Assembly (NCBI RefSeq): GCF_017565425.1
Contig: NZ_JAGEMK010000011.1
Span: forward strand, 62,001-126,000
From: Actinotalea soli
Lineage (GTDB): Bacteria > Actinomycetota > Actinomycetes > Actinomycetales > Cellulomonadaceae
Length of the DNA: 64,000 nt
Reading direction: 5' to 3'
The notes under the pieces were generated by a model. That model saw nothing but the letters and a program-made list of their open reading frames with translations, did not search any database and had not been told where the DNA came from. Position numbers and translations under genes: made by a program. Below are positions 1 to 64,000 of this stretch, in pieces; within the stretch, counting starts at the first letter, position 1; every line of letters starts with the position of its first letter.

Positions 1-572
1 CACCCCCGGCCTACGCCGACCCGTTCCTGGCCGAGGAGCCCACCGAGGTCGAGGAGCCCGACGCCCCCGAGGCCGAGGTCGAGACCGAGCCGGAGGAGGC
101 GCCCGGCGAGGCCGAGTCCCCTGCGGCCGGCGGCGAGGTGTCCGTCGGGGCGACCCGCGTCCCGGTGGCACTGGTGCTCGGGCTCGCGCTCCTCGTGGGC
201 GCCGGTTTCGTGAGCCTCCTCGTGGCACGCCGACGTCGGCGCCGCGGACCGGCGCCGCCCCTGGACGCCGAGACGGCCTGGGCGACGCTGCGGGAACGCC
301 TCGCGGCCCACGGCGTGGAGTGGTCCGCGGCGACGACGCCGCGGCAGGCGGCGGAGACGGTGCGGTCCTCCTGGGACCTGCTTCCCGGGTCGGTGGCCCT
401 GCGGCGCGCCGAGGAGGGGCTAGCGCTGCTCCTCAGTGCCACCGAGGAGCAGCGCTACGGTCCTGACCCCGTGGTGGTCGCGGCGAGCGACCTCGAGGCA
501 GCCCTGGACGACGTGCTCGCGGGGTGGGCACCGGCCGAGACCCGACAGGCGGAGAGGTCGCCTGTGCGCTGA
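1..572 (+). CDS. C-terminal part of a TgpA-like transglutaminase family membrane protein (5' truncated by window edge)
   Basis: The reading frame is open from base 3 to the stop at 572 and has no start in the window, so this is the last 190 codons of a larger gene. It shows a Pro/Glu-rich acidic linker, one transmembrane segment (about residues 53-73 of the visible part) followed by a stop-transfer run of arginines, then a helical cytoplasmic domain of about 110 residues with a WATLRERL motif. That architecture matches the C-terminal end of actinobacterial TgpA/DUF3488-DUF4129 transglutaminase-like proteins, which normally follow MoxR and DUF58 genes. The catalytic domain lies outside the window, so the assignment rests on layout and on the DUF3040 gene that follows. 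It could be another membrane protein with a DUF4129-like tail. Confidence 0.6.
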   Translation, partial: PPAYADPFLAEEPTEVEEPDAPEAEVETEPEEAPGEAESPAAGGEVSVGATRVPVALVLGLALLVGAGFVSLLVARRRRRRGPAPPLDAETAWATLRERLAAHGVEWSAATTPRQAAETVRSSWDLLPGSVALRRAEEGLALLLSATEEQRYGPDPVVVAASDLEAALDDVLAGWAPAETRQAERSPVR

Positions 573-605
573 CCGACCTGGTGGGCCAGGCACTGAGCGC
601 GACGG

Positions 606-635
606 GACCCCTACCGAGCCCCGGGGCCCGGGGTC
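606..635 (+). terminator. GC-rich hairpin after the TgpA-like gene
   Basis: Arms GACCCC (606-611) and GGGGTC (630-635) enclose a perfect 10-base palindrome GCCCCGGGGC (618-627), 33 bases after the stop codon. There is no T-run. It could be an actinobacterial hairpin-only terminator. The remaining non-coding bases to 784 show nothing else I can name. Confidence 0.4.
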
Positions 636-784
636 ACGACCGACACGCGACGTCGGGTCGCCGGCCACCGGGCTCAGCCAGCCGCCGCTCCCAGGCCGAG
701 TGGCCTTCTCCGGCCACGATCTTCCTCAAGCCGTTGACCGCGCCCGACGTGCTCGTCGGGCGGACGGCGCCCGTCGCGCTCGAG

Positions 785-1186
785 CTACTGACCGCGCTCG
801 TCGCGCCGCTTGTCCCATCGCTCTTCCATGCGGGCCAGGAGCCCTGGAGAGGAACGCTTGGGCCCGCGCTGAGGACTCGGCCGCCCCCGCACGGAACCGT
901 CGGCTCCGACCACTCCTGCGGGTCCGCGACGTCGCGGGGGCGAGAAGGCCAGGACGACGGAGATGAACATGCCGATGAATCCGAGGACCCCGAGCCATGC
1001 CTGGCTGGTCGCCGCGCCCACCACGAGGACCGCGAGACCGAGGAGGGCCCCGGAGCCGCAGAGGAGCCAGCGACGGATGCTCGTACCGCCCCGCCCCTGG
1101 AAGGTGTTCGCGAGCTTGGGGTCGTCAGACGTGAGCTGTTGCTCCATCTGCTCCAGTACGCGCTGCTCGTACTCGGACAGAGGCAT
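785..1186 (-). CDS. DUF3040 domain membrane protein
   Basis: The 133-residue protein begins with MPLSEYEQRVLEQMEQQL, the signature opening of actinobacterial DUF3040 proteins, followed by a basic stretch, two adjacent hydrophobic segments (about residues 42-87) and a polar arginine-rich tail. It is likely a small inner-membrane protein with both ends in the cytoplasm. The start is set by GGAGGT four bases upstream of ATG. It follows dinB on the same strand after 36 bases, a common actinobacterial neighbourhood, and may be read through from the SOS-controlled HEPN-dinB promoter. Function is unknown; only the family is recognised. Confidence 0.85.
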   Translation of the reverse strand: MPLSEYEQRVLEQMEQQLTSDDPKLANTFQGRGGTSIRRWLLCGSGALLGLAVLVVGAATSQAWLGVLGFIGMFISVVLAFSPPRRRGPAGVVGADGSVRGRPSPQRGPKRSSPGLLARMEERWDKRRDERGQ

Positions 1187-1222
1187 CGCTACCTCCGCGC
1201 TGCCGGTGGGACGGGGACACCC

Positions 1223-2488
1223 TCAGGATAGATCCCCAGGGGGCTCAAGGATAGTTGACGTTCGCGAGGTCGCGTCCACGACACTCGCGGCGCGGACGGC
1301 CCCCGCACCGAAGCGCCGCCGAACCTCGTCCATGGCCTGCTCCGCACGGCGCTGCGGGGCGTGCCCGTCGTCGACCGACTCCTCGAGGGTGAGCGGGCGC
1401 GTGGTCGACGCGGTCAGCCCCTCAGCCCTCACCCCGACCAGGCGAACCGCCTGACCCCCGAGGTCCACGCCTGCGAGGAGCTCTCGGGCCGCGAGCGAGA
1501 CCTCTCGCGCGGTATCGGTCGGCACGCCCAGGGTCCGCGACCGGGTCAGGGTGCGGAAGTCGGCCGACCGCACCTTGAGGCTGACGGTCCTGGCCACCAG
1601 ACCTCGCTCGCGCAGCTGCGTCGCGGTGCGGTCGGCGAGGCTGACCAGATGGGTCTCGAGGACGGACCTGTCGGCGGTGTCCTCAGGCAGGGTGCTCTCG
1701 GCACCGATGCTCTTCTCCTGACGCACCGGGGTCACGGGACGTGGGTCTCGTCCCCACGCGAGGTCGTGCAGGTGCGCCCCGGCCACCTTGCCGACCGCGC
1801 GCTGGACGGTCGCCACCTCGGAGTCAGCGAGCTGGGCGACCGTGGTGATCCCCCAACGGGCCAAGGCGGCCTCGGTGCGCTCCCCGACTCCCCAGAGGGA
1901 ACCCACCGGCAACGAGTGGAGGAAGGGCACGGTCGCCGCCCGCGGGATCAGCAGCACCCCGTCGGGCTTGGCCATCCCCGAGGCGAGCTTGGCGACGAAC
2001 TTCGTCGACGCGATGCCTACCGAGCACGGCAGGTCGAGCTCGCGACGGACCCGCTCCCGGATCTGCTCGGCGATCACCGTGGGCGAGCCGAGCCGTCGAC
2101 GAGCCCCGGAGACGTCCAGGAAGGCCTCGTCCACGCTGACCTTCTCGACGAGTGCGGTCACCTGGCCCAGGATCGCCATCACGGCGACGGAGGCTGCGCG
2201 GTAGGCCGCCTGGTCGGGAGGGAGCACGATCGCCTGCGGGCACATCCGGCGCGCCTGGGCCATGGGCATCGCCGAGTGGACCCCGAAGGCCCGCGCCTCG
2301 TAGGTGGCTGCGAGGACGACACCGCGCGACTCACCGCCCACGATCACCGGACGCCCGCGGAGATGCGGTCGTCGGACGAGCTCGACCGAGGCGAAGAAGG
2401 CGTCCATGTCGACGTGGAGGATGCCGCAGTGCGACTCGTCCGAGCCCCAGTCCGGCCGTGGCCCCCGACGCAACGGACCGCGGCTCAT
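1223..2488 (-). CDS. dinB: DNA polymerase IV (Y-family translesion polymerase)
   Basis: The 421-residue protein has the Y-family order: HVDMDAFFASVE at residues 25-36 with the first metal-binding aspartate, the SVDEAFLDVSG motif near residues 118-128 carrying the catalytic Asp-Glu pair, a helix-hairpin-helix thumb region and a C-terminal little-finger domain. It extends primers past damaged template bases at the cost of fidelity. The chosen start (MSRGPLRRG) lies 10 bases after the stop of the HEPN gene, so the two are almost certainly co-transcribed. The frame is open further upstream, but that part overlaps the HEPN gene and lacks family similarity. The promoter ahead of the HEPN gene holds a perfect SOS box, so dinB is expected to be LexA-repressed and damage-induced. 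Confidence 0.95.
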   Translation of the reverse strand: MSRGPLRRGPRPDWGSDESHCGILHVDMDAFFASVELVRRPHLRGRPVIVGGESRGVVLAATYEARAFGVHSAMPMAQARRMCPQAIVLPPDQAAYRAASVAVMAILGQVTALVEKVSVDEAFLDVSGARRRLGSPTVIAEQIRERVRRELDLPCSVGIASTKFVAKLASGMAKPDGVLLIPRAATVPFLHSLPVGSLWGVGERTEAALARWGITTVAQLADSEVATVQRAVGKVAGAHLHDLAWGRDPRPVTPVRQEKSIGAESTLPEDTADRSVLETHLVSLADRTATQLRERGLVARTVSLKVRSADFRTLTRSRTLGVPTDTAREVSLAARELLAGVDLGGQAVRLVGVRAEGLTASTTRPLTLEESVDDGHAPQRRAEQAMDEVRRRFGAGAVRAASVVDATSRTSTILEPPGDLS

Positions 2489-2498
2489 CCCCGCCTGC

Positions 2499-2978
2499 TC
2501 ATGACGCCTCGAGATCGAGGGTGTGCTCGTGCGGCGGGAGGACGAGGGCACGGACCGCGTCCTGGAAGTCCTCCGCGGCGGCGACGGTCCGGTCGGCCCG
2601 GGTCTCGTCCACGTCGGCGTCACGGCCGGACTCGACCGCCGCACGGGTCGGGGCACCGGCAGCGAAGAACCCTGCCCAGGCAGACAGCTCCGGGGCGACC
2701 GCTGAGACCATGTCCCACACCGTACGCGGCATGGGTCGTCGAACGGGTCGACCCGTGACCTCGAGCAGGGCCGCCCCCGCTCGCAGAGCCGCGAGATGCC
2801 CGTGCACGAAGCGCTCGGCCGGGTCCGTGGCGAGCTCGGCCGCACCCAGCTCGGCGTCGCTCCGTGCAAGGAGGTCGACGACCGTCCGCGGGACCGGCGC
2901 CACCGCGTGGAGATCGCCTCGCTCCCCCTGGTGCGAAGACCTCGTCCGGCGTCGCGCCGTGCTGGTGCTCGTGATCAT
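2499..2978 (-). CDS. SAV_6107-type HEPN domain protein in an SOS-controlled operon with dinB
   Basis: The 159-residue, mostly helical protein resembles the SAV_6107 family of HEPN-domain proteins found beside dinB in actinobacteria. After a basic, unstructured N-terminus (about 25 residues) the segment from residue 30 onward is helical. It contains ERFVHGHLAALRAGAALL, in which R56 and H61 form an R-x4-H pair, the spacing of the R-x(4-6)-H active site in HEPN ribonucleases. Whether this pair is catalytic here is not shown by the sequence. The start is firm: GGAGGTGA lies 6 bases before ATG at 2978. It is the first gene of the HEPN-dinB unit and its promoter overlaps a perfect LexA site. It could be a damage-induced RNase, a regulator, or a structural partner of Pol IV. 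Confidence 0.8.
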   Translation of the reverse strand: MITSTSTARRRTRSSHQGERGDLHAVAPVPRTVVDLLARSDAELGAAELATDPAERFVHGHLAALRAGAALLEVTGRPVRRPMPRTVWDMVSAVAPELSAWAGFFAAGAPTRAAVESGRDADVDETRADRTVAAAEDFQDAVRALVLPPHEHTLDLEAS

Positions 2979-2999
2979 CGTGGTCACCTCCGTACGACG

Positions 3000-3029
3000 A
3001 GTATCGAACACCTGTTCGACGTGCGTCAA
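3000..3029 (-). promoter_or_regulatory. LexA-controlled promoter of HEPN-dinB with a perfect SOS box
   Basis: Read on the minus strand, a -35 TTGACG (3024-3029) and -10 GATACT (3000-3005) are separated by 18 bases. The spacer contains TCGAACACCTGTTCGA (plus-strand 3004-3019), an exact palindrome matching the actinobacterial SOS consensus TCGAAC-N4-GTTCGA. LexA bound here would block polymerase directly. Confidence 0.88.
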
Positions 3030-3066
3030 GTGCGTGACCAGGCGCACGGAGCACTAGCGTGTCGGG

Positions 3067-3972
3067 GTGCCCGATCGCCGACCCCGCTCCCGCCGAGGGC
3101 CCCGCGCCGTCGCCGCCGAGCCGGCCGCCTTGCCCGAGGGCCCTGTGCCGATCGACACGGGCTGGGTCGAGCTCGTCAGGGACCGCAGCGACCCCGGAGC
3201 CGTGACGGTGCTGGTCAACGGCGTACCGTCCTCCCACGTCGAGCTCGGCGACCCCACGTGGCTCGAGTTCGAGTACATGCAGCAGATGGCGGCCGTCGTC
3301 GACGTGCTGCCTCCTGGCCCGCTGGACGCGGTCCACCTCGGTGCCGGGGCCTGCTCCCTGCCGCGGTGGCTCGACGCACGACGGCCCGGATCCCGTCAGA
3401 TCGCCGTCGACGTCGACGCCGCGCTGCTGACCCTGGTGCGGGCGTGGTTCGACCTGCCCCGCTCCCCCAGGCTGCGGTTGCGGCCCGGTGATGCGCGGGC
3501 GCGGCTCACCGAGCTGCCGGACTCGAGCGCCGACCTCGTCGTCCGGGACGTCTTCGCGGGTGACCGCACCCCGTCGGACCTCGGCACGCGCGAGTTCGTC
3601 GAGGAGGTCGCCCGCGTGCTGCGCCCCGGAGGGGTCTACCTGGCCAACTGCGCCGATCGACCGCCCCTCGAGCTGGCCCGGGCGGAGATGGCCACCATCC
3701 GCGCGGTCCTGCCCGGGGCAGCCCTGGTGAGCGAGCCGGGCATGCTGCGCGGTCGTCGGTACGGGAACCTCGTGCTCATCGGCACGCGCTCCGGTCAGGG
3801 TGACCTCGACCTGGCGGATCCCGGTCTGGCCCGCACGCTGCGCTCGCTGCCGGTCCCGACCCGGCTGCTGCGCGGACCCGAGCTCGACGCGTTCGTGGGG
3901 TCCGCCGCCCCCCTGGCCGACCCTCCTGACCCCCAGACGCCCCCCGCGGTCGGGTCGGAGCACGCGCCCTGA
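3067..3972 (+). CDS. Spermidine synthase-like SAM-dependent aminopropyltransferase/methyltransferase fold protein
   Basis: The 301-residue protein has a Rossmann methyltransferase-type core: a glycine-rich loop VHLGAGACSLP at residues 89-99, an acidic residue at the end of strand 2 (VDVD, 114-117), a GDAR motif at 141 and DVFAG at 161-165. This is the layout of PABS/spermidine synthase-like proteins, many of which in actinobacteria are annotated as spermidine synthase without polyamine evidence. No membrane segments are visible. It starts with GTG at 3067, six bases after TAGCGT (3055-3060), so the message may be leaderless. It diverges from the SOS-controlled HEPN gene, and their promoters lie within about 90 bases. 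The substrate cannot be told from the sequence. Confidence 0.75.
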   Translation: MPDRRPRSRRGPRAVAAEPAALPEGPVPIDTGWVELVRDRSDPGAVTVLVNGVPSSHVELGDPTWLEFEYMQQMAAVVDVLPPGPLDAVHLGAGACSLPRWLDARRPGSRQIAVDVDAALLTLVRAWFDLPRSPRLRLRPGDARARLTELPDSSADLVVRDVFAGDRTPSDLGTREFVEEVARVLRPGGVYLANCADRPPLELARAEMATIRAVLPGAALVSEPGMLRGRRYGNLVLIGTRSGQGDLDLADPGLARTLRSLPVPTRLLRGPELDAFVGSAAPLADPPDPQTPPAVGSEHAP

Positions 3973-3976
3973 GGAC

Positions 3977-4012
3977 GGGCGAGGCCGCACCCCCAGGGGT
4001 GCGGCCTCGCCC
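3977..4012. terminator. Bidirectional terminator between convergent genes
   Basis: A perfect 17-base inverted repeat, GGGCGAGGCCGCACCCC (3977-3993) and its complement (3996-4012), has a 2-base gap. It starts 4 bases after the stop of the spermidine-synthase-like gene and 17 bases from the cold-shock gene stop, so it can serve both strands. Confidence 0.9.
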
Positions 4013-4029
4013 ACTGCGCGAGCGCTGGC

Positions 4030-4233
4030 TCAGACCGGGCGGACCTGCTCCGCCTGCGGACCCTTGGGGCCCTGGGTGATCTCGAACTCGACCCGCTGCG
4101 CCTCCTCGAGGCTGCGGTAGCCCTCCGTCTCGATGGCTGAGTAGTGGACGAAGACGTCGGCGCCGCCGCCGTCCTGGGCGATGAAGCCGTAGCCCTTCTC
4201 AGCGTTGAACCACTTCACAGATCCCTGCGCCAT
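4030..4233 (-). CDS. cspA: Cold-shock domain protein, CspA family
   Basis: This 67-residue protein is a complete single OB-fold cold-shock domain with RNP1 KGYGFI (residues 13-18) and RNP2 VFVHYSAI (27-34). Such proteins bind single-stranded RNA and DNA and melt RNA structure, and can be cold-induced or constitutive. The length and the opening [10 protein letters not shown] are standard for actinobacterial CspA. AAGGACAGGA lies just upstream of the ATG. The gene stands alone, ends at a bidirectional hairpin and has a roughly 250-base upstream non-coding region that includes a stable hairpin close to the start, which may regulate translation. Several csp paralogues usually exist per genome, so the specific symbol is tentative. 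Confidence 0.95.
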
Positions 4234-4271
4234 ACGTGTCCTGTCCTTCTGTCCATCCGGGGGACGTCGGT

Positions 4272-4292
4272 GACCGGGCCCGGCGCCCGGTC
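4272..4292 (-). promoter_or_regulatory. Stem-loop in the cold-shock gene 5' leader
   Basis: GACCGGGC (4272-4279) and GCCCGGTC (4285-4292) form an 8-base stem with a 5-base loop, 38 bases upstream of the csp start. I found no convincing -35/-10 pair in 4234-4484, so the transcript start is unknown; the hairpin is assumed to lie within the leader. Confidence 0.4.
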
Positions 4293-4484
4293 CTCGTGCC
4301 GCAGTGCCCTTGTCCCCCGCCCTGCGCCGGCGAGGGCCTCAAGGCCCCGTCGACGAGGTCACGGCTCGAGGTAGAGCTCTCCGCGAGCCGTGCGGAAGCA
4401 CGTCACCGCAACGGGACAAGTCTGGCATGCGGCCGTCGACCAGCGCCAGGGTCGACGGCGGTCCCGACGCAGGTCAACGCATGA

Positions 4485-5420
4485 TCACCGGCTGCGGTCA
4501 TCCCCGTCCTGCTGGGCGAGGAACCTCTCGAACTCGGCTCCGAGCTCGTCGGCGGTGGGGATGTCGGCGGTCTCCGCGAGGAGGTTGGTCCGGCCGATCG
4601 CGCGGCTGAACGAGTCGTACTGCTCCTCGAGGGCACGGACCACCGCGGCGATCTCCTCGGAGTCGGCGACCTGGCTCTCGACCTCGGCCAGGACCTCGCG
4701 GGCGGCGCGCTCGAGCACCTGCGAGTCGAGCTCGAGGCCGGTGACCCGCTCGACGTTCTGCAGGGCGACCAACGAGGCATGGGGGAAGGCCGACTGCGCC
4801 AGGTAGTGCGGCACGTGGACCGCGAAGCCCATGGCGTCGTGACCCGCGCGCCCCAGCCGGTACTCCATCAGGGCGCTCACGCTCGCCGGCACCTTGACGG
4901 TCCCGAACCACGAGACCTGGTCCGCGACCAGCTCGGGACGGGTCCCGTGGGCGGTGACCCCGAGCGGACGCGTGTGGGGCACCCCCATGGGGACGCCGTG
5001 CACCCCGACCGTCAGGGGGACGTCGAAGCGCTCGAGGATCTGACGGACGGCCGCGACGTAACGCTCCCACTGGACGTCGGGCTCGACCCCGTGCAGCAGC
5101 AGGAACGGCACCCCCTCGCCGTCCCGCACCACGTCGACCACGAGCTCGGGCTCGGCGTAGTCGCTCCAGGTGGAGGCGTCGAAGGTCATGGCCGGACGAC
5201 GGGCGCGGTAGTCGAGCAGCTCGTCGACCGCGAAGGTGGCCAGACGGGTGCTCTCGAAGTGCCCGGTGAGGTGCTCGCTCGCCAGCTGGCCGGCGTCGCC
5301 GGCGTCGACGAACCCGCGCACCATGTGCACGAGGACCGGGCCCTGGCCCACCTCGACGTGGCGTGCCAGCTCGGCCGCGACCTGCTCGTCGACCTCGTAG
5401 ATCTCCCTGGGGTCCCGCAT
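4485..5420 (-). CDS. PAC2 family protein (proteasome assembly chaperone-like)
   Basis: The 311-residue protein opens MRDPREIYEVDEQVAAEL and carries LVHMVRGFVDAGDAGQLASEHL near residues 30-52, both typical of actinobacterial PAC2 family proteins. The fold is shared with eukaryotic proteasome assembly chaperones, and actinobacterial members are conserved but poorly characterised. The region near residues 150-205 (GVHGVPMGVPHTRP, followed by the conserved SWFGTVKVPASVSALMEYRLG part) supports the family. The start is the ATG at 5420 because GGAGAG precedes it and the 13 residues upstream lack family similarity. It is monocistronic as far as can be seen. Confidence 0.88.
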   Translation of the reverse strand: MRDPREIYEVDEQVAAELARHVEVGQGPVLVHMVRGFVDAGDAGQLASEHLTGHFESTRLATFAVDELLDYRARRPAMTFDASTWSDYAEPELVVDVVRDGEGVPFLLLHGVEPDVQWERYVAAVRQILERFDVPLTVGVHGVPMGVPHTRPLGVTAHGTRPELVADQVSWFGTVKVPASVSALMEYRLGRAGHDAMGFAVHVPHYLAQSAFPHASLVALQNVERVTGLELDSQVLERAAREVLAEVESQVADSEEIAAVVRALEEQYDSFSRAIGRTNLLAETADIPTADELGAEFERFLAQQDGDDRSR

Positions 5421-5521
5421 CTCGCTCTCTCCGCTCGCTCGACCGTTCCCCCGTGCCAACGCCGCGACCGTGGGGCTGATTCCCGGCCGACGTGGGGCCG
5501 GCTCCTCGCCGGACCCGACGA

Positions 5522-5962
5522 TCAGCGCGAGGGCAGCCGCACCACCGTGAGGAAGAAGTCGTCGATCTGGCGGACCACCTCGATGAAGCGCGCGAAGTCC
5601 ACCGGCTTGGTGACGTAGGCGTTGGCGTGCAGCGAGTAGCTGCGCAGGACGTCCTCCTCGGCCTCCGAGGTGGTCAGCACGACGACCGGGATGCGACGCA
5701 GCTCGTCGTCGGACTTCATCGCGGCCAGGACCTCGCGCCCGTCCATACGAGGCAGGTTCAGGTCGAGGAGCACCATGTCCGGGGTCGGGACGTCGGCGTA
5801 CTCGCCCTCCTTGCGCAGGTACTGCATCGCGCTCGCCCCGTCGCTCACGACGGCCAGGCGGTTGACGACCTTGTTCTCCTCGAAGGCCTCCCGGGTCATG
5901 AGCACGTCACCCGGGTCGTCCTCGACCAGCAGCACGTCGATCGGCTTCTGCACCTCGTTCAT
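5522..5962 (-). CDS. Rcp1-like single-domain response regulator
   Basis: This 146-residue stand-alone receiver has the acidic pair D15-D16, the phosphoacceptor D67 in LLDLNLPRMDG, the switch threonine at 97-98 and the conserved lysine K119 (TKPVDF). There is no output domain. The insertion-rich loop LRKEGEYADVPTPDM is characteristic of Rcp1-type regulators that pair with phytochrome-like kinases whose dimerisation domain contains ASHDLQEPL, which is what the upstream gene has. Its ATG overlaps the kinase stop codon (ATGA), so translation is coupled. The likely role is to relay phosphate from that kinase to the partner or phosphatase, inferred from the layout. Confidence 0.93.
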   Translation of the reverse strand: MNEVQKPIDVLLVEDDPGDVLMTREAFEENKVVNRLAVVSDGASAMQYLRKEGEYADVPTPDMVLLDLNLPRMDGREVLAAMKSDDELRRIPVVVLTTSEAEEDVLRSYSLHANAYVTKPVDFARFIEVVRQIDDFFLTVVRLPSR

Positions 5963-7689
5963 CGGGTCCCGTCCTCCTGGTCGACCGTGCCGACCGTCTC
6001 GTCGTCGTGCTCGTCGTGCTCGTCGTGCTCGTCGTGCTCGTCGTGCTCGTCCTGCTCGTCGTGCTCGTCGTGCTCGTCCTCAGAAGTATCGGCGAGCGTC
6101 GGCTCGGGTGCCGCCTCGAGGGTCGTCCTGGCGGGCTCGACCGGGGCGGGCAGGCGCCAGCGGATCGTCGTCCCCTCGACGACGTCGTCGTCGATCCAGA
6201 TGTCACCGCCGTGGTACTCGACGATCTTCTTGCAGAGCGCCAGACCGATGCCGGTCCCCTCGTAGACCTCCTTGGCGTGCAGCCGCTGGAAGATCACGAA
6301 GACGCGGTCCGCGTACTGCGGGTCGATGCCGATGCCGTTGTCGTGGCACGCGACCTCCCACGCGTCGCCGACCCGTCGCGCCGTCAGACGCACCTCAGGA
6401 GCTCGCTCGGGGTGCCGGAACTTGATCGCGTTGCCCACCAGGTTCTGGACGAGCTGGGTCAGCAGCGGCGCCTCCCCCCGGACCACGGGCAGTCCGGCGG
6501 AGGACACCTGCGCACCCGTCTCCTCGACCAGGGGCCCGAGGTCGAGGAGCACCTGGTCGAGCACGGCCTCCAGGGGGACGTCGGCGAGCTCCCCGCCGAT
6601 CCGGCCCACACGGGAGAAGTCGAGCAGGTCGTTGATCAGGCGCTGCATCCTCTTGGCGCCGTCGACCGCGAAGGCGATGTACTGGTCGGCCCGCTCGTCG
6701 AGCTGGCCCTCGTAACGCTTCGCCAGCAGCTGGGTGAAGCTGGCGACCTTGCGCAACGGCTCCTGGAGGTCGTGCGAGGCCACGTAGGCGAACTGCTCGA
6801 GGTCCCGGTTGGAGCGCTGCAGGTCCTCGGTCTGCTCCTCGAGCCGCGCGTGGGACTCCTCCAGCGCGCGGCGCGACTCGGCGTGCGCCTCGATGGCCTG
6901 GACGAGCTGATGGCGCATGTGCTCGACGGCCCCTGCGACCTGGCGCACCTCCCCCGACCCGACGACGGTCACCTCGTGCGCGGTGTCCCCCGCGGCCACG
7001 GTCCGGGCGTCGGTCGCCAACCCCTCGAGCGGGTCGGTGACCCACCGGCGCAGGAAGTACCAGAGCAGGGCGCCACCACCCACGACCAGCACGGCCAGGG
7101 CCACGACCGTGCCCACGAGGGTCAGGGTCGCGGCCCGCAGGCCCGCAGCAGCCTCCTCGCGACCGGCGAGGAGCAGCTGCGTGTGCGCATGGAGCGGTGC
7201 GCGCACCTCGTCGAACAGCACACGACCACGCTCGACCTCCGCGACCGAGACCGCCTCGACCCCGTCCGTGCGCACCTGCTCGATGGCCGGCTCGGCCCAG
7301 TCGCGGTACCAGGAGGAGGCGGCCTCGGCCGCCTCGGTCCGGGTCCGGAGGATGTCGGAGTCGGCGCCGACGTGGTCCTCGAGCAGCATCTCGACGTCGA
7401 CCTCGGGCTCCGCCGCGTCGACGATGCGCTCGAGCGGTTCGAGGGTCACCGGGTCCCCCGTCAGCAGGAACCCGCGCACGGCGGTCTCGGCGTCGAGGAG
7501 CTGGACGTAGGCCACGTCGGTCTGGGTGATGGCCTCGTAGTAGACCACCGTGACCTCGCGCTGGCGCGTCTGCACGGCGATCAGGGCCGCCACCCCGACA
7601 GACAGCGCCAGGAGCAGGACGAGCCCGGCAGCCACGAGGGCGAGGTCGACCCGTCGGCGCAGGCTCACCCCGTGCTCGGAGGCCGTCAC
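5959..7689 (-). CDS. Membrane histidine kinase with CHASE3-like sensor, HAMP, HisKA and HATPase domains
   Basis: The 576-residue protein has a transmembrane segment at about 16-39, an extracytoplasmic helical region resembling CHASE3 (about 43-185, with [15 protein letters not shown]), a second transmembrane segment at about 187-213, a HAMP linker, a coiled coil, and a HisKA domain with the phospho-acceptor H306 in ASHDLQEPL. The ATPase has the N box at N420, DNGIGI (450-455) and GTGIGL (478-483). After about residue 537 the tail is a run of Asp-Glu-His repeats encoded by a 9-base tandem repeat. The start is GTG at 7689, overlapping the stop of the upstream gene (GTGA), and the stop overlaps the next start (ATGA). 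It therefore forms a coupled triad with a receiver-PP2C phosphatase and an Rcp1-like receiver. The signal is unknown. Confidence 0.93.
6001..6079 (-). repeat. 9-base tandem repeat encoding a DEH-rich kinase tail
   Basis: The unit GTCGTGCTC (plus strand) repeats about eight to nine times with one variant copy (cct for cgt near 6050). It translates on the minus strand as repeated Asp-Glu-His. Such a repeat is prone to copy-number change without frameshift. Confidence 0.9.
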
Positions 7690-8870
7690 GCGTCCTGACC
7701 CCAGCCGAGGACCACGAGGGCGGTGTCGTCGACCAGGTCGCCACCGTGGCGCGCACGCACGGCCTCGAGGATGCGGTCGACGAGGCTGAGCCGGCTCGCG
7801 TCGGCGTGCCGCCCGCGCCCGCCACGGACCTGCTCGGCCATGATCTCCTGGAGGCCCTCCTCGCCGAGCCGGGCGGACCCGCCGTCGATCGTGGTCTCCA
7901 GCACCCCGTCGGTGAACAGGATGATCCGCCACCGGTCGCCGAGCTCGACCCGCACCGAGGTCCAGCCCCCGAGCACCGGGATCCCCAGGGCACGCCCACG
8001 GTGCGCGCTGGGCAACGAGGTCGTCGGGTCGTCCAGGAGGAACGGTGTCGGGTGGCCGCAGAGGAAGAGCTCCATCGAGCTCCGCTCGGGGTCGACCACG
8101 ACCATCACCAGGGTCGCGAAGATCTCGGGACGGCCACGCTCGGCCGAGAGGATCTGCTCGACCACGTCGAGGACCTGGGCCGCCGGGAGCCCCGCGAGGA
8201 CCGAGGTGCGCCAGGCGGTCCGGAGGGTCGCCCCCAGCGCAGCCTCGTCAGGCCCATGACCGGCCACGTCGCCGACCACGGCCGCGACCGAGCCGTCGGC
8301 CCGCTCGACGACGTCGTAGAAGTCCCCCCCGAGGAGCCCGTCCCGGCCTGCCCGGTACCCCACGAGGACCTCGAGCTCGCCGTCGCCGACCAGCGGGGTG
8401 GGCAGCAGCGCCCGCTCGAGCCGACTGGTCTCCGAGGCGCGCAGCTGGGCGCGGTAGAGGTCTCGCTCCTGGGTCTCGGCACGTCGCCGCTGGATCGCGT
8501 AGCGCACGGCCCGGGCGAGCAGCTCGGGCGAGACCTCACCCTTGACCAGGTAGTCCTGGGCGCCCCGGGCCACGGCCTGCAGCCCCTGGCCCGTCTCGGC
8601 GAGCCCGGTCAGGACGACCACCGCGGGGGGACGTGGCGCGGCGAGCACGCGGTCCAGGGCCGAGAAGCCCGCGGCGTCGGGCAGGCCGAGGTCGAGCAGG
8701 ACGCACTCGACGTCGAGCCGCCGCGCAGCCTCCTCGACCGAGCGGGCACGCTGCAGGTCCACCTGGATGCCTGAGTCCGCGAGGAGCTCGGAGACCAGCA
8801 GGGCGTCACCGTCGTCGTCCTCGACGAGGAGCACCCGGGCCGGGCGCTGGTTGAGCTCGTTGTACGGCAC
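7686..8870 (-). CDS. Response regulator fused to a PP2C-type (RsbU/SpoIIE-like) phosphatase
   Basis: The 394-residue protein has an N-terminal receiver ([10 protein letters not shown], phosphoacceptor D60 in [11 protein letters not shown], conserved lysine in YLVKGE), a short helical linker (about 125-165) and a C-terminal PP2C/SpoIIE phosphatase domain with [14 protein letters not shown] and FTDGVLE metal-binding motifs. Phosphatases of this class usually dephosphorylate STAS-domain anti-anti-sigma factors in partner-switching systems; no STAS or anti-sigma gene lies nearby, so the substrate must be elsewhere. The start is GTG at 8870 with AAAGGTG just upstream. It heads the three-gene unit with the histidine kinase and the single receiver. 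The kinase may phosphorylate this receiver and so set phosphatase activity (inference). Confidence 0.92.
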
Positions 8871-8991
8871 GGGGCACCTTTCGCGGGGACCGGGAGTCCG
8901 GCTCGTCGAAGGATGATCCTAGAGGGCGGGTCCGCGGCGCGGCTCCGCGGCGCGCGCGGCCGTGTCGGCACCACGGAGCGCGCCGAGGGCA

Positions 8992-8997
8992 GATAAT
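8992..8997 (+). promoter_or_regulatory. Candidate -10 element of the helD-like gene
   Basis: GATAAT matches the -10 consensus in five of six positions in an otherwise GC-rich gap of 168 bases. No good -35 is visible. It would give a leader of about 35 bases before GTG at 9039. Confidence 0.5.
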
Positions 8998-9038
8998 GGA
9001 CGGCCGCACCCGCACCACGCGTCGACCCAGGGGGCCCC

Positions 9039-11288
9039 GTGACAGGCAGGCAGGACCAGCTCCGCGAGGAGCAGGAGGCGGTCGACGTCCGGTATGCCCG
9101 GCTCGACGCGCTGCGTGACCAGGCCGCCGCCCGGCTCGCCCGGACCCGCAGGGTGGGACCCTCCGGGTCGCCTCAGAACCGCTCGGAGCGCGACGCCTTC
9201 GCGACGCTCTACGAGGACCGCCTCGCCCAGCTCGACGCCGTCGAGCAGCGGCTGTGCTTCGGTCGCCTCGACCTGACCGACGGGACCGGCCGGTACATCG
9301 GGCGGATCGGGCTGACCGACGCCGAGCACTCCTCGCTGCTGACCGACTGGCGAGCCCCTGCCGCCCAGGCCTTCTACCGTGCCACCGCCGCCCGGCCCGA
9401 CGGGGTCGTCCGGCGGCGTCACCTGGTGACCCGGGGCCGGACCGTGACCGGCCTCGAGGACGAGGTCCTGGACCTCGACGCGCTGGCCGAGGCCGAGGAC
9501 GGCGCCCTGGCGAGCCTCTCGGGCGAAGGCGCGCTGCTCGCCGCCCTCGCGGCCGGTCGGACCGGCCGGATGGGTGACATCGTCGCGACCATCCAGGCCG
9601 AGCAGGACGCGGTGATCCGCTCCGACCTCGCCGGCGCCCTCGTGGTCCAGGGAGGGCCGGGCACGGGCAAGACCGCCGTCGCGCTGCACCGGGCCGCCTA
9701 CCTCCTGTACGCCCACCGCCGCACCCTCGAACGTTCCGGCGTGCTCCTCCTGGGGCCCAGCCGCGTCTTCCTGCGCTACATCGACCAGGTGCTCCCCTCG
9801 CTGGGCGAGACGGGGGTCGTGACGTCGACGATCGCCGACCTCGTGCCCGGCGTCGAGGTCCGCGCCCTCGAGCCCGACGCGGTCGCCGAGATCAAGGGCC
9901 GGCTCGGCATGGGACGCGTCGTCGAGCGTGCGGTGCGCCAGCGCCAGCGCGTGCCCGCGGGGCCGACCACGGTGCGGGTCGAGGGTCGGCAGGTCACGGT
10001 CCGCCCGCGGGACGTGCGCGAGGCGATCGCCAAGGCCAGACGCTCGAACAAGCCGCACAACCTGGCGCGGGTCGTCTTCGTCCGCGAGATGCTGGGCCGC
10101 CTCGCTGCGCAGTACGTCGAGCAGCTCGGGTCGCCCGTGCCCCCCGAGGACCGTGCCGAGATCCTCGAGGAGCTGCGGACCACGCGCGAGGTGCGGATCG
10201 CCCTCAACCTGGCCTGGATGCCCCTCACCCCTCAGGGCCTCATCTCCGACCTCCTCGCGAAGCCGGCGCGGCTCGAGGCCGCAGCCCCTGAGCTGTCCCG
10301 GGCCGAGCGCGAGCTGCTGCGGCGACCCGCCGACCACGGCTGGACGGTCGCCGACGTCCCCCTCCTCGACGAGGCGGCCGAGCTGCTGGGAGAGGACGAC
10401 CAGGCCGAGCGGGCCCGGGCAGCTGCCGACGCGCGGCGCCGTCAGGAGGAGCTCGACTACGCACGACAGGTGCTCCAGTCCTCGGGGGCCGGGCGCGGGC
10501 TGGTGAGCGCCGAGGTCCTCGCCGACCGCTTCGCGCACAGCGGGCCTTCCCTCACGACGGCAGAGCGCGCCGCCTCGGATCGTTCGTGGACCTACGGGCA
10601 CGTCGTCGTCGACGAGGCCCAGGAGCTGTCGCCGATGGCGTGGCGCATGGTCCTGCGTCGCTGCCCGACGCGATCGCTGACCATCGTCGGCGACGTCGCC
10701 CAGACGGCCGCGGCCGCTGGGGCGCGCAGCTGGGCGCAGGCCCTGGACCCGGTCATGCGGGGCTCGTGGCGTCTGACCGAGCTCACGGTCAACTACCGGA
10801 CCCCGGCCGCCGTGGCCGAGGCCGCGCAGGAGGTCGCCCGGGCGGCTGGCCTCCCGGTGACCTCGCTGACCTCGGCCCGGTCCGTCCCTGGTGCCCTCGA
10901 GGTGGAGCGCGTCACCGCCGCAGGGCTCGAGGCTGCCGTCGTCGCCTCTGCCCAGCGGGCCCTCGCCGCGGTCGGGACCACGAACGACCCCGAGGCAGGT
11001 CGCGTCGCCGTCGTCGCCCCACCCACGCTGGTCGACGGGCTCCGCGAGGCCCTCGCCGCGAGCCCGGCGGCGCACGACCTGCTCCCCCCCGGGCAGGGCT
11101 CCCCGCTCGACGCCCGGCTCGCGGTCCTGACCCCGCGCGAGGCGAAGGGACTCGAGTTCGACGTCGTGCTCCTCGCCGAGCCGGCGCTGGTGCTCGAGAG
11201 CTCCCCCGGCGACCTCTACGTCGCGATGACCCGACCCACCCAGGCTCTGCGCGTCCTCACCTCACGGGGGCTCCCCGCCGGGTTCTGA
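9039..11288 (+). CDS. helD: HelD-like RNA polymerase remodelling helicase (UvrD/Rep-like SF1 ATPase)
   Basis: The 749-residue protein starts with an antiparallel coiled-coil segment (about 1-75) followed by the HelD signature (GRIGLTDAEHSSLLTDWRAPAAQAFY, about 88-113), Walker A GGPGTGKT at 205-212, a DEAQELSPMAWRM motif II region near residues 528-540 and an NYRTP motif. HelD proteins push into the channels of RNA polymerase, displace nucleic acid and recycle stalled enzyme; actinobacterial relatives (HelR) can also protect polymerase from rifampicin. The length and the N-terminal coiled coil separate it from DNA repair UvrD/Rep helicases. It is a single-gene unit, convergent with the next gene after 40 bases. 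Whether it is the rifamycin-linked subtype cannot be told here. Confidence 0.88.
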   Translation: MTGRQDQLREEQEAVDVRYARLDALRDQAAARLARTRRVGPSGSPQNRSERDAFATLYEDRLAQLDAVEQRLCFGRLDLTDGTGRYIGRIGLTDAEHSSLLTDWRAPAAQAFYRATAARPDGVVRRRHLVTRGRTVTGLEDEVLDLDALAEAEDGALASLSGEGALLAALAAGRTGRMGDIVATIQAEQDAVIRSDLAGALVVQGGPGTGKTAVALHRAAYLLYAHRRTLERSGVLLLGPSRVFLRYIDQVLPSLGETGVVTSTIADLVPGVEVRALEPDAVAEIKGRLGMGRVVERAVRQRQRVPAGPTTVRVEGRQVTVRPRDVREAIAKARRSNKPHNLARVVFVREMLGRLAAQYVEQLGSPVPPEDRAEILEELRTTREVRIALNLAWMPLTPQGLISDLLAKPARLEAAAPELSRAERELLRRPADHGWTVADVPLLDEAAELLGEDDQAERARAAADARRRQEELDYARQVLQSSGAGRGLVSAEVLADRFAHSGPSLTTAERAASDRSWTYGHVVVDEAQELSPMAWRMVLRRCPTRSLTIVGDVAQTAAAAGARSWAQALDPVMRGSWRLTELTVNYRTPAAVAEAAQEVARAAGLPVTSLTSARSVPGALEVERVTAAGLEAAVVASAQRALAAVGTTNDPEAGRVAVVAPPTLVDGLREALAASPAAHDLLPPGQGSPLDARLAVLTPREAKGLEFDVVLLAEPALVLESSPGDLYVAMTRPTQALRVLTSRGLPAGF

Positions 11289-11328
11289 GCGGCCGTGCCG
11301 GGAGGCTCCGTGCTCTGAGGTCCTGCGC

Positions 11329-12204
11329 TCAGGGTTGGCACTCGACCTGACCGAGGAGGGCGAGACCTTGGAGGTCCCCCGGCCCCAGGTCGGTGCGCGC
11401 CGAGGTGATCGGGTGCATGAGCTCGGTCGTGTCGTCCACGTGGTCCAGGCCCAGGACGTGCGCGAGCTCGTGGACGACGATCGCCCGAGCCTCGGCGTGG
11501 CCGCCGCTCCGCGCGAGGAGGCCCTCGATGTCGGGGGCGTCGAGGGCCACCCGTCCCGCGGCGAGCCACCGGCCCCGTCCGTCGGCCCCCGGGACCGCCG
11601 CCGAGCCGCCGACCCCGGCGACCTGGCCTTCGAGCTCGGGCAGCTCGGACTCGTCGGACCACGCGATCAGGACCGGTGCCCAGGCCTCGCCGTAGCGCTC
11701 CGGCTGGATGAGCGGACGGTCCATGACGGGGGCCTCGTCGGTGGTCCCCGCGTCGACGATCTCGAGGCCGCTGGCGAGGGACAGGATCGACACCGCCTCC
11801 TCGATCAGGGCGGTCCCGGACCGGGGCGCCCCGTCCTCCCGCACCACGTACTCGACCGGTCGGCACGGGTCGTAGCCGACCGGGTTCCCCTCGTCGTCGA
11901 CGTGGAGGAAGGCGTGGGCCCCCTCCGTGGTCACGGCGACCTCGGGAAGCAACCGACCCTCGGCGGGGACCGGTCGTGGGACCGCCACGGCCCGCCCGTC
12001 GACCTCGACGTAGGCGCGAGGCCGGACGAGGTCGACGAGGTCCGTCCCGGTCAGGTGCGCCCCCGCGAGCACCACGAGGACGACCGCCACGAGCCCGCCC
12101 AGCACCTGACGGCCGCGGGCGCGGCGACGGCGACCGGCAGCGCGGTCCATCTGCCGCAGCAGTCGGCGCGAGCGACGGTGCTCGCGCCGGGAGATGACGT
12201 CCAC
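11329..12204 (-). CDS. Membrane-anchored matrixin-like zinc metalloprotease
   Basis: The protein (291 residues from the GTG chosen) has a strongly basic N-terminus, one transmembrane segment at about residues 28-50, then an extracytoplasmic domain. Near the C-terminus is HELAHVLGLDH, an exact HExxHxxGxxH zinc site of metzincins, followed by ELMHPI as the Met-turn. This fits the small matrixin/peptidase M10-like proteins common in actinobacteria. Substrates are unknown. The start is uncertain: GTG at 12204 gives VDVISRREH, and the frame stays open to 12294 without a clear ribosome site. No partner gene is adjacent in an operon. Confidence 0.8.
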   Translation of the reverse strand: MDVISRREHRRSRRLLRQMDRAAGRRRRARGRQVLGGLVAVVLVVLAGAHLTGTDLVDLVRPRAYVEVDGRAVAVPRPVPAEGRLLPEVAVTTEGAHAFLHVDDEGNPVGYDPCRPVEYVVREDGAPRSGTALIEEAVSILSLASGLEIVDAGTTDEAPVMDRPLIQPERYGEAWAPVLIAWSDESELPELEGQVAGVGGSAAVPGADGRGRWLAAGRVALDAPDIEGLLARSGGHAEARAIVVHELAHVLGLDHVDDTTELMHPITSARTDLGPGDLQGLALLGQVECQP

Positions 12205-12362
12205 CTCTGGATCATGGCACCGGGCGGGGTCGACAGCCCGCCGGACGGGCCCTGAGCCGCCGTCGGCGGGAGCACGAGCACCCGGACGGCCCAACGCGAC
12301 CGCGACGTCCCGCCTGTCGGGCTCGTTTTGGTGCGCAGGGCCGAGAGGGCCACGATAGGCCC

Positions 12363-13559
12363 GTGCGAGCCCTGCTGCTGGAGAACCTGCATCCCCTGGC
12401 CACCTCGATCCTGGGGGCCGACGGGATCGACGTCGCGACCCGGGGCGGCGCCCTCGACGAGGACGAGCTCATCGCCGCCCTCCAGGGCGTCCAGCTCCTC
12501 GGCATCCGCTCCAAGACCCAGGTCACCGAGCGCGTCCTCGAGAACGCGCCGGACCTCCTCGCGATCGGCGCCTACTGCATCGGCACGAACCAGATCGATC
12601 TCGGCGCGGCGGCCGTCCGGGGGGTCGCGGCCTTCAACGCGCCGTTCTCGAACACACGGTCGGTGGTCGAGCTGACCCTCGCGGAGATCATCGCCCTCAC
12701 CCGACGTCTGACCGAGCGGGACCGTGCCCTGCACGCCGGGATCTGGGACAAGTCGGCCGACGGTGCGCACGAGGTCCGCGGCCGGACCCTCGGCATCGTG
12801 GGGTACGGGAACATCGGCACCCAGCTCTCGGTCCTCGCCGAGGCGCTGGGCATGTCGGTGGTCTTCTACGACTCGGCCGAGAAGCTCGCCCTCGGCAACG
12901 CCCGACGCCTGGAGAGCCTCGACGAGCTGCTCGAGGTCGCCGACGTGGTGACCTTGCACGTCGACGGACGCGGTGGCAACGCGGGGCTCTTCGGGTCCCG
13001 CCAGTTCGGTCGCATGCGACCCGGCTCGGTCTTCCTCAACCTGTCCCGCGGCTTCGTCGTGGACTACGCCGCCCTGCGGGACGAGATCCTCACCGGGCGG
13101 ATCGCCGGGGCCGCCGTCGACGTCTTCCCCGAGGAGCCGAAGCGTCGCGGCGACCCGTTCGAGTCCGACCTGCGCGGCCTGCCCAACGTCATCCTGACGC
13201 CGCACGTCGGCGGCTCGACCGAGGAGGCCCAGGAGGCGATCGGGCAGTTCGTCTCGAACAAGCTCCGCGACTACCTCGCGCACGGCTCGACGATGCTCAG
13301 CGTGAACCTGCCGAACCTCGCCCTCGACGCCCGGACCGGGGCCCATCGCCTGGTGCACCTGCACCACAACACCCCGGGGGTTCTCGCCGGGATCAACCGC
13401 ACCCTGGCCGAGCACGGCGTCAACATCGACGCCCAGCTCCTGGCCACCCGGGGCGACCTCGGCTACGTGGTGACCGACGTCGGATCGGGCCTGGCCCCTG
13501 AGCTGTGCAAGGAGCTCGAGACCATGGACCAGACGATCCGGCTCCGCCTGCTCTCCTGA
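12363..13559 (+). CDS. serA: D-3-phosphoglycerate dehydrogenase
   Basis: This 398-residue enzyme catalyses the first step of serine synthesis, 3-phosphoglycerate to 3-phosphohydroxypyruvate with NAD. The nucleotide-binding motif GYGNIG is at residues 147-152; the catalytic Arg, Glu and His appear in NLSRGFVVDYAAL, FPEEPKRR and TPHVGGSTEEA. The C-terminal ACT domain (HHNTPGVLAGINRTLAEHGVNIDAQ, about 339 onward) is the serine-feedback site. The length and domain set match the shorter E. coli-type SerA rather than the longer mycobacterial type with an extra substrate-binding domain. The start is GTG at 12363, preceded by a weak CACGAT hexamer six bases upstream. Confidence 0.95.
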   Translation: MRALLLENLHPLATSILGADGIDVATRGGALDEDELIAALQGVQLLGIRSKTQVTERVLENAPDLLAIGAYCIGTNQIDLGAAAVRGVAAFNAPFSNTRSVVELTLAEIIALTRRLTERDRALHAGIWDKSADGAHEVRGRTLGIVGYGNIGTQLSVLAEALGMSVVFYDSAEKLALGNARRLESLDELLEVADVVTLHVDGRGGNAGLFGSRQFGRMRPGSVFLNLSRGFVVDYAALRDEILTGRIAGAAVDVFPEEPKRRGDPFESDLRGLPNVILTPHVGGSTEEAQEAIGQFVSNKLRDYLAHGSTMLSVNLPNLALDARTGAHRLVHLHHNTPGVLAGINRTLAEHGVNIDAQLLATRGDLGYVVTDVGSGLAPELCKELETMDQTIRLRLLS

Positions 13560-13620
13560 CCCCGGGGCACCAGACCCGCCGCGCGCACCTCCTGCTGCCG
13601 TGCGCTCCGTGCCCGGACGC

Positions 13621-13815
13621 TCAGCCGGTCTTGCGCCGGAAGGTGCGCTGCGCCGGCCCGGTGGTCTCCGAGCCGTGCACGCTGCCCGTGTTCCGGCGAC
13701 CGTCCGCCGACCGGTGCTGCTGGTCCTTCTTGCGGTCCAGGGCCTCACGGAACCGCGCCTTGGCGTCCTGGGGCTCCTGGGTCCCGTCCTGGTCCTGCTG
13801 ATCGGGCTGCGTCAT
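13621..13815 (-). CDS. DUF5302 small protein
   Basis: The 64-residue, hydrophilic protein contains DAKARFREALDRKK and ends in a short HGSETTGPAQRTFRRKTG segment, the pattern of actinobacterial DUF5302 proteins. The start is the ATG at 13815, with GGAGG about seven bases upstream; the longer open frame upstream is disfavoured because it overlaps the divergent aldo/keto reductase promoter. Function is unknown. It is convergent with serA after about 60 bases with no clear hairpin between them. Confidence 0.85.
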   Translation of the reverse strand: MTQPDQQDQDGTQEPQDAKARFREALDRKKDQQHRSADGRRNTGSVHGSETTGPAQRTFRRKTG

Positions 13816-13918
13816 CTCGCGACCTCCTGCTCCGCGGGCGCCGGGCGCGACCGTCGACCCCAGGGTGACCCCTGGTCGGGCAGGACGCCAGGCCATTCTC
13901 GGCGCTACCGTCACCAGC

Positions 13919-14974
13919 ATGCAGCCCCACCGCCCGGCCTCGTCCCGCTACGACACCATGACCTATCGCCGGGCGGGTCGCTCAGGCCTGGACCTCCCGG
14001 CGATCTCGCTCGGCCTCTGGCAGAACTTCGGGGCCGCGGACCCCTTCGCCACCCAGCGGGCCGTCGTCCTGCGCGCGATCGACCGCGGGGTGACCCACCT
14101 CGACCTCGCCAACAACTACGGGCCCCCTCCTGGCTCCGCCGAGGCGAACCTGGGCCGCCTGCTGGCCTCTGACCTGCGGGGGCTACGCGACGAGCTCGTC
14201 ATCTCGACCAAGGCCGGGTACCGGATGTGGCCCGGACCCTACGGAGAGCACGGCTCACGCAAGTACCTGCTCGCCTCGCTCGACCAGTCGCTCGCCCGCC
14301 TGGGCCTCGACACGGTGGACATCTTCTACAGCCACCGCTTCGACCCGACCACCCCCCTCGAGGAGACCCTCGGCGCGTTGCGGACCGCCGTCGAGTCCGG
14401 GCGGGCCCTGTACGCCGGGATCTCCTCCTACAGCGCCCGGCGCACCCGCGAGGCCCTGGCGGTCGCCGACCAGATCGGGTTGCGGCTGCTGGTGCACCAG
14501 CCGTCCTACTCGATGCTCAACCGGTGGATCGAGGAGCCCTCCGCCGAGGCGGACGGGGCCTGCCTGCTCGACGTGCTCGACGAGGCAGGGCTCGGGGCGG
14601 TGGTCTTCTCACCGCTGGCCCAGGGCATGCTCACCGGGAAGTACCTGGACGGGGTCCCCGCCGGGTCCCGTGCGGCTCGGGAGGGTTCGCTCCCTCCGGC
14701 CTTCCTGCGCGAGGACACCCTCGGTCACGTGCGAGCCCTGGACGAGATCGCACGGCGACGCGGCCAGAGCCTCGCGCAGATGGCTCTCACCTGGGCCCTG
14801 CGCGATCCCCGGGTCACGTCCGTGCTCCTGGGGGCCAGCAGCCCCGAGCAGCTGGACGAGAACCTCGCCGCCCTCGACCACCCCACCCTCGACGCCGAGG
14901 AGCTCGTCGCGATCGACGAGCACGCGATCGACGCGGGGATCAACCTCTGGGCGGAGCGCTCGAGCGACCTGTGA
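13919..14974 (+). CDS. Aldo/keto reductase, L-glyceraldehyde 3-phosphate reductase (YghZ/MgrA) type
   Basis: The 351-residue protein has the YghZ/MgrA-type opening (YRRAGRSGLDLPAISLGLW) and LDLANNYGPPPGSAEANLGRLL, in which the conserved Tyr of the aldo/keto reductase tetrad lies. VISTKAGYRMWPGPYG includes the catalytic lysine. The family reduces aldehydes with NADPH, and YghZ-like members act on L-glyceraldehyde 3-phosphate and methylglyoxal. ATG at 13919 lies seven bases after TACCGT (13906-13911), consistent with a leaderless message. A strong hairpin follows the stop. It is transcribed alone. Confidence 0.9.
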   Translation: MQPHRPASSRYDTMTYRRAGRSGLDLPAISLGLWQNFGAADPFATQRAVVLRAIDRGVTHLDLANNYGPPPGSAEANLGRLLASDLRGLRDELVISTKAGYRMWPGPYGEHGSRKYLLASLDQSLARLGLDTVDIFYSHRFDPTTPLEETLGALRTAVESGRALYAGISSYSARRTREALAVADQIGLRLLVHQPSYSMLNRWIEEPSAEADGACLLDVLDEAGLGAVVFSPLAQGMLTGKYLDGVPAGSRAAREGSLPPAFLREDTLGHVRALDEIARRRGQSLAQMALTWALRDPRVTSVLLGASSPEQLDENLAALDHPTLDAEELVAIDEHAIDAGINLWAERSSDL

Positions 14975-14977
14975 CCA

Positions 14978-15002
14978 CCGGGGGCCGTGACGGGGCCCCC
15001 GG
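14978..15002 (+). terminator. Terminator of the aldo/keto reductase gene
   Basis: CCGGGGGCC (14978-14986) pairs with GGCCCCCGG (14994-15002) across a 7-base loop, three bases after the stop codon. No T-run follows, as is usual for high-GC genomes. Confidence 0.75.
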
Positions 15003-15013
15003 ACCTACGACTG

Positions 15014-15041
15014 CGTAACCTACGTCGCCGTAACCTAGGCT
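15014..15041 (+). promoter_or_regulatory. Promoter and candidate operator of the acyl-CoA ligase gene
   Basis: CGTAACCTA occurs twice (15014-15022 and 15029-15037), 15 bases apart, and the pair encloses the palindrome TACG-TCGC-CGTA (15021-15032). The second copy overlaps a TAGGCT -10 (15036-15041) that lies six bases before GTG at 15048. The layout suits a repressor site over a leaderless promoter; the regulator is unknown. Confidence 0.55.
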
Positions 15042-15047
15042 GGCCCG

Positions 15048-16802
15048 GTGAGCACCTCCGACGACCGCCCGTGGATCTCCTCCTACGCCGACGGGGTCCC
15101 CCCTGACCTCCCGCTGCCCGACGCGCCGGTCACCGCGGCCCTCGCCCGCGCCGCCGCCGAGCACCCGAGCCGCGTGGCGACGGACTTCATGGGCGCGGTC
15201 ACGACCTACGGGGCCCTCCAGCGCCGGGTCGACCGAGCTGCAGGCGCCTTGCACTCCCTCGGCGTCCGGCCCGGCGACAGGGTCGCTCTGGTCCTGCCGA
15301 ACTCGGCGACCCACGTCGTCGCCTTCTACGCGGTGCTGCGCCTGGGCGCCGTCGTCGTCGAGCACAACCCGACCTACACCAGCGACGAGCTGGCCCACCA
15401 GCTCGCGGACAGCGGGGCCGTCGTCGCCCTCTGCTGGGAGAAGGCAGTGGCCCCCGTGCTCGAGGCCCTCCCCCGCACCGCCGTGCGGACCGTCGTGGCG
15501 ATCGACCTGAGCGCCGACCTCCCGGCGATCAAGCGCGTGGCCCTGCAGCTGCCCGTCGCCGCGGCCCGACGCACCCGCGCCAGCATGCGGTCTCGGGTGC
15601 CGCGGGACGCCGGGGTGCTGCGCTGGGACCGGCTGGTCCGCCGCGCTCGCCCGTTGCCCGCCGGCCACCCCCACCCCGAGGTCGAGGACGTGGCTCTGCT
15701 GCAGTACACCGGCGGGACCACGGGGACCCCTAAGGGGGCCGTCCTGCGTCACCGACACCTCGCCGTCAACGCCGCCCAGGGCCAGGCCTGGACGCAGCAC
15801 GGCGAGGCGACCGAGACCGTGTACGCCGCACTGCCCTTCTTCCACGCCTTCGGTCTGACCCTGTGCCTGACCTACGCGGTGCGGATCGCCGCGACCGTGG
15901 TGGTGTTCCCGCGCTTCGACGTCGACACCGTGCTCGCCGCCCAGCGACGGCGTCCCGCCACCTTCATGCCCGGTGTCCCGCCGATGTTCGAGAGGCTCGC
16001 CGAGGCCGCCGAACGGACCGGCGCCGACCTGACCTCGATCACCGGGGCCATCTCGGGGGCCATGGCGCTCCCGGCCGAGACGGCTCGACGGTGGGAGACC
16101 GTCACCGGCGGTCTGCTGGTCGAGGGCTACGGCATGACCGAGACCTCCCCGGTCGCCCTCGGCAGCCCGATGTCCGCGGACCGGCGACCCGGCACCCTCG
16201 GCCTCCCCTTTCCCTCGACCACCATCCGGGTGGTCGATCCGGAGGACCCCACCCGCGAGGTCCCGCGCGGGGAGCGTGGTGAGCTGCTGATCTCCGGGCC
16301 GCAGGTCTTCGACGGCTACTGGAACCGGCCCGAGGAGAGCGCCGCCACGCTGGTCGAGATCGACGGCCGCACGTGGATCCGCACCGGTGACGTGGTCGTC
16401 GTGGAGGAGGACGAGTTCGTCCGCCTCGTGGACCGCATCAAGGAGGTCATCATCACCGGTGGGTTCAACGTCTACCCCTCCCAGGTCGAGGAGCACCTCC
16501 GGGCCATGCCCGAGATCCAGGACGTCGCGGTCATCGGCGTCCCCGGGGGCGACCTGGGCGAGAAGGTCGTCGCCGCGGTCGTCCTCGCCGAGGGGGCGAC
16601 CCGCGTGGAGATGGCCGCTGTCCGCGCATGGAGCGAGCAACGTCTGGCCCGCTACGCGCACCCCCGCGAGCTGGTCGTCATGGCCGAGCTGCCGCGGTCG
16701 CAGATCGGCAAGGTGCTGCGCAGGGTCGTGCGTGAGCAGGTGCTCAGCCGCCGCGGCGCCACGGACCACCAGGACGAGAACCAGCCCACGCCCGGGCCAT
16801 GA
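15048..16802 (+). CDS. Fatty acyl-CoA ligase (AMP-binding, ANL superfamily)
   Basis: The 584-residue protein activates a carboxylic acid, probably a long-chain fatty acid, through an acyl-adenylate to the CoA thioester. The phosphate-binding loop YTGGTTGTPKGA begins at residue 220, the second adenylation motif is EGYGMTETSP, then RTGDVVVVEEDEF and the hinge region with DRIKEVIITGGFNVYPSQVE; the late catalytic lysine is in SQIGKVLRR. The architecture and length match FadD-type ligases. It is a single-gene unit with its own promoter and repeated elements that suggest specific regulation. Substrate chain length is not determinable from sequence alone. Confidence 0.9.
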   Translation: MSTSDDRPWISSYADGVPPDLPLPDAPVTAALARAAAEHPSRVATDFMGAVTTYGALQRRVDRAAGALHSLGVRPGDRVALVLPNSATHVVAFYAVLRLGAVVVEHNPTYTSDELAHQLADSGAVVALCWEKAVAPVLEALPRTAVRTVVAIDLSADLPAIKRVALQLPVAAARRTRASMRSRVPRDAGVLRWDRLVRRARPLPAGHPHPEVEDVALLQYTGGTTGTPKGAVLRHRHLAVNAAQGQAWTQHGEATETVYAALPFFHAFGLTLCLTYAVRIAATVVVFPRFDVDTVLAAQRRRPATFMPGVPPMFERLAEAAERTGADLTSITGAISGAMALPAETARRWETVTGGLLVEGYGMTETSPVALGSPMSADRRPGTLGLPFPSTTIRVVDPEDPTREVPRGERGELLISGPQVFDGYWNRPEESAATLVEIDGRTWIRTGDVVVVEEDEFVRLVDRIKEVIITGGFNVYPSQVEEHLRAMPEIQDVAVIGVPGGDLGEKVVAAVVLAEGATRVEMAAVRAWSEQRLARYAHPRELVVMAELPRSQIGKVLRRVVREQVLSRRGATDHQDENQPTPGP

Positions 16803-16808
16803 CGTCGA

Positions 16809-16836
16809 CGCCGTGCGCCGGAGTCAGCGCACGGCG
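16809..16836. terminator. Hairpin at a convergent gene junction
   Basis: CGCCGTGCGC (16809-16818) and GCGCACGGCG (16827-16836) form a 10-base stem with an 8-base loop. It begins six bases after the ligase stop and its right arm covers the last codons of the opposing gene. Confidence 0.75.
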
Positions 16837-17366
16837 CGCAGGGCTCGCACGCGGACGAAGGCGTGCACCTCGTCGAGGATGATGACCTGGCGGTCCGTCT
16901 GCTCGAGCAGCTCGACCATCCGTGAGCGGTCGACGTCGAGGGCCGGGGCGAGATCGATGAGCGTCTGCCAGAGCCCGCGCTTCCCGACGACCGCGCTACG
17001 CAAGAGCTCGACCTCGAGCAAGGTGGTCGTGGGCGAGCTGCGCATCTGGCTCCGTGCGGCCTTGATCCTCGACACGCGCTCGCCCAGCCACGCCAGAGCC
17101 TGCTTGGGCAACGCCTGGGTGACACCCCAGGCCTCGAGCATCTCGTCGAGCTCGTCCTTCTCGGCCGCGACCTCGCGAGCGACGCGGTCGAGGCCGGCGG
17201 CCACCGGGGACCTCTGCAACGTGTCAGCCGTGCGCCGCAGCCGGCGCGCGCCGGCCACCGAGCCCGCGAGGTGGTCGTTCAGATAGACCGCGAGGAGGCG
17301 ACGGTCGATCGACGCCGACTCGCCGTCGCGCTCGTCGTGAACCAGGGGTGCGTCCTCGGTTGCCAT
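16824..17366 (-). CDS. Conserved actinobacterial helical protein, function unknown
   Basis: The 180-residue protein appears all-helical and has no membrane segment or known catalytic motif. Four amphipathic helices can be drawn (around LLAVYLNDHLAGSVAGARRL, VAREVAAEKDELDEMLEAW, a central basic helix, and a C-terminal pair rich in Leu/Val), suggesting a four-helix bundle. I recall related hypothetical proteins in other actinobacteria but no function. ATG at 17366 (MATEDAPLVHDE) is taken as start; the frame extends 16 codons further without a better ribosome site. It lies downstream of nrdR on the same strand after 85 bases and may share its transcript, though nothing links the two functionally. 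Confidence 0.6.
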   Translation of the reverse strand: MATEDAPLVHDERDGESASIDRRLLAVYLNDHLAGSVAGARRLRRTADTLQRSPVAAGLDRVAREVAAEKDELDEMLEAWGVTQALPKQALAWLGERVSRIKAARSQMRSSPTTTLLEVELLRSAVVGKRGLWQTLIDLAPALDVDRSRMVELLEQTDRQVIILDEVHAFVRVRALRAVR

Positions 17367-17451
17367 GGCACCCAGCCTCACACCGACCCCGGCCCGCCGC
17401 CAACCCAGGGCCACGGTTCTCCAGCGGGGGAGCGCCGCACCACGCTGCCGC

Positions 17452-17943
17452 TCAGGCCTTGGCGTCAGACTCCGAGGTCACGTCGTCCAGGTTCTCAGCA
17501 CGCTCGGCGCGCAGCACCGTGATGGAGGCCTCGAAGTCCTCGAGGGAGTCGAAGGCCTGGTAGACGCTCGCGAAGCGCAGGTACGCGACCTCGTCCAGCT
17601 CACGGAGCGGACCGAGGATCGACAACCCGATCTCGTGGGCGTCGAGCTCGGCGCTTCCCGTCCCGCGGAGGTTCTCCTCGACCCGCTGCGCGAGCAGCGC
17701 CAGGTCGTCCTCGCTGACCGGCCGACCCTGGCAGGCCTTCCGGACCCCGTTGACGATCTTCTCCCGGCTGAAGGGTTCGGTCACCCCCGACCGCTTGACC
17801 ACCGACAGGCTCGCGGTCTCGATCGTGGTGAACCGCCGGCCACACTCGGGGCACTGCCGGCGTCGACGGATCGAGGAACCGTCGTCAGCGGTCCGTGAGT
17901 CGACGACCCGCGAGTCTCCATGCCGACAGAATGGGCAGTGCAC
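17452..17943 (-). CDS. nrdR: Transcriptional repressor NrdR of ribonucleotide reductase genes
   Basis: This 163-residue protein has the NrdR zinc ribbon with C3/C6 and C31/C34 (MHCPFC and CPECGRRF) followed by an ATP-cone domain ([26 protein letters not shown]). NrdR binds ATP/dATP and represses nrd operons through NrdR boxes. The start is GTG at 17943, with AGGAGG six bases upstream. In actinobacteria nrdR is often near lexA or a ribonucleotide reductase gene; here lexA is close, but no nrd gene is in the window, so its targets lie elsewhere. Length is normal for the family. Confidence 0.96.
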
Positions 17944-18077
17944 CGAACCTCCTGGTGTCGCGGGACGCGCCCGCGCCTCGCCCGGCCGGTCTCAGCGCGT
18001 TCAACACACCGGGCCAGGTCGTGCGACACCGTACGGCTCCACCTGCAACGGTGCAAGGACGAGCCCCGGGGTCGGGG

Positions 18078-18521
18078 TCATCCAGCGACCGGCACCACGA
18101 TGCGCTGCCCGGCCGTGAGACCAGCGCCCGAGAGCTCGTTGACCGCGATGAGCTCGTCCACGACCTCGCGGAGGTCCTGCCCGGGCTCGGCGACCGCACC
18201 TGCGATGCCCCACAGCGTCTCCCCCGGTGCGACGACGTGCGTCGTGACCGGGACCGCGACGCCCGGGCCCTCGGCCGCAGCCGACTGACCGACGACGAGC
18301 GCGCCGAGGCCGACGAGGATGCTCGCGAGCACCACGACGACGCGGCCGCGCGCCGTGAGGCGCACCGCGGGCTCCTGGCCCGCGGACCGCGCCATCCCGG
18401 CCCGAGGAACCTGGACGGCCCGAGGGCGCGAGCTGTGGCGAGGCCCCTGGGCTCCACGCACATCACGGTGTCGGCCGAGCGCGGTCAGCTCGTCCTGAAC
18501 GCTCCACGCGATGACGGTCAT
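18078..18521 (-). CDS. LysM-domain SOS cell-division suppressor (Rv2719c/YneA/DivS-like position)
   Basis: The 147-residue protein has a basic cytoplasmic N-terminus, one transmembrane segment (about 60-78) and an extracytoplasmic LysM domain (about 94-144, HVVAPGETLWGIA ... GLTAGQRIVVP) that would bind peptidoglycan. It is divergent from lexA with SOS boxes between them, which is the position and architecture of mycobacterial Rv2719c and, functionally, of Bacillus YneA and Corynebacterium DivS, proteins that delay division after DNA damage. The start is the ATG at 18521: AAGGAGG is at 18528-18534, touching the first SOS box. The upstream open frame to 18599 runs across the SOS boxes and is not credible as coding. 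The inhibitor role is inferred from context. Confidence 0.85.
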   Translation of the reverse strand: MTVIAWSVQDELTALGRHRDVRGAQGPRHSSRPRAVQVPRAGMARSAGQEPAVRLTARGRVVVVLASILVGLGALVVGQSAAAEGPGVAVPVTTHVVAPGETLWGIAGAVAEPGQDLREVVDELIAVNELSGAGLTAGQRIVVPVAG

Positions 18522-18533
18522 GGTCTGCCTCCT

Positions 18534-18594
18534 TCGAACGTCTGTTCGTCGAACATCTGTACGATGTGTAGCACGGATCCTCCGCAGATGTCGA
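18534..18594 (-). promoter_or_regulatory. Promoter of the LysM gene with two overlapping SOS boxes
   Basis: On the minus strand, TCGACA (18589-18594) and TACACA (18565-18570) are spaced 18 bases as -35 and -10. Immediately downstream lie TCGAACATCTGTACGA (18549-18564) and TCGAACGTCTGTTCGT (18534-18549), each one mismatch from the SOS consensus and sharing one base, covering the transcript start and ribosome site. Confidence 0.8.
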
Positions 18595-18601
18595 GACACG
18601 C

Positions 18602-18642
18602 TCGAACAGGTGTTTGATCCGTGGCACGGTCCGCCCTAGGCT
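18602..18642 (+). promoter_or_regulatory. lexA promoter with its own SOS box
   Basis: TTGATC (18614-18619) and TAGGCT (18637-18642) are spaced 17 bases. TCGAACAGGTGTTTGA (18602-18617), one mismatch from consensus, overlaps the -35, as expected for LexA autorepression. The predicted transcript start is near 18649, giving a leader of about 87 bases. Confidence 0.85.
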
Positions 18643-18735
18643 GACCGGTGTTGGACAGCACACCACCGCCCACTGACACGGAGTCCGCGTCCCTTCGCAG
18701 ACCAGGTCCGCGGGCCCGTCGCAGGAGGTCATGTC

Positions 18736-19473
18736 GTGGCACCGAGCAGAACCCCGTCCGGAGGCTCCGACGGTGTCGCGTCCGTGCACGCCCTGCCCGA
18801 CGGCCCGGCGGACGGGGACGGGCTCACCACCCGTCAGCGCCTCGTCCTCGAGACCATCCGAGCGAGCGTCGAGCAGCGGGGGTACCCCCCGAGCATGCGG
18901 GAGATCGGCGAGGCCGTCGGGCTCACGAGCCCCTCGTCGGTCAAGCACCAGCTCACGGCCCTCGAGCGCAAGGGCTACCTGCGACGCGACCCGAACCGGC
19001 CGCGGGCCATCGAGGTCGTCCACCCTGACGACTCGCGGGCCATCAGCCCCCTCGCGTCCTTCGGCGAGGAGCAGCTCGCCCCCGGGGACGACGCGCCCGC
19101 CCCCTCCTACGTCCCCGTGGTCGGCCGTATCGCCGCCGGCGGCCCCATCCTGGCCGACCAGGTCGTCGAGGACGTCTTCCCGCTACCCCGCCAGCTCGTG
19201 GGCGAGGGCGACCTCTTCCTGCTCAAGGTCGTCGGGGACTCGATGGTCGAGGCTGCGATCTGCGACGGCGACTGGGTCGTCGTGCGGCGACAGCCCGTCG
19301 CGGAGAACGGCGAGATCGTGGCCGCGATGATCGACGGCGAGGCGACCGTCAAGACGCTGCGACGCACCGACGGGCACGTGTGGCTGCTCCCGCAGAACTC
19401 GTCCTACGCCCCGATCCCCGGCGACGACGCCGTCGTGCTCGGGCGGGTCGTGAGCGTCCTGCGGAGCCTCTGA
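18736..19473 (+). CDS. lexA: LexA repressor of the SOS regulon
   Basis: This 245-residue LexA has an actinobacterial N-terminal extension of about 28 residues, a winged helix DNA-binding domain (about 30-98, [35 protein letters not shown]) and a S24 self-cleaving domain. The scissile Ala134-Gly135 is in GRIAAGG, the catalytic Ser169 in GDSM and Lys206 in ATVKTL. RecA filaments trigger self-cleavage, releasing SOS genes including recA, HEPN-dinB and the divergent LysM gene in this window. The start is GTG at 18736, seven bases after GGAGG (18724-18728). It has its own promoter and one SOS box, the divergent gene two more. Confidence 0.98.
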
Positions 19474-19498
19474 CGCGTCGGTCTGCGGCGGCCCGGGC

Positions 19499-20527
19499 TC
19501 AGAGGCCGAACCGACGCGCGACCGCGCGCACGGCGTCCGCCGAGCGACGCAGGCCCTCGTGCTCCTCGCGGGACATCGCGATGTCGAGGCGCGCGCCGAC
19601 CCCCGTCGACCCGACGACCGAGGGCACCGAGAGACACACGTCGGAGATGCCCTTGTAGTCGTCGAGGAGCGAGGAGACCGGCAGGATGCGTCGCTCGTCG
19701 TTGAGGACCGCCTCGATGATGCGCGAGCCGGCGAGGGCCACCGCGTAGTTGGTCGCGCCCTTGCCCGCGATGATGCGGTACGCGGAGTTCACGACCTCCT
19801 CGGCGATGCGCTCGCGGTCGGCCGCACCCAGACGACCGACGGGACCGTCGGGGCCGGGCATCCCCGGCCACTCGGTCAGAGGTACCGAGCCGATCGAGGC
19901 CGAGCTCCACAGCGGGATCTCGCTGTCCCCGTGCTCTCCCGCGATGTACGCGTGGATGTTCTGCACGGCGACCCCGGTGTGCTGGGCCAGGAGGTAGCGC
20001 AGCCGCGAGGAGTCGAGCACCGTCCCCGAGCCGAAGAGCTGGTGGGGCGGGAGACCCGAGACCTTGAGAGCCGCGTAGGTCACGATGTCCACCGGGTTGG
20101 TGACCATGACGTAGACGGCGTTCGGTGCGACCTCGACGAGCTGAGGCATGATCTTGCGCACCAGCCCCACCGTGGCCTCGGCGAGGTCGAGACGGGACTG
20201 GTCGGGCCGCTGCTTGGCCCCGGCGGTCACGACGACGACGTCGGCACCCGAGCACACCGCGATGTCGTCCGAACCCGTCACGTCAGCCATGGGCATGAAC
20301 TGGATCCCGTGGCCGATGTCGAGGGCCTCGGCCTCGACCTTGGCCGCGTTGATGTCGTACAGGGCCACGCTGCGCGCGGCGCCACGCATCAGGGCCGCGT
20401 AGGCCATCGTCGCGCCGACGCTGCCAGCGCCGACCACCGCGAGCCGGGTGGTCCGTCGGGGCTCGATCGCCCCACGCACCGTGCCCTCGACGGCCCCGGC
20501 CGCCCTGTCCGCGTGCTCCGCCGTCAT
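19499..20527 (-). CDS. ldh: L-lactate dehydrogenase
   Basis: The 342-residue enzyme interconverts pyruvate and L-lactate with NADH. It has the Rossmann loop GAGSVGATMAYA, TAGAKQRPDQSRLDL around the mobile loop, VTNPVDI and the catalytic histidine in IAGEHGDSEIPLW. An N-terminal extension of about 25 polar residues precedes the first strand. ATG at 20527 is chosen because AAAGGGGA lies just upstream; the open frame above it is shorter on evidence. The position beside lexA has no obvious functional meaning. The sequence favours lactate over malate dehydrogenase, since GAKQRPDQSR carries the LDH-type substrate loop. Confidence 0.93.
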   Translation of the reverse strand: MTAEHADRAAGAVEGTVRGAIEPRRTTRLAVVGAGSVGATMAYAALMRGAARSVALYDINAAKVEAEALDIGHGIQFMPMADVTGSDDIAVCSGADVVVVTAGAKQRPDQSRLDLAEATVGLVRKIMPQLVEVAPNAVYVMVTNPVDIVTYAALKVSGLPPHQLFGSGTVLDSSRLRYLLAQHTGVAVQNIHAYIAGEHGDSEIPLWSSASIGSVPLTEWPGMPGPDGPVGRLGAADRERIAEEVVNSAYRIIAGKGATNYAVALAGSRIIEAVLNDERRILPVSSLLDDYKGISDVCLSVPSVVGSTGVGARLDIAMSREEHEGLRRSADAVRAVARRFGL

Positions 20528-20599
20528 CGCGTCCCCTTTCCCTCGTCCGCGCCACCGGTCCGCGGACCGAGCGCGTGCCACGTGTGCTCCGCAGCCACC

Positions 20600-22819
20600 C
20601 TACGGCCCGGGGACCGCGGGTGCGGCGTCAGCCACCCCCGCTCGCGCCGCTCCCGCGAGCCTCGTCAGGGCCCCCCGCGCCACGGCGGGATCCGTGGTGG
20701 TCCAGAACGGCGGCATCGACCGGGTGAGGAAGGCCCCGTACCGCGCGGTGGCGAGGCGCGGGTCCAGCACCGCGACGACGCCGCGGTCGGTGTCGCTGCG
20801 CACCAGCCGCCCCGAGCCCTGAGCCAGGAGCAGGGCTGCGTGCGTGGCCGAGACGGCCATGAAGCCGTTGCCGCCCGCGGAGTCCACGCTCTCGGCCCGC
20901 GCGGAGCGGACGGGGTCGTCGGGGCGCGGGAACGGGATCCGATCGATGAGCACGAGCCGGCACGCCGGTCCGGGCACGTCGACCCCCTGCCACAGGGAGA
21001 GCGTGCCGAACAGGCAGGTCGGCTCGTCCTCCTGGAAGGCGCGCACGAGGGTAGGGAGCTGGTCGTCCCCCTGGCACAGGACCGGGAAGGGCAGCCGTTC
21101 GCGCATCGCCTCCGTGGCTGCCTCGGCCCCGCGACGTGAGGAGAACAGTCCCAGCGTGGCACCACCAGCCGCGCGGACGAGGGCCTCGATCTCGTCGAGC
21201 TGGTCGGTCGCGGTACCGCCCCGCCCCGGCGTGGACAGGTGTTTGGCCACGTAGAGGATCGCGCTGCGGGGGTAGTCGAAGGGGCTCCCGACGTCCAGCC
21301 CCCGCCATGGCCGGACGGCCTGCGGGTCCGGTGGCGCGGCAGCGCGGGCGGGAGGGGCCTCGTCCGCATCCCCCCGCAGCTCCTCGGGGTCGAGCCCGAC
21401 GGCGCGGGCCAGGGGCAGGAAGCTCCCCCCGAGGGCGAGCGTCGCCGAGGTCAGCACGGCGGTGCGCCCCGTCAGCAGGTGCGACCGGACGAGGCCTGAG
21501 ACGGCGAGCGGTGCACCGTGCAGACGCGTCGCACCAGGCCGCCCGTGCTGCTCACCCCGGGCGCACCACAGCACGTCACGCCCGTCCTGCGCGGCGTCGC
21601 CCCCCATCCGCTCGGCGATCTCGAACAGCGCCAGCACGGCCGAGGTCGCCAGCTTGAGCCCACCGCCCGCAGCGGGGTCGGGAGTGCCGCCCTCGGGGCG
21701 CAGCGCTGTCATCAGCCCGCGTGCCGCGTCGCGCACCGCGTCGACGGCCATGGCCACGTCCGCCGGCAGCCCTCCGCGCAGGCGCCCTTCCGGGAGGCCC
21801 GCGAGCACGGCCCCGAGCCCCTGACCCGCCGCGTCGAGGTCGGTGGTGAGGACGCCGCCGTGCCGACGCGCCAGACGTGCGGCCTGCTCGATGCTCACGG
21901 CGGACAGCTCGACGGTGGCCTGGGCGGTGACCCGCTCGGCGAGCTCGTGGGCCTCGTCGACGACGAGCACCTCGTGCTCGGGAAGCACCCCGGGCGAGCC
22001 CCCGGCGGCGATCCCCAGCATCGCGTGGTTCGTGACGACCACGTCCGCCTCGCGGGCCCTGGCGCGGGCCTGCTCGGGGAAGCACTCCTCGATCATCGGG
22101 CACCTGGGCCCCAGGCACTCCATGGCCGTGACCGAGACCTGCCGCCAGGCCCGGTCCGAGACCCCGGGGACGCAGTCGTCGCGGTCTCCGGTGGCGGTCT
22201 CCTGGGCCCACTCGCGCAGGCGCACCACCTGACGCCCGAGCGTGCCGGCCCCGTCCCGGTCGGCCTCGCCGCCCGGGTGGTCCGCGGCGCCGGGCGCCTC
22301 ACCGAAGGCCGCGTCGAAGAGCGTCCCAGGCTCGTCCTGGGGGTAGCCGCCCGCGACCTTCTGGGCGCACACGTAGTTGTGCCACCCCTTGAGCAGGGCG
22401 ATCTGGGGCTCGCGGGGCAGGGACGGGGTCACGGCCTGCGCGACGAGCGGGAGGTCACGGGTCATGACCTGGCGCTGCAGCGCGAGGGTCGCGGTCGAGA
22501 CGACCACCCGCTCGTCGGCCAGGACCGCGTGCCGCACGGCCGGGACGAGGTAGCCGAGCGACTTGCCGGTCCCGGTGCCCGCCTGGACGAGCAGGTGCTC
22601 ACGGTGCTCGATCGCCTGCGCGACGGCACTGGCCATCTGCTGCTGCCCCTCACGGGGCCGCCCGCCGAGGGCACCGACCGCCTGGTCGAGCAGCTGGAGG
22701 ACGGGCGGCGCCCCGGCTGTCCCGGGCGCCGCCTCGGAGGAGCTCCGCTCGGAAGGCCTCGTCCCGGGGACGCCGTCGGCCGGGCTCTCCGAGGGATCCG
22801 GGTCCGGGCGCGCTGTCAC
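20600..22819 (-). CDS. dinG: DinG-family iron-sulfur ATP-dependent DNA helicase
   Basis: The 739-residue SF2 helicase (XPD/DinG family) has Walker A QAGTGTGKS (80-88), a cysteine cluster expected to hold a 4Fe-4S centre (C in NYVCAQK, DCVPGV, CLGPRC and EECFPE), DEAH motif VVDEAHEL and C-terminal motifs including QGVDVPG. DinG unwinds forked and R-loop structures. The start is GTG at 22819, seven bases after TAGGCT (minus strand, 22827-22832), so the transcript may be leaderless. No SOS box is seen, although E. coli dinG is LexA-controlled. It lies 46 bases after hflX on the same strand. Confidence 0.92.
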   Translation of the reverse strand: MTARPDPDPSESPADGVPGTRPSERSSSEAAPGTAGAPPVLQLLDQAVGALGGRPREGQQQMASAVAQAIEHREHLLVQAGTGTGKSLGYLVPAVRHAVLADERVVVSTATLALQRQVMTRDLPLVAQAVTPSLPREPQIALLKGWHNYVCAQKVAGGYPQDEPGTLFDAAFGEAPGAADHPGGEADRDGAGTLGRQVVRLREWAQETATGDRDDCVPGVSDRAWRQVSVTAMECLGPRCPMIEECFPEQARARAREADVVVTNHAMLGIAAGGSPGVLPEHEVLVVDEAHELAERVTAQATVELSAVSIEQAARLARRHGGVLTTDLDAAGQGLGAVLAGLPEGRLRGGLPADVAMAVDAVRDAARGLMTALRPEGGTPDPAAGGGLKLATSAVLALFEIAERMGGDAAQDGRDVLWCARGEQHGRPGATRLHGAPLAVSGLVRSHLLTGRTAVLTSATLALGGSFLPLARAVGLDPEELRGDADEAPPARAAAPPDPQAVRPWRGLDVGSPFDYPRSAILYVAKHLSTPGRGGTATDQLDEIEALVRAAGGATLGLFSSRRGAEAATEAMRERLPFPVLCQGDDQLPTLVRAFQEDEPTCLFGTLSLWQGVDVPGPACRLVLIDRIPFPRPDDPVRSARAESVDSAGGNGFMAVSATHAALLLAQGSGRLVRSDTDRGVVAVLDPRLATARYGAFLTRSMPPFWTTTDPAVARGALTRLAGAARAGVADAAPAVPGP

Positions 22820-22865
22820 CCGGGGAAGCCTAGGCGCTCGTGGGGACGCCCGAGGTCGTGCCGGG

Positions 22866-24395
22866 TCAGGCCACCGAGGCGGAACGCAGCTCTGCGGCGA
22901 GATCCGGGTCGACCAGGGCGCGCAGAGCCGTCCCGGCCTCCAGGTGCCGCTCGGTGTGGATCTCGCCCTCGCTGTGCACACGGCTCACGAGGTCACCGCG
23001 GCCGTAGGGGACGACGACCTCGACGAGCTCCTCAGGGCGCGGCAGCTCGGCCGCGACGCGCTCGCGCAGGTCGTCGATCCCCGCGCCGGTGTAGGCCGAG
23101 ACCACGACAGAGCGCGGCTCCCGACGGCGCAGCCGGGCGACGACCTCGGGGTCGGCGACGTCGGCCTTGTTGAGCACGATGAGCTCCGGGACGTCGTCGA
23201 CCCCCTCGATCTCGGCGAGGACGGCGCGCACGGCCGCGATCTGCCCCTCTGGGTCCGGGTGGGAGACGTCGACGACGTGGAGCAGCAGGTCGGACTCGCC
23301 CACCTCCTCGAGGGTCGAGCGGAACGCCTCGACCAGCTGGGTCGGCAGGGAGCGGACGAACCCCACGGTGTCGGCCAGGGTGTAGTCACGGCCGTCCGGG
23401 GTCTGCGCCCGGCGCACGGTCGGGTCGAGGGTTGCGAACAGCGCGTTCTCGACCAGCACCCCGGCCCCGGTGAGCCGGTTCAGGAGGCTCGACTTGCCGG
23501 CGTTGGTGTACCCCGCGATCGCGACCGAGGGAACGTGCCGCCGCCGGCGCGAGGAGCGTTGCGTGGCCCGCGCCGGGGTCATCGCTGCGATCTCGCGCCG
23601 CAGCTTGGACATCCGGGTACGGATCCGACGGCGGTCGAGCTCGATCTTGGTCTCCCCCGGGCCGCGGGACCCGATCCCGGCACCGGCGGCGACCCGCCCA
23701 CCGGCCTGGCGGGACATCGACTCGCCCCAGCCGCGCAGGCGCGGCAGCAGGTACTCGAGCTGGGCGAGCTCGACCTGGGCCTTGCCCTCCCGGGACTTGG
23801 CGTGCTGGGCGAAGATGTCGAGGATCAGCGCGGTGCGGTCGATGACCTTGATGCGCACGATGTCCTCGAGGGCACGGCGCTGCGAGGGCGCCAGGTCCGC
23901 GTCGATGATGACGGTGTCGGCCCCGGTGGCCTGGACGATCTCGGCGAGCTCGGCGGCCTTGCCCGAGCCGAGGTAGGTCCCCGGGTCGGGGTTCTGCCGT
24001 CGCTGCAGGACGCCGTCGAGGACCTGCGAGCCGGCGGTCTCGGCGAGGGCGGCGAGCTCGCGCAACGAGACCTCGGCCTCCTCGGCGGTGCCCCTGGTCC
24101 AGATGCCTGCGAGCACGACCTTCTCGAGGCGCAGCTGCCGGTACTCGACCTCGGTGACGTCGTCGAGCTCGGTCGACAGGCCCGCGACGCGGCGCAGGGC
24201 GGCACGGTCGGCCCGGTCGAGCTGGTCACCGTCGCTCTCGGAGAGGCGGGTCCCGCCGAGGTCGAGGGCCGTGCCCGCTCGGGCCAGCACGCGCGCCACG
24301 ACGGCGTCGGCGAGCTCGCGGGCCTCGCGCTGGCGGTCCACGCCGTCCTGGTCGTCCAGGTCAGCCGGGGCGGGGTCGGTCGTCGGGTCGGTCAT
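22866..24395 (-). CDS. hflX: Ribosome-associated GTPase HflX
   Basis: The 509-residue protein has the HflX N-terminal subdomain (DPGTYLGSGKAAELAEIV, QVELAQLEYLLPRL, GGRVAAGAGIGSRGPGETK) followed by a GTPase with G1 GYTNAGKSSLLN, G3 DTVGF and G4 NKAD. HflX splits stalled or hibernating 70S ribosomes, and some actinobacterial homologues confer macrolide-lincosamide tolerance. The start is ATG at 24395 (MTDPTTDPAPADLDD) with GAGAGGTG upstream; the frame stays open further but overlaps the divergent methyltransferase gene. The transcript could run on into dinG. Confidence 0.95.
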   Translation of the reverse strand: MTDPTTDPAPADLDDQDGVDRQREARELADAVVARVLARAGTALDLGGTRLSESDGDQLDRADRAALRRVAGLSTELDDVTEVEYRQLRLEKVVLAGIWTRGTAEEAEVSLRELAALAETAGSQVLDGVLQRRQNPDPGTYLGSGKAAELAEIVQATGADTVIIDADLAPSQRRALEDIVRIKVIDRTALILDIFAQHAKSREGKAQVELAQLEYLLPRLRGWGESMSRQAGGRVAAGAGIGSRGPGETKIELDRRRIRTRMSKLRREIAAMTPARATQRSSRRRRHVPSVAIAGYTNAGKSSLLNRLTGAGVLVENALFATLDPTVRRAQTPDGRDYTLADTVGFVRSLPTQLVEAFRSTLEEVGESDLLLHVVDVSHPDPEGQIAAVRAVLAEIEGVDDVPELIVLNKADVADPEVVARLRRREPRSVVVSAYTGAGIDDLRERVAAELPRPEELVEVVVPYGRGDLVSRVHSEGEIHTERHLEAGTALRALVDPDLAAELRSASVA

Positions 24396-24494
24396 CGGCA
24401 CCTCTCGTCGGGAGTCCCAGGGTGGCACGCGGCGGGGCGTGCGGCGAGGCAATTCCTCGCACAGCGGACGACCGGGGCCGGTAGAGTGCGCGCC

Positions 24495-25115
24495 GTGCCC
24501 GAGCCAGGACCTCCTCCCGAGGACCACTACTTCACCGCCGAGCCCGCCTCGGCCGACGAGCGCCGGACCATGTCGGTCCACCTGGCCGGCCGCGAGGTGG
24601 TGGTCGACACCGCTCCCGGCATCTTCTCCCCGGGACGGCTCGACCTCGGCACCCAGGTCCTGCTCCGCAGCGTGCCGCCCCTCCCGGCGGGCGGTCACCT
24701 GCTCGACCTCGGCTGCGGCTGGGGCCCGGTCGGCCTGACGATGGCCCTCACCTCCCCCGAGGCGACCGTGTGGGCGGTCGACGTCAACGCACGGGCCGTG
24801 GACCTGCTGCGCGGCACAGCCGCCCGCCTCGGGCTGACCAACCTCCGCGCGGTCCGCCCCGACGAGGTGCCCGAGGTGGCCTTCGCGGCGGTGTGGTCGA
24901 ACCCCCCGATCCGCATCGGCAAGCCGGCCCTGCACGCGATGCTCGAGCAGTGGCTGCCGCGGCTCGAGGAGGACGCGAGCGCGCACCTGGTGGTGCAGCG
25001 CAACCTGGGCGCGGACTCCCTCCAGCGCTGGATCGCCGAGAGGCTCGGCACCGACGTCGAACGGGTCGCGAGCGCCAAGGGGTTCCGGGTCCTGCGGGTC
25101 TCCGCCCGGGGCTGA
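24495..25115 (+). CDS. RsmC-like class I methyltransferase (MTS domain)
   Basis: The 206-residue protein is a small SAM-dependent methyltransferase of the RsmC/RlmG fold: motif I LLDLGCGWGPVGLTMA (about 73-88), an acidic residue in AVDVNARAV and motif IV NPPIR (about 138-142), the N-P-P-Y/F/I type of base-modifying amino methyltransferases. The N-terminal half-domain of full-length RsmC is missing, as in other short actinobacterial members. Candidate substrates are a guanine in 16S or 23S rRNA. GTG at 24495 lies seven bases after TAGAGT (24482-24487). It diverges from hflX. Confidence 0.8.
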   Translation: MPEPGPPPEDHYFTAEPASADERRTMSVHLAGREVVVDTAPGIFSPGRLDLGTQVLLRSVPPLPAGGHLLDLGCGWGPVGLTMALTSPEATVWAVDVNARAVDLLRGTAARLGLTNLRAVRPDEVPEVAFAAVWSNPPIRIGKPALHAMLEQWLPRLEEDASAHLVVQRNLGADSLQRWIAERLGTDVERVASAKGFRVLRVSARG

Positions 25116-25134
25116 CCCCACCCGGGCGGGGGCC

Positions 25135-26118
25135 TCAGACGGAGGGCCTCGCCGCCGCGTCCCGGACGAGAGCCTCGAGGTCGACCTCGCCGTCGGCGAC
25201 CAGACGCGCAGGACCGGCCAGCTCGACCCGCCCCCCGGGCAGGGCTCTCACCCGCACGGTGCCCCCCGGGACCTCGACCAGCCAGGTCGACGGGGCCTCG
25301 GCCCCGGCCCAGGTCCGCACCGCCATCGCGGCCGCGCAGGCCCCCGTCCCGCACGAGCGGGTCTCCCCCACCCCACGCTCGTGCACCCGCATCCGGAGCC
25401 GGCCGACGACCTCGCCGTCGGGCCCTGTCTCCTCGCCGAGGGGCACCACGAGCTCGACGTTGGTCCCCGCGAGGGGGGTCGGGGTGACGACCGGCGGCCG
25501 GGTCAGGTCCGCGGCCGCGAGCTCGGCGGCATCGGCCAGGGCCAGGACCGTGTGCGGGTTGCCGACGTCGATGCTCAGCGCCGGGCGCACCACGGGGAGG
25601 CCTGGGACCTCGACCTCGGCGTCCATCCCCCGGGCCGCCGCCCCGGCCCCCCCGGGCATGGTCCAGCCGCCCATGTCCACGGCGTACCAGCCGCTGCCCT
25701 GCGGGTCGCTGTGCACGCGGCGCACCCCGGCGCGGGTCGCGAGAGCGAGGGCCCCGGTGCCGTCCCACAGACCGAGGCGCTCGGCGAACAGGGCCGCGAC
25801 GCGCACTCCGTTGCCGCACATCTCGGCGAGGGTCCCGTCCCCGTTGCGGTAGTCCATGAACCACACGGCGGACGGGTCCTCGGCCAGGGCGTCTGCCCCC
25901 TCGGCGAGACGGGTGCTGCGCACCAGCCGGATGACCCCGTCTCCCCCCAGTCCGGCGCGACGGTCCGCGAGGCCTCGCACGAGGGCGGGGGTCAGGTCGA
26001 CCTGGCCGTCGGGGTCGTGCAGCAGGACGAAGTCGTTCTCGGTGCCGTGCCCCTTCGCGACCCGCAGATGCGGTCCGGGGCCGAGGGTCGTCGTGGCCTT
26101 CACCGTCGTGGAGCTCAT
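25135..26118 (-). CDS. dapF: Diaminopimelate epimerase
   Basis: The 327-residue enzyme interconverts LL- and meso-diaminopimelate for lysine and peptidoglycan synthesis. The two catalytic cysteines are in MCGNGVRVA and RSCGTGACAAA, and the sequence begins with the typical KGHGTENDFVLL. Length is slightly above the family average because of inserts. ATG at 26118 overlaps the miaA stop (ATGA), so dapF is translationally coupled to miaA and the unknown gene upstream, a gene order known in mycobacteria. dapA and dapB lie about 27 and 31 kb away in the same window. Confidence 0.96.
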   Translation of the reverse strand: MSSTTVKATTTLGPGPHLRVAKGHGTENDFVLLHDPDGQVDLTPALVRGLADRRAGLGGDGVIRLVRSTRLAEGADALAEDPSAVWFMDYRNGDGTLAEMCGNGVRVAALFAERLGLWDGTGALALATRAGVRRVHSDPQGSGWYAVDMGGWTMPGGAGAAARGMDAEVEVPGLPVVRPALSIDVGNPHTVLALADAAELAAADLTRPPVVTPTPLAGTNVELVVPLGEETGPDGEVVGRLRMRVHERGVGETRSCGTGACAAAMAVRTWAGAEAPSTWLVEVPGGTVRVRALPGGRVELAGPARLVADGEVDLEALVRDAAARPSV

Positions 26119-27080
26119 GAGCCGAGGGTACGGCGACGGCCCCCGGGGTCAGGCAGCATGCCGCGGTCTGCCCGTCCGACGAGGTCGAGGGCCTGCTCGA
26201 CGAGGTCGGTGGCCTGAGCGTCGAGCCAGTGCACGCGGGGGTCCCGGCCGAACCAGCCCATCTGCTTGCGCGCGAGCCGGCGCGTCCCTGCGGCCACCGC
26301 CGCGCGCGCCTCGACCTCGGTCATGTCGCCCCGCAGCACGGCGAGCCCCTCGGCGTACCCGACGGCCCTCGCCGCGGTCCGCCCGAGACCGTCGAACCCG
26401 GGCCCGGCGAGCGCTCGGACCTCGGCGACCAGACCCCGCTCCCACATCCGCTCGACCCTCTGCTCGATCCGCCCGTCGAGCAGCGCACGGTCGCAGTCCA
26501 GGCCCAGCTGGACGGCCGGCGCCTCGTACACGTGCTCGGGCAGGGTCGCGCTGTAGGGACGACCGGTCAGGGTGATCACCTCGAGGGCGCGGACGATCCT
26601 GCGCGTGTTCGCCCGCTCGATGCGGTCCGCCGCCGCGGGGTCCGCCGCGCGCAGCTCGTCGTGCAGCAGTCCCGGGCCGTGCTCGCGGGCGCGCCCCTCG
26701 AGCGCCGCCCGCACCGCCTCGTCGGCGGGCGGGAAGGTCAGGCGGTCCAGCAGGGCTCGGACGTAGAGCCCCGAGCCGCCGACGACGACGGGGCGGCGTC
26801 CCCTGGCCAGGACCGCGGCGAGGTCCGCCCTGGCGTGCCGCTGGTAGGACGCGACCGAGGCGTCCTCGGCCACGTCGAGGACGTCGAGCTGGTGGTGCGG
26901 GACCCCTCGGCGCTCGGCGAGGGCGAGCTTGGCCGTGCCGATGTCCATCCCGCGGTAGAGCTGCATGGCGTCGGCGTTGATCACCTCCCCGCCCAGGTGC
27001 TCGGCCAGGGCCAGCCCGAGGTCGGACTTCCCGGTCGCGGTGGGTCCCACCACCGCCACGACCTGGGGTGCGCCGCTCAC
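26115..27080 (-). CDS. miaA: tRNA dimethylallyltransferase
   Basis: The 321-residue protein transfers a dimethylallyl group to N6 of A37 in tRNAs reading UNN codons. The P-loop VGPTATGKSDLG is at the N-terminus, followed by INADAMQLYRGMDIGTAK and the RRIVRALEV region. MiaB, also in this window, adds the methylthio group to the product. The start is GTG at 27080, overlapping the stop of the upstream gene (GTGA), and the stop overlaps dapF (ATGA), making a coupled three-gene unit. A longer open frame upstream overlaps that gene and is not used. Confidence 0.96.
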   Translation of the reverse strand: MSGAPQVVAVVGPTATGKSDLGLALAEHLGGEVINADAMQLYRGMDIGTAKLALAERRGVPHHQLDVLDVAEDASVASYQRHARADLAAVLARGRRPVVVGGSGLYVRALLDRLTFPPADEAVRAALEGRAREHGPGLLHDELRAADPAAADRIERANTRRIVRALEVITLTGRPYSATLPEHVYEAPAVQLGLDCDRALLDGRIEQRVERMWERGLVAEVRALAGPGFDGLGRTAARAVGYAEGLAVLRGDMTEVEARAAVAAGTRRLARKQMGWFGRDPRVHWLDAQATDLVEQALDLVGRADRGMLPDPGGRRRTLGS

Positions 27081-27814
27081 GGGGCCCCCGTCCCGCCGCC
27101 GGGCGTCCAGTCCACGACGAGGTAGCCGGCACCCCAGGGCGCGGCGTCCAGATGCAGGCGCCCGCGCCACGGGGCGTCGCCCACCGCGCCGAGCAGCACC
27201 TGCCAGGGGGCCCAGGCGCTCACCGCGAGCGCCGTCGCCTCCTCGGCAGGGACCGCGGCCAGGCGCGCCCGGGCGGGACCGTCGAGGGTCACGAGATCGG
27301 CCGCGAGGCGGACGTCGGTCCCGGGGGCGCGAGGGTCCTCGGGCAACGGGGCGCGGGGCCCGCGGCGGGCACTCAGCGAGCCGACGAGCAGGAGCGCCGT
27401 CCGGGCAGCGGGGTCGGGGTCGGGCCGACCCGCCAGCCTCCGCCCGAGGCCGGCCAGCGCCGCCGCATCCCCCTCGAGGGGCGGGGCCAGCTCGACCGGT
27501 CCACGCCAGCCCACCCGGGCGAGGCCCCAGGACGCGACCGCTGTCCCGACGTCTCCGCCCGAGCCGAGGGCCACGGGGGCGGCACCGGGAGCGCCGAGGC
27601 CCTCGGCGGCGATGGACGGGTCGATCCCCGCCGCGGCGAGCCCTCCGCCGTGGCGCCGAGGGCTGACGACGACGACCTGTGCGGGCCGGGCGGCGGTGAG
27701 CGCCCCGATCGCCTCGAGGCACGCCTGGCGCTCGACCTCGAGCACCGTGGCACGACCGGCGCCCCCGGGCACCAGCAGGGCGGACTCAGGCACGAGGGCA
27801 GCGGCGACGAGCAC
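27077..27814 (-). CDS. Class III extradiol dioxygenase-like fold protein, function unknown (Rv2728c-like)
   Basis: The 245-residue Ala-rich protein opens VAAALVPESALLVPGGAGRA, like the conserved hypothetical proteins found just upstream of miaA-dapF in mycobacteria (Rv2728c position) that are grouped with class III extradiol ring-cleavage dioxygenases (LigB-like). The first strand, an AARPAQVVVVSPRRHG segment and a final VDWTPGG fit that fold, but I do not see a clear set of iron-binding residues, so enzymatic activity is doubtful. It starts with GTG at 27814 and its stop overlaps the miaA start. Conserved linkage suggests a role related to that operon, nature unknown. Confidence 0.65.
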   Translation of the reverse strand: MLVAAALVPESALLVPGGAGRATVLEVERQACLEAIGALTAARPAQVVVVSPRRHGGGLAAAGIDPSIAAEGLGAPGAAPVALGSGGDVGTAVASWGLARVGWRGPVELAPPLEGDAAALAGLGRRLAGRPDPDPAARTALLLVGSLSARRGPRAPLPEDPRAPGTDVRLAADLVTLDGPARARLAAVPAEEATALAVSAWAPWQVLLGAVGDAPWRGRLHLDAAPWGAGYLVVDWTPGGGTGAP

Positions 27815-27885
27815 CCCCAGACGCTACCGGCCCGAGCCCCGCGGACGCCCGGCACCGTCCCGGTGGGACCGAGTAGGGTGCTCCG

Positions 27886-28458
27886 ATGGGGTTCTTCTCC
27901 TGGGTACGACGCGTGCGCGACACCCCCGCGGTGCGTGAGGACGACGCACGGCAGGGCGGACGGCCGATGGCCGGGCTGCTCGGGGCCCCGGACCGTCAGG
28001 CACCCGACCAACGGTCCGAGGACGGCCTGACCACGCCGCTGTCCCGCGAGCGACTGTGCGCCTGGTTCGCCGAGCACGGCTACACGTACTTCGTCGACAA
28101 CGACGGCGACGTGGGCGGCCTGTGGCGCGGAAGGCTCTTCTACTTCTTCCTGTTCGGCGAGCGCCAGGAGATCCTCCAGGTCCGTGGGCAGTGGAACCGG
28201 GAGTTCGCGATCGAGCGCCTGACCGAGGTGCTCGAGGTGTGCAACGAGTGGAACGCGGAGCGCGTCTGGCCCAAGGCCTACGTGCGGGTCCGCGACGACG
28301 GCATGGTGCACGTGACCTGCGAGGTGTCGACGGACCTCGAGCACGGTGCCACCGACGACCAGCTGGGCCAGCTCCTGCACTGCGGCGTGAGCGCCTCGAG
28401 CACCGTCTTCGACCTGCTCGACGAGCTGTACCCGGACCCCGCGGCGGCAGCACCGTGA
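27886..28458 (+). CDS. YbjN domain protein, first of a tandem pair
   Basis: The 190-residue protein has a variable N-terminus of about 45 residues and a YbjN domain (about 50-185) with EILQVRGQWNREF, CNEWNAERVWPKAYVR and VSTDLEHGATDDQLGQLL. The fold resembles type III secretion chaperones, and the biochemical role is unknown. ATG at 27886 is six bases after TAGGGT (27874-27879), consistent with a leaderless transcript. It overlaps the next YbjN gene by GTGA. The two proteins share the same motifs throughout, indicating gene duplication. Confidence 0.85.
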   Translation: MGFFSWVRRVRDTPAVREDDARQGGRPMAGLLGAPDRQAPDQRSEDGLTTPLSRERLCAWFAEHGYTYFVDNDGDVGGLWRGRLFYFFLFGERQEILQVRGQWNREFAIERLTEVLEVCNEWNAERVWPKAYVRVRDDGMVHVTCEVSTDLEHGATDDQLGQLLHCGVSASSTVFDLLDELYPDPAAAAP

Positions 28459-28922
28459 GCGCCCCCGGCCGTGGGCGGGAAGCCACGGGGGCCGACCAGG
28501 CCGCACGCCGACCCTCCCCGGTCGACCTGTCCCGGGTCGAGGCCTACCTCGTCGGGCGCGGGTACCACGTCGCCCACGACGAGGACGGGGACCTGACCGG
28601 CACCTGGGACGGTGACAGGTTCTGGTTCCTGCTCCTGGGAGAGCAGCACGAGATCCTCCAGGTCCGTGGCCGGTGGCACCGCACCCTGCCCGCGCACCGC
28701 CGGGCCGCGGCGCTGCTCGCGGTCAACGACTGGAACCGCGAGCGCATCTGGCCCAAGGTCTACCTGCGCGACGAGGACGAGGGGTCTGCCCTCTACACCG
28801 AGGTCTCGGTCGACCTCGAGCACGGTGTGACCGACGACCAGCTGGGCCAGCTCGTGGCCTGCGGACTGGGCACGGGTGTGCAGTTCTTCGCGGCCCTCGG
28901 CGGCCTGGTCCCGGAGGACTGA
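28455..28922 (+). CDS. YbjN domain protein, second of a tandem pair
   Basis: This 155-residue paralogue begins with GTG at 28455 overlapping the previous stop and repeats the same motifs: YHVAHDEDGDLTGTWDG, EILQVRGRWHRT, VNDWNRERIWPKVYLR and VSVDLEHGVTDDQLGQLV. The N-terminal tail before the domain is short and unrelated to that of its partner. The coupled translation suggests a heterodimer or paired function, which is an inference. Confidence 0.85.
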   Translation: MSAPGRGREATGADQAARRPSPVDLSRVEAYLVGRGYHVAHDEDGDLTGTWDGDRFWFLLLGEQHEILQVRGRWHRTLPAHRRAAALLAVNDWNRERIWPKVYLRDEDEGSALYTEVSVDLEHGVTDDQLGQLVACGLGTGVQFFAALGGLVPED

Positions 28923-28970
28923 GCTCACGCGCTGAGAGGGTGCCGGCCAGCAGCCGAGCGCCCGGCGGGC

Positions 28971-30584
28971 TCAGGGGCGCAGGGTCGGCACCCCGAGGAG
29001 CACGGGACCGCTGGTGGCGGAGGCCGACCCGTGGCCGTGGTCCTGCTCGCCGCCCTTGGCGCGCTCGGCCCGGGCCCAGGCGTCGCCGGCCCGGGTCCGC
29101 CGCACGAGGTACGGGCCCCCGTCGAGGGCCGAGTCGGCCTCGAGGTGGTGCGGGGCCGACCTGGTCACGCGGACCGTCACCAGGTCGCCGGGGCGCGCGC
29201 GGTCGGGGTCGAGGTCCGCCGCGCTGCGGGGATCGGGCGCGGCGCCGCCCGAGGCTGCTGCCTCCCGGGCGACGACGTCGGCCCTCGACGTCGCCGCGCT
29301 GACCGAGAGGGGCTCGGCGAGGTGGACGAGCCGGTTGTCCGCGGCCCGGCCCGTCACGCGATGGGTCGCGCCGTCCTTGCGGCCCTCCCCCTCGATGACG
29401 AGCACCTCGACCGTGCGACCCACCTGGCGGGCGTTCTCCTCGGTCGAGATGCGCTCCTGGAGCGCCGTCAGACGCAGGTAGCGCTCCTGCACGACCTCCT
29501 TGGGGAGCTGGTCGGGCAGGTCAGCGGCGGGGGTGCCGGGCCGGGGCGAGTACTGGAAGGTGAAGGCCGAGGAGAACCGCGCGGCCTCGACCACGCGCAG
29601 GGTCCCGGCGAAGTCCTCCTCGGTCTCCCCGGGGAAGCCCACGATGATGTCCGTGGTGATCGCGGCCTCGGGCATCGCCGCGCGCACCCGGTCGAGGATG
29701 CCGAGGAACTTCTCCGAGCGGTACGAGCGCCGCATGGCGCGCAGGATGCGGTCCGACCCCGACTGCAGGGGCATGTGCAGCTGGGGCATGACGGTGGGGG
29801 TCTCGGCCATCGCAGCGATCACGTCGTCGGTGAAGGAGGCGGGGTGCGGCGAGGTGAAGCGCACCCGCTCCAGGCCCGGGACGGCACCCACCGCGCGGAG
29901 CAGCTTGGCGAAGGCCCCCCGGTCGCCGAACTCCACGCCGTAGCTGTTGACGTTCTGACCGAGCAAGGTCACCTCGATCGCCCCGTCGGCCACCAGAGCC
30001 TCGACCTCGGCGAGGATCTCGCCCGGGCGACGGTCGCGCTCCTTGCCGCGCAGGTGCGGGACGATGCAGAAGGTGCAGGTGTTGTTGCAGCCCACCGAGA
30101 TCGAGACCCACCCCGCGTAGACCGACTCCCGGCGGGTGGGCAGCGTCGAGGGGAAGACCTGGAGCGACTCCGCGATCTCGACCTGGGCCTCGCTGTTGTG
30201 CCGCGCACGGTCCAGGAGGACCGGGAGCACGTCCAGGTTGTGGGTGCCGAAGACGACGTCCACCCAGGGCGCCCGCTCGACGATGCCGGAACGGTCCTTC
30301 TGCGCCAGGCACCCGCCGACCGCGATCTGCATGCCGGGCCGGGTGTTCTTGACCGCAGCGAGCTGCCCGAGGTTGCCGTACAGCCTGCTGGCGGCGTTCT
30401 CGCGCACAGCGCAGGTGTTGATGACCACGACGTCGGCGCGCGAGGCCGCGGCGTCCTCGGGGGCGGCAGGGACGTAGCCGGCCCCCTCGAGCATCCCAGC
30501 CATGTGCTCGGAGTCGTGGACGTTCATCTGGCAGCCCAGGGTGCGGACCACGTAGGTGCGCGGAGGCGTGAGGGTCGTTGACAT
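28971..30584 (-). CDS. miaB: tRNA-2-methylthio-N6-dimethylallyladenosine synthase (radical SAM methylthiotransferase)
   Basis: The 537-residue protein adds a methylthio group at C2 of the modified A37 in tRNA. The N-terminal UPF0004 domain has cysteines in [22 protein letters not shown] and GGCLAQK that hold an auxiliary 4Fe-4S cluster. The radical SAM motif is [12 protein letters not shown] with C-x3-C-x2-C, and a TRAM domain follows. The C-terminus carries an extra, His/Gly-rich tail of about 60 residues ([11 protein letters not shown]) beyond the usual end. ATG at 30584 ([15 protein letters not shown]) lies eight bases after TACCCT (minus strand, 30593-30598). The much longer open frame upstream overlaps the glutamate transporter gene and is rejected. 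Confidence 0.95.
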
Positions 30585-30758
30585 CAGGACCAAGGGTACG
30601 GCTCGCGCGCCCCCGGCGGAGCAGGCTGCGGCCTCAGGACGGCGGCGCGAGGTGTCCAGGGAGGGGCGGATGTTGTCGGAAGGTTCTTTTCCTGGTCGTT
30701 GCCGATTTGTGACCGTGTGGGCTGGCTCGCGAAACATGCGCCCTCTACGGTCAGCACC

Positions 30759-31553
30759 ATGGCTCACGATCGTGCACTTCCCTCGGACGCCGGCGTCCCC
30801 GACCGGAGCGAGCTCGGCGCCCCGCTCGTCGTCCTCGACAAGGTCAACAAGCACTTCGGTGCGTTGCACGTCCTGCAGGACATCGACCTGACCGTGCACC
30901 GCGGCGAGGTGGTCGTCGTGATCGGGCCCTCGGGATCGGGCAAGTCGACCTTGTGCCGCTCGATCAACCGGCTCGAGACGATCGACACCGGCACCATCAC
31001 GATCGACGGCGTCCCGGTCCCGGCCGAGGGCAAGGCGCTGGCCCGCATGCGCGCCGACGTCGGCATGGTCTTCCAGTCCTTCAACCTCTTCGCGCACAAG
31101 ACCGTCCTCGAGAACGTCACCCTCGGGCCGATCAAGGCCAAGGGGCTCAAGAAGTCCGAGGCCAAGGCGCTCGCGATGCAGCTGCTCGAGCGCGTCGGCG
31201 TCGCGAACCAGGCCGACAAGCTCCCCGCCCAGCTCTCGGGAGGTCAGCAGCAGCGCGTCGCGATCGCCCGTGCCCTCGCGATGAAGCCCAAGGTCATGCT
31301 GTTCGACGAGCCGACCTCGGCCCTCGACCCGGAGATGATCAACGAGGTCCTCGACGTCATGGTCTCCCTCGCGGCGGAGGGGATGACCATGATCGTCGTC
31401 ACCCACGAGATGGGCTTCGCGAGGAAGGCCGCCCACCGTGTGGTGTTCATGGACGGCGGCCAGGTCGTCGAGGAGGCCGAGCCCGAGACCTTCTTCACCA
31501 CGCCCGAGAGCGAGCGCGCCCAGGACTTCCTGTCCAAGATCCTCACCCACTGA
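30759..31553 (+). CDS. gluA: Glutamate-type polar amino-acid ABC transporter, ATP-binding subunit
   Basis: The 264-residue ATPase has Walker [11 protein letters not shown]-loop [17 protein letters not shown], signature [14 protein letters not shown], Walker [15 protein letters not shown] and the switch His in THEMGFA. It is closest in pattern to HisP/GlnQ/GluA ATPases for polar amino acids. ATG at 30759 lies seven bases after TACGGT (30746-30751). It is the first gene of a four-gene importer with the binding protein and two permeases on the same strand, in the gluABCD order of Corynebacterium. Glutamate as substrate is inferred from that order. Confidence 0.93.
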
Positions 31554-31574
31554 CCGGACAGATCGACCAGCACG

Positions 31575-31593
31575 GGCGGCCACGATGGCCGCC
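31575..31593 (+). other. Intercistronic hairpin between the ATPase and binding-protein genes
   Basis: GGCGGCCA (31575-31582) and TGGCCGCC (31586-31593) form an 8-base stem with a 3-base loop, 22 bases after the ATPase stop and 57 bases before the binding-protein start. Such hairpins often stabilise or process the transcript so that the binding protein is made in excess. Confidence 0.6.
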
Positions 31594-31650
31594 GCGACAG
31601 ACCTGTCACCGCTGCACCCGGCGGGACAGCACACGGAAGGGGACACGCCC

Positions 31651-32520
31651 ATGCGTTCACGATTCGGAGCCGTCGCGGCACTCGCCGCGGCCACGCTCGC
31701 ACTGACAGCCTGCAGCTCGGACGCCGAGGAGCCCGACGCAGGGACCGACGAGCCGAGCGAGACCGCGGACTTCCCGGAGGGGTCGACCATGGCGACCCTC
31801 GCCGAGGCCGGCTCGATCACCATCGGCACCAAGTTCGACCAGCCGCTCTTCGGCCTCGTCGGACCGAACGGCGTTCCCGAGGGCTTCGACGTCGAGATCG
31901 CCACGATGATCGCGGGCAAGCTCGGCATCACCGCGGAGGACATCCAGTGGGTCGAGACGATCTCGGCCAACCGCGAGCCGTTCATCGAGTCCGGTGAGGT
32001 CGACCTCGTCGTCGCGACCTACACGATCAACGACGAGCGCAAGGAGATCATCTCCTTCGCCGGCCCGTACTACGAGGCGGGCCAGTCGATCCTCACCCTC
32101 GCCGACAACGAGGACATCCAGGGACCTGAGGACCTGGACGGTGCCCGGGTCTGCACCGTGTCCGGCTCGACCCCCGAGGCGAACCTCCTCGAGAGCTTCC
32201 CCGAGGCCGAGGTCGTCCCCTTCGGCGCCTACTCCGAGTGCCTCGAGCCGCTGCGCAACGGCCAGGTCGACGCGGTGAGCACGGACAACGTGATCCTGGC
32301 GGGCTTCGCCGCCGAGAGCGACGACCTCGAGGTCCGGGGCGAGCCCTTCACCGAGGAGCCCTACGGCATCGGCCTGGCCCTCGAGGACGACGAGTTCCGC
32401 GACTGGATCAACGACGCCCTCGAGGAGATGTACGAGGACGGCAGCTGGACCGCCGCCTGGGAGAACACGGCGGGCACGGTGCTGCCGACCCCCGAGCCCC
32501 CCGCCGTCGACCGGTACTGA
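31651..32520 (+). CDS. gluB: Glutamate-type ABC transporter substrate-binding lipoprotein
   Basis: The 289-residue protein has a lipoprotein signal peptide ending in the lipobox LTACSS (about residues 17-22), an acidic linker and a type II periplasmic-binding fold: [51 protein letters not shown] and [14 protein letters not shown]. After cleavage it would be anchored to the outer face of the membrane by the lipidated Cys. The ribosome site AAGGGGA precedes ATG at 31651. It is the receptor of the importer encoded by its neighbours. Confidence 0.93.
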
Positions 32521-32556
32521 TCGCGGCTGAGTCCGACCGAACGGGCTCGACCCACC

Positions 32557-32613
32557 GGGCGGGGGGGGCCCGGCCCCGGGCCGCGCCCCCCCCCCCCCCG
32601 GCCCCCCCCCCCC
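32557..32613 (+). repeat. Extreme G/C homopolymer tract between gluB and gluC
   Basis: The gap between the binding-protein and permease genes contains G8 (32561-32568), a run of GC palindromes, C14 (32586-32599) and C12 (32602-32613) separated by GG. On the transcript the G-runs and C-runs can pair into a very stable hairpin. Long homopolymers are rare in this window and could be hypermutable or an assembly artefact. Confidence 0.85.
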
Positions 32614-32669
32614 GCCTCCGACACCACCACCGTGCGCATCGCCGCACCCGAACGAAGGGGACCACCGGC

Positions 32670-33320
32670 GTGGACGTGCTCGTCGACAACATGCCGTCCT
32701 ACTGGGCCGGATTCCAGGTGACGTTGCGCCTGACCCTCTACTCGGGGGCGATCTCGCTGGCCCTGGGACTGGTCCTCGCCGCGCTGCGCGTCTCGCCGAT
32801 CCGTCCGTTGCGCGGCCTCGCCGCCACCTACGTCGAGCTGCTGCGCAACACTCCGCTCACGCTGGTCTTCTTCTTCATGATCCTGGTGGCCCCCCAGTTC
32901 GGGATCATCGCACCGCTCGGGTTCTGGACGGCGGTGATCTGCCTCTCCACGTACACCGCGGCCTTCGTCGCCGAGGCGGTTCGCTCGGGCATCAACAGCG
33001 TGGGGGTCGGTCAGGCCGAGGCCTCGCGTGCCATCGGGCTCACCTTCGGCCAGAGCCTGGGCAACGTCATCCTGCCCCAGGCCCTGCGCTCGGTGGTCCC
33101 GCCGATGATCAACGTCTTCATCGCCCTGACCAAGAACACCTCGGTGGCTGCGGGCTTCGCCGTCGTCGAGCTGGTCGGCAGCGGTCGGCGGATCTCGCAG
33201 GGAAACCCCGGTGACGCGGTGGTCGTCCTGCTCGGCGTCGCGCTGTTCTACCTGGCCATCACGATCCCGCTCGGCGCCATCGCCAGCACCGTCGAGCGAA
33301 AGGTGGCGTTCAGCCGATGA
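32670..33320 (+). CDS. gluC: Glutamate-type ABC transporter permease, first subunit
   Basis: The 216-residue permease belongs to the HisM/GlnP family: five transmembrane segments, LLRNTPLTLVFFFMILV, and the EAA-loop region (VGVGQAEASRAIGLTFGQSLGNVILPQALRSVVPP) that contacts the ATPase. GTG at 32670 is preceded by AAGGGGA at 32655-32661, nine bases away. It overlaps gluD by ATGA. The homopolymer tract ends about 56 bases upstream of the start. Confidence 0.93.
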   Translation: MDVLVDNMPSYWAGFQVTLRLTLYSGAISLALGLVLAALRVSPIRPLRGLAATYVELLRNTPLTLVFFFMILVAPQFGIIAPLGFWTAVICLSTYTAAFVAEAVRSGINSVGVGQAEASRAIGLTFGQSLGNVILPQALRSVVPPMINVFIALTKNTSVAAGFAVVELVGSGRRISQGNPGDAVVVLLGVALFYLAITIPLGAIASTVERKVAFSR

Positions 33321-34186
33321 GCTCCGTCCTCTATGACGCCCCCGGGCCGGTCGCACGCCGGCGCGAGCGCTGGGGCTCCGTGATCGGTGGCGCGGTGCTG
33401 CTGGGGCTCGTCGCGCTCGCGGCCTACTACGCCCACGGTCGGGGTGTGTTCGGCATCGACCGGTGGGACGTCCTGTTCGACCCCCCGAAGGGTCAGACCG
33501 CCGCCGACGTCTGGACGTCGATGCTCGTGTACGGCCTCGGCGCCACCCTCCGGGCCGCGGTGGTCGCGGCCCCCCTCGCGCTGGTCCTCGGCCTCGTGCT
33601 CGCTGTGTGGCGCACCGCCCGCCGCTGGTGGGTGCGCGCCCCCGCGATCGTGATCATCGAGCTCTTCCGCGGCCTGCCCGTCCTGCTGATGATGTTTCTC
33701 GGCTCCCTCGGCTTCGGCTGGAGCGCCTTCGCCGCGGTGGTCTTCGGGCTGACGGTCTACAACATGGCCATCATCGCCGAGATCCTGCGAGCGGGGCTCG
33801 CCTCCCTCCCCCGAGGCCAGGCGGAGGCGGCGTACGCCGTCGGGCTCTCGAAGTCGCAGACCTTGTTCACCGTCCTGCTGCCCCAGGCTGTCCGGACCAT
33901 GCTGCCGAGCCTCATCGCCCAGCTCGTCGTCCTGCTCAAGGACTCCTCGCTGGGCTACATCGTGGGCTACGCCGAGCTCCTGCGGTCGATCCAGAACAAC
34001 GGGCAGTACTTCGGCAACGCCTACTACATCGCCCTCTTCGTGGTGGGGGCGGGGATCTACCTCGTCGTCAACATCTCCCTCTCCCGCCTCGCGATGCGGC
34101 TGCAGCGCGGACCCACCAAGCGGACCCCCAGAGCCGCGAAGCCAGCGACCGCCGGCCTGCCTGCGGGGGTCGGGGACATCTCGTGA
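33317..34186 (+). CDS. gluD: Glutamate-type ABC transporter permease, second subunit
   Basis: This 289-residue HisM-type permease has a longer N-terminus with an extra hydrophobic segment (about 20-40), five core transmembrane segments, ELFRGLPVLLMMFLGSLGF and the EAA loop (LPRGQAEAAYAVGLSKSQTLFTVLLPQAVRTMLP). Its ATG overlaps the gluC stop (ATGA), so the two permeases are made together and probably form a heterodimer. A polar, basic C-terminal tail follows the last membrane segment. Confidence 0.93.
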   Translation: MSSVLYDAPGPVARRRERWGSVIGGAVLLGLVALAAYYAHGRGVFGIDRWDVLFDPPKGQTAADVWTSMLVYGLGATLRAAVVAAPLALVLGLVLAVWRTARRWWVRAPAIVIIELFRGLPVLLMMFLGSLGFGWSAFAAVVFGLTVYNMAIIAEILRAGLASLPRGQAEAAYAVGLSKSQTLFTVLLPQAVRTMLPSLIAQLVVLLKDSSLGYIVGYAELLRSIQNNGQYFGNAYYIALFVVGAGIYLVVNISLSRLAMRLQRGPTKRTPRAAKPATAGLPAGVGDIS

Positions 34187-34237
34187 CGCCGGCTCGACCG
34201 TGATGCGTGGCGGGCGCCTTCGTGCGGAAGCCTGAGC

Positions 34238-35698
34238 TCAGCCGGCGGTCGCGCTCGCGCGGATCTCCCGGATGGCCGTGACGGTGATCTCCCCCGGGTA
34301 GCTGAGGTCCTTCTCGATGTGCCTGGCAATGGTCTCGGCGAGGCCCGCCATGGCGGCGTCGTCGACCTCGGTGGGCTCGACGACGACCCGGACCTCGCGC
34401 CCGGCCGACATCGCCACGGCTCGGCGCACCCCCGAGTGAGCCACCACGAGGGCCTCGAGGGTGTCCATCCGCTCGATGTACTGGTCGAGCTCCTCGCGCC
34501 GAGCGCCCGGTCGGGCGGCCGAGCAGGCGTCGGCAGCCTGGACCAGCACGGCCTCGAGAGTCTCGGGAGGCACCTCGTCGTGGTGGGCCGCGATGGCGTT
34601 GACCACGGCCGGGGCCTCTCCGACGCGGCGCGCCAGGTCAGCACCGACGAGCGCATGCGTCCCCCCGAGCTCGGCAGTCAGGGCCTTGCCCACGTCGTGC
34701 AGGAAGGCCCCGCGCCGGGCGAGCTCGACGTCGGCCCCCATCTCGGCGGCCATCGACGCGGCGATCTGGGCACTCTCCACGAGGTGCGCCAGGACGTTCT
34801 GGCCATAGCTGGTCCGCAGCCGGAGCCGCCCCAGGGTCTCGACGAGCTCGGGGTGCAGACCGCTGACCCCGGCTCTCTCGGCCGCCTCGTGCCCCGCCGC
34901 CACGGACCTCTCGACGGCCCCCTCGACGGCGTGGGCATAGGCGATCTCGATGCGCTGCGGATGGATGCGTCCGTCGGCCATGAGGTCGGCGAGGGCCACC
35001 GCCGCGACCTCGCGGCGCTCGGCGTCGAAGCTGGACAGCATCACCGTGCCGGGGGTGTCGTCCACGATGACGTTGACTCCGGTCAGGGCCTCGAAGGTCC
35101 GGATGTTGCGACCCTCCTTGCCGATGATCCGGCCCTTCATCTCCTCGGCCGGCAGCGGGAGGGTGGTGACCACCGTCTGGGCGCTCGTCGGGCCGGCAAC
35201 GCGCTGGACGGCCGTGGCGACGATCCGTCGGGCCCGTTCGTCGGCGGAACGGCGAGCCTTCGCCTCGACGCGACGTACCTGTGTCGCTGCCTCGTTCTTG
35301 GCTGCCGCGACCATCCGCGCCACCTGCTCGGCGCGGGCCTCCGTCGCCGAGAGACCGCCGATCACGGCCAACGCGGCATCGGCCTCGTCACGGGCGGCGG
35401 CGGCGGCCTGCCTCAGCGCGGCCGCCTCTGCCTCAGCCTCGGCGAGCCGGCGGCTCGCGGACGCCTCGAGCTCGCGCACCTCCTGGCGCTCGCGTCCCAG
35501 CTCCTGCTCCCGCAGGGTCAGACGCTCTTCGCGTCGTTGAGCCTCCGCGACGAGGCTGCGGGCCTCGTCCTTGATCGCAGCGACGTCGGCCTCGGCCCGT
35601 GATCGCGTCGCAGCGGCCTCGCGCCGGGCCAGGAGCACCAGCAGCAGGGCGACCAGGCACGCCATGAGCAGCACGACAACGATCGCGACCTCACCCAC
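34238..35698 (-). CDS. rny: Ribonuclease Y (membrane-anchored endoribonuclease)
   Basis: The 486-residue protein has the RNase Y layout: an N-terminal transmembrane segment (about 4-23), a long coiled coil (about 27-165, rich in Ala, Glu and Arg), a KH domain with GRIIGKEGRNIRTFEALTG and an HD domain with metal ligands in FLHDVGKAL and AHHDEVPPETLE. RNase Y cleaves single-stranded mRNA to start decay, and in Firmicutes it is the main such enzyme. The start is GTG at 35698 with AAGGAG eight bases upstream. It lies downstream of recX on the same strand after 27 bases, so it may be part of the recA-recX transcript. RNase Y is absent from mycobacteria, so this gene marks a different decay strategy. 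Confidence 0.9.
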   Translation of the reverse strand: MGEVAIVVVLLMACLVALLLVLLARREAAATRSRAEADVAAIKDEARSLVAEAQRREERLTLREQELGRERQEVRELEASASRRLAEAEAEAAALRQAAAAARDEADAALAVIGGLSATEARAEQVARMVAAAKNEAATQVRRVEAKARRSADERARRIVATAVQRVAGPTSAQTVVTTLPLPAEEMKGRIIGKEGRNIRTFEALTGVNVIVDDTPGTVMLSSFDAERREVAAVALADLMADGRIHPQRIEIAYAHAVEGAVERSVAAGHEAAERAGVSGLHPELVETLGRLRLRTSYGQNVLAHLVESAQIAASMAAEMGADVELARRGAFLHDVGKALTAELGGTHALVGADLARRVGEAPAVVNAIAAHHDEVPPETLEAVLVQAADACSAARPGARREELDQYIERMDTLEALVVAHSGVRRAVAMSAGREVRVVVEPTEVDDAAMAGLAETIARHIEKDLSYPGEITVTAIREIRASATAG

Positions 35699-35725
35699 CG
35701 TCGCTCCTTCCAGGACCTGGTCGGC

Positions 35726-36214
35726 TCAGTCGCCCACCGGGGACCCAGAATCCCACGCCTCGGCAGCCTCGGCGTCCACCAACTCGCGGATCAGGCGCGA
35801 GGCGAGGCCCGGCCCGTACCCCTTGCGCGCGAGCATGGCGACCGCTCGACGCGCCTTGACCTCGGGGGCCAGCCCGGTGCTCGACCGCCAGCGGCGCTCT
35901 AGCAGCCTCCGCGCGCTCTCCTCCTCGGCCTCGTCGTCGACCGTCGCGAGAGCCTCCTGGGCGTGCTCGTCCTCGATCCCCTTGCGCCGGAGCTCCTGGG
36001 CGAGCGCCCGGCGCGCGAGCCCTCGCGACTCCCGCTGGCTGCGGACGAGCATCTGGGCGTACTCCGCATCATCGATCAGTCCGACCTCGGTGAAGCGATC
36101 GAGCAGGCGGTCGGCGAGGCCCTCCTCGACGCCCTTGCGAGCGAGGGCCTGGGCAAGCTGGTGCCTGCTGCGTGGCGCCCCGGCGAGCTGGCGCAGCAGG
36201 ATCGCACGGGCCAC
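35726..36214 (-). CDS. recX: Regulatory protein RecX (start uncertain)
   Basis: RecX binds the RecA filament and limits its activity. The 162 residues from GTG at 36214 contain the three-helix repeats of the family (SRHQLAQALARKGVEEGLADRLLDRFTEVGLIDDAEYAQ; RRALAQELRRKGI; KARRAVAMLARKGYG). The frame is open upstream to and past the recA stop codon but holds no ATG, GTG or TTG there. The first usable codon is a CTG at 36295 that overlaps the recA stop as CTGA. The upstream residues VDPEPEAESV resemble the conserved start of other actinobacterial RecX proteins, so the true protein may be up to 27 residues longer. It is co-oriented with recA. Confidence 0.85.
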   Translation of the reverse strand: MARAILLRQLAGAPRSRHQLAQALARKGVEEGLADRLLDRFTEVGLIDDAEYAQMLVRSQRESRGLARRALAQELRRKGIEDEHAQEALATVDDEAEEESARRLLERRWRSSTGLAPEVKARRAVAMLARKGYGPGLASRLIRELVDAEAAEAWDSGSPVGD

Positions 36215-36291
36215 CGACTCGGCCTCGGGCTCTGGGTCGACGGCCGCCGCCCCCTCCTCAGGGGGCTCGGCCGCCGACCTCGACCGCGGGC

Positions 36292-37332
36292 TCAGAAGTC
36301 GACACCACCTGCCGGGTCCGCAGGAGCGTCGACCTGGGCGCCGATGCCCAGCTTCTCCTTGATCTTCTTCTCGACCTCGTCCGCCAGGTCAGGGTTGTCG
36401 CGCAGGAAGCCCCGAGCGTTCTCCTTGCCCTGCCCGAGCTGGTCCCCCTCGTACGTGTACCAGGCCCCGGACTTTCGGATGAATCCGTGCTCCACACCGA
36501 GGTCGATCAGCCCGCCCTCTCGCGAGATGCCGACCCCGTAGAGGATGTCGAACTCGGCCTGCTTGAAAGGCGGCGCCATCTTGTTCTTGACGACCTTGAC
36601 CCGTGTCCGGTTCCCGACCGCGTCGGTCCCCTCCTTGAGGGTCTCGATGCGCCGGATGTCCAGCCGCACCGAGGCGTAGAACTTGAGGGCCTTGCCACCG
36701 GTCGTCGTCTCGGGCGAGCCGAAGAAGACACCGATCTTCTCGCGCAGCTGGTTGATGAAGATCGCGGTCGTGCCCGACTGGCTCAGCGCCCCGGCGATCT
36801 TGCGCAGCGCCTGGGACATCAGCCGAGCCTGGAGGCCGACGTGGCTGTCGCCCATCTCGCCCTCGATCTCGGCCTTGGGCACGAGGGCCGCGACCGAGTC
36901 GATGACGACGATGTCGATGGCTCCCGACCGGATCAGCATGTCCATGATCTCGAGGGCCTGCTCACCGGTGTCGGGCTGGGACACCAGCAGTGCGTCGGTG
37001 TCGACCCCGAGCTTCTTGGCGTACTCCGGGTCGAGGGCGTGCTCGGCGTCGATGAAGGCCGCGATGCCCCCGGCCTTCTGCGCGTTCGCCACGGCGTGCA
37101 ACGCCAGCGTCGTCTTGCCGGAGGACTCAGGGCCGTAGATCTCGACCACCCTGCCCCGCGGCAGGCCTCCGATGCCGAGGGCGATGTCCACGGCGATCGA
37201 ACCGGTCGGGATCACCTCGACAGGGGCGCGCCCGTCGTCTCCCAGGCGCATGATCGAGCCCTTGCCGAACTGGCGGTCGATCTGGCCCAGCGCGGCCTCA
37301 AGGGCCTTGGAGCGGTCTGCGGGAGCGGGCAT
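36292..37332 (-). CDS. recA: RecA recombinase
   Basis: The 346-residue RecA has Walker A GPESSGKT (67-74), the conserved EAEH-type motif [10 protein letters not shown], Walker [12 protein letters not shown], loop L1 around [16 protein letters not shown] and loop L2 [22 protein letters not shown]. It pairs homologous DNA and, as a filament, triggers LexA self-cleavage. There is no intein. GAGGTGA lies before the ATG at 37332. An SOS box sits in the promoter about 164 bases upstream. It starts a likely transcript through recX and perhaps rny. Confidence 0.99.
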
Positions 37333-37488
37333 GTGTCACCTCGGTGCTCGTGGGCGGCGTGCCACCCGGTTCTCGGTCTGTCGTTCAGGTCTGCGTGTCG
37401 TGCGGTGACGCTACGCCCGGCCACCGACATCCATCTCGAGGTGCCGCTGACCCTGGGGATCCCCGCGGTGCCAGGACGCCTGTGCACG

Positions 37489-37517
37489 ACTGTAGCCGAA
37501 CAGGTGTTCGATCTCGA
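37489..37517 (-). promoter_or_regulatory. recA promoter with SOS box in the spacer
   Basis: On the minus strand, TCGAGA (37512-37517) and TACAGT (37489-37494) are spaced 17 bases. The spacer is filled by CCGAACAGGTGTTCGA (plus strand 37496-37511), one mismatch from the SOS consensus. The leader to the recA start is about 150 bases, and no other element was found in it. Confidence 0.8.
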
Positions 37518-37539
37518 CGCCGGACCGACGACACGCCGG

Positions 37540-38370
37540 TCACCGCAGCAGGAGGCGCTCGATGCGGCGCGCGGTCCACGCCGTACCCACCAGACCGAGG
37601 ACGACCAGGTACGCGACGTGCACCAGGAGATCCGGACCGACCTGGCCGAGCATGAGGTCCCGGACCATCGCCACGCCGTGGAACAGCGGCGTGGCCTGGA
37701 CGACCCCCTGCAGGGCCGCGGGGTAGGTCTCGAGCGGGAAGAAGGTGGCCGAGAACAGGAACATGGGCAGGATCGCGAGCTGCACGTAGTCGAAGTCCGC
37801 CCAGGTGCGCATGTAGGTGGTCGCGGCCATGCCGATCGAGGCGAAGGCCCACCCGATGAGCGTCGCGGCGGGGACCGCCAGGAGGGCGAGGGGTGAGGTG
37901 ACCGCGCCCGCGAGGGCCGCGACCGCGAGGAAGGCCGCCGAGTAGACGAGGCCGCGCAGCAGGGCCCAGGCGATCTCGCCCAGCGCGACGTCCCGCGGGC
38001 CGAGCGGGGTGGCGAGGACCGAGTCGTACAGCTTGGCGTACTTGAGCTTGAAGAAGACGTTGGTGGTCGAGTCGAAGACAGCTCCGTTCATGGCCGAGGC
38101 CGCGAGCAGGGCGGGCGCGACGAAGACCACGTACGGCACGAGCCTGCCCTCGGTCTCGACGTCCCCCACCAGGCTGCCGATCCCCACCCCCATCGCGAAG
38201 AGGAAGAAGACCGGCTCGAAGAACCCCGAGGCGATGATCACCCAGGTCCGGCGGAAGGACCGGTAGTTGCGCTCGACGAGCATCCGCGCCATGCCGGCCC
38301 CCGCAGGGATCGGGACGGCGCGCGCCAGCCGACCGGCGGCCGCCACGCGGCCCTGGTCCGGGGCGGCCAC
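37540..38370 (-). CDS. ABC-2 type exporter permease, second subunit
   Basis: The 276-residue protein has six predicted transmembrane segments and the ABC-2 membrane pattern (RNYRSFRRTWVIIASGFFEPVFFLFAMGVGIGSLV; FKLKYAKLYDSVLATPLGPRDVALGE). It is of the NodJ/DrrB type. It begins with GTG at 38370, directly after the stop of the first permease. With that permease and the ATPase it forms a three-gene exporter; the substrate is unknown and could be a drug, lipid or polysaccharide precursor. Confidence 0.9.
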   Translation of the reverse strand: MAAPDQGRVAAAGRLARAVPIPAGAGMARMLVERNYRSFRRTWVIIASGFFEPVFFLFAMGVGIGSLVGDVETEGRLVPYVVFVAPALLAASAMNGAVFDSTTNVFFKLKYAKLYDSVLATPLGPRDVALGEIAWALLRGLVYSAAFLAVAALAGAVTSPLALLAVPAATLIGWAFASIGMAATTYMRTWADFDYVQLAILPMFLFSATFFPLETYPAALQGVVQATPLFHGVAMVRDLMLGQVGPDLLVHVAYLVVLGLVGTAWTARRIERLLLR

Positions 38371-39203
38371 TCAGACCACCATCCGGCGGTGCAGCACGCG
38401 GACCGCGGCCAGGTAGCCCCCGGCCGCCCACAGCGCGAGGTACCCGACGTGCAGGAGGACCCCGCCCGGGTCCGCCGTCCCGAGGACGAGGGTCCGCGAG
38501 GCGTCGACCGCGTGCCACAGCGGCGTCAGCCAGGCCACCGGCTGGAGCCAGCCCGGGAGCTGCTCGATCGGGAAGAACGTGCCCGAGAAGAGGGTCATGG
38601 GCATGACCACGAAGCGGAACATCAGGGCCAGCCCACGGTCGTTGGTCAGGCTCGCCGAGTACGCGTAGCAGCACGAGGCGAAGGCCAGCCCGCCCAGGAC
38701 GGCCACCGGGACGGCCAGCAGACCCCACCACGACCGCACCGTCCCGAGGGCCGCCGCGACGCCGAAGAACACCACCGCTGCCATGGTCAGGCGGACGAGC
38801 ACGTAGGCCAGGTGACCCGTCACCACGTCGCGCACTCCGAGCGGGGTGGCGAGCATGCCGTGGTAGGTCCGGTCCCACTTGATCGAGCCCATGACCGAGA
38901 AGGTGGTCTCCCCCGCGGCGACCTGCAGGGTCGTGGCCGCGAGCACCCCCGGGGCGACGAAGACGACGTAGGGCACCCCGTCGATCCCGCCGGCACCACG
39001 GTCGACCAGCATGCCGAGGCCGTACCCCATGCCGGCGAGGTACAGCAACGGTGAGAGGAAGCTCGTGATCGCCGTGCCGAACCAGACCCGGCGGTACTTC
39101 GCGAGCCAGTGCGCCGTGACGGCCTGCCAGCCCCCGGTGAGCGGTGCGGTCCCCCCGTCCGCCCCCGGGGCGACCCGCCCGCTCGTCGTCCCGGTGCCCG
39201 CCA

Positions 39204-39204
<1 letters not shown>
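38371..39204 (-). CDS. ABC-2 type exporter permease, first subunit
   Basis: The 277-residue permease resembles its downstream neighbour (WLAKYRRVWFGTAITSFLSPLLYLAGMGYGLG; MGSIKWDRTYHGMLATPLGVRDVVTG) and has six membrane segments, so the two probably arose by duplication and form a heterodimer. Its ATG overlaps the ATPase stop codon by one base (TGATG), which couples translation. Confidence 0.9.
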
Positions 39205-40193
<989 letters not shown>

Positions 40194-40230
40194 GGCGCGA
40201 CGCTACCGCGACCGGTCGACACCCACCCCG

Positions 40231-40458
40231 TCAGCGGCGGGCCGGGCGTCGCTGGTCGCTGCCCCAGCGGTCCTGCTCGGGCACGTCCATGGCATCGCAC
40301 AGGGCGCGCCACACCGAGCGCGGGTCCTCACCCTGGTCGAGGGCCTCCCGGCTCGTCCGGTCGCCGAGGGCGCCGAGCACCTGGTCGGCCGCCAGGCTGC
40401 GGCCGACCTGCGGTCCGAAGACCTCGTCGACCAGCTCCCAGAACTCGCTGTACCGCAT
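40231..40458 (-). CDS. DUF3046 protein
   Basis: This 75-residue protein, MRYSEFWELVDEVFG, with SLAADQVLGALGDRT and DAMDVPEQDRWG, is a clear DUF3046 family member. The family is a short actinobacterial protein usually found near recA. Function is unknown. It diverges from lhr, whose start lies 50 bases away. The position near recA and lhr suggests, but does not show, a DNA-related role. Confidence 0.9.
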   Translation of the reverse strand: MRYSEFWELVDEVFGPQVGRSLAADQVLGALGDRTSREALDQGEDPRSVWRALCDAMDVPEQDRWGSDQRRPARR

Positions 40459-40508
40459 CCCGGCAGCCTGCCACAGCGGATGTCGGTCCCGCCCGCCACA
40501 ATGGGCCG

Positions 40509-43500
40509 GTGACCGCCACCCACCCCCCGCAGGATCCGCTCGCGGGGTTCTCGGAGCCGACGAGGGCGTGGTTCTCGGGGGCGTTCGAGGCGCCCACCGC
40601 GGCCCAGGCGGGCGCCTGGCGCGCGATCGACGCGGGCCAGCACGCGCTGGTCGTCGCCCCGACCGGGTCCGGCAAGACGCTCGCGGCCTTCCTGTGGGCC
40701 CTGGACCGGCTGATGAGCGAACCGGCGCCCGAGGAGCCTGTCGCGCGGTGCCGCGTGCTCTACGTCTCCCCCCTCAAGGCGCTCGCGACCGACGTCGAGC
40801 GCAACCTCCGTTCGCCCCTGGTCGGGGTGCGGCAGGCGGCGACCCGCCTGGGCAGGCCCTTCCACGACGTCACGGTCGGGGTCCGCACCGGCGACACCCC
40901 ACCCTCGGAGCGCAGGGCCTTCGGGGTGCGTCCGCCGGACGTGCTCATCACGACCCCCGAGTCGCTCTTCCTCGTCCTCACCTCGAGCGCACGCGCCGGC
41001 CTCGCCGGGGTCCACACCGTGATCCTCGACGAGATCCACGCCCTCGCCGGGACCAAGCGTGGCGCCCACCTGGCGGTCAGCCTCGAGCGGCTCGATGCCC
41101 TCCTCGAGGACCACGGAGGCCCTGCCCAGCGGGTCGGGCTGTCGGCCACGGTCCGCCCGGTCGACACCGTCGCGGGGTTCCTGGCGGGGGCCCGGACGAG
41201 GGAGGACCGCGGTCGTGAGGTCGTGGTCGTGCAGCCTGGCTCCCCCAAGCAGGTCGAGGTCGACGTCGTCGTCCCGGTGCCCGACCTGACCGACCTCACC
41301 ACGGCCGGTGGCCTGCCCCGTCCTGGATCGGGCTCGGGTTCGGGGGCGCGACCAGGCCAGGGACCAGCCCCGGGCGAGGCGCCTTCTGGCCCCGTCGAGC
41401 AGGAGGACACCGGCCCCCCGCCCCCCGATCTCACCGGGTCCGCCGCCGCCTCCCCGCGCCGGCCCTCGATCTGGCCGCACGTCGAGGAGCGAGTCGTCGA
41501 CCTGGTCGCCTCGCACCGCTCGACCCTCGTCTTCACCAACTCCCGGCGCGGGGCCGAGCGGTTGACCTCCCGGATGAACGAGGTCTGGGCCGAGAGACAG
41601 GGCCTGGACCTGCCCGACCCCGGGGCGCTCAACCCCGCGCAGGTGCAGGCGCAGTCCGGGGTGTCCGTGGGCATCGACACCAGCGACCCCCGGACCGTCC
41701 TGGCTCGGGCGCACCACGGGTCGATGAGCCGTGCCGAACGGACCCGCACCGAGAGCGAGCTCAAGGCCGGCGAGCTCCCGGCCGTGGTGGCGACCTCCTC
41801 CCTCGAGCTCGGGATCGACATGGGGGCGGTCGACCTCGTGATCCAGGTGGGTGCGCCACCCTCGGTGGCCTCCGGGCTCCAGCGCATCGGGCGGGCCGGG
41901 CACCAGGTGGGGGCGGTCTCCCACGGGGTCGTCTTCCCCGCCTTCCGCGGTGAGCTGGTCCCGGCCGCGGTCATCGCCGACCGGATGCGGACCGGGCAGA
42001 TCGAGCACCTGACCGTCCCCACCACACCCCTGGACGTGCTCGCCCAGCAGGTCGTCGCGATGGTCGCGGTGGACGACTGGACCGTCGCGGACCTGGCCGC
42101 CGTCGTGCGCCGGGCCGCCCCCTTCCGCGAGCTCGGCGAGGCGACGCTCCACGCCGTGCTCGACATGCTCGCGGGTCGATATCCGAGCGAGGAGTTCGCC
42201 GAGCTGCGCCCCCGCGTGGTGTGGGACCGTGCCACCGACCTGCTCACCGGACGACCCGGCGCCCTGCGCCTCGCCGTGACCAGCGGCGGCACCATTCCCG
42301 ACCGGGGGCTCTACGGCGTGTTCCTCGCCACCGGGGCGGCGAGCGACGACGACACCACCGACGGCGCCGAGCAGCCCCGCCAGCGCGGAGGTCGCCGGGT
42401 CGGGGAGCTCGACGAGGAGATGGTCTACGAGTCCCGGGTCGGGGACACCTTCACCCTCGGGTCGAGCACCTGGCGGATCGAGGACATCACCCACGACCGG
42501 GTGCTCGTCACCCCCGCCCCCGGGGTCCCTGGACGCCTCCCGTTCTGGAAGGGGGACTCCCCCGGCCGGCCGGCCGAGCTGGGACGCGAGATCGGCCGGT
42601 GGGTCCGGGAGGTGGTCGCAGCCCCCGCCGCCGAGGCACGCCAGACCGTGAGCCGAGGAGGGCTCGACGCGTGGGCGACCGACAACCTCCTCGCCTACCT
42701 CGACGAGCAGCGCGAGGCGACCGGGCACGTCCCGGACGACCGCACGATCCTCGTCGAGCGCTTCCGCGACGAGGTCGGTGACTGGCGCGTGGTGATCCAC
42801 TCCCCCTACGGCGCCCGGGTGCACGCCCCCTGGGCGCTGGTGGTGGCCGCCCGCCTGCGCGAGCGGCACGGGCTGGACGCCGCCGCGCTGCACGCGGACG
42901 ACGGCATCGTCCTCAGGCTCCCCGACACCGTGGCGAGCGGACGGTGGGACGCGGAGACCGGCCGCTGGGTCGAGCCCGAGGACTCCGGGGTCGTCGACCT
43001 CGCGGACATCATGATCGAGCCCGACGAGGTGGCCGAGGCCGTGCGCTCCGAGCTCGGCGGCTCGGCCCTCTTCGCGGCGCGGTTCCGCGAGGCCGCTGCG
43101 CGGGCCCTGCTCCTCCCTCGTCGGCGCCCCGACCGCCGGCAGCCGCTGTGGCAGCAGCGTCAGCGCTCGGCCCAGCTCCTCGGCGTCGCCTCGCGGTACC
43201 CCGACTTCCCGATCCTCCTCGAGGCCGCGCGAGAGTGCCTCCAGGACGACTTCGACGTCGCGGCCCTGACCGAGCTCATGCGGGACGTCGCAGCACGACG
43301 GATCCGCGTGGTCGAGGTCAGCACCCCCACGCCGTCCCCGTTCGCGCAGTCCCTGCTGTTCGGCTACACCGCCCAGTTCCTCTACGACGGCGACGCACCG
43401 CTCGCCGAGCGACGCGCCGCCGCCCTGACCCTGGACCCGACCCTGCTCGCCGAGCTGCTCGGACAGCAGGGAGCCTCGCAGCTGGCCGACCTCCTCGACC

Positions 43501-45509
43501 CCGAGGCCGTCGAACGCACCGAGGCCGAGGTCATGGGCGTCGCACCGCAGCGACAGGCCAAGGATCGCGAGGGGGTGGTCGACGTCGTGCGCCGGCACGG
43601 CCCGCTGAGCACCCCGGAGGTCCTCGCCCGGACCCGCGCCGAGGCGCACGAGCAGGTCCCGGCCTGGCTCGAGGAGCTGGTCGACCAACGTCGGCTGCTG
43701 CGCGTCAGGATCGGCGGGCCGGCCGCCCGCGAGGACCACTGGGCGACCATCGAGGACGCCGGTCGGCTGCGGGACGCCCTCGGGGTGGCCCTGCCGGTCG
43801 GCGTGCCCGAGGTGTTCACCGAGGTGGTGCCCGATCCGCTCGGCGACCTGGTCCGGCGCCACGCCCGCACGCACGGCCCCTTCACCGCCCACCAGGTCGC
43901 CGACCGGCTCGGGCTCGGGACGGCTGTGGTCCAGGAGGTCGCGCACCGCCTCGAGGCTCAGGGGGTCCTCGTCTCGGGGCGCATCCGTCCCGGGTCCCTC
44001 GGCGGCACCGGAGAGGACTACTGCGACGCGGACGTGCTCAGGACGCTGCGCCGACGCTCCCTGGCCGCCCTGCGTGCCGAGGTCGAACCCGTCCCTCAGG
44101 AGACCCTCGGGGTCTTCCTGCCCCGCTGGCAGGGGGTGCTGGAGGCCCAGGCCGCCACCGGTACCGCACGGCCTGGAACGGGCCGCCTGCGTGGGCTCGA
44201 CGGGCTCGCCCGCGCCGTCGAGCAGCTCGCCGGGGCAGCGGTGCCCGCCTCGGCCCTCGAGTCCCTCGTCCTGCCCTCGCGGGTGGCCGACTACCGTCCG
44301 GCGATGCTCGACGAGCTGACGGCTGCCGGGGAGGTGCTCTGGGCGGGGCACGGCTCCCTGGCGGCCCGGGACGGGCTCGTCAGCCTCCACCCGACCGCGA
44401 CGGCCGACCTGACCCTCGCCCCCGCTGCCGAGCCGAGCCCGGGGACCGAGGCCGTCGGGCGCCTGCACACCGCGCTCCTCGACGCTCTCGAGGGGGGCGG
44501 TGCGTACTTCCTCACCTCCCTCGTGCCCCGGGTGCGCGAGCTCCTCGAGCCGAGCCGGGCCGACCCGCACGAGGCGGGCACGACGGGACCCGTCGGACTG
44601 ACCAGCCAGGCCGACGTGGTCGAGGCGCTCTGGGACCTGGTCTGGGCCGGCCTGGTCACCAACGACAGCCTGGGTCCCCTGCGCGGCCGGCTGGGCAGCG
44701 GGCCACCGCGGGCCGGGCGGGCCTCAGGCACCACCCACCGTGCCCGACGGGCCGTGCCCCGCGGCCGGAGCATGGGCGGGCTGGCCCTGCGTCCCCAGCG
44801 CGCCGCCCAGCTCTCCGAACCCGGGACCGGGGGGCGCTGGTCCCTGCTCCCTGCCCGGGAGTCCGATCCCACGGTGCGCACCCACGCCCTGGCCGCCCAG
44901 CTCCTCGACCGTCACGGCGTGCTGACCCGTGCCGTCGCTCCGGCCGAGGGGATCGGGGCCCAGTTCGGCGCCGTCTACCGCGTGCTGGCGGCCCTCGAGC
45001 AGAACGGGCAGGTGCGCCGCGGGTACTTCGTCGAGCACCTCGGCGGCTCGCAGTTCGCGCTGCCGGGCGCGGTGGACGAGCTCCGGCGCGACGGCCCTGC
45101 CACCGGCTCCGAGGACGAGGGGCCCCAGAACGTCACCGTGCTCGCGGCCACGGACCCGGCCAACCCCTACGGGGCCGCCCTGGCGTGGCCCGAGTCGGCG
45201 GCCAGTCACCGCCCCGGCCGCAAGGCCGGGGGCATCGTCGTGCTGGTCGACGGGCACCTCGCCCTCTACCTGGAGCGCGGCGGGAGGTCGGCGCTCTCGT
45301 TCCCGACCTCGACGGCCCAGGTCGAGGCCGCGGCCCGCGCCCTGGTCGCGACGAGCCGGACCGGCCGGCTCGGCAGGGTGGTGCTGCAGCGGCTCGACGG
45401 CGAGGAGCTGCTGGACCGTGCGACTCTCGCGACCCCCCTCGCACGAGCTCTCACCGCGGCCGGGGCGACCACGACCCCACGCGGCCTGCGCCTGCCGGAG
45501 GCACGATGA
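40509..45509 (+). CDS. lhr: Lhr-type large ATP-dependent DNA helicase
   Basis: The 1,666-residue SF2 helicase has Walker A APTGSGKT near residues 50-57, motif II DEIHAL near 177-182, SATVRP, a second RecA-like domain ending in QRIGRAGHQ, and a very long C-terminal region that includes the Lhr winged-helix and beta-barrel domains. Lhr unwinds RNA:DNA hybrids and translocates on single-stranded DNA during repair, and mycobacterial Lhr is damage-induced. A low-complexity Pro/Gly/Ser insert (about 275-310) is not part of the usual fold. The start is GTG at 40509, six bases after CACAAT (40497-40502). It lies immediately upstream of the Nei2-type glycosylase gene, the arrangement seen in mycobacteria (Rv3296-Rv3297). 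Confidence 0.94.
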   Translation: MTATHPPQDPLAGFSEPTRAWFSGAFEAPTAAQAGAWRAIDAGQHALVVAPTGSGKTLAAFLWALDRLMSEPAPEEPVARCRVLYVSPLKALATDVERNLRSPLVGVRQAATRLGRPFHDVTVGVRTGDTPPSERRAFGVRPPDVLITTPESLFLVLTSSARAGLAGVHTVILDEIHALAGTKRGAHLAVSLERLDALLEDHGGPAQRVGLSATVRPVDTVAGFLAGARTREDRGREVVVVQPGSPKQVEVDVVVPVPDLTDLTTAGGLPRPGSGSGSGARPGQGPAPGEAPSGPVEQEDTGPPPPDLTGSAAASPRRPSIWPHVEERVVDLVASHRSTLVFTNSRRGAERLTSRMNEVWAERQGLDLPDPGALNPAQVQAQSGVSVGIDTSDPRTVLARAHHGSMSRAERTRTESELKAGELPAVVATSSLELGIDMGAVDLVIQVGAPPSVASGLQRIGRAGHQVGAVSHGVVFPAFRGELVPAAVIADRMRTGQIEHLTVPTTPLDVLAQQVVAMVAVDDWTVADLAAVVRRAAPFRELGEATLHAVLDMLAGRYPSEEFAELRPRVVWDRATDLLTGRPGALRLAVTSGGTIPDRGLYGVFLATGAASDDDTTDGAEQPRQRGGRRVGELDEEMVYESRVGDTFTLGSSTWRIEDITHDRVLVTPAPGVPGRLPFWKGDSPGRPAELGREIGRWVREVVAAPAAEARQTVSRGGLDAWATDNLLAYLDEQREATGHVPDDRTILVERFRDEVGDWRVVIHSPYGARVHAPWALVVAARLRERHGLDAAALHADDGIVLRLPDTVASGRWDAETGRWVEPEDSGVVDLADIMIEPDEVAEAVRSELGGSALFAARFREAAARALLLPRRRPDRRQPLWQQRQRSAQLLGVASRYPDFPILLEAARECLQDDFDVAALTELMRDVAARRIRVVEVSTPTPSPFAQSLLFGYTAQFLYDGDAPLAERRAAALTLDPTLLAELLGQQGASQLADLLDPEAVERTEAEVMGVAPQRQAKDREGVVDVVRRHGPLSTPEVLARTRAEAHEQVPAWLEELVDQRRLLRVRIGGPAAREDHWATIEDAGRLRDALGVALPVGVPEVFTEVVPDPLGDLVRRHARTHGPFTAHQVADRLGLGTAVVQEVAHRLEAQGVLVSGRIRPGSLGGTGEDYCDADVLRTLRRRSLAALRAEVEPVPQETLGVFLPRWQGVLEAQAATGTARPGTGRLRGLDGLARAVEQLAGAAVPASALESLVLPSRVADYRPAMLDELTAAGEVLWAGHGSLAARDGLVSLHPTATADLTLAPAAEPSPGTEAVGRLHTALLDALEGGGAYFLTSLVPRVRELLEPSRADPHEAGTTGPVGLTSQADVVEALWDLVWAGLVTNDSLGPLRGRLGSGPPRAGRASGTTHRARRAVPRGRSMGGLALRPQRAAQLSEPGTGGRWSLLPARESDPTVRTHALAAQLLDRHGVLTRAVAPAEGIGAQFGAVYRVLAALEQNGQVRRGYFVEHLGGSQFALPGAVDELRRDGPATGSEDEGPQNVTVLAATDPANPYGAALAWPESAASHRPGRKAGGIVVLVDGHLALYLERGGRSALSFPTSTAQVEAAARALVATSRTGRLGRVVLQRLDGEELLDRATLATPLARALTAAGATTTPRGLRLPEAR

Positions 45510-45554
45510 GCGCGCGCCGACGCCCTCGCGAGGACCGACGACCTGGAGGGCGGC

Positions 45555-46391
45555 GTGCCTGAGGGGGACATCCTGCGTCGCGCCGCGCGCACCCTCGACC
45601 AGGCCCTGACCGGGCGGGTGCTGCTCGAGGCCGAGCTGCGCTGGCCGACCCTCGCGGGGGCCCACCTCTCGGGGCTCACGGTCCTGGGCACCCAGTCCTA
45701 CGGGAAGCACCTGCTGATGCGGCTCGAGGGAGACCGCACCCTGCACAGCCACCTGCGGATGGAGGGTTCGTGGCGGATGAGTCGTCCCGGCTCGGCCGAG
45801 CTGTCGCGGCAGCGACGAGACCCCCACGTCCGCGCCCTGCTGGTGACCGAGGCGTGGGCAGCCGTCGGCCACCGGCTCGGCATGCTGGACCTGGTGCCGA
45901 CCCGCGAGGAGAGCAGTCTGATCGGCCACCTGGGACCTGACCTGCTCGCGGAGGACTTCCCGGCGTCGGGCCTCGGCGAGGGGCTCCGGAGACTGGCCGC
46001 CCAGGGAGCGACGCCGGTGGCCGAGGCCCTGCTCGACCAACGCGTCGTGGCCGGCCTCGGGACGATCTACGTCGCGGAGTCCCTGCACGTGCGCAGGATC
46101 TGGCCCTGGACCCCGTGCGAGGAGCTCGAGGACCCGGCGACCCTGCTCATGACGGGACGCCGACTGATGGAGCGCAGCGTGGCCTCGACCACCCCCACGG
46201 CGACCGGGGACGAGAGCCGCGGACGGACCAGCCGGGTGCACGGGCGTGAGGGCCTGCCCTGCCGCCGGTGCGGCACGCCGATCGTGGTCGAGCAGGCACG
46301 TCAGCCCCCGGTCGAGCGGCCGGTCTTCTCGTGCCCGACCTGTCAGCCCGGACCCCACGGGTCGCCCGCGCGCCCGCGCAGGAAGACCTGA
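45555..46391 (+). CDS. nei2: Endonuclease VIII-like DNA glycosylase (Nei2 type)
   Basis: The 278-residue enzyme begins MPEGD with the catalytic N-terminal Pro and Glu of the Fpg/Nei family, has the essential lysine in SYGKHLLMRL, the helix-two-turn-helix with VVAGLGTIYVAE and a C-terminal zinc finger (CRRCGTPI and CPTC). It would excise oxidised bases. The start is GTG at 45555, with GGAGG shortly upstream; the gap from lhr is 45 bases, so they are probably co-transcribed. The pairing with lhr argues for Nei2 rather than Fpg. Confidence 0.9.
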   Translation: MPEGDILRRAARTLDQALTGRVLLEAELRWPTLAGAHLSGLTVLGTQSYGKHLLMRLEGDRTLHSHLRMEGSWRMSRPGSAELSRQRRDPHVRALLVTEAWAAVGHRLGMLDLVPTREESSLIGHLGPDLLAEDFPASGLGEGLRRLAAQGATPVAEALLDQRVVAGLGTIYVAESLHVRRIWPWTPCEELEDPATLLMTGRRLMERSVASTTPTATGDESRGRTSRVHGREGLPCRRCGTPIVVEQARQPPVERPVFSCPTCQPGPHGSPARPRRKT

Positions 46392-46418
46392 ACGACGAGG
46401 CGGCCGCGGGGACGGTGC

Positions 46419-46760
46419 TCAGCCGACGGGAGCGAGCTCCCCGCGGGCCGCGGTCCAGCGCGGACCGCCAGGGCGTCCGACGCACGCAGCCAGGTCGGCC
46501 GGTACGGTGTCGGGGATCAGCAGACCCTCGGCGACAGCCACGCGGTCGCTGACCTCACGCAGGACTGCGGACATGGGGACGTCGAGGGCGTCGCAGATCG
46601 AGCCCAGGAGCTCGGAGGACGCTTCCTTCTGGCCGCGCTCGACCTCGCTGAGGTACCCGAGGGACACCCGGGCAGCCGAGGAGACCTCGCGCAGGGTGCG
46701 GCCCTGCCGCTGCCGGGCGCCACGAAGGACGTCACCGATCTCGCGTCGTAGGACGATCAC
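46419..46760 (-). CDS. clgR: ClgR-like helix-turn-helix regulator
   Basis: The 113-residue protein starts with a Cro/C1-type helix-turn-helix domain ([60 protein letters not shown], about 2-60) and a short tail. This matches ClgR, which activates clp protease and stress genes in actinobacteria and is usually downstream of pgsA and cinA. The start is GTG at 46760, preceded by AAGGAGGT. The tail is standard in length. A 377-base non-coding region with several inverted repeats lies upstream. Confidence 0.9.
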
Positions 46761-47137
46761 CGGTCGACCTCCTTCCTTCGCCTCGTCGAGCGCTGCCCCC
46801 GGGAGGGGCGGCCTGGTGGGACCCGACGTGCGTACCCCGCCGCCAGCTGCTCGCTGGCGGTGAGGGGTCCTACCGTACCCCGCGGGGCGGACAGCGTCTC
46901 GACCGTCTCGCTGCGGGGATCTGTTCGTCGTCACATCGGTGTCAACGATCCCTGGCCCCGACGTGTTCCCGATCGACGGAGCAGGCCTGCGACCTGGGGC
47001 GCGACCTGCTCGCCACCAGGGACCTAGGTCCGGCCCCCGACTGCGGACCGTCGGGAATTCACCCGACCGGCCGCGCCCGCCCAGGTCGCACGGCGGCGTG
47101 CGCCGACGGCCCCGGGGCAGCAGACGCCGGCCTGCGG
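46761..47137 (-). promoter_or_regulatory. Non-coding region upstream of clgR with several palindromes
   Basis: No gene is supported here. I see CCGCCAGC (46840-46847) with GCTGGCGG (46853-46860), GCAGGCCTGC (46981-46990), GGACCTAGGTCC (47020-47031) and CGCAC/GTGCG (47087-47091 and 47098-47102). A perfect -35 TTGACA lies on the minus strand at 46940-46945, with only a weak -10 (AGATCC) after it. The first repeat falls about 80 bases before the clgR start and may be in its leader. Confidence 0.45.
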
Positions 47138-47698
47138 TCAGCGGTTTCGCTCACGGTTCTCGCGCCCGAGGGCCTCGAGCAGCAGGCCCAGGCACGCCGC
47201 CCGGGCCGCGGCCCGGACCTCGTGCCGTCCCGGGACCTCGGTCTCGGCGGGGGCGGCGGACCGCACCTCCACGCCCAGGGGCCCGGCGACCGCGACGTGG
47301 AAGGTCCCCGGTGGTCGCCCGCCCTGCGGGTCGGGGCCCGCGACCCCCGTGGTCGCGAGCCCGTAGTCGGCCGCGAGCCGGGTGCGCACCCCCTCGGCCA
47401 TGGCGCGCGCGACGTCGGGATGCACCGGCCCGACCCGGCTCAGCAGCCCCGCGTCGACCCCGAGGAGCTCGTGCTTGAGATCGGTCGCGTACGCGACGAC
47501 CCCGCCCCGCAGGCACCGGGACGCCCCGGGGACGGTGACGAGGTCGTCGGTGAGGGCCCCGCCGGTGAGGGACTCCGCGACGGCGACCGTCCGACCGAGC
47601 CGGGTCAGGAGCTCGACAGCCCGCCGGGGCATCCCCGCAGCCAGAGCGGGGAGCACCGGGTCCTTCGCGTGCTGCGGGTGCTCGGGGTCCAGGCTCAT
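47138..47698 (-). CDS. cinA: CinA C-terminal domain protein (nicotinamide-nucleotide amidase type)
   Basis: The 186-residue protein contains only the CinA amidohydrolase domain: [31 protein letters not shown] and [20 protein letters not shown]. Enzymes of this type deamidate nicotinamide mononucleotide in pyridine nucleotide recycling. The MoCF-like domain of full-length CinA is absent. ATG at 47698 overlaps the pgsA stop (ATGA). It is downstream of pgsA and upstream of clgR, a conserved actinobacterial order. Confidence 0.93.
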
Positions 47699-48264
47699 GC
47701 AGCGGCCTTGCGCACCTGCCAGCCCCGGCGGAGGTAGTCGAGACCGGTCACGACCGTGACGAGCACAGCCAGGACCAGGACGATCCACGCGATCACGGTG
47801 ACGACGCTCGGCAGGGTCCACAGCGGGAGGACGAAGAGGCCGATCCCGACGGACTGCAGCACCGTCTTGAGCTTGCCGCCGGGTGACGCCGGGATGACCA
47901 CGTACCGCAGCACGGCGAAGCGCATCGCGGTGATGCCGAGCTCGCGCACCAGGACCACGATGGTGACCCACCAGGGCACGTCCCCCAGGGCGGAGAGGGT
48001 CAGGAGCGTGCCACCGATCAGCAGCTTGTCAGCGATCGGGTCGACCAGCTTGCCCCAGTCGGTCACCTGGTCGAGCCGACGCGCGAGCCAGCCGTCGAGG
48101 CGGTCGGTCCCCGCTGCCAGGGCGAAGAGGGCCGCGGCCACCCACCTCCACCCGCCTCCCCCGTCGTCGAGCACGAGCGCGACGACCACGACGGGCACAA
48201 GACCGATCCTGGCCACGGTGACTCCGTTGGCCAGGTTCCACACGGGTGTCCCTGTTGCGACCAC
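47695..48264 (-). CDS. pgsA: CDP-diacylglycerol-glycerol-3-phosphate 3-phosphatidyltransferase
   Basis: The 189-residue membrane enzyme makes phosphatidylglycerol phosphate from CDP-diacylglycerol. The CDP-alcohol phosphotransferase motif D-G-x2-A-R-x8-G-x3-D-x3-D is intact (DGWLARRLDQVTDWGKLVDPIAD), with four or five membrane segments. The start is GTG at 48264, six bases after TAGGGT (minus strand, 48271-48276); the TAG of this hexamer is also the stop codon of the upstream GGDEF-EAL gene. Because of the size it is PgsA rather than cardiolipin or phosphatidylinositol synthase, though head-group choice is not provable here. Confidence 0.9.
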   Translation of the reverse strand: MVATGTPVWNLANGVTVARIGLVPVVVVALVLDDGGGGWRWVAAALFALAAGTDRLDGWLARRLDQVTDWGKLVDPIADKLLIGGTLLTLSALGDVPWWVTIVVLVRELGITAMRFAVLRYVVIPASPGGKLKTVLQSVGIGLFVLPLWTLPSVVTVIAWIVLVLAVLVTVVTGLDYLRRGWQVRKAAA

Positions 48265-48273
48265 GGGCCAACC

Positions 48274-50469
48274 CTACGGTGCTCGGCCGTCGCTCATGCC
48301 GACGACAGGCTCCGAGCGGCCCGCGCCGAAGAGCCAGCCCTGCCCGTAGCGCCAACCGCAGCCCCGGAGGAACTCGGCCTGCTCAGGGGTCTCGATCCCC
48401 TCCGCGACGGTCACCATCTCCATCTCCCGGGCGAGGGCTCCCAGCGCCCGCGAGACGCGGGCCGCCGCAGGGTCGTCGGGGATCCCTGCCGTGAAGGACA
48501 TGTCCAGCTTGACCCCCGTGACGGGCAGGTCACGCAGGTAGGACAACGGCGCGACCCCGGTCCCGAAGTCGTCCAGGAGCACCGGCACGCCGCCCTGCCC
48601 GAGCACGGACAGCTCGTGCCGGATCCGGGTCCCGGCGTCGACCAGGCTGGCCTCGGTCAGCTCGACGACGAGGCGCCCGGGCGCGACCCCGAGGCGGGCG
48701 AGCTCGGCGAGGACCACCCCGGTGAGCTCGCCGTCGGCCAGCTGCTCCGCGGAGGCGTTGATCGAGACCCAGTACCCCCGGTCGGCCGTGGCGGCCAGGT
48801 GCGCCACCGCCTGCCGCGCGACGTCCAGCCCGAGGGCGACCGACAGGCCTGCCTCCTCCGCGGTCGCGAGGAAGGTGCCCGGCAGGAGCAGCCCTCGTTC
48901 CGGGTGCTGCCACCGGACGAGGGCCTCGTGCCCGACGACGTACCCGGCCTCGAGGTCCACGACGGGCTGGAAGTGCAGCACCAGCTGACCGGCGTCGATG
49001 GCCTGACCGAGCTCGGCGGCAGCGCCGTGCCGGACCGCCCCGGCCATCGACATCGACGGGTCGTACACCTCGGTGCGGCCGCGCCCACCGGCCTTGGCGC
49101 GGTACAGCGCCGCGTCCGCCGCGGCGAGCAGCCCCATGACCCCGCCGGCCAGCAGACCCGGGTCGGCGACCGCGGCGCCCACGCTGGCCCGGACCGGCAG
49201 CCGTCGGCGCTGCGCGCGCACCGGGTTGCGCAGGCCGCGGTGGATCCCGGCCGCGACCTCGAAGACCGTGCGCGCCGCGTCCGGGTCCTCGACGACCACC
49301 ACGAACTCGTCGCCTCCGAGCCGCGCCACCGTGCCGCGGCCGCCCGTCGCCGCCCGCAGCACCCCAGCGACGTGGACCAGCACGTCGTCCCCCGCAGGAT
49401 GGCCGTACCTGTCGTTGATCTGCTTGAACTCGTCCAGGTCGATGACCAGGACGGCGAGCCCGCCGTCGGCCCCTGGCCGCTCGATCGCCTCGTGCAGCAC
49501 CTCGTGCATCAGCGACCGGTTCGCGAGCCCGGTCAAGGGGTCGTGCATCGCGCGGTGCGCGAGCATCTCGGCCTGCAGTCGCGACTCCGTGGTGTCGCGG
49601 ACCTGCGCGACGAAGTGGTCGGGCTCGCCGTCCGCGAGGCGGACCAGGACCACGTCCAGGACCACCCAGACGGTCTGCCCGTCGGCACGCAGGTAGCGCT
49701 TCTCCAGGCTGAGCCGCGACTGCTGCCCAGCCAGGAGGCCGTGCACCCCGGCGCGCTCGGCGGCGCGGTCGTCCGGGTGGGAGAGGGCCGACAGGTCCCG
49801 ACCGACGAGGGCCTCGGGACGCGCCCCCAGCAGGCTCGCGAAGGCTGCGTTCACCCTGGTCAGGCGCCACTGCGGATCGATGAGGACCATGCCGATCGGC
49901 GCGTACTCCATCGCGGCCTGGAACTGCTGCTCGGACCGCGCCTGGGCCGCGAGGGCATCGCGGCGCCCGCTGACGTCGGCGAGCCAGGTGGTGAGCTCCT
50001 GGCCGCCGTCGACGGTCGGCGATCCCCGGGTCCAGACCTGGACCCAACGGTGCGTCCCGCCGTCGAGCGGCTCGACGACGAGCACGACGTCCTCCCCCCA
50101 TGCCTCGGCGCGACGCGCGAAGACCGCCGCTGGGGCGACCTCCTGACCGGTCTCGCTCCGCCACCGGACGGGCAGCTCCGTCACCGGGCTCCCGACGAGG
50201 GCCTGCACGGTCGACCCGAGGAGCGTGGCAGCGGCCTCGTTGACCTCGAGAATCCTCCCGCCGGCCCCGTGCAGCACGATCCCGTCCCGCCCCGAGGCCA
50301 TGACCCCCGCCAGCCGCCGGGAGACGGCTGCGGCCGCCGTCGTGGCCGTCCGCCTGCTCACGGCGAGCTCGCGCCGGCTGCGCACGAGGAGCAGGGCGAG
50401 AACCGCCAGACCCACCCCCAGGGCCGCCAGCGCGGCGACGAGGGGGCTCAGGGGGCTGAGGGCGCCCAT
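48274..50469 (-). CDS. PAS-containing GGDEF-EAL cyclic-di-GMP protein
   Basis: The 731-residue protein has an N-terminal hydrophobic segment (about 8-28), two PAS-like domains (about 45-170 and 175-295), a GGDEF domain with intact LGGDEFV and an EAL domain with intact EALVRW, LDDFGTG and VAEGIET. Both catalytic motifs are present, so it could make and break cyclic di-GMP, or one domain may be regulatory. The start codon at 50469 overlaps the 3' end of ftsK by 22 bases, so it is probably translated with it. It lies between ftsK and pgsA, which is not the usual content of this locus. Confidence 0.93.
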   Translation of the reverse strand: MGALSPLSPLVAALAALGVGLAVLALLLVRSRRELAVSRRTATTAAAAVSRRLAGVMASGRDGIVLHGAGGRILEVNEAAATLLGSTVQALVGSPVTELPVRWRSETGQEVAPAAVFARRAEAWGEDVVLVVEPLDGGTHRWVQVWTRGSPTVDGGQELTTWLADVSGRRDALAAQARSEQQFQAAMEYAPIGMVLIDPQWRLTRVNAAFASLLGARPEALVGRDLSALSHPDDRAAERAGVHGLLAGQQSRLSLEKRYLRADGQTVWVVLDVVLVRLADGEPDHFVAQVRDTTESRLQAEMLAHRAMHDPLTGLANRSLMHEVLHEAIERPGADGGLAVLVIDLDEFKQINDRYGHPAGDDVLVHVAGVLRAATGGRGTVARLGGDEFVVVVEDPDAARTVFEVAAGIHRGLRNPVRAQRRRLPVRASVGAAVADPGLLAGGVMGLLAAADAALYRAKAGGRGRTEVYDPSMSMAGAVRHGAAAELGQAIDAGQLVLHFQPVVDLEAGYVVGHEALVRWQHPERGLLLPGTFLATAEEAGLSVALGLDVARQAVAHLAATADRGYWVSINASAEQLADGELTGVVLAELARLGVAPGRLVVELTEASLVDAGTRIRHELSVLGQGGVPVLLDDFGTGVAPLSYLRDLPVTGVKLDMSFTAGIPDDPAAARVSRALGALAREMEMVTVAEGIETPEQAEFLRGCGWRYGQGWLFGAGRSEPVVGMSDGRAP

Positions 50470-53084
50470 CGCTGCCCGTCGGGCTCGTCCTCGAGCTCGG
50501 GCCCCACGTCCGTCTCGGCCCCTGGCTCACCCCGCAGCATCGCCAGGGTTCCCGGCAGGTCGTCGGGCTGCACCATCACGTCGCGGGCCTTCGAGCCCTC
50601 CGAGGGCCCGACGATCTCCCGGGACTCGAGCAGGTCCATCAGACGGCCGGCCTTGGCGAACCCGACCCGCAGCTTGCGCTGCAGCATCGACGTCGAGCCG
50701 AACTGGGTGGTGACGACGAGCTCGGCCGCCTGCAGCAGCAGGTCGAGGTCGTCGCCGATGTCCTCGTCCACCTGCTTCTTGGGGGCCGTCGCGGTGACGT
50801 CCTCGCGGTAGGTGGGCTTGAGCTGGGTCTTGACGTGGTCGACGACGGCGTGGATCTCGCTCTCGGTGACCCAGGCGCCCTGCACACGGATCGGCTTGGC
50901 GGCACCCATCGGCAGGAAGAGGGCGTCGCCCTGCCCGATGAGCTTCTCGGCCCCCGGCTGGTCCAGGACCACGCGGGAGTCGGTCAGCGAGGAGGTGGCG
51001 AAGGCCAGACGCGAGGGCACGTTGGCCTTGATCAGACCGGTCACGACGTCGACGCTCGGGCGCTGCGTCGCGAGGACCAGGTGGATGCCGGCGGCCCGAG
51101 CGAGCTGGGTGATGCGCTGGATCGAGGCCTCGACGTCACGCGGGGCGACCATCATGAGGTCGGCGAGCTCGTCGACGATCACCAGCAGGTACGGGTACGG
51201 GGCGATCTTGCGCTCGCTGCCGGGCAAGGGCTTGACCTTGCCCGAGCGCACGCCGACGTTGAAGTCGTCGATGTGCTTGTACCCGAACATGGCGAGGTCG
51301 TCGTACCGCGACTCCATCTCCCGCACCACCCACTCGAGGGCCTCGGCGGCCTTCTTGGGGTTGGTGATGATGGGGGTGATCAGGTGCGGGATCCCCTCGT
51401 ACAGGGTGAGCTCGACCCGCTTGGGGTCGACCAGGATCATCCGCACCTCGTCGGGGGTCGATCGCATGAGGATCGACGTGATCATCGAGTTGACGAAGCT
51501 CGACTTGCCCGCGCCCGTGGCGCCCGCGACCAGCAGGTGGGGCATCTTGGCGAGGTTCGCCACGACGTAGCCGCCCTCGACGTCCTTGCCCACACCCATG
51601 ACCATGGGGTGCTCGGTGCGCCGTGCGGCCGAGGAGCGCAGGACGTCCCCGAGGGAGACGGTCTCGCGGTCGGCGTTGGGGATCTCGATGCCGATCGCCG
51701 ACTTGCCGGGGATCGGCGAGAGGATGCGGACGTCGGCGCTCGCCACCGCGTAGGAGATGTTCCGGCTCAGGGCCGTCACCCGCTCGACCTTGACCCCGGG
51801 GCCGAGCTCGAGCTCGTAGCGCGTGACGGTCGGCCCACGGCTGAACCCGGTCACCGTCGCGTCGACGCCGAACTGCTCGAGCACGGTCGTCAGTGCCTCG
51901 ACGACCCGGTCGTTGGCCGCCGAGCGCACCTTGTGCGGCATGCCCTTGGCCAGGGCCGCCTCGGGGGGCAGGGTGTAGACGACGTCGCCGTCGAGCATCG
52001 GCTGCTCGCCGCGGGGCATCGCGCTGGTCGGTGGCGGGAGGAGATCGGGCGAGGTCACGACCGCCGTCACCGGCTCGGCGGGGTCCTCGTGGGGCACCTC
52101 CGCCTCGAGGACCGTCGTCTCCTCCTCGGCGGCAGGGTCGGCCGGTGCGGTCAGGGCCGCGGTCTCGAAGGCCTCGTCACCGGCGAGCTGCCCGATCTCG
52201 ACGGTCTCCTCGACCTCCGGGGTCCGGCGGCGCGACAACCGGGGCACCCGGCGCTCCCGCCCGGCCTTGGCCGACTGCTGCTCGGCGAGGGTCGGCATGC
52301 GTGAGAGGTCGTCCTCCTCGGCCTGCTCCTCGTCCTCCTGGCGTCCGCCGGTGAGCCGCTCGTAGAGGGCGCGCAGGCGTGGTCCGATCTGGTGCACCGG
52401 GGTCGCGGTCACGACCAGGACGCCGAAGAAGCCGAGCAGGACCATCAGCGGGAGCGCGACCCAGGCGGTGAGCAGGTGCTCGAGCGGCGTGGCGAGGAGA
52501 TAGCCGAGCACACCACCAGCGGCCCGGACCGCGGCGAAGCCGTCCGAGGGCGAGGGGAGGTCCCCCGCCAGGTGCACGATCCCGCAGACCGACAGCAGCA
52601 CGGCCGACAGGCCGATGCCCATCCGCCCGTTGGCCTCGACCCGCTCGGGGTGACGCATGAGACGCACCGCAGCCAGGAGCAGGAGGATCGGCACGACGAC
52701 GCCGACCACGCCGAAGGTCCCGGCGACCACGGCGTGCACCGCGTCCCCCGCGCTGCCCGACAGCCCCCACCACTCCCGGGCGGCCACCACGACGGCCAGG
52801 CCCAGCAGGAAGAAGGCCAGACCGTCGCGCCGGTGCGCCGGGTCGAGGTCACGTGCGCCCCGCCCGAGCCGACGTGCCGTCCCGCCGACGACGTGGGCGC
52901 CACCCATCCAGGCGCCCCGCACCATGCGGACCGGGAGCGACCGCTGCGCAGGCGCCGGGGCCGGGCGCCCGCCGGAGCGCCCCCCGGTCGCGGAGCCGCG
53001 CGGGCTCGGGCGCGCTGAACCCCCTGACCGCGCCGAGGAGGCGCGACCGGAGGCACCACGGGGTGCGGACGTACGGGTGGCCAT
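50448..53084 (-). CDS. ftsK: DNA translocase FtsK
   Basis: The 878-residue translocase moves chromosomes through the division septum. It has a basic N-terminus, about four membrane segments (about 90-235), an acidic linker, then a motor with Walker A GATGAGKSSF and Walker B LLVIVDELADLM, and a C-terminal winged-helix gamma domain (TTQFGSTSMLQRKLRVGFAKAGRLMDLLE) that reads KOPS sequences. The start is ATG at 53084, seven bases after TACCGT (minus strand, 53092-53097); the GTG nine bases further upstream would overlap this hexamer. dapA lies 77 bases upstream. Confidence 0.96.
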   Translation of the reverse strand: MATRTSAPRGASGRASSARSGGSARPSPRGSATGGRSGGRPAPAPAQRSLPVRMVRGAWMGGAHVVGGTARRLGRGARDLDPAHRRDGLAFFLLGLAVVVAAREWWGLSGSAGDAVHAVVAGTFGVVGVVVPILLLLAAVRLMRHPERVEANGRMGIGLSAVLLSVCGIVHLAGDLPSPSDGFAAVRAAGGVLGYLLATPLEHLLTAWVALPLMVLLGFFGVLVVTATPVHQIGPRLRALYERLTGGRQEDEEQAEEDDLSRMPTLAEQQSAKAGRERRVPRLSRRRTPEVEETVEIGQLAGDEAFETAALTAPADPAAEEETTVLEAEVPHEDPAEPVTAVVTSPDLLPPPTSAMPRGEQPMLDGDVVYTLPPEAALAKGMPHKVRSAANDRVVEALTTVLEQFGVDATVTGFSRGPTVTRYELELGPGVKVERVTALSRNISYAVASADVRILSPIPGKSAIGIEIPNADRETVSLGDVLRSSAARRTEHPMVMGVGKDVEGGYVVANLAKMPHLLVAGATGAGKSSFVNSMITSILMRSTPDEVRMILVDPKRVELTLYEGIPHLITPIITNPKKAAEALEWVVREMESRYDDLAMFGYKHIDDFNVGVRSGKVKPLPGSERKIAPYPYLLVIVDELADLMMVAPRDVEASIQRITQLARAAGIHLVLATQRPSVDVVTGLIKANVPSRLAFATSSLTDSRVVLDQPGAEKLIGQGDALFLPMGAAKPIRVQGAWVTESEIHAVVDHVKTQLKPTYREDVTATAPKKQVDEDIGDDLDLLLQAAELVVTTQFGSTSMLQRKLRVGFAKAGRLMDLLESREIVGPSEGSKARDVMVQPDDLPGTLAMLRGEPGAETDVGPELEDEPDGQRWAPSAP

Positions 53085-53161
53085 GCTCCCCACGGTACCG
53101 GGGCAGGGCTCAGCCCCCCGGGAGGCTGCTCCTCGGCCGGGCCGTGTCGTCGGCCCGCTCG

Positions 53162-54073
53162 TCAGACCTTCGCGGAGACGAGGTGCCCGGCGGTCACGAG
53201 GGCCGCACGGACCGCGGCGACCTCGTCCTCGTCCGCGGGGACCTGGGGCAGCCGCATGGTCGCTCCGGGGATCAGGCCGAGGAGGGCGAGGGCGAGCTTG
53301 GAACGCAAAGCCCCGTTCCCGCTGCCGCAGATGAGGTCGATCGTCGGCAGCAGGGTGGCGAACTCCTGCCGCGCCAGGCTGACCTCACCACGGTCCCAGG
53401 CGCGCAGGACCGAGGCGACCTCGTCCCCGAGCAGGTGCCCAGCCATGCTCACGATGCCCACTGCGCCGACCGAGAGGAACGGCAGCAGCATGCCGTCGTC
53501 CCCCGCGTACCAGGCGAGGCCGGTCCGGTCGATCGAGCGCAGGGCGCTCTGGACGTCCCCGGTCGCGTCCTTGACAGCCACGATGCGCGGGTGGGCAGCC
53601 AGCCTGTCGAGGGTCGCCGGCTCGTAGCGGACCACGGTCCGCCCGGGCACGTCGTAGAGCATGACGGGCAGGTCGGTCGCGTCGGCCACCGCGACCGTGT
53701 GGCAGTAGACGCCCTCCTGCGAGGGCCGGGAGTAGTAGGGCGTCACCACGAGGAGACCGTGGGCGCCGACCTCGGCGGCCTGCTCGGCCATCCGGACGGC
53801 GTGCGCGGTGTCGTTCGAGCCAGCGCCGGCCACGACGACGGCCCGGTCCCCCACGGCCTCGACGACCGCGCGGATGAGCTCGGCCTTCTCGGGGGCGTGG
53901 GTGGTGGGGGCCTCCCCCGTCGTGCCGTTGAGCACCAGGCCGTCGTGGCCGTGGTCGACCAGGTGGGTCGCCAGCCGCGCGCCGGCCTCGATGTCCACCG
54001 TGCCGTCGGCCCGCATCGGGGTGACCATCGCGGTGAGGAGCGCCCCGAAGGGGCGGGACGGCGTGTGACTCAT
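53162..54073 (-). CDS. dapA: 4-Hydroxy-tetrahydrodipicolinate synthase
   Basis: The 303-residue enzyme condenses pyruvate with aspartate semialdehyde in lysine synthesis. The Schiff-base lysine is in IVAVKDATGD, the catalytic Tyr in MLYDVPGRT, and the GTTGE motif of the substrate-binding loop is present. ATG at 54073 lies six bases after TAGTTT (minus strand, 54080-54085), so the message may be leaderless. The downstream gene is ftsK; no RNase J gene lies between, unlike in many actinobacteria. Confidence 0.97.
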   Translation of the reverse strand: MSHTPSRPFGALLTAMVTPMRADGTVDIEAGARLATHLVDHGHDGLVLNGTTGEAPTTHAPEKAELIRAVVEAVGDRAVVVAGAGSNDTAHAVRMAEQAAEVGAHGLLVVTPYYSRPSQEGVYCHTVAVADATDLPVMLYDVPGRTVVRYEPATLDRLAAHPRIVAVKDATGDVQSALRSIDRTGLAWYAGDDGMLLPFLSVGAVGIVSMAGHLLGDEVASVLRAWDRGEVSLARQEFATLLPTIDLICGSGNGALRSKLALALLGLIPGATMRLPQVPADEDEVAAVRAALVTAGHLVSAKV

Positions 54074-54116
54074 GGCGACAAACTAACCCCCGACGCCTGC
54101 GGCGCGCGCCTGGTGG

Positions 54117-55515
<1,399 letters not shown>

Positions 55516-55631
55516 GGGGTCATCGTAGGTCTCCCGGTGCGACGGCGGTGGCGGACCCTGCCGCCAGGCCCGGCCGTCCCGCCGGGGGAACCGCGACTGG
55601 ACTCCGCGGCGGGCGACGACATACTGGCGCC

Positions 55632-56402
55632 ATGCCCGCTCATCCCCTTCCTGCAGCGGGACCGGACGGCACACCGGAGGACACGGGCCGGGCCGCGGCG
55701 CGGACGCGGGTCATCCGGCAGGCCGCGTCGGTGTCGGTGGCGACGGGTGTCTACGGGGTCTCGTTCGGTGCCCTCGCCGTGGCGGCGGGCCTCGACCTGG
55801 CGCAGACCATGGCCCTCAGCCTCCTCATGTTCACCGGTGGGTCGCAGTTCGCGTTCATCGGCGTCGTGGGTGCGGGGGGCAGCCCCGTCGCGGCCGTCGC
55901 CACGGCCGGGCTTCTCGGGTCGCGCAACGCGCTCTACGGGGCGGCGATGGCCGCGCTCCTCCGGCACCGCGGGCCACGGCGCTGGGCAGCCGCGCACCTG
56001 ACGATCGACGAGTCGACCGCCGTCGCGGTCGCGCAGGAGGACCCGGTGATGGCCCGCGCGGGCTTCTGGTGGACCGGTCTCGGGGTCTTCAGCCTCTGGA
56101 ACCTCTTCACCGTCGTGGGCGCCCTGGTGGGTGACGCCCTCGGCGACCCTGCCCGCTGGGGCCTGGACGCAGCGGCTGCCGCCGCCTTCCTGGGTCTGCT
56201 CTGGCCGCGGCTGGGCGGGCGCACCGCACAGCTCGTCGCCGCCTGCGCCGTCGTCGTCGCCCTCGCACTCACGCCGGTCGCCCCGGCTGGGGTACCGGTG
56301 CTGGCTGCAGCGGTCGTCGCCGTCCTGGTCGGGTGGAGGGACCCCACGCCGCGGCTCGGTCGACCGGCGCCCGGGTCGGTCACGCAGGGGGACGCCCCGT
56401 GA
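55632..56402 (+). CDS. azlC: AzlC family branched-chain amino-acid exporter, large subunit
   Basis: The 256-residue membrane protein belongs to Azl[42 protein letters not shown] and [14 protein letters not shown], with about seven membrane segments. AzlC works with AzlD to export branched-chain amino acids or toxic analogues. ATG at 55632 lies six bases after CATACT (55620-55625). It overlaps azlD by GTGA. Confidence 0.93.
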
Positions 56403-56707
56403 CGAGCACCTGGCTCGCTGTCCTCGGGGCGGCCGTGCTCTGCTTCGCGATCAAGCTGCTCGGCCACCTGGTCCCCGAGCACTGGCTCGCCCAGCCGCGC
56501 GTCGCCAGGATCGCCGGACTCGTCACGGTCGCCCTGCTCGCCGCGCTGGTCGGGGTCCAGACCTTCACCAGCGGCGGAGCCGTCGTGGTCGACGCACGCC
56601 TGGTGGCGGTGGGTGTCGCCGCGGTGGCCCTCGCCCTGCGCGCACCGTTCGTCGTCGTGGTGGTGCTGGCCGCCTTGGTCGCGGCAGGGCTGCGCGCCCT
56701 GGGCTGA
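56399..56707 (+). CDS. azlD: AzlD family small membrane subunit of the branched-chain amino-acid exporter
   Basis: The 102-residue protein with three to four membrane segments (WLAVLGAAVLCFAIKLLGHLVPE; IAGLVTVALLAALVGVQTF; VGVAAVALALRAPF) is an AzlD family partner of AzlC. Its GTG overlaps the azlC stop (GTGA), so the subunits are co-translated. Confidence 0.92.
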   Translation: MTSTWLAVLGAAVLCFAIKLLGHLVPEHWLAQPRVARIAGLVTVALLAALVGVQTFTSGGAVVVDARLVAVGVAAVALALRAPFVVVVVLAALVAAGLRALG

Positions 56708-56778
56708 GGCCCGCGGGAGGACTGGCGGCGGCCCGGACGGCGCCGAGCACCCGGTCGACGCGTTGATAGCCTGCGCGG

Positions 56779-57318
56779 ATGGCACTCTTCCGCGAGCAGG
56801 CTGACGTCTCGGTGCGACCTGCTGTCGCCGAGGACGACACCGCGATCGCCCGCGTCCAGCTCGAGGCCTGGCGGGCCCACCACGCCGCGGTCCTGGGCCC
56901 GGAGGTCCTCGACCAGCTCGACGTCGCGGCAGTCCGCGCCCAGTGGACCCGCGCCATCACCCAGCCCCCCTCGACCGCCCACCACGTGCTCGTGGCCTGC
57001 GACGGCGCCGAGGTGGTCGGCTTCGCCTCCTCAGCCCCCGCCGAGGACGGGGTCGAGGTGCTCGCCCTCGAGGTCCTTCCCGGTCGCCAGCGCGGCGGCC
57101 ACGGCTCGCGGCTGCTCACCGCCTGCGTCGACCTCGCGCGCGAGCACGGGGCCGTGCACCTGCAGACCTGGGTGCTGGACGAGGACGAGGCACGGGAGCA
57201 GTTCCTCGGCTCGGCCGGTCTCGGGGCCGACGGCGCCCAGCGATCCCTCGGCATCAGCGCAGGCCCCGACGGACTCACCCGCACCGTGCAGGAGCACCGT
57301 TGGGTCGCCGAGATCTGA
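56779..57318 (+). CDS. GNAT family N-acetyltransferase
   Basis: The 179-residue protein has a GNAT fold; its motif A, LEVLPGRQRGGHGSRLL, binds the acetyl-CoA pyrophosphate. VSVRPAVAEDDTAIARVQLEAW is the usual first strand and helix. The substrate is unknown. ATG at 56779 lies six bases after TAGCCT (56767-56772), suggesting a leaderless transcript. It stands alone, convergent with the TPR-type gene. Confidence 0.9.
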   Translation: MALFREQADVSVRPAVAEDDTAIARVQLEAWRAHHAAVLGPEVLDQLDVAAVRAQWTRAITQPPSTAHHVLVACDGAEVVGFASSAPAEDGVEVLALEVLPGRQRGGHGSRLLTACVDLAREHGAVHLQTWVLDEDEAREQFLGSAGLGADGAQRSLGISAGPDGLTRTVQEHRWVAEI

Positions 57319-57348
57319 GCGTTTCCGTGGGCGGGCGACCTCGTCGCC

Positions 57349-57804
57349 TCAGCCTCGGGCGGTCCCGGAGCGCCACAGCCGGGCGGCCGTGCGCAGCGAG
57401 GACCGCGCCCGGCGCCGGTCCCCCGCGGCGTCGTAGGCGAAGCCCAGCCGGAACCAGGCAGCCCAGTCCTCGGGGGAGGCCTCGACCTCGTGCCGGGCGA
57501 GGGTGAACGCAGCGTCGGCGGCGCTCCGGTCGATCCGTCCCCCGGGGCTGCGCGGCAGGTCGTCGACCGGCAACGAGCCCGATGCCGCGAGGGTGTCCGC
57601 CATCTGCTGCACCGTCGTCGCGAGCCACAGCTCACGGGCCAGCAGCCAGAGGCCGAGGAGCGGCAGGACGAGGATGGCCAGGCCCAGCCCGACCGCGACG
57701 GGCTCACCCGTGCCGACGAGGACGACCCCGCGACCCACCACGGCCACCAGGTACACGAGGAAGAGCGCGACCATCACCAGCGCGCCGAGGAGAGGACGTC
57801 GCAC
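57349..57804 (-). CDS. Membrane protein with a TPR-like helical repeat
   Basis: The 151-residue protein has two membrane segments (about 6-28 and 38-60) and a cytoplasmic tail with one TPR-like unit (WAAWFRLGFAYDAAGDRRRARSSLRTA). Similar proteins lie next to dapB in other actinobacteria. Function is unknown. It begins with GTG at 57804, six bases after the dapB stop, so it is co-transcribed with dapB. Confidence 0.75.
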   Translation of the reverse strand: MRRPLLGALVMVALFLVYLVAVVGRGVVLVGTGEPVAVGLGLAILVLPLLGLWLLARELWLATTVQQMADTLAASGSLPVDDLPRSPGGRIDRSAADAAFTLARHEVEASPEDWAAWFRLGFAYDAAGDRRRARSSLRTAARLWRSGTARG

Positions 57805-57810
57805 GGTCCC

Positions 57811-58623
<813 letters not shown>

Positions 58624-58658
58624 TCATGTCCGGTCCGTCCGCTGCCGAGGAACAGGTC

Positions 58659-59558
58659 ATGACTCGTCGCGCCCTGGTGCTGGTCCTCGGGACCCTGGGG
58701 CTCCTCGCGACCACGACCCTCGCTGCGGCGGCGATCCATGCCGCGGAGCTCCTCCGCAGCAGAGCGGAGGTCGAGGCCGAGCTGAGCAGCCTCGGGCTCG
58801 ACGTCGACGAGGTGCTTCCCCTCGACCTGGTCGAGCTGTTCTGGTGGTCGACCGAGTGGTCGGTGGGCGCCACGGGCCTCGCGTTGCTCGCCTGGGTGGC
58901 GGCGGCCCACTCCCGGGCTCGTGGCGGTCGCGGACGACCGACCGTGCTGGTGACCGGAGCCCTCCTCGGCGGGTGGGTCGGGGCGTACCTCACGGCAGAG
59001 GAGCTCGCGAGCGGGTCCTTCGCCGTGCCCTGGCCCGGGCCGCAGGTGCCCTACGTCTGGGAGGGAGACGACCTCGTCCTCACCCTCGTGCACCCGGCCA
59101 CGACCGCACCGCTCGTCCTGCTGGTGTCCGTCGCCCTCGCGGTGCTGCTCTCACGCTGGACCCCGCTGACCGCTCCTCCTCGGGCCTCGACGACCAGCGC
59201 CCGGGTGGCCGGCCTGGTGGCCGGCAGTCTGGGCCTGACCCTCCTGACCGTCTACGCCGTGGCGCACGTGCACGCCGTCGGAGAGATCTCCCGGTGGACG
59301 AGCGAGGAGCTCGTCGCCGGTGCGGCGACGCTCCTGGTCGTCGTGCTCGTGGCAGCGATCGCCTCGGGGGACGTCCCGTGGTCGGCGCCGGTGCTGGGCC
59401 TCATCTCCCTCGCGACCCTGCGCCCGCTCGTCGCGCAGTGGTCATGGGGCGGCCCCGACTCCTACCTCCTCGCGGGGCTCGCCGCCTGCGGAGCACTGGC
59501 CTGCGCGTGGGGATGGCGTCCCCTCGCCCGGGGCCTGGACCGGCTCGTCGCCGAGTAG
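58659..59558 (+). CDS. Multi-pass membrane protein of unknown function
   Basis: The 299-residue protein has about seven hydrophobic segments: the first at residues 5-24 (LVLVLGTLGLLATTTLAAAA), others near 65-82, 95-115, 150-167, 185-208, 225-245 and 250-285. No catalytic motif is recognised and I cannot name a family. ATG at 58659 is preferred because GAGG lies about eight bases upstream and the signal-anchor starts at once; ATG at 58626 is possible. It is divergent from dapB and convergent with the M16 peptidase. Confidence 0.7.
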   Translation: MTRRALVLVLGTLGLLATTTLAAAAIHAAELLRSRAEVEAELSSLGLDVDEVLPLDLVELFWWSTEWSVGATGLALLAWVAAAHSRARGGRGRPTVLVTGALLGGWVGAYLTAEELASGSFAVPWPGPQVPYVWEGDDLVLTLVHPATTAPLVLLVSVALAVLLSRWTPLTAPPRASTTSARVAGLVAGSLGLTLLTVYAVAHVHAVGEISRWTSEELVAGAATLLVVVLVAAIASGDVPWSAPVLGLISLATLRPLVAQWSWGGPDSYLLAGLAACGALACAWGWRPLARGLDRLVAE

Positions 59559-59582
59559 CCGCCCCGGAATGCCCGACCGGGA

Positions 59583-60929
59583 TCAGTCGCCGAACGGCCC
59601 GACCTTGACCACGGACCGGGGCTGGGCTGCGAGCAGGCCCGCGAGGTCCTGGACCTCAGCGGCCGTCACCGCACGGATCCGCTCGAGGGACTCGTCCTGC
59701 GTGAGGAGCTGCCCGTGCACCAGCTCGGCCTTGCCGAGCCGACTCATCCGCGACCCCGAGTCCTCGAGGCCGAGGACGAGTCCCCCCGACAGCTGGCCGA
59801 TGCTCCGGTCGAGCTCGGCCTGGGTCAGTCCGTCCTGGGCCAGCCGCTCCCACTCGAGGGCGAGCAGCTCGACGACCTCGTCGACCTTCGCCGGGGTGCA
59901 CCCCGCGTAGAGCCCGAAGACACCGGTGTCCGCGTGACCCGAGGCGAAGCAGTAGACGGAGTAGGCGAGCCCACGCTTCTCCCTGATCTCCTGGAAGAGC
60001 CGGGAGGACATGCCCCCGCCCAGCGCCGCGCTGAGGACCGAGAGGGTGAACCGGCGGTCGTCGGTGGCGGTCAGGCCGAGCCCACCGAGGATGACGTTGG
60101 CCTGCTCGGTGCTGCGGCGGATGGTTGTCTCGGTCGCCCGAGGGGCGGACCCGTCCGGCAGCGTCAGGGAGTCCTGCGCCCCGGCACCGCGACGCGCCCG
60201 GGGGGCGTGCCCCCCCGAGAGGTCCCACCCGCCCTGCTCGAGGGCCCCGACCACCTGGGCGCAGAGCGTCTCGTGGTCGACCCCGCCGGCCGCGGTCACC
60301 ACGAGGGTGGCCGGGCCGTAGTGCTCGCGGTAGTGCTCCCAGACCGCGTCGCGGGGCACCGCACGGATCGAGGCGGGGGTCCCGCCGATGGGGCGACCCA
60401 GCGGGTGCTCGGCGAGCACCGCGGCGGCGAACTGCTCGTGGACGACGTCGGCAGGGTCGTCGTCGTTCATGGCCAGCTCTTCGAGGATCACGCCGCGCTC
60501 GAGCTCGAGCTCGTCCTCGTCGAGGGTCGCCGAGGTGACCATGTCCGCGATGACGTCCACGGCCATCGGCAGGTCCGCGTCGAGCACCCGGGCGTAGTAG
60601 CAGGTGTGCTCCTTGCCCGTCGCGGCGTTGGCCTCGCCGCCGACGGCGTCGAAGGCCTCCGCGATGTCCATCGCGGAACGGCTCGGCGTGCCCTTGAACA
60701 GCAGGTGCTCGAGGAAGTGCGTCGACCCGTGGTGGCCGTCGCGCTCGTCGCGCGAGCCCACGCCGACCCAGGCCCCGACGGTGGCGGAGCGCAGGCCGGG
60801 CATGTGCTCGGTGAGCACCCGGACACCGCCGGGCAGGACGGAACGGCGCACGAGGGCGCCGCCGTCCTGCTCGGCGGTCTGCTCGCTCCCCGGGAGACCC
60901 GGGGCGCTCAGCGGGAGGTCCAGGGGCAC
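59583..60929 (-). CDS. M16 family zinc metallopeptidase (PepR-like)
   Basis: The 448-residue protein is a processing-peptidase-like M16 enzyme. The inverted zinc motif HFLEH (HxxEH) lies near residues 71-75 with the downstream glutamate in the following helix, and the C-terminal half retains the M16 inactive domain with the Arg/Tyr pair (EIREKRGLAYSVYCFASGH). In mycobacteria the gene next to pnp is pepR (Rv2782c), and this arrangement is the same. The start is GTG at 60929, one base after the pnp stop, so it is co-transcribed. Substrates are unknown. Confidence 0.92.
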   Translation of the reverse strand: MPLDLPLSAPGLPGSEQTAEQDGGALVRRSVLPGGVRVLTEHMPGLRSATVGAWVGVGSRDERDGHHGSTHFLEHLLFKGTPSRSAMDIAEAFDAVGGEANAATGKEHTCYYARVLDADLPMAVDVIADMVTSATLDEDELELERGVILEELAMNDDDPADVVHEQFAAAVLAEHPLGRPIGGTPASIRAVPRDAVWEHYREHYGPATLVVTAAGGVDHETLCAQVVGALEQGGWDLSGGHAPRARRGAGAQDSLTLPDGSAPRATETTIRRSTEQANVILGGLGLTATDDRRFTLSVLSAALGGGMSSRLFQEIREKRGLAYSVYCFASGHADTGVFGLYAGCTPAKVDEVVELLALEWERLAQDGLTQAELDRSIGQLSGGLVLGLEDSGSRMSRLGKAELVHGQLLTQDESLERIRAVTAAEVQDLAGLLAAQPRSVVKVGPFGD

Positions 60930-60930
60930 C

Positions 60931-63153
60931 TCAGGCCTGGCTGTCCTCGGACTGCTCGGACGACGCGTCGTCGCCCTCGATGACAGCGTGCAGCGAGAGC
61001 TTGCCGCGCGGGTCGATCTCGCCGATCTCGACCTGGACCTTCTGACCCACCCCGAGGACGTCCTCGACGTTCTCGACCCGCTTGCCGCCCACGAGCTTGC
61101 GGATCTGCGAGATGTGCAGCAGACCGTCCTTGCCCGGGGAGAGCGACACGAAGGCGCCGAAGGTCGTGGTCTTCACCACGGTGCCGACGAAGCGCTCGCC
61201 CACCTCGGGCATGTGCGGGTTGGCGATCGCGTTGATCTGCGCCCGCGCGGCCTCGGCCGACGGTCCGTCGGTCGCGCCGATGTAGACGGTGCCGTCGTCC
61301 TCGATCGAGATGTCGGCGCCCGTCTCCTCCTGGATCTGGTTGATCATCTTGCCCTTCGGGCCGATGACCTCGCCGATCTTGTCGACCGGGACCTTGACGC
61401 TGATCACGCGAGGAGCGTTGGGCGACATCTCGTCCGGGACGTCGATCGCCTCGTTCATGACGTCGAGGATGTGCATCCGCGCGTCACGGGCCTGGGTGAG
61501 CGCGCCCTGGAGCACCGAGGACGGGATCCCGTCGAGCTTGGTGTCGAGCTGGATCGCGGTGACGAACTCGCGGGTGCCGGCGACCTTGAAGTCCATGTCC
61601 CCGAAGGCGTCCTCGGCTCCGAGGATGTCGGTCAGGGCCGCGTAGCGCGGCTGGCCGTCGACCTCGTCGGAGATGAGCCCCATCGCGATGCCCGCGACCG
61701 GCGCGCGCAGGGGGACACCGGCGTTGAGCATCGACAGGGTCGAGGCGCAGACCGAGCCCATCGAGGTGGACCCGTTGGAGCTGAGGGCCTCGGAGACCTG
61801 ACGGATCGCGTAGGGGAACTCCTCGCGGGAGGGCAGCACCGGCATGAGCGCACGCTCGGCCAGGGCTCCGTGCCCGATCTCGCGCCGCTTGGGCGAGCCC
61901 ACGCGGCCGGTCTCCCCCGTCGAGTAGGGCGGGAAGTTGTAGTTGTGCATGTAGCGCTTGCGCGTCTCGGGGGCGAGCGTGTCGAGCTGCTGCTCCATGC
62001 GGAGCATGTTGAGGGTCGTGACGCCGAGGATCTGCGTCTCGCCACGCTCGAACAGCGCCGAGCCGTGGACGCGGGGCAGCACCTCGACCTCGGCCGAGAG
62101 CGTGCGGATGTCGGCGAGACCGCGTCCGTCGATGCGGACTCCGTCGGTCAGGACGCGCTGGCGGATGAGCTTCTTGGTGACCGCACGGATCGCGGCCGAC
62201 AGCTCCTTCTCCCGACCGTCGAAGCCGTCCTGCAGGGCGCCGATCGCGGCGTCCTTGATCTCGTCGAGACGGCTCTCGCGCTGCTGCTTGTCGGCGATGG
62301 TGAGCGCCTCGGCCAGGGGGGCCGAGACCTCGGCCTCGACCGCGGCGTAGGCGTCGTCCTGGTAGTCCAGGAAACGGGGGAAGTCCTGCGTGGGCTTCGC
62401 GGCCTTGGCGGCGAGCTCGGCCTGCGCCTCGCACAGAGCCCGGAGGAACGGCTTGGCGGCCTCGAGGCCCTCGGCCACGACCTCCTCGGTCGGGGCCGCG
62501 ACGCCCTCGTTCTTGACGAGGTTCCACGAACCCTCCGTGGCCTCGGCCTCGACCATCATGATCGCGACGTCGTCACCCACGACCCGACCCGCGACGACCA
62601 TGTCGAAGACGGCGCGCTCCTTGTCGCTGTACTTCGGGAAGGCCACCCACTGGCCGTCGACCAGGGCGATGCGCACGCCGGCGATCGGGCCGGCGAACGG
62701 CAGGCCCGAGAGCTGCGTGGACAGCGACGCGGCATTGATCGCGAGGGTGTCGTACGCGTCGTCGGGGTGCAGGGCCATGACCGTGATGACGACCTGCACC
62801 TCGTTGCGCAGCCCCTTGACGAAGGTCGGGCGCAGCGGCCGGTCGATCAGACGGCAGGCCAGGATCGCCTCGGTCGAGGGGCGACCCTCACGACGGAAAA
62901 ACGAGCCGGGGATACGTCCCGCGGCGTACATGCGCTCCTCGACGTCGACCGTGAGCGGGAAGAAGTCGAAGTGCTCCTTCGGGTGCTTGCCCGCGGTCGT
63001 GGCGGACAGCAGCATCGTCTCGCCGTCGAGGTACGCGGCGGCGGAGCCGGCGGCCTGGCGGGCCAGACGGCCCGTCTCGAAACGGACGGTACGGGTGCCG
63101 AAGCGGCCGTTGTCGATGACGGCCTCGGTGAACTGGATCTCGGGTCCCTCCAT
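60931..63153 (-). CDS. pnp: Polyribonucleotide nucleotidyltransferase (PNPase)
   Basis: The 740-residue 3'-5' phosphorolytic exoribonuclease has two RNase PH domains, a KH domain ([24 protein letters not shown]) and an S1 domain ([31 protein letters not shown]). The usual opening [16 protein letters not shown] sets the start at 63153, with GGAGGGGA upstream. In actinobacteria PNPase also makes guanosine polyphosphates in some species (GpsI). The 236-base gap from rpsO contains a perfect 18-base hairpin. The M16 peptidase gene follows. Confidence 0.98.
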
Positions 63154-63345
63154 GGGATCCCCTCCTCGTGTCGATGTGCCCGTGCTTCGCGCGACGGTCA
63201 TCGATCGAGGTCCGCGGAGCCGGCCGAGAACGGCCCTCCGCGAGCCACTACCGAGGACCGGACGCCGGTTCTGGGCGGTACTGGTTGATGCGGTGGTACT
63301 GCGTGTCGATCAGTCGTGCTGGTGGTGCCGGGCACTGGCCTGACA

Positions 63346-63384
63346 CCGGACCAGCCCGGGCCCGTGGGGCCCGGGCTGGTCCGG
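63346..63384 (-). terminator. Strong hairpin between rpsO and pnp
   Basis: A perfect 18-base inverted repeat, CCGGACCAGCCCGGGCCC (63346-63363) and its complement (63367-63384), with a 3-base loop, begins six bases after the rpsO stop. It can act as a terminator, or as a processing site if transcription continues into pnp. It has no T-run. The rest of the gap to the pnp start (63154-63345) shows nothing else clear. Confidence 0.85.
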
Positions 63385-63389
63385 GGAAG

Positions 63390-63659
63390 TCAGCGGCGGA
63401 GGCCGAGACGCTCGATCAGGCTGCGGTAGCGGGCGATGTCGATCCTCTGCAGGTAGCCGAGGAGGCGACGGCGCTGACCGACCAGCAGGAGCAGGCCACG
63501 ACGCGAGTGGTGGTCGTGCTTGTGCTCCTTGAGGTGCTCGGTCAGGTCCTTGATGCGCTGCGACAGCATCGCGATCTGGACCTCGGGCGAACCCGTGTCG
63601 TTCTCGGTGGTCGCGTACTCGGTCATGATGCGCTGCTTCGTGGCGGCGTCGAGGGGCAC
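63390..63659 (-). CDS. rpsO: 30S ribosomal protein S15
   Basis: The 89-residue protein is a complete S15: [67 protein letters not shown]..., the full-length standard form that binds 16S rRNA helices and helps start 30S assembly. GTG at 63659 is preceded by AGGAGA. It lies between ribF and pnp, the canonical bacterial order, and has its own promoter. Confidence 0.98.
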
Positions 63660-63748
63660 GGGCTCTCCTGGGGTTCTCTCGTTGCGCGGTGCTCCGGGGC
63701 ATGTCCACCCGGGCGCTCTGGTTCCGCGGCCGATCTGACGGCCCTGGC

Positions 63749-63778
63749 ATGCTATCAGTCGGCCTCCGAGGCCCCCAA
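63749..63778 (-). promoter_or_regulatory. rpsO promoter
   Basis: On the minus strand, TTGGGG (63773-63778) and TAGCAT (63749-63754) are spaced 18 bases. The -10 follows immediately after the ribF stop codon and the -35 lies inside ribF. The leader would be about 85 bases. Confidence 0.6.
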
Positions 63779-64000
63779 CACCAGCGGACCAGGAGCAAGC
63801 AGGTCCCGGGCACGTGCGACGTCCTTCGCCATCTGCGTGACGAGGTCCTCGACGGTGTCGAAGCGTACGGTCGGCCGCAGGCGGGCGACCAGCTCGAGGA
63901 CGACCTCCTCGTCGTACAGGTCGAGGTCGGTGCGGTCGAGGACGTAGGCCTCGACGCGACGCTGGACCTCGTCGAAGGTCGGGTTCGTCCCGATCGAGAT
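63755..64000 (-). CDS. ribF: Bifunctional riboflavin kinase/FAD synthetase, C-terminal part (cut by window edge)
   Basis: The frame is open from 64000 to the stop at 63755-63757 and translates as [20 protein letters not shown] and then [21 protein letters not shown], the C-terminal riboflavin kinase domain with the SIGTNPTF motif of RibF. The start and the FAD synthetase domain lie beyond the window. The gene is upstream of rpsO, as usual. The tail [15 protein letters not shown] is typical of the end of actinobacterial RibF. Confidence 0.92.

Follow-up and report, generated by a model that had tools for sequence, protein, structure and literature searches.

A small HEPN-domain protein encoded directly ahead of dinB in Actinotalea soli is, in our reading, an accessory protein of translesion operons in actinobacteria that is induced by damage and probably has no catalytic activity, an assignment to which we give a probability of about 55%. 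The gene pair was noticed in a 64,000-nucleotide stretch of contig NZ_JAGEMK010000011.1 (hereafter the window) by a sequence-only reading, and the association proves to be real, well conserved and more general than first noted. What we show, at the level of sequence, are gene content, gene order, operators, a predicted fold and the lack of a conserved RNase motif. Coordinates are collected in Table 1; f, G, C and L numbers are our handles for families, genomes, contigs and loci.

Table 1. The HEPN-dinB unit, its promoter, its neighbours and the regulatory genes lexA and recA (positions are those of the window).
Feature	Position	Strand	Details
HEPN_SAV_6107 gene, first of the unit	2499..2978	-	159 aa; start codon ATG at 2978, stop codon at 2499; PF18726
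dinB, Y-family DNA polymerase IV, second gene	1223..2488	-	ATG at 2488; 421 aa; PF00817, PF11799, NCBIfam DNA polymerase IV
-35 hexamer TTGACG	3024..3029	-	Promoter scan (3029-3024)
-10 hexamer GATACT	3000..3005	-	Promoter scan (3005-3000); two bases common to the LexA box
Ribosome-binding site GGAGGTG ahead of the HEPN ATG	2985..2991	-	Read from the sequence
LexA box (SOS box), 12/12	3004..3019	.	TCGAACACCTGTTCGA against TCGAAC-N4-GTTCGA
Divergent spermidine-synthase-like gene	3067..3972	+	NCBIfam MFS_SpdSyn, 68 bits (cut-off 40); Pfam Methyltransf_11
Conserved downstream neighbour of dinB	785..1186	-	Homologue downstream in many loci
lexA	18736..19473	+	TIGR00498, 249.5 bits
recA	36292..37332	-	TIGR02012, 576 bits

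The HEPN protein belongs to the Pfam family HEPN_SAV_6107 (PF18726; profile search, 98.9 bits, E = 2.6e-28, cut-off 27.2), and the HEPN of the nearest named relative, Actinotalea sp. C106, is 93% identical to it. Both genes lie on the minus strand, separated by 10 bases (2489-2498), behind the single promoter-like site found by promoter scan on the HEPN strand between 1000 and 4500 (TTGACG-18-GATACT; mean of shuffles 0.0), which is sigma70-like in sequence. Coordinates, promoter scan and profiles thus bear out the proposal of one transcriptional unit. The box TCGAACACCTGTTCGA (3004-3019) matches the 16-bp LexA consensus at 12 of 12 positions between the -35 and -10 hexamers, and occupies most of the spacer plus two bases of the -10. 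It had been described as an exact 16-base palindrome forming the spacer; the perfect box within the promoter stands, but 14 of its 16 bases are palindromic, with the two central bases unpaired, and it overlaps the -10. The box is located in the intergenic region common to HEPN and a divergent spermidine-synthase-like gene, and most loci of f1, f11 and f13 likewise have such a gene on the divergent side. We take the conserved gene downstream of dinB to encode DUF3040. Elsewhere in the window, a 9-base tandem repeat of 8.6 copies (6002-6078) forms the 3' end of an open reading frame, presumably histidine-kinase-like, and encodes a repeated Asp-Glu-His tail.

The pattern TCGAAC-N4-GTTCGA occurs at five perfect places in the 3.63 Mb genome and at 23 places with at most one mismatch (reversed-pattern control, 4). 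One perfect box precedes HEPN-dinB; three others precede an imuA'-imuB-dnaE2 cassette (C11:48011; ImuA' NF058630, 179 bits; DnaE2 by similarity), a second dinB (C11:645466) and an Rv2578c-family radical SAM gene (C11:316473). The fifth (G000:C27:252822-252837) lies near an open reading frame without NCBIfam match (L228:2602-3837), possibly a so far unrecognised SOS gene. On the other side of the box at the second dinB (position 1501 of L212) is a divergent reading frame, which we take to be RNase HI-like. The imuA'-imuB-dnaE2 cassette is thus found at another locus than HEPN and not in its operon. Within the window, recA is preceded by an 11/12 box (37496-37511) and lexA by three (18534-18549, 18549-18564 and 18602-18617), two of them abutting; the latter arrangement likely reflects autoregulation via several operators. 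The claim that the HEPN box is the only perfect SOS box in the window holds for the 16-base consensus and has to be qualified by these four 11/12 boxes. Given the genome-wide box set and the boxes at lexA and recA, the HEPN box appears to belong to a well-defined LexA regulon.

We surveyed PF18726 in 59 relatives (47 positive), in 396 genomes of the phylum (48, of which 40 over the cut-off) and in 198 genomes of the order (94, of which 90 over the cut-off), which together yielded 166 different HEPN-positive genomes; a search of genome contigs with the window HEPN protein returned five loci only. Nine genomes whose HEPN locus was not retrieved or not detected again were left out (G006, G014, G039, G103, G167, G304, G308, G322 and G584) and 157 loci were oriented. 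Eight distant phylum members (f29, f30, f39, f54), which have no box, P1 element or comparable neighbours in the stretch examined, were set aside, leaving 149 tallied genomes, whose counts are not independent events because the genomes share ancestry. A LexA box of at least 11/12 lies ahead of HEPN or its operon in 112 of the 149, and in 97 it is perfect. Shuffled upstream sequences gave 0/157 matches and equal-length stretches downstream of HEPN 3/157, the latter possibly representing second boxes found in f8. The 37 genomes without a box comprise 13 from f11, 18 from f21, two from f22 with 10/12 boxes, two with perfect boxes 550 and 488 nt upstream, past the cut of our script (G528 and G582), one in which the contig ends after 25 nt of upstream sequence (G049), and G529. 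The tally scores G509 as HEPN-DinB despite the 4.7 kb between the two genes, and places G010 with the HEPN-only genomes although a DinB follows. A second HEPN_SAV_6107 copy in G547 (L116 / L184), which has neither a LexA box nor a detected polymerase in the stretch examined, was excluded.

In the window's own family, f1, 42 of 43 genomes carry a box of at least 11/12 (39 perfect), and both the gene linkage and the box recur in relatives. Of the 53 f1/f13 boxes, 49 follow a TTGAC that begins at a distance of 9-10 nt, and the same 49 have a -10-like NANNNT at a spacing of 16-18; this conserved geometry indicates that the LexA box has been kept between -35 and -10. The single f25 genome (G428) has a perfect box before HEPN, and its contig ends ∼1.1 kb downstream, for which reason it was excluded from the polymerase-linkage count. 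With a box inside a conserved promoter, conserved across families, and with lexA and recA present, the sequence data strongly support the proposed LexA control of the unit, and regulation of HEPN by damage-type operators is well supported at the level of sequence.

Comparison of gene order, read with query proteins after Pfam checks on representatives, revealed five arrangements; the labels DUF3040, MraZ, MraW, MetF and YbaK are our presumptive assignments. In f1 and f13 the order is box, HEPN, DinB, DUF3040 (type a). Nine families (f2, f5, f8, f10, f14, f15, f16, f17 and f18) have box, DUF6504, HEPN and a DnaE2-like C-family polymerase (type b); this polymerase was seen in 47 genomes, and four DUF6504-HEPN genomes showed none in the stretch examined. 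DinB follows downstream in 13 sufficiently long type (b) loci, preceded in 11 by a methyltransferase (none detected in L183 and L198). A second LexA box is found between HEPN and the DnaE2-like gene in f8 (L067, L115, L125 and, at 11/12, L126), where a separate damage promoter may drive the polymerase. Family f24 and G408 show box, HEPN, methyltransferase, DinB (type c), with a DUF6504 match before HEPN in G408. HEPN is the first gene, behind an 11/12 box, of a run continuing with ImuA' and ImuB in f23 (type d; G247 and G380); DnaE2 and the methyltransferase come after ImuB in G247, and DinB lies ∼9 kb downstream of HEPN in both. These two genomes are the only ones with HEPN in one gene run with imuA'-imuB(-dnaE2). 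The remaining arrangement (type e; G297, G303, G309 and G404 of f22, G542 and G509) is box, HEPN, DUF3040, with no polymerase between. In G509 (L301) the distant DinB appears to be divided between two reading frames (407 and 199 aa), which may reflect gene breakage or a sequencing error.

HEPN is present in 52 of 59 genomes with DUF6504 and in 42 of 139 without it (Fisher p = 1.7e-14, uncorrected for ancestry). DUF6504 matches without a detected HEPN were obtained in f6 (G450, G488, G501, G513, G566, G591) and in G472, and DUF6504 systems lacking HEPN may exist. Of 23 genomes searched for ImuB, chosen mainly among lineages that lack type (b), 21 gave a full-length match; the exceptions are G188, the sole type (b) genome tested (weak DinB-like match only), and G372 (f21). 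The window genome has no type (b) DnaE, only weaker matches at its DnaE1- and DnaE2-like loci, and its canonical DnaE2 is elsewhere. The suggested tie to translesion synthesis is thus supported and reaches beyond DinB, HEPN also sharing operons with DnaE2-like polymerases or with ImuA'-ImuB-DnaE2. The clade can do without HEPN, as 104 of the 198 order genomes have no HEPN match; two HEPN-less genomes tested from other families (G041 and G284) have DinB.

Family f11 keeps the order HEPN-DinB-DUF3040 with no LexA box ahead in 13 of 13 genomes, and perfect LexA boxes occur elsewhere in the genome in all eight tested. A LexA/RecA-independent mycobacterial promoter, tTGTCRgtg-8nt-TannnT, involves PafBC (PMC5656591), and the f11 loci contain what is, by resemblance, a candidate PafBC/P1-type damage promoter. 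The strict element TGTCRGTG-N8-TANNNT is found in 3 of 13, and [TC]GTCR-N11-TANNNT, a relaxed pattern defined after inspecting the f11 sequences, in 13 of 13 (12 within 300 nt, one at -398). Both switches are found in f13, where the relaxed element lies within 300 nt in all 11 genomes and the strict form is present in 9 of the 11. At least one genome each of f2, f5, f10, f17, f23 and f24 has the element 25-32 nt before the LexA box. Shuffled sequences match per 300 nt at a rate of at most 0.0001 for the strict and of 0.002 (f11) or 0.006 (f13) for the relaxed pattern, and the background for the strict element is three matches over 1.29 Mb of scanned strand, not counting the 300 nt ahead of HEPN. 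No match was obtained in f8, f14, f15, f16, f18, f21 and f25; the window genome gave no match to the element (tTGTCRgtg-N8-TAnnnT) upstream of HEPN, and 2 of 43 f1 genomes have one. The sequence-only reading had held that an SOS box missing from genomes that keep the pair would speak against it; this is the situation in all 13 f11 genomes, whose promoters carry the PafBC/P1-type element instead. Such an apparent switch from a LexA box to a PafBC-type promoter at one gene pair would represent a clean natural regulator replacement with the signal kept.

The 18 genomes of f21, Streptomyces-like by our guess from gene order, keep HEPN with neither a LexA box of at least 11/12 nor a P1 element, and both are likewise missing upstream of HEPN in G529. 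A 10/12-type sequence, CGAAC-N4-GNNCG, occurs in 11 of the 18 (background, 7 in 51,738 nt on both strands). We did not count it as a LexA box, as in most cases it adjoins a TetR-like palindrome and could be part of a different gene or of coding sequence. The palindrome, TTGAACTGACTGGTCAGTGCAAA, is found ∼220-260 nt before the HEPN domain in many f21 loci (e.g. L042 and L047).

A structural model of the HEPN protein, predicted from six sequences, has a mean pLDDT of 81.6 (94-98 in most blocks of the core, with disordered ends) and contains five helices (residues 31-49, 53-75, 87-94, 96-116 and 125-146). The model is predicted to adopt the HEPN fold: HEPN domains occupy the top rows in VIA-align (2hsb, Z = 15.3, r.m.s.d. 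2.3, 116 aligned residues), the Z-score exceeding the level of ∼13 at which the tool warns of helical bundles. HEPN or HEPN-related proteins fill most of the first 27 rows, in a list that cannot reveal what Foldseek missed. Foldseek itself ranks HEPN domains first with weak E-values (best 0.063), and a sequence search against solved structures returned no relative (best E 0.41). Across 150 domains the most conserved residues include Trp-88 (97%), Arg-66 (96%), Arg-112 (96%), Phe-138 (91%), His-61 (85%) and Arg-56 (82%).

The pairing of a HEPN protein with an error-prone polymerase had been taken to suggest a damage-triggered RNA-cleaving step, and RNase activity is indeed thought to occur in most of the HEPN superfamily (PMC3710099). 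We find it improbable that this protein is an RNase: the canonical Rx4-6H motif is absent from its last helix, and matches in the last-helix region of 32 of the 150 domains fall at no conserved position. The 2013 census, which names SAV_6107 once and in its table gives it no gene context, agrees in listing the family without a conserved motif (PMC3710099). An R-x4-H in an early helix of the window protein (Arg-56, His-61) recurs in 101 of 150 domains and was considered as a displaced active site; we rejected it as not universal, since it is present in 0 of 12 f11, 0 of 6 f22 and 1 of 11 f13 domains, from families that keep the gene and its damage promoters. Moreover, neither of the two adjacent genes encodes an MNT antitoxin. 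That HEPN is a passenger and the LexA box serves dinB would fit the single HEPN-DinB unit of the window and of nearly all f1/f13 loci, as well as an f1 genome without a HEPN match (G034) that keeps a 12/12 box 91 nt before DinB. Among 18 genomes searched for DinB, however, 13 have HEPN and, elsewhere, DinB-like copies; 7 of the 13 carry a HEPN box of at least 11/12, and none of the 22 separate DinB-like copies has one from -400 to +60 (some weaker copies, for which there was no locus, are outside the 22). Boxes also precede HEPN operons with DnaE2-like polymerases. The box accompanies HEPN and is absent from separate DinBs, which makes the passenger explanation very unlikely. Weaker 10/12 sites occur close to the start of four of the 22 copies, and a strict P1 element lies upstream of two (G106 and G268), so that some DinBs may be damage-controlled independently; in G380 a further DinB has an 11/12 site at +37. 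Divergence of HEPN tracks that of DinB more closely than the divergence of either gene tracks that of the divergent neighbour (partial rank correlations of 0.65 versus 0.34 and 0.34; 47 of 54 f1/f13 loci). Like the co-occurrence with DUF6504, this gives soft support to a helper role and could partly reflect shared transmission or ancestry.

SOS genes often include division inhibitors, and HEPN might instead be a damage-induced, non-catalytic brake on growth or division, for example one binding RNA or a division protein, with its location bordering the dcw cluster reflecting that role and not a partnership with polymerases. The f22 order LexA box, HEPN, DUF3040, MraZ, MraW, with no polymerase between, is consistent with a brake, as is the response of Corynebacterium glutamicum to ciprofloxacin, which raised cg2381 and lowered mraZ (PMC5055667). 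Most other families examined nevertheless have a polymerase gene after HEPN or in its operon, in three arrangements, and loci with intervening polymerases are likewise followed by DUF3040 and mraZ, which fits inherited order; we regard a brake as unlikely. The dcw-adjacent position may itself be inherited and the polymerase linkage partly historical. For the accessory-protein reading we envisage that LexA would occupy the box between -35 and -10 and block the HEPN-dinB promoter, and that RecA-triggered cleavage of LexA upon damage would release HEPN and DinB together. HEPN_SAV_6107, small, all-helical and possibly dimeric, would then be a probably non-catalytic helper beside error-prone polymerases, helping to bring or regulate them at stalled forks through putative contacts with polymerase or nucleic acid. 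The ancestral locus may have contained DUF6504 or ImuA'-ImuB, HEPN, a DnaE2-type polymerase, the methyltransferase, DinB and DUF3040 beside the dcw cluster; lineages would have lost or moved polymerases from it, with HEPN mostly keeping its damage promoter. More tentatively, HEPN_SAV_6107 could be a hitherto unlisted shared subunit of actinobacterial SOS mutagenesis, a polymerase manager for both C-family (DnaE2-type) and Y-family (DinB) polymerases, under interchangeable LexA/PafBC-type switches while its polymerase neighbours changed.

If the accessory-protein reading is correct, the occurrence of HEPN in three kinds of polymerase gene run would make it a missing component of actinobacterial damage-induced mutagenesis, a machinery whose parts list is still being worked out and whose mycobacterial version has been implicated in drug resistance (PMC10421592). 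Our literature search, which covered the main texts of openly accessible papers, returned no report linking this HEPN to LexA or translesion polymerases. The names SAV_6107 and PF18726 appear in the literature searched only in the 2013 census (PMC3710099), and the HEPN and DinB pair is unreported there as far as titles and the beginnings of abstracts show.

Published data probably already show damage induction of this family, in a gene not recognised as HEPN. C. glutamicum, one of our named controls, carries PF18726, and the f22 gene order (MetF, GNAT, HEPN, DUF3040, MraZ), taken with the gene numbers of metF and mraZ, probably places the HEPN gene at cg2381. This 'conserved hypothetical' gene belongs to the LexA regulon and is up with ciprofloxacin (M 3.86; PMC5055667). 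On a Streptomyces venezuelae plasmid, pvnz_37140-37135 encode a hypothetical protein and Pol IV behind an SOS box and are mitomycin-induced (PMC9380542); they might be a HEPN-DinB pair, and a tblastn search of plasmids with two HEPN proteins gave no match.

The 2013 entry HEPN_SAV_6107/HEPN-M (SAV_6107) describes the same family and fold, actinobacterial and without conserved RNase motif (PMC3710099); gene context is absent from its entry in the table, and our analysis places the family with LexA/PafBC-type operators and translesion polymerase genes. A 2026 polymerase survey describes DnaE2A, DnaE2B and ImuB-C modules (PMC12926913), and a word search of its main text found neither HEPN nor DUF6504. 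The ImuA'-ImuB-DnaE2 mutasome (DnaE2A type, PMC12926913) resembles the HEPN operons in its LexA-type control and in combining an error-prone polymerase with small partners, but in the window genome that cassette is separate and has its own perfect box. Actinobacterial DnaE2B with standalone ImuB-C (PMC12926913) is like our type (b) in being a DnaE2-type operon without ImuA or ImuB, and we infer that the type (b) polymerase is DnaE2B. DUF6504 may correspond to standalone ImuB-C: its hhalign alignment with the ImuB C terminus is collinear, at a probability of 8% (P = 0.004; full-length ImuB, 1%, P = 0.051), Pfam finds no DUF6504 in the window genome's ImuB, and among 14 named controls only Caulobacter has a DUF6504 match. 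With MNT-HEPN toxin-antitoxin systems the window protein shares the HEPN fold (Z about 9-10 to such toxins), but its neighbours are dinB and the spermidine-synthase-like gene, and the last-helix motif is missing. Possible functional parallels are YolD/YqjX with YqjW and UmuD with UmuC, in which a small protein is co-induced and co-transcribed with a Y-family polymerase (PMC6511836); YolD is described as WYL-like and similar to UmuD' (PMC6511836), whereas the HEPN protein is predicted to be all-helical.
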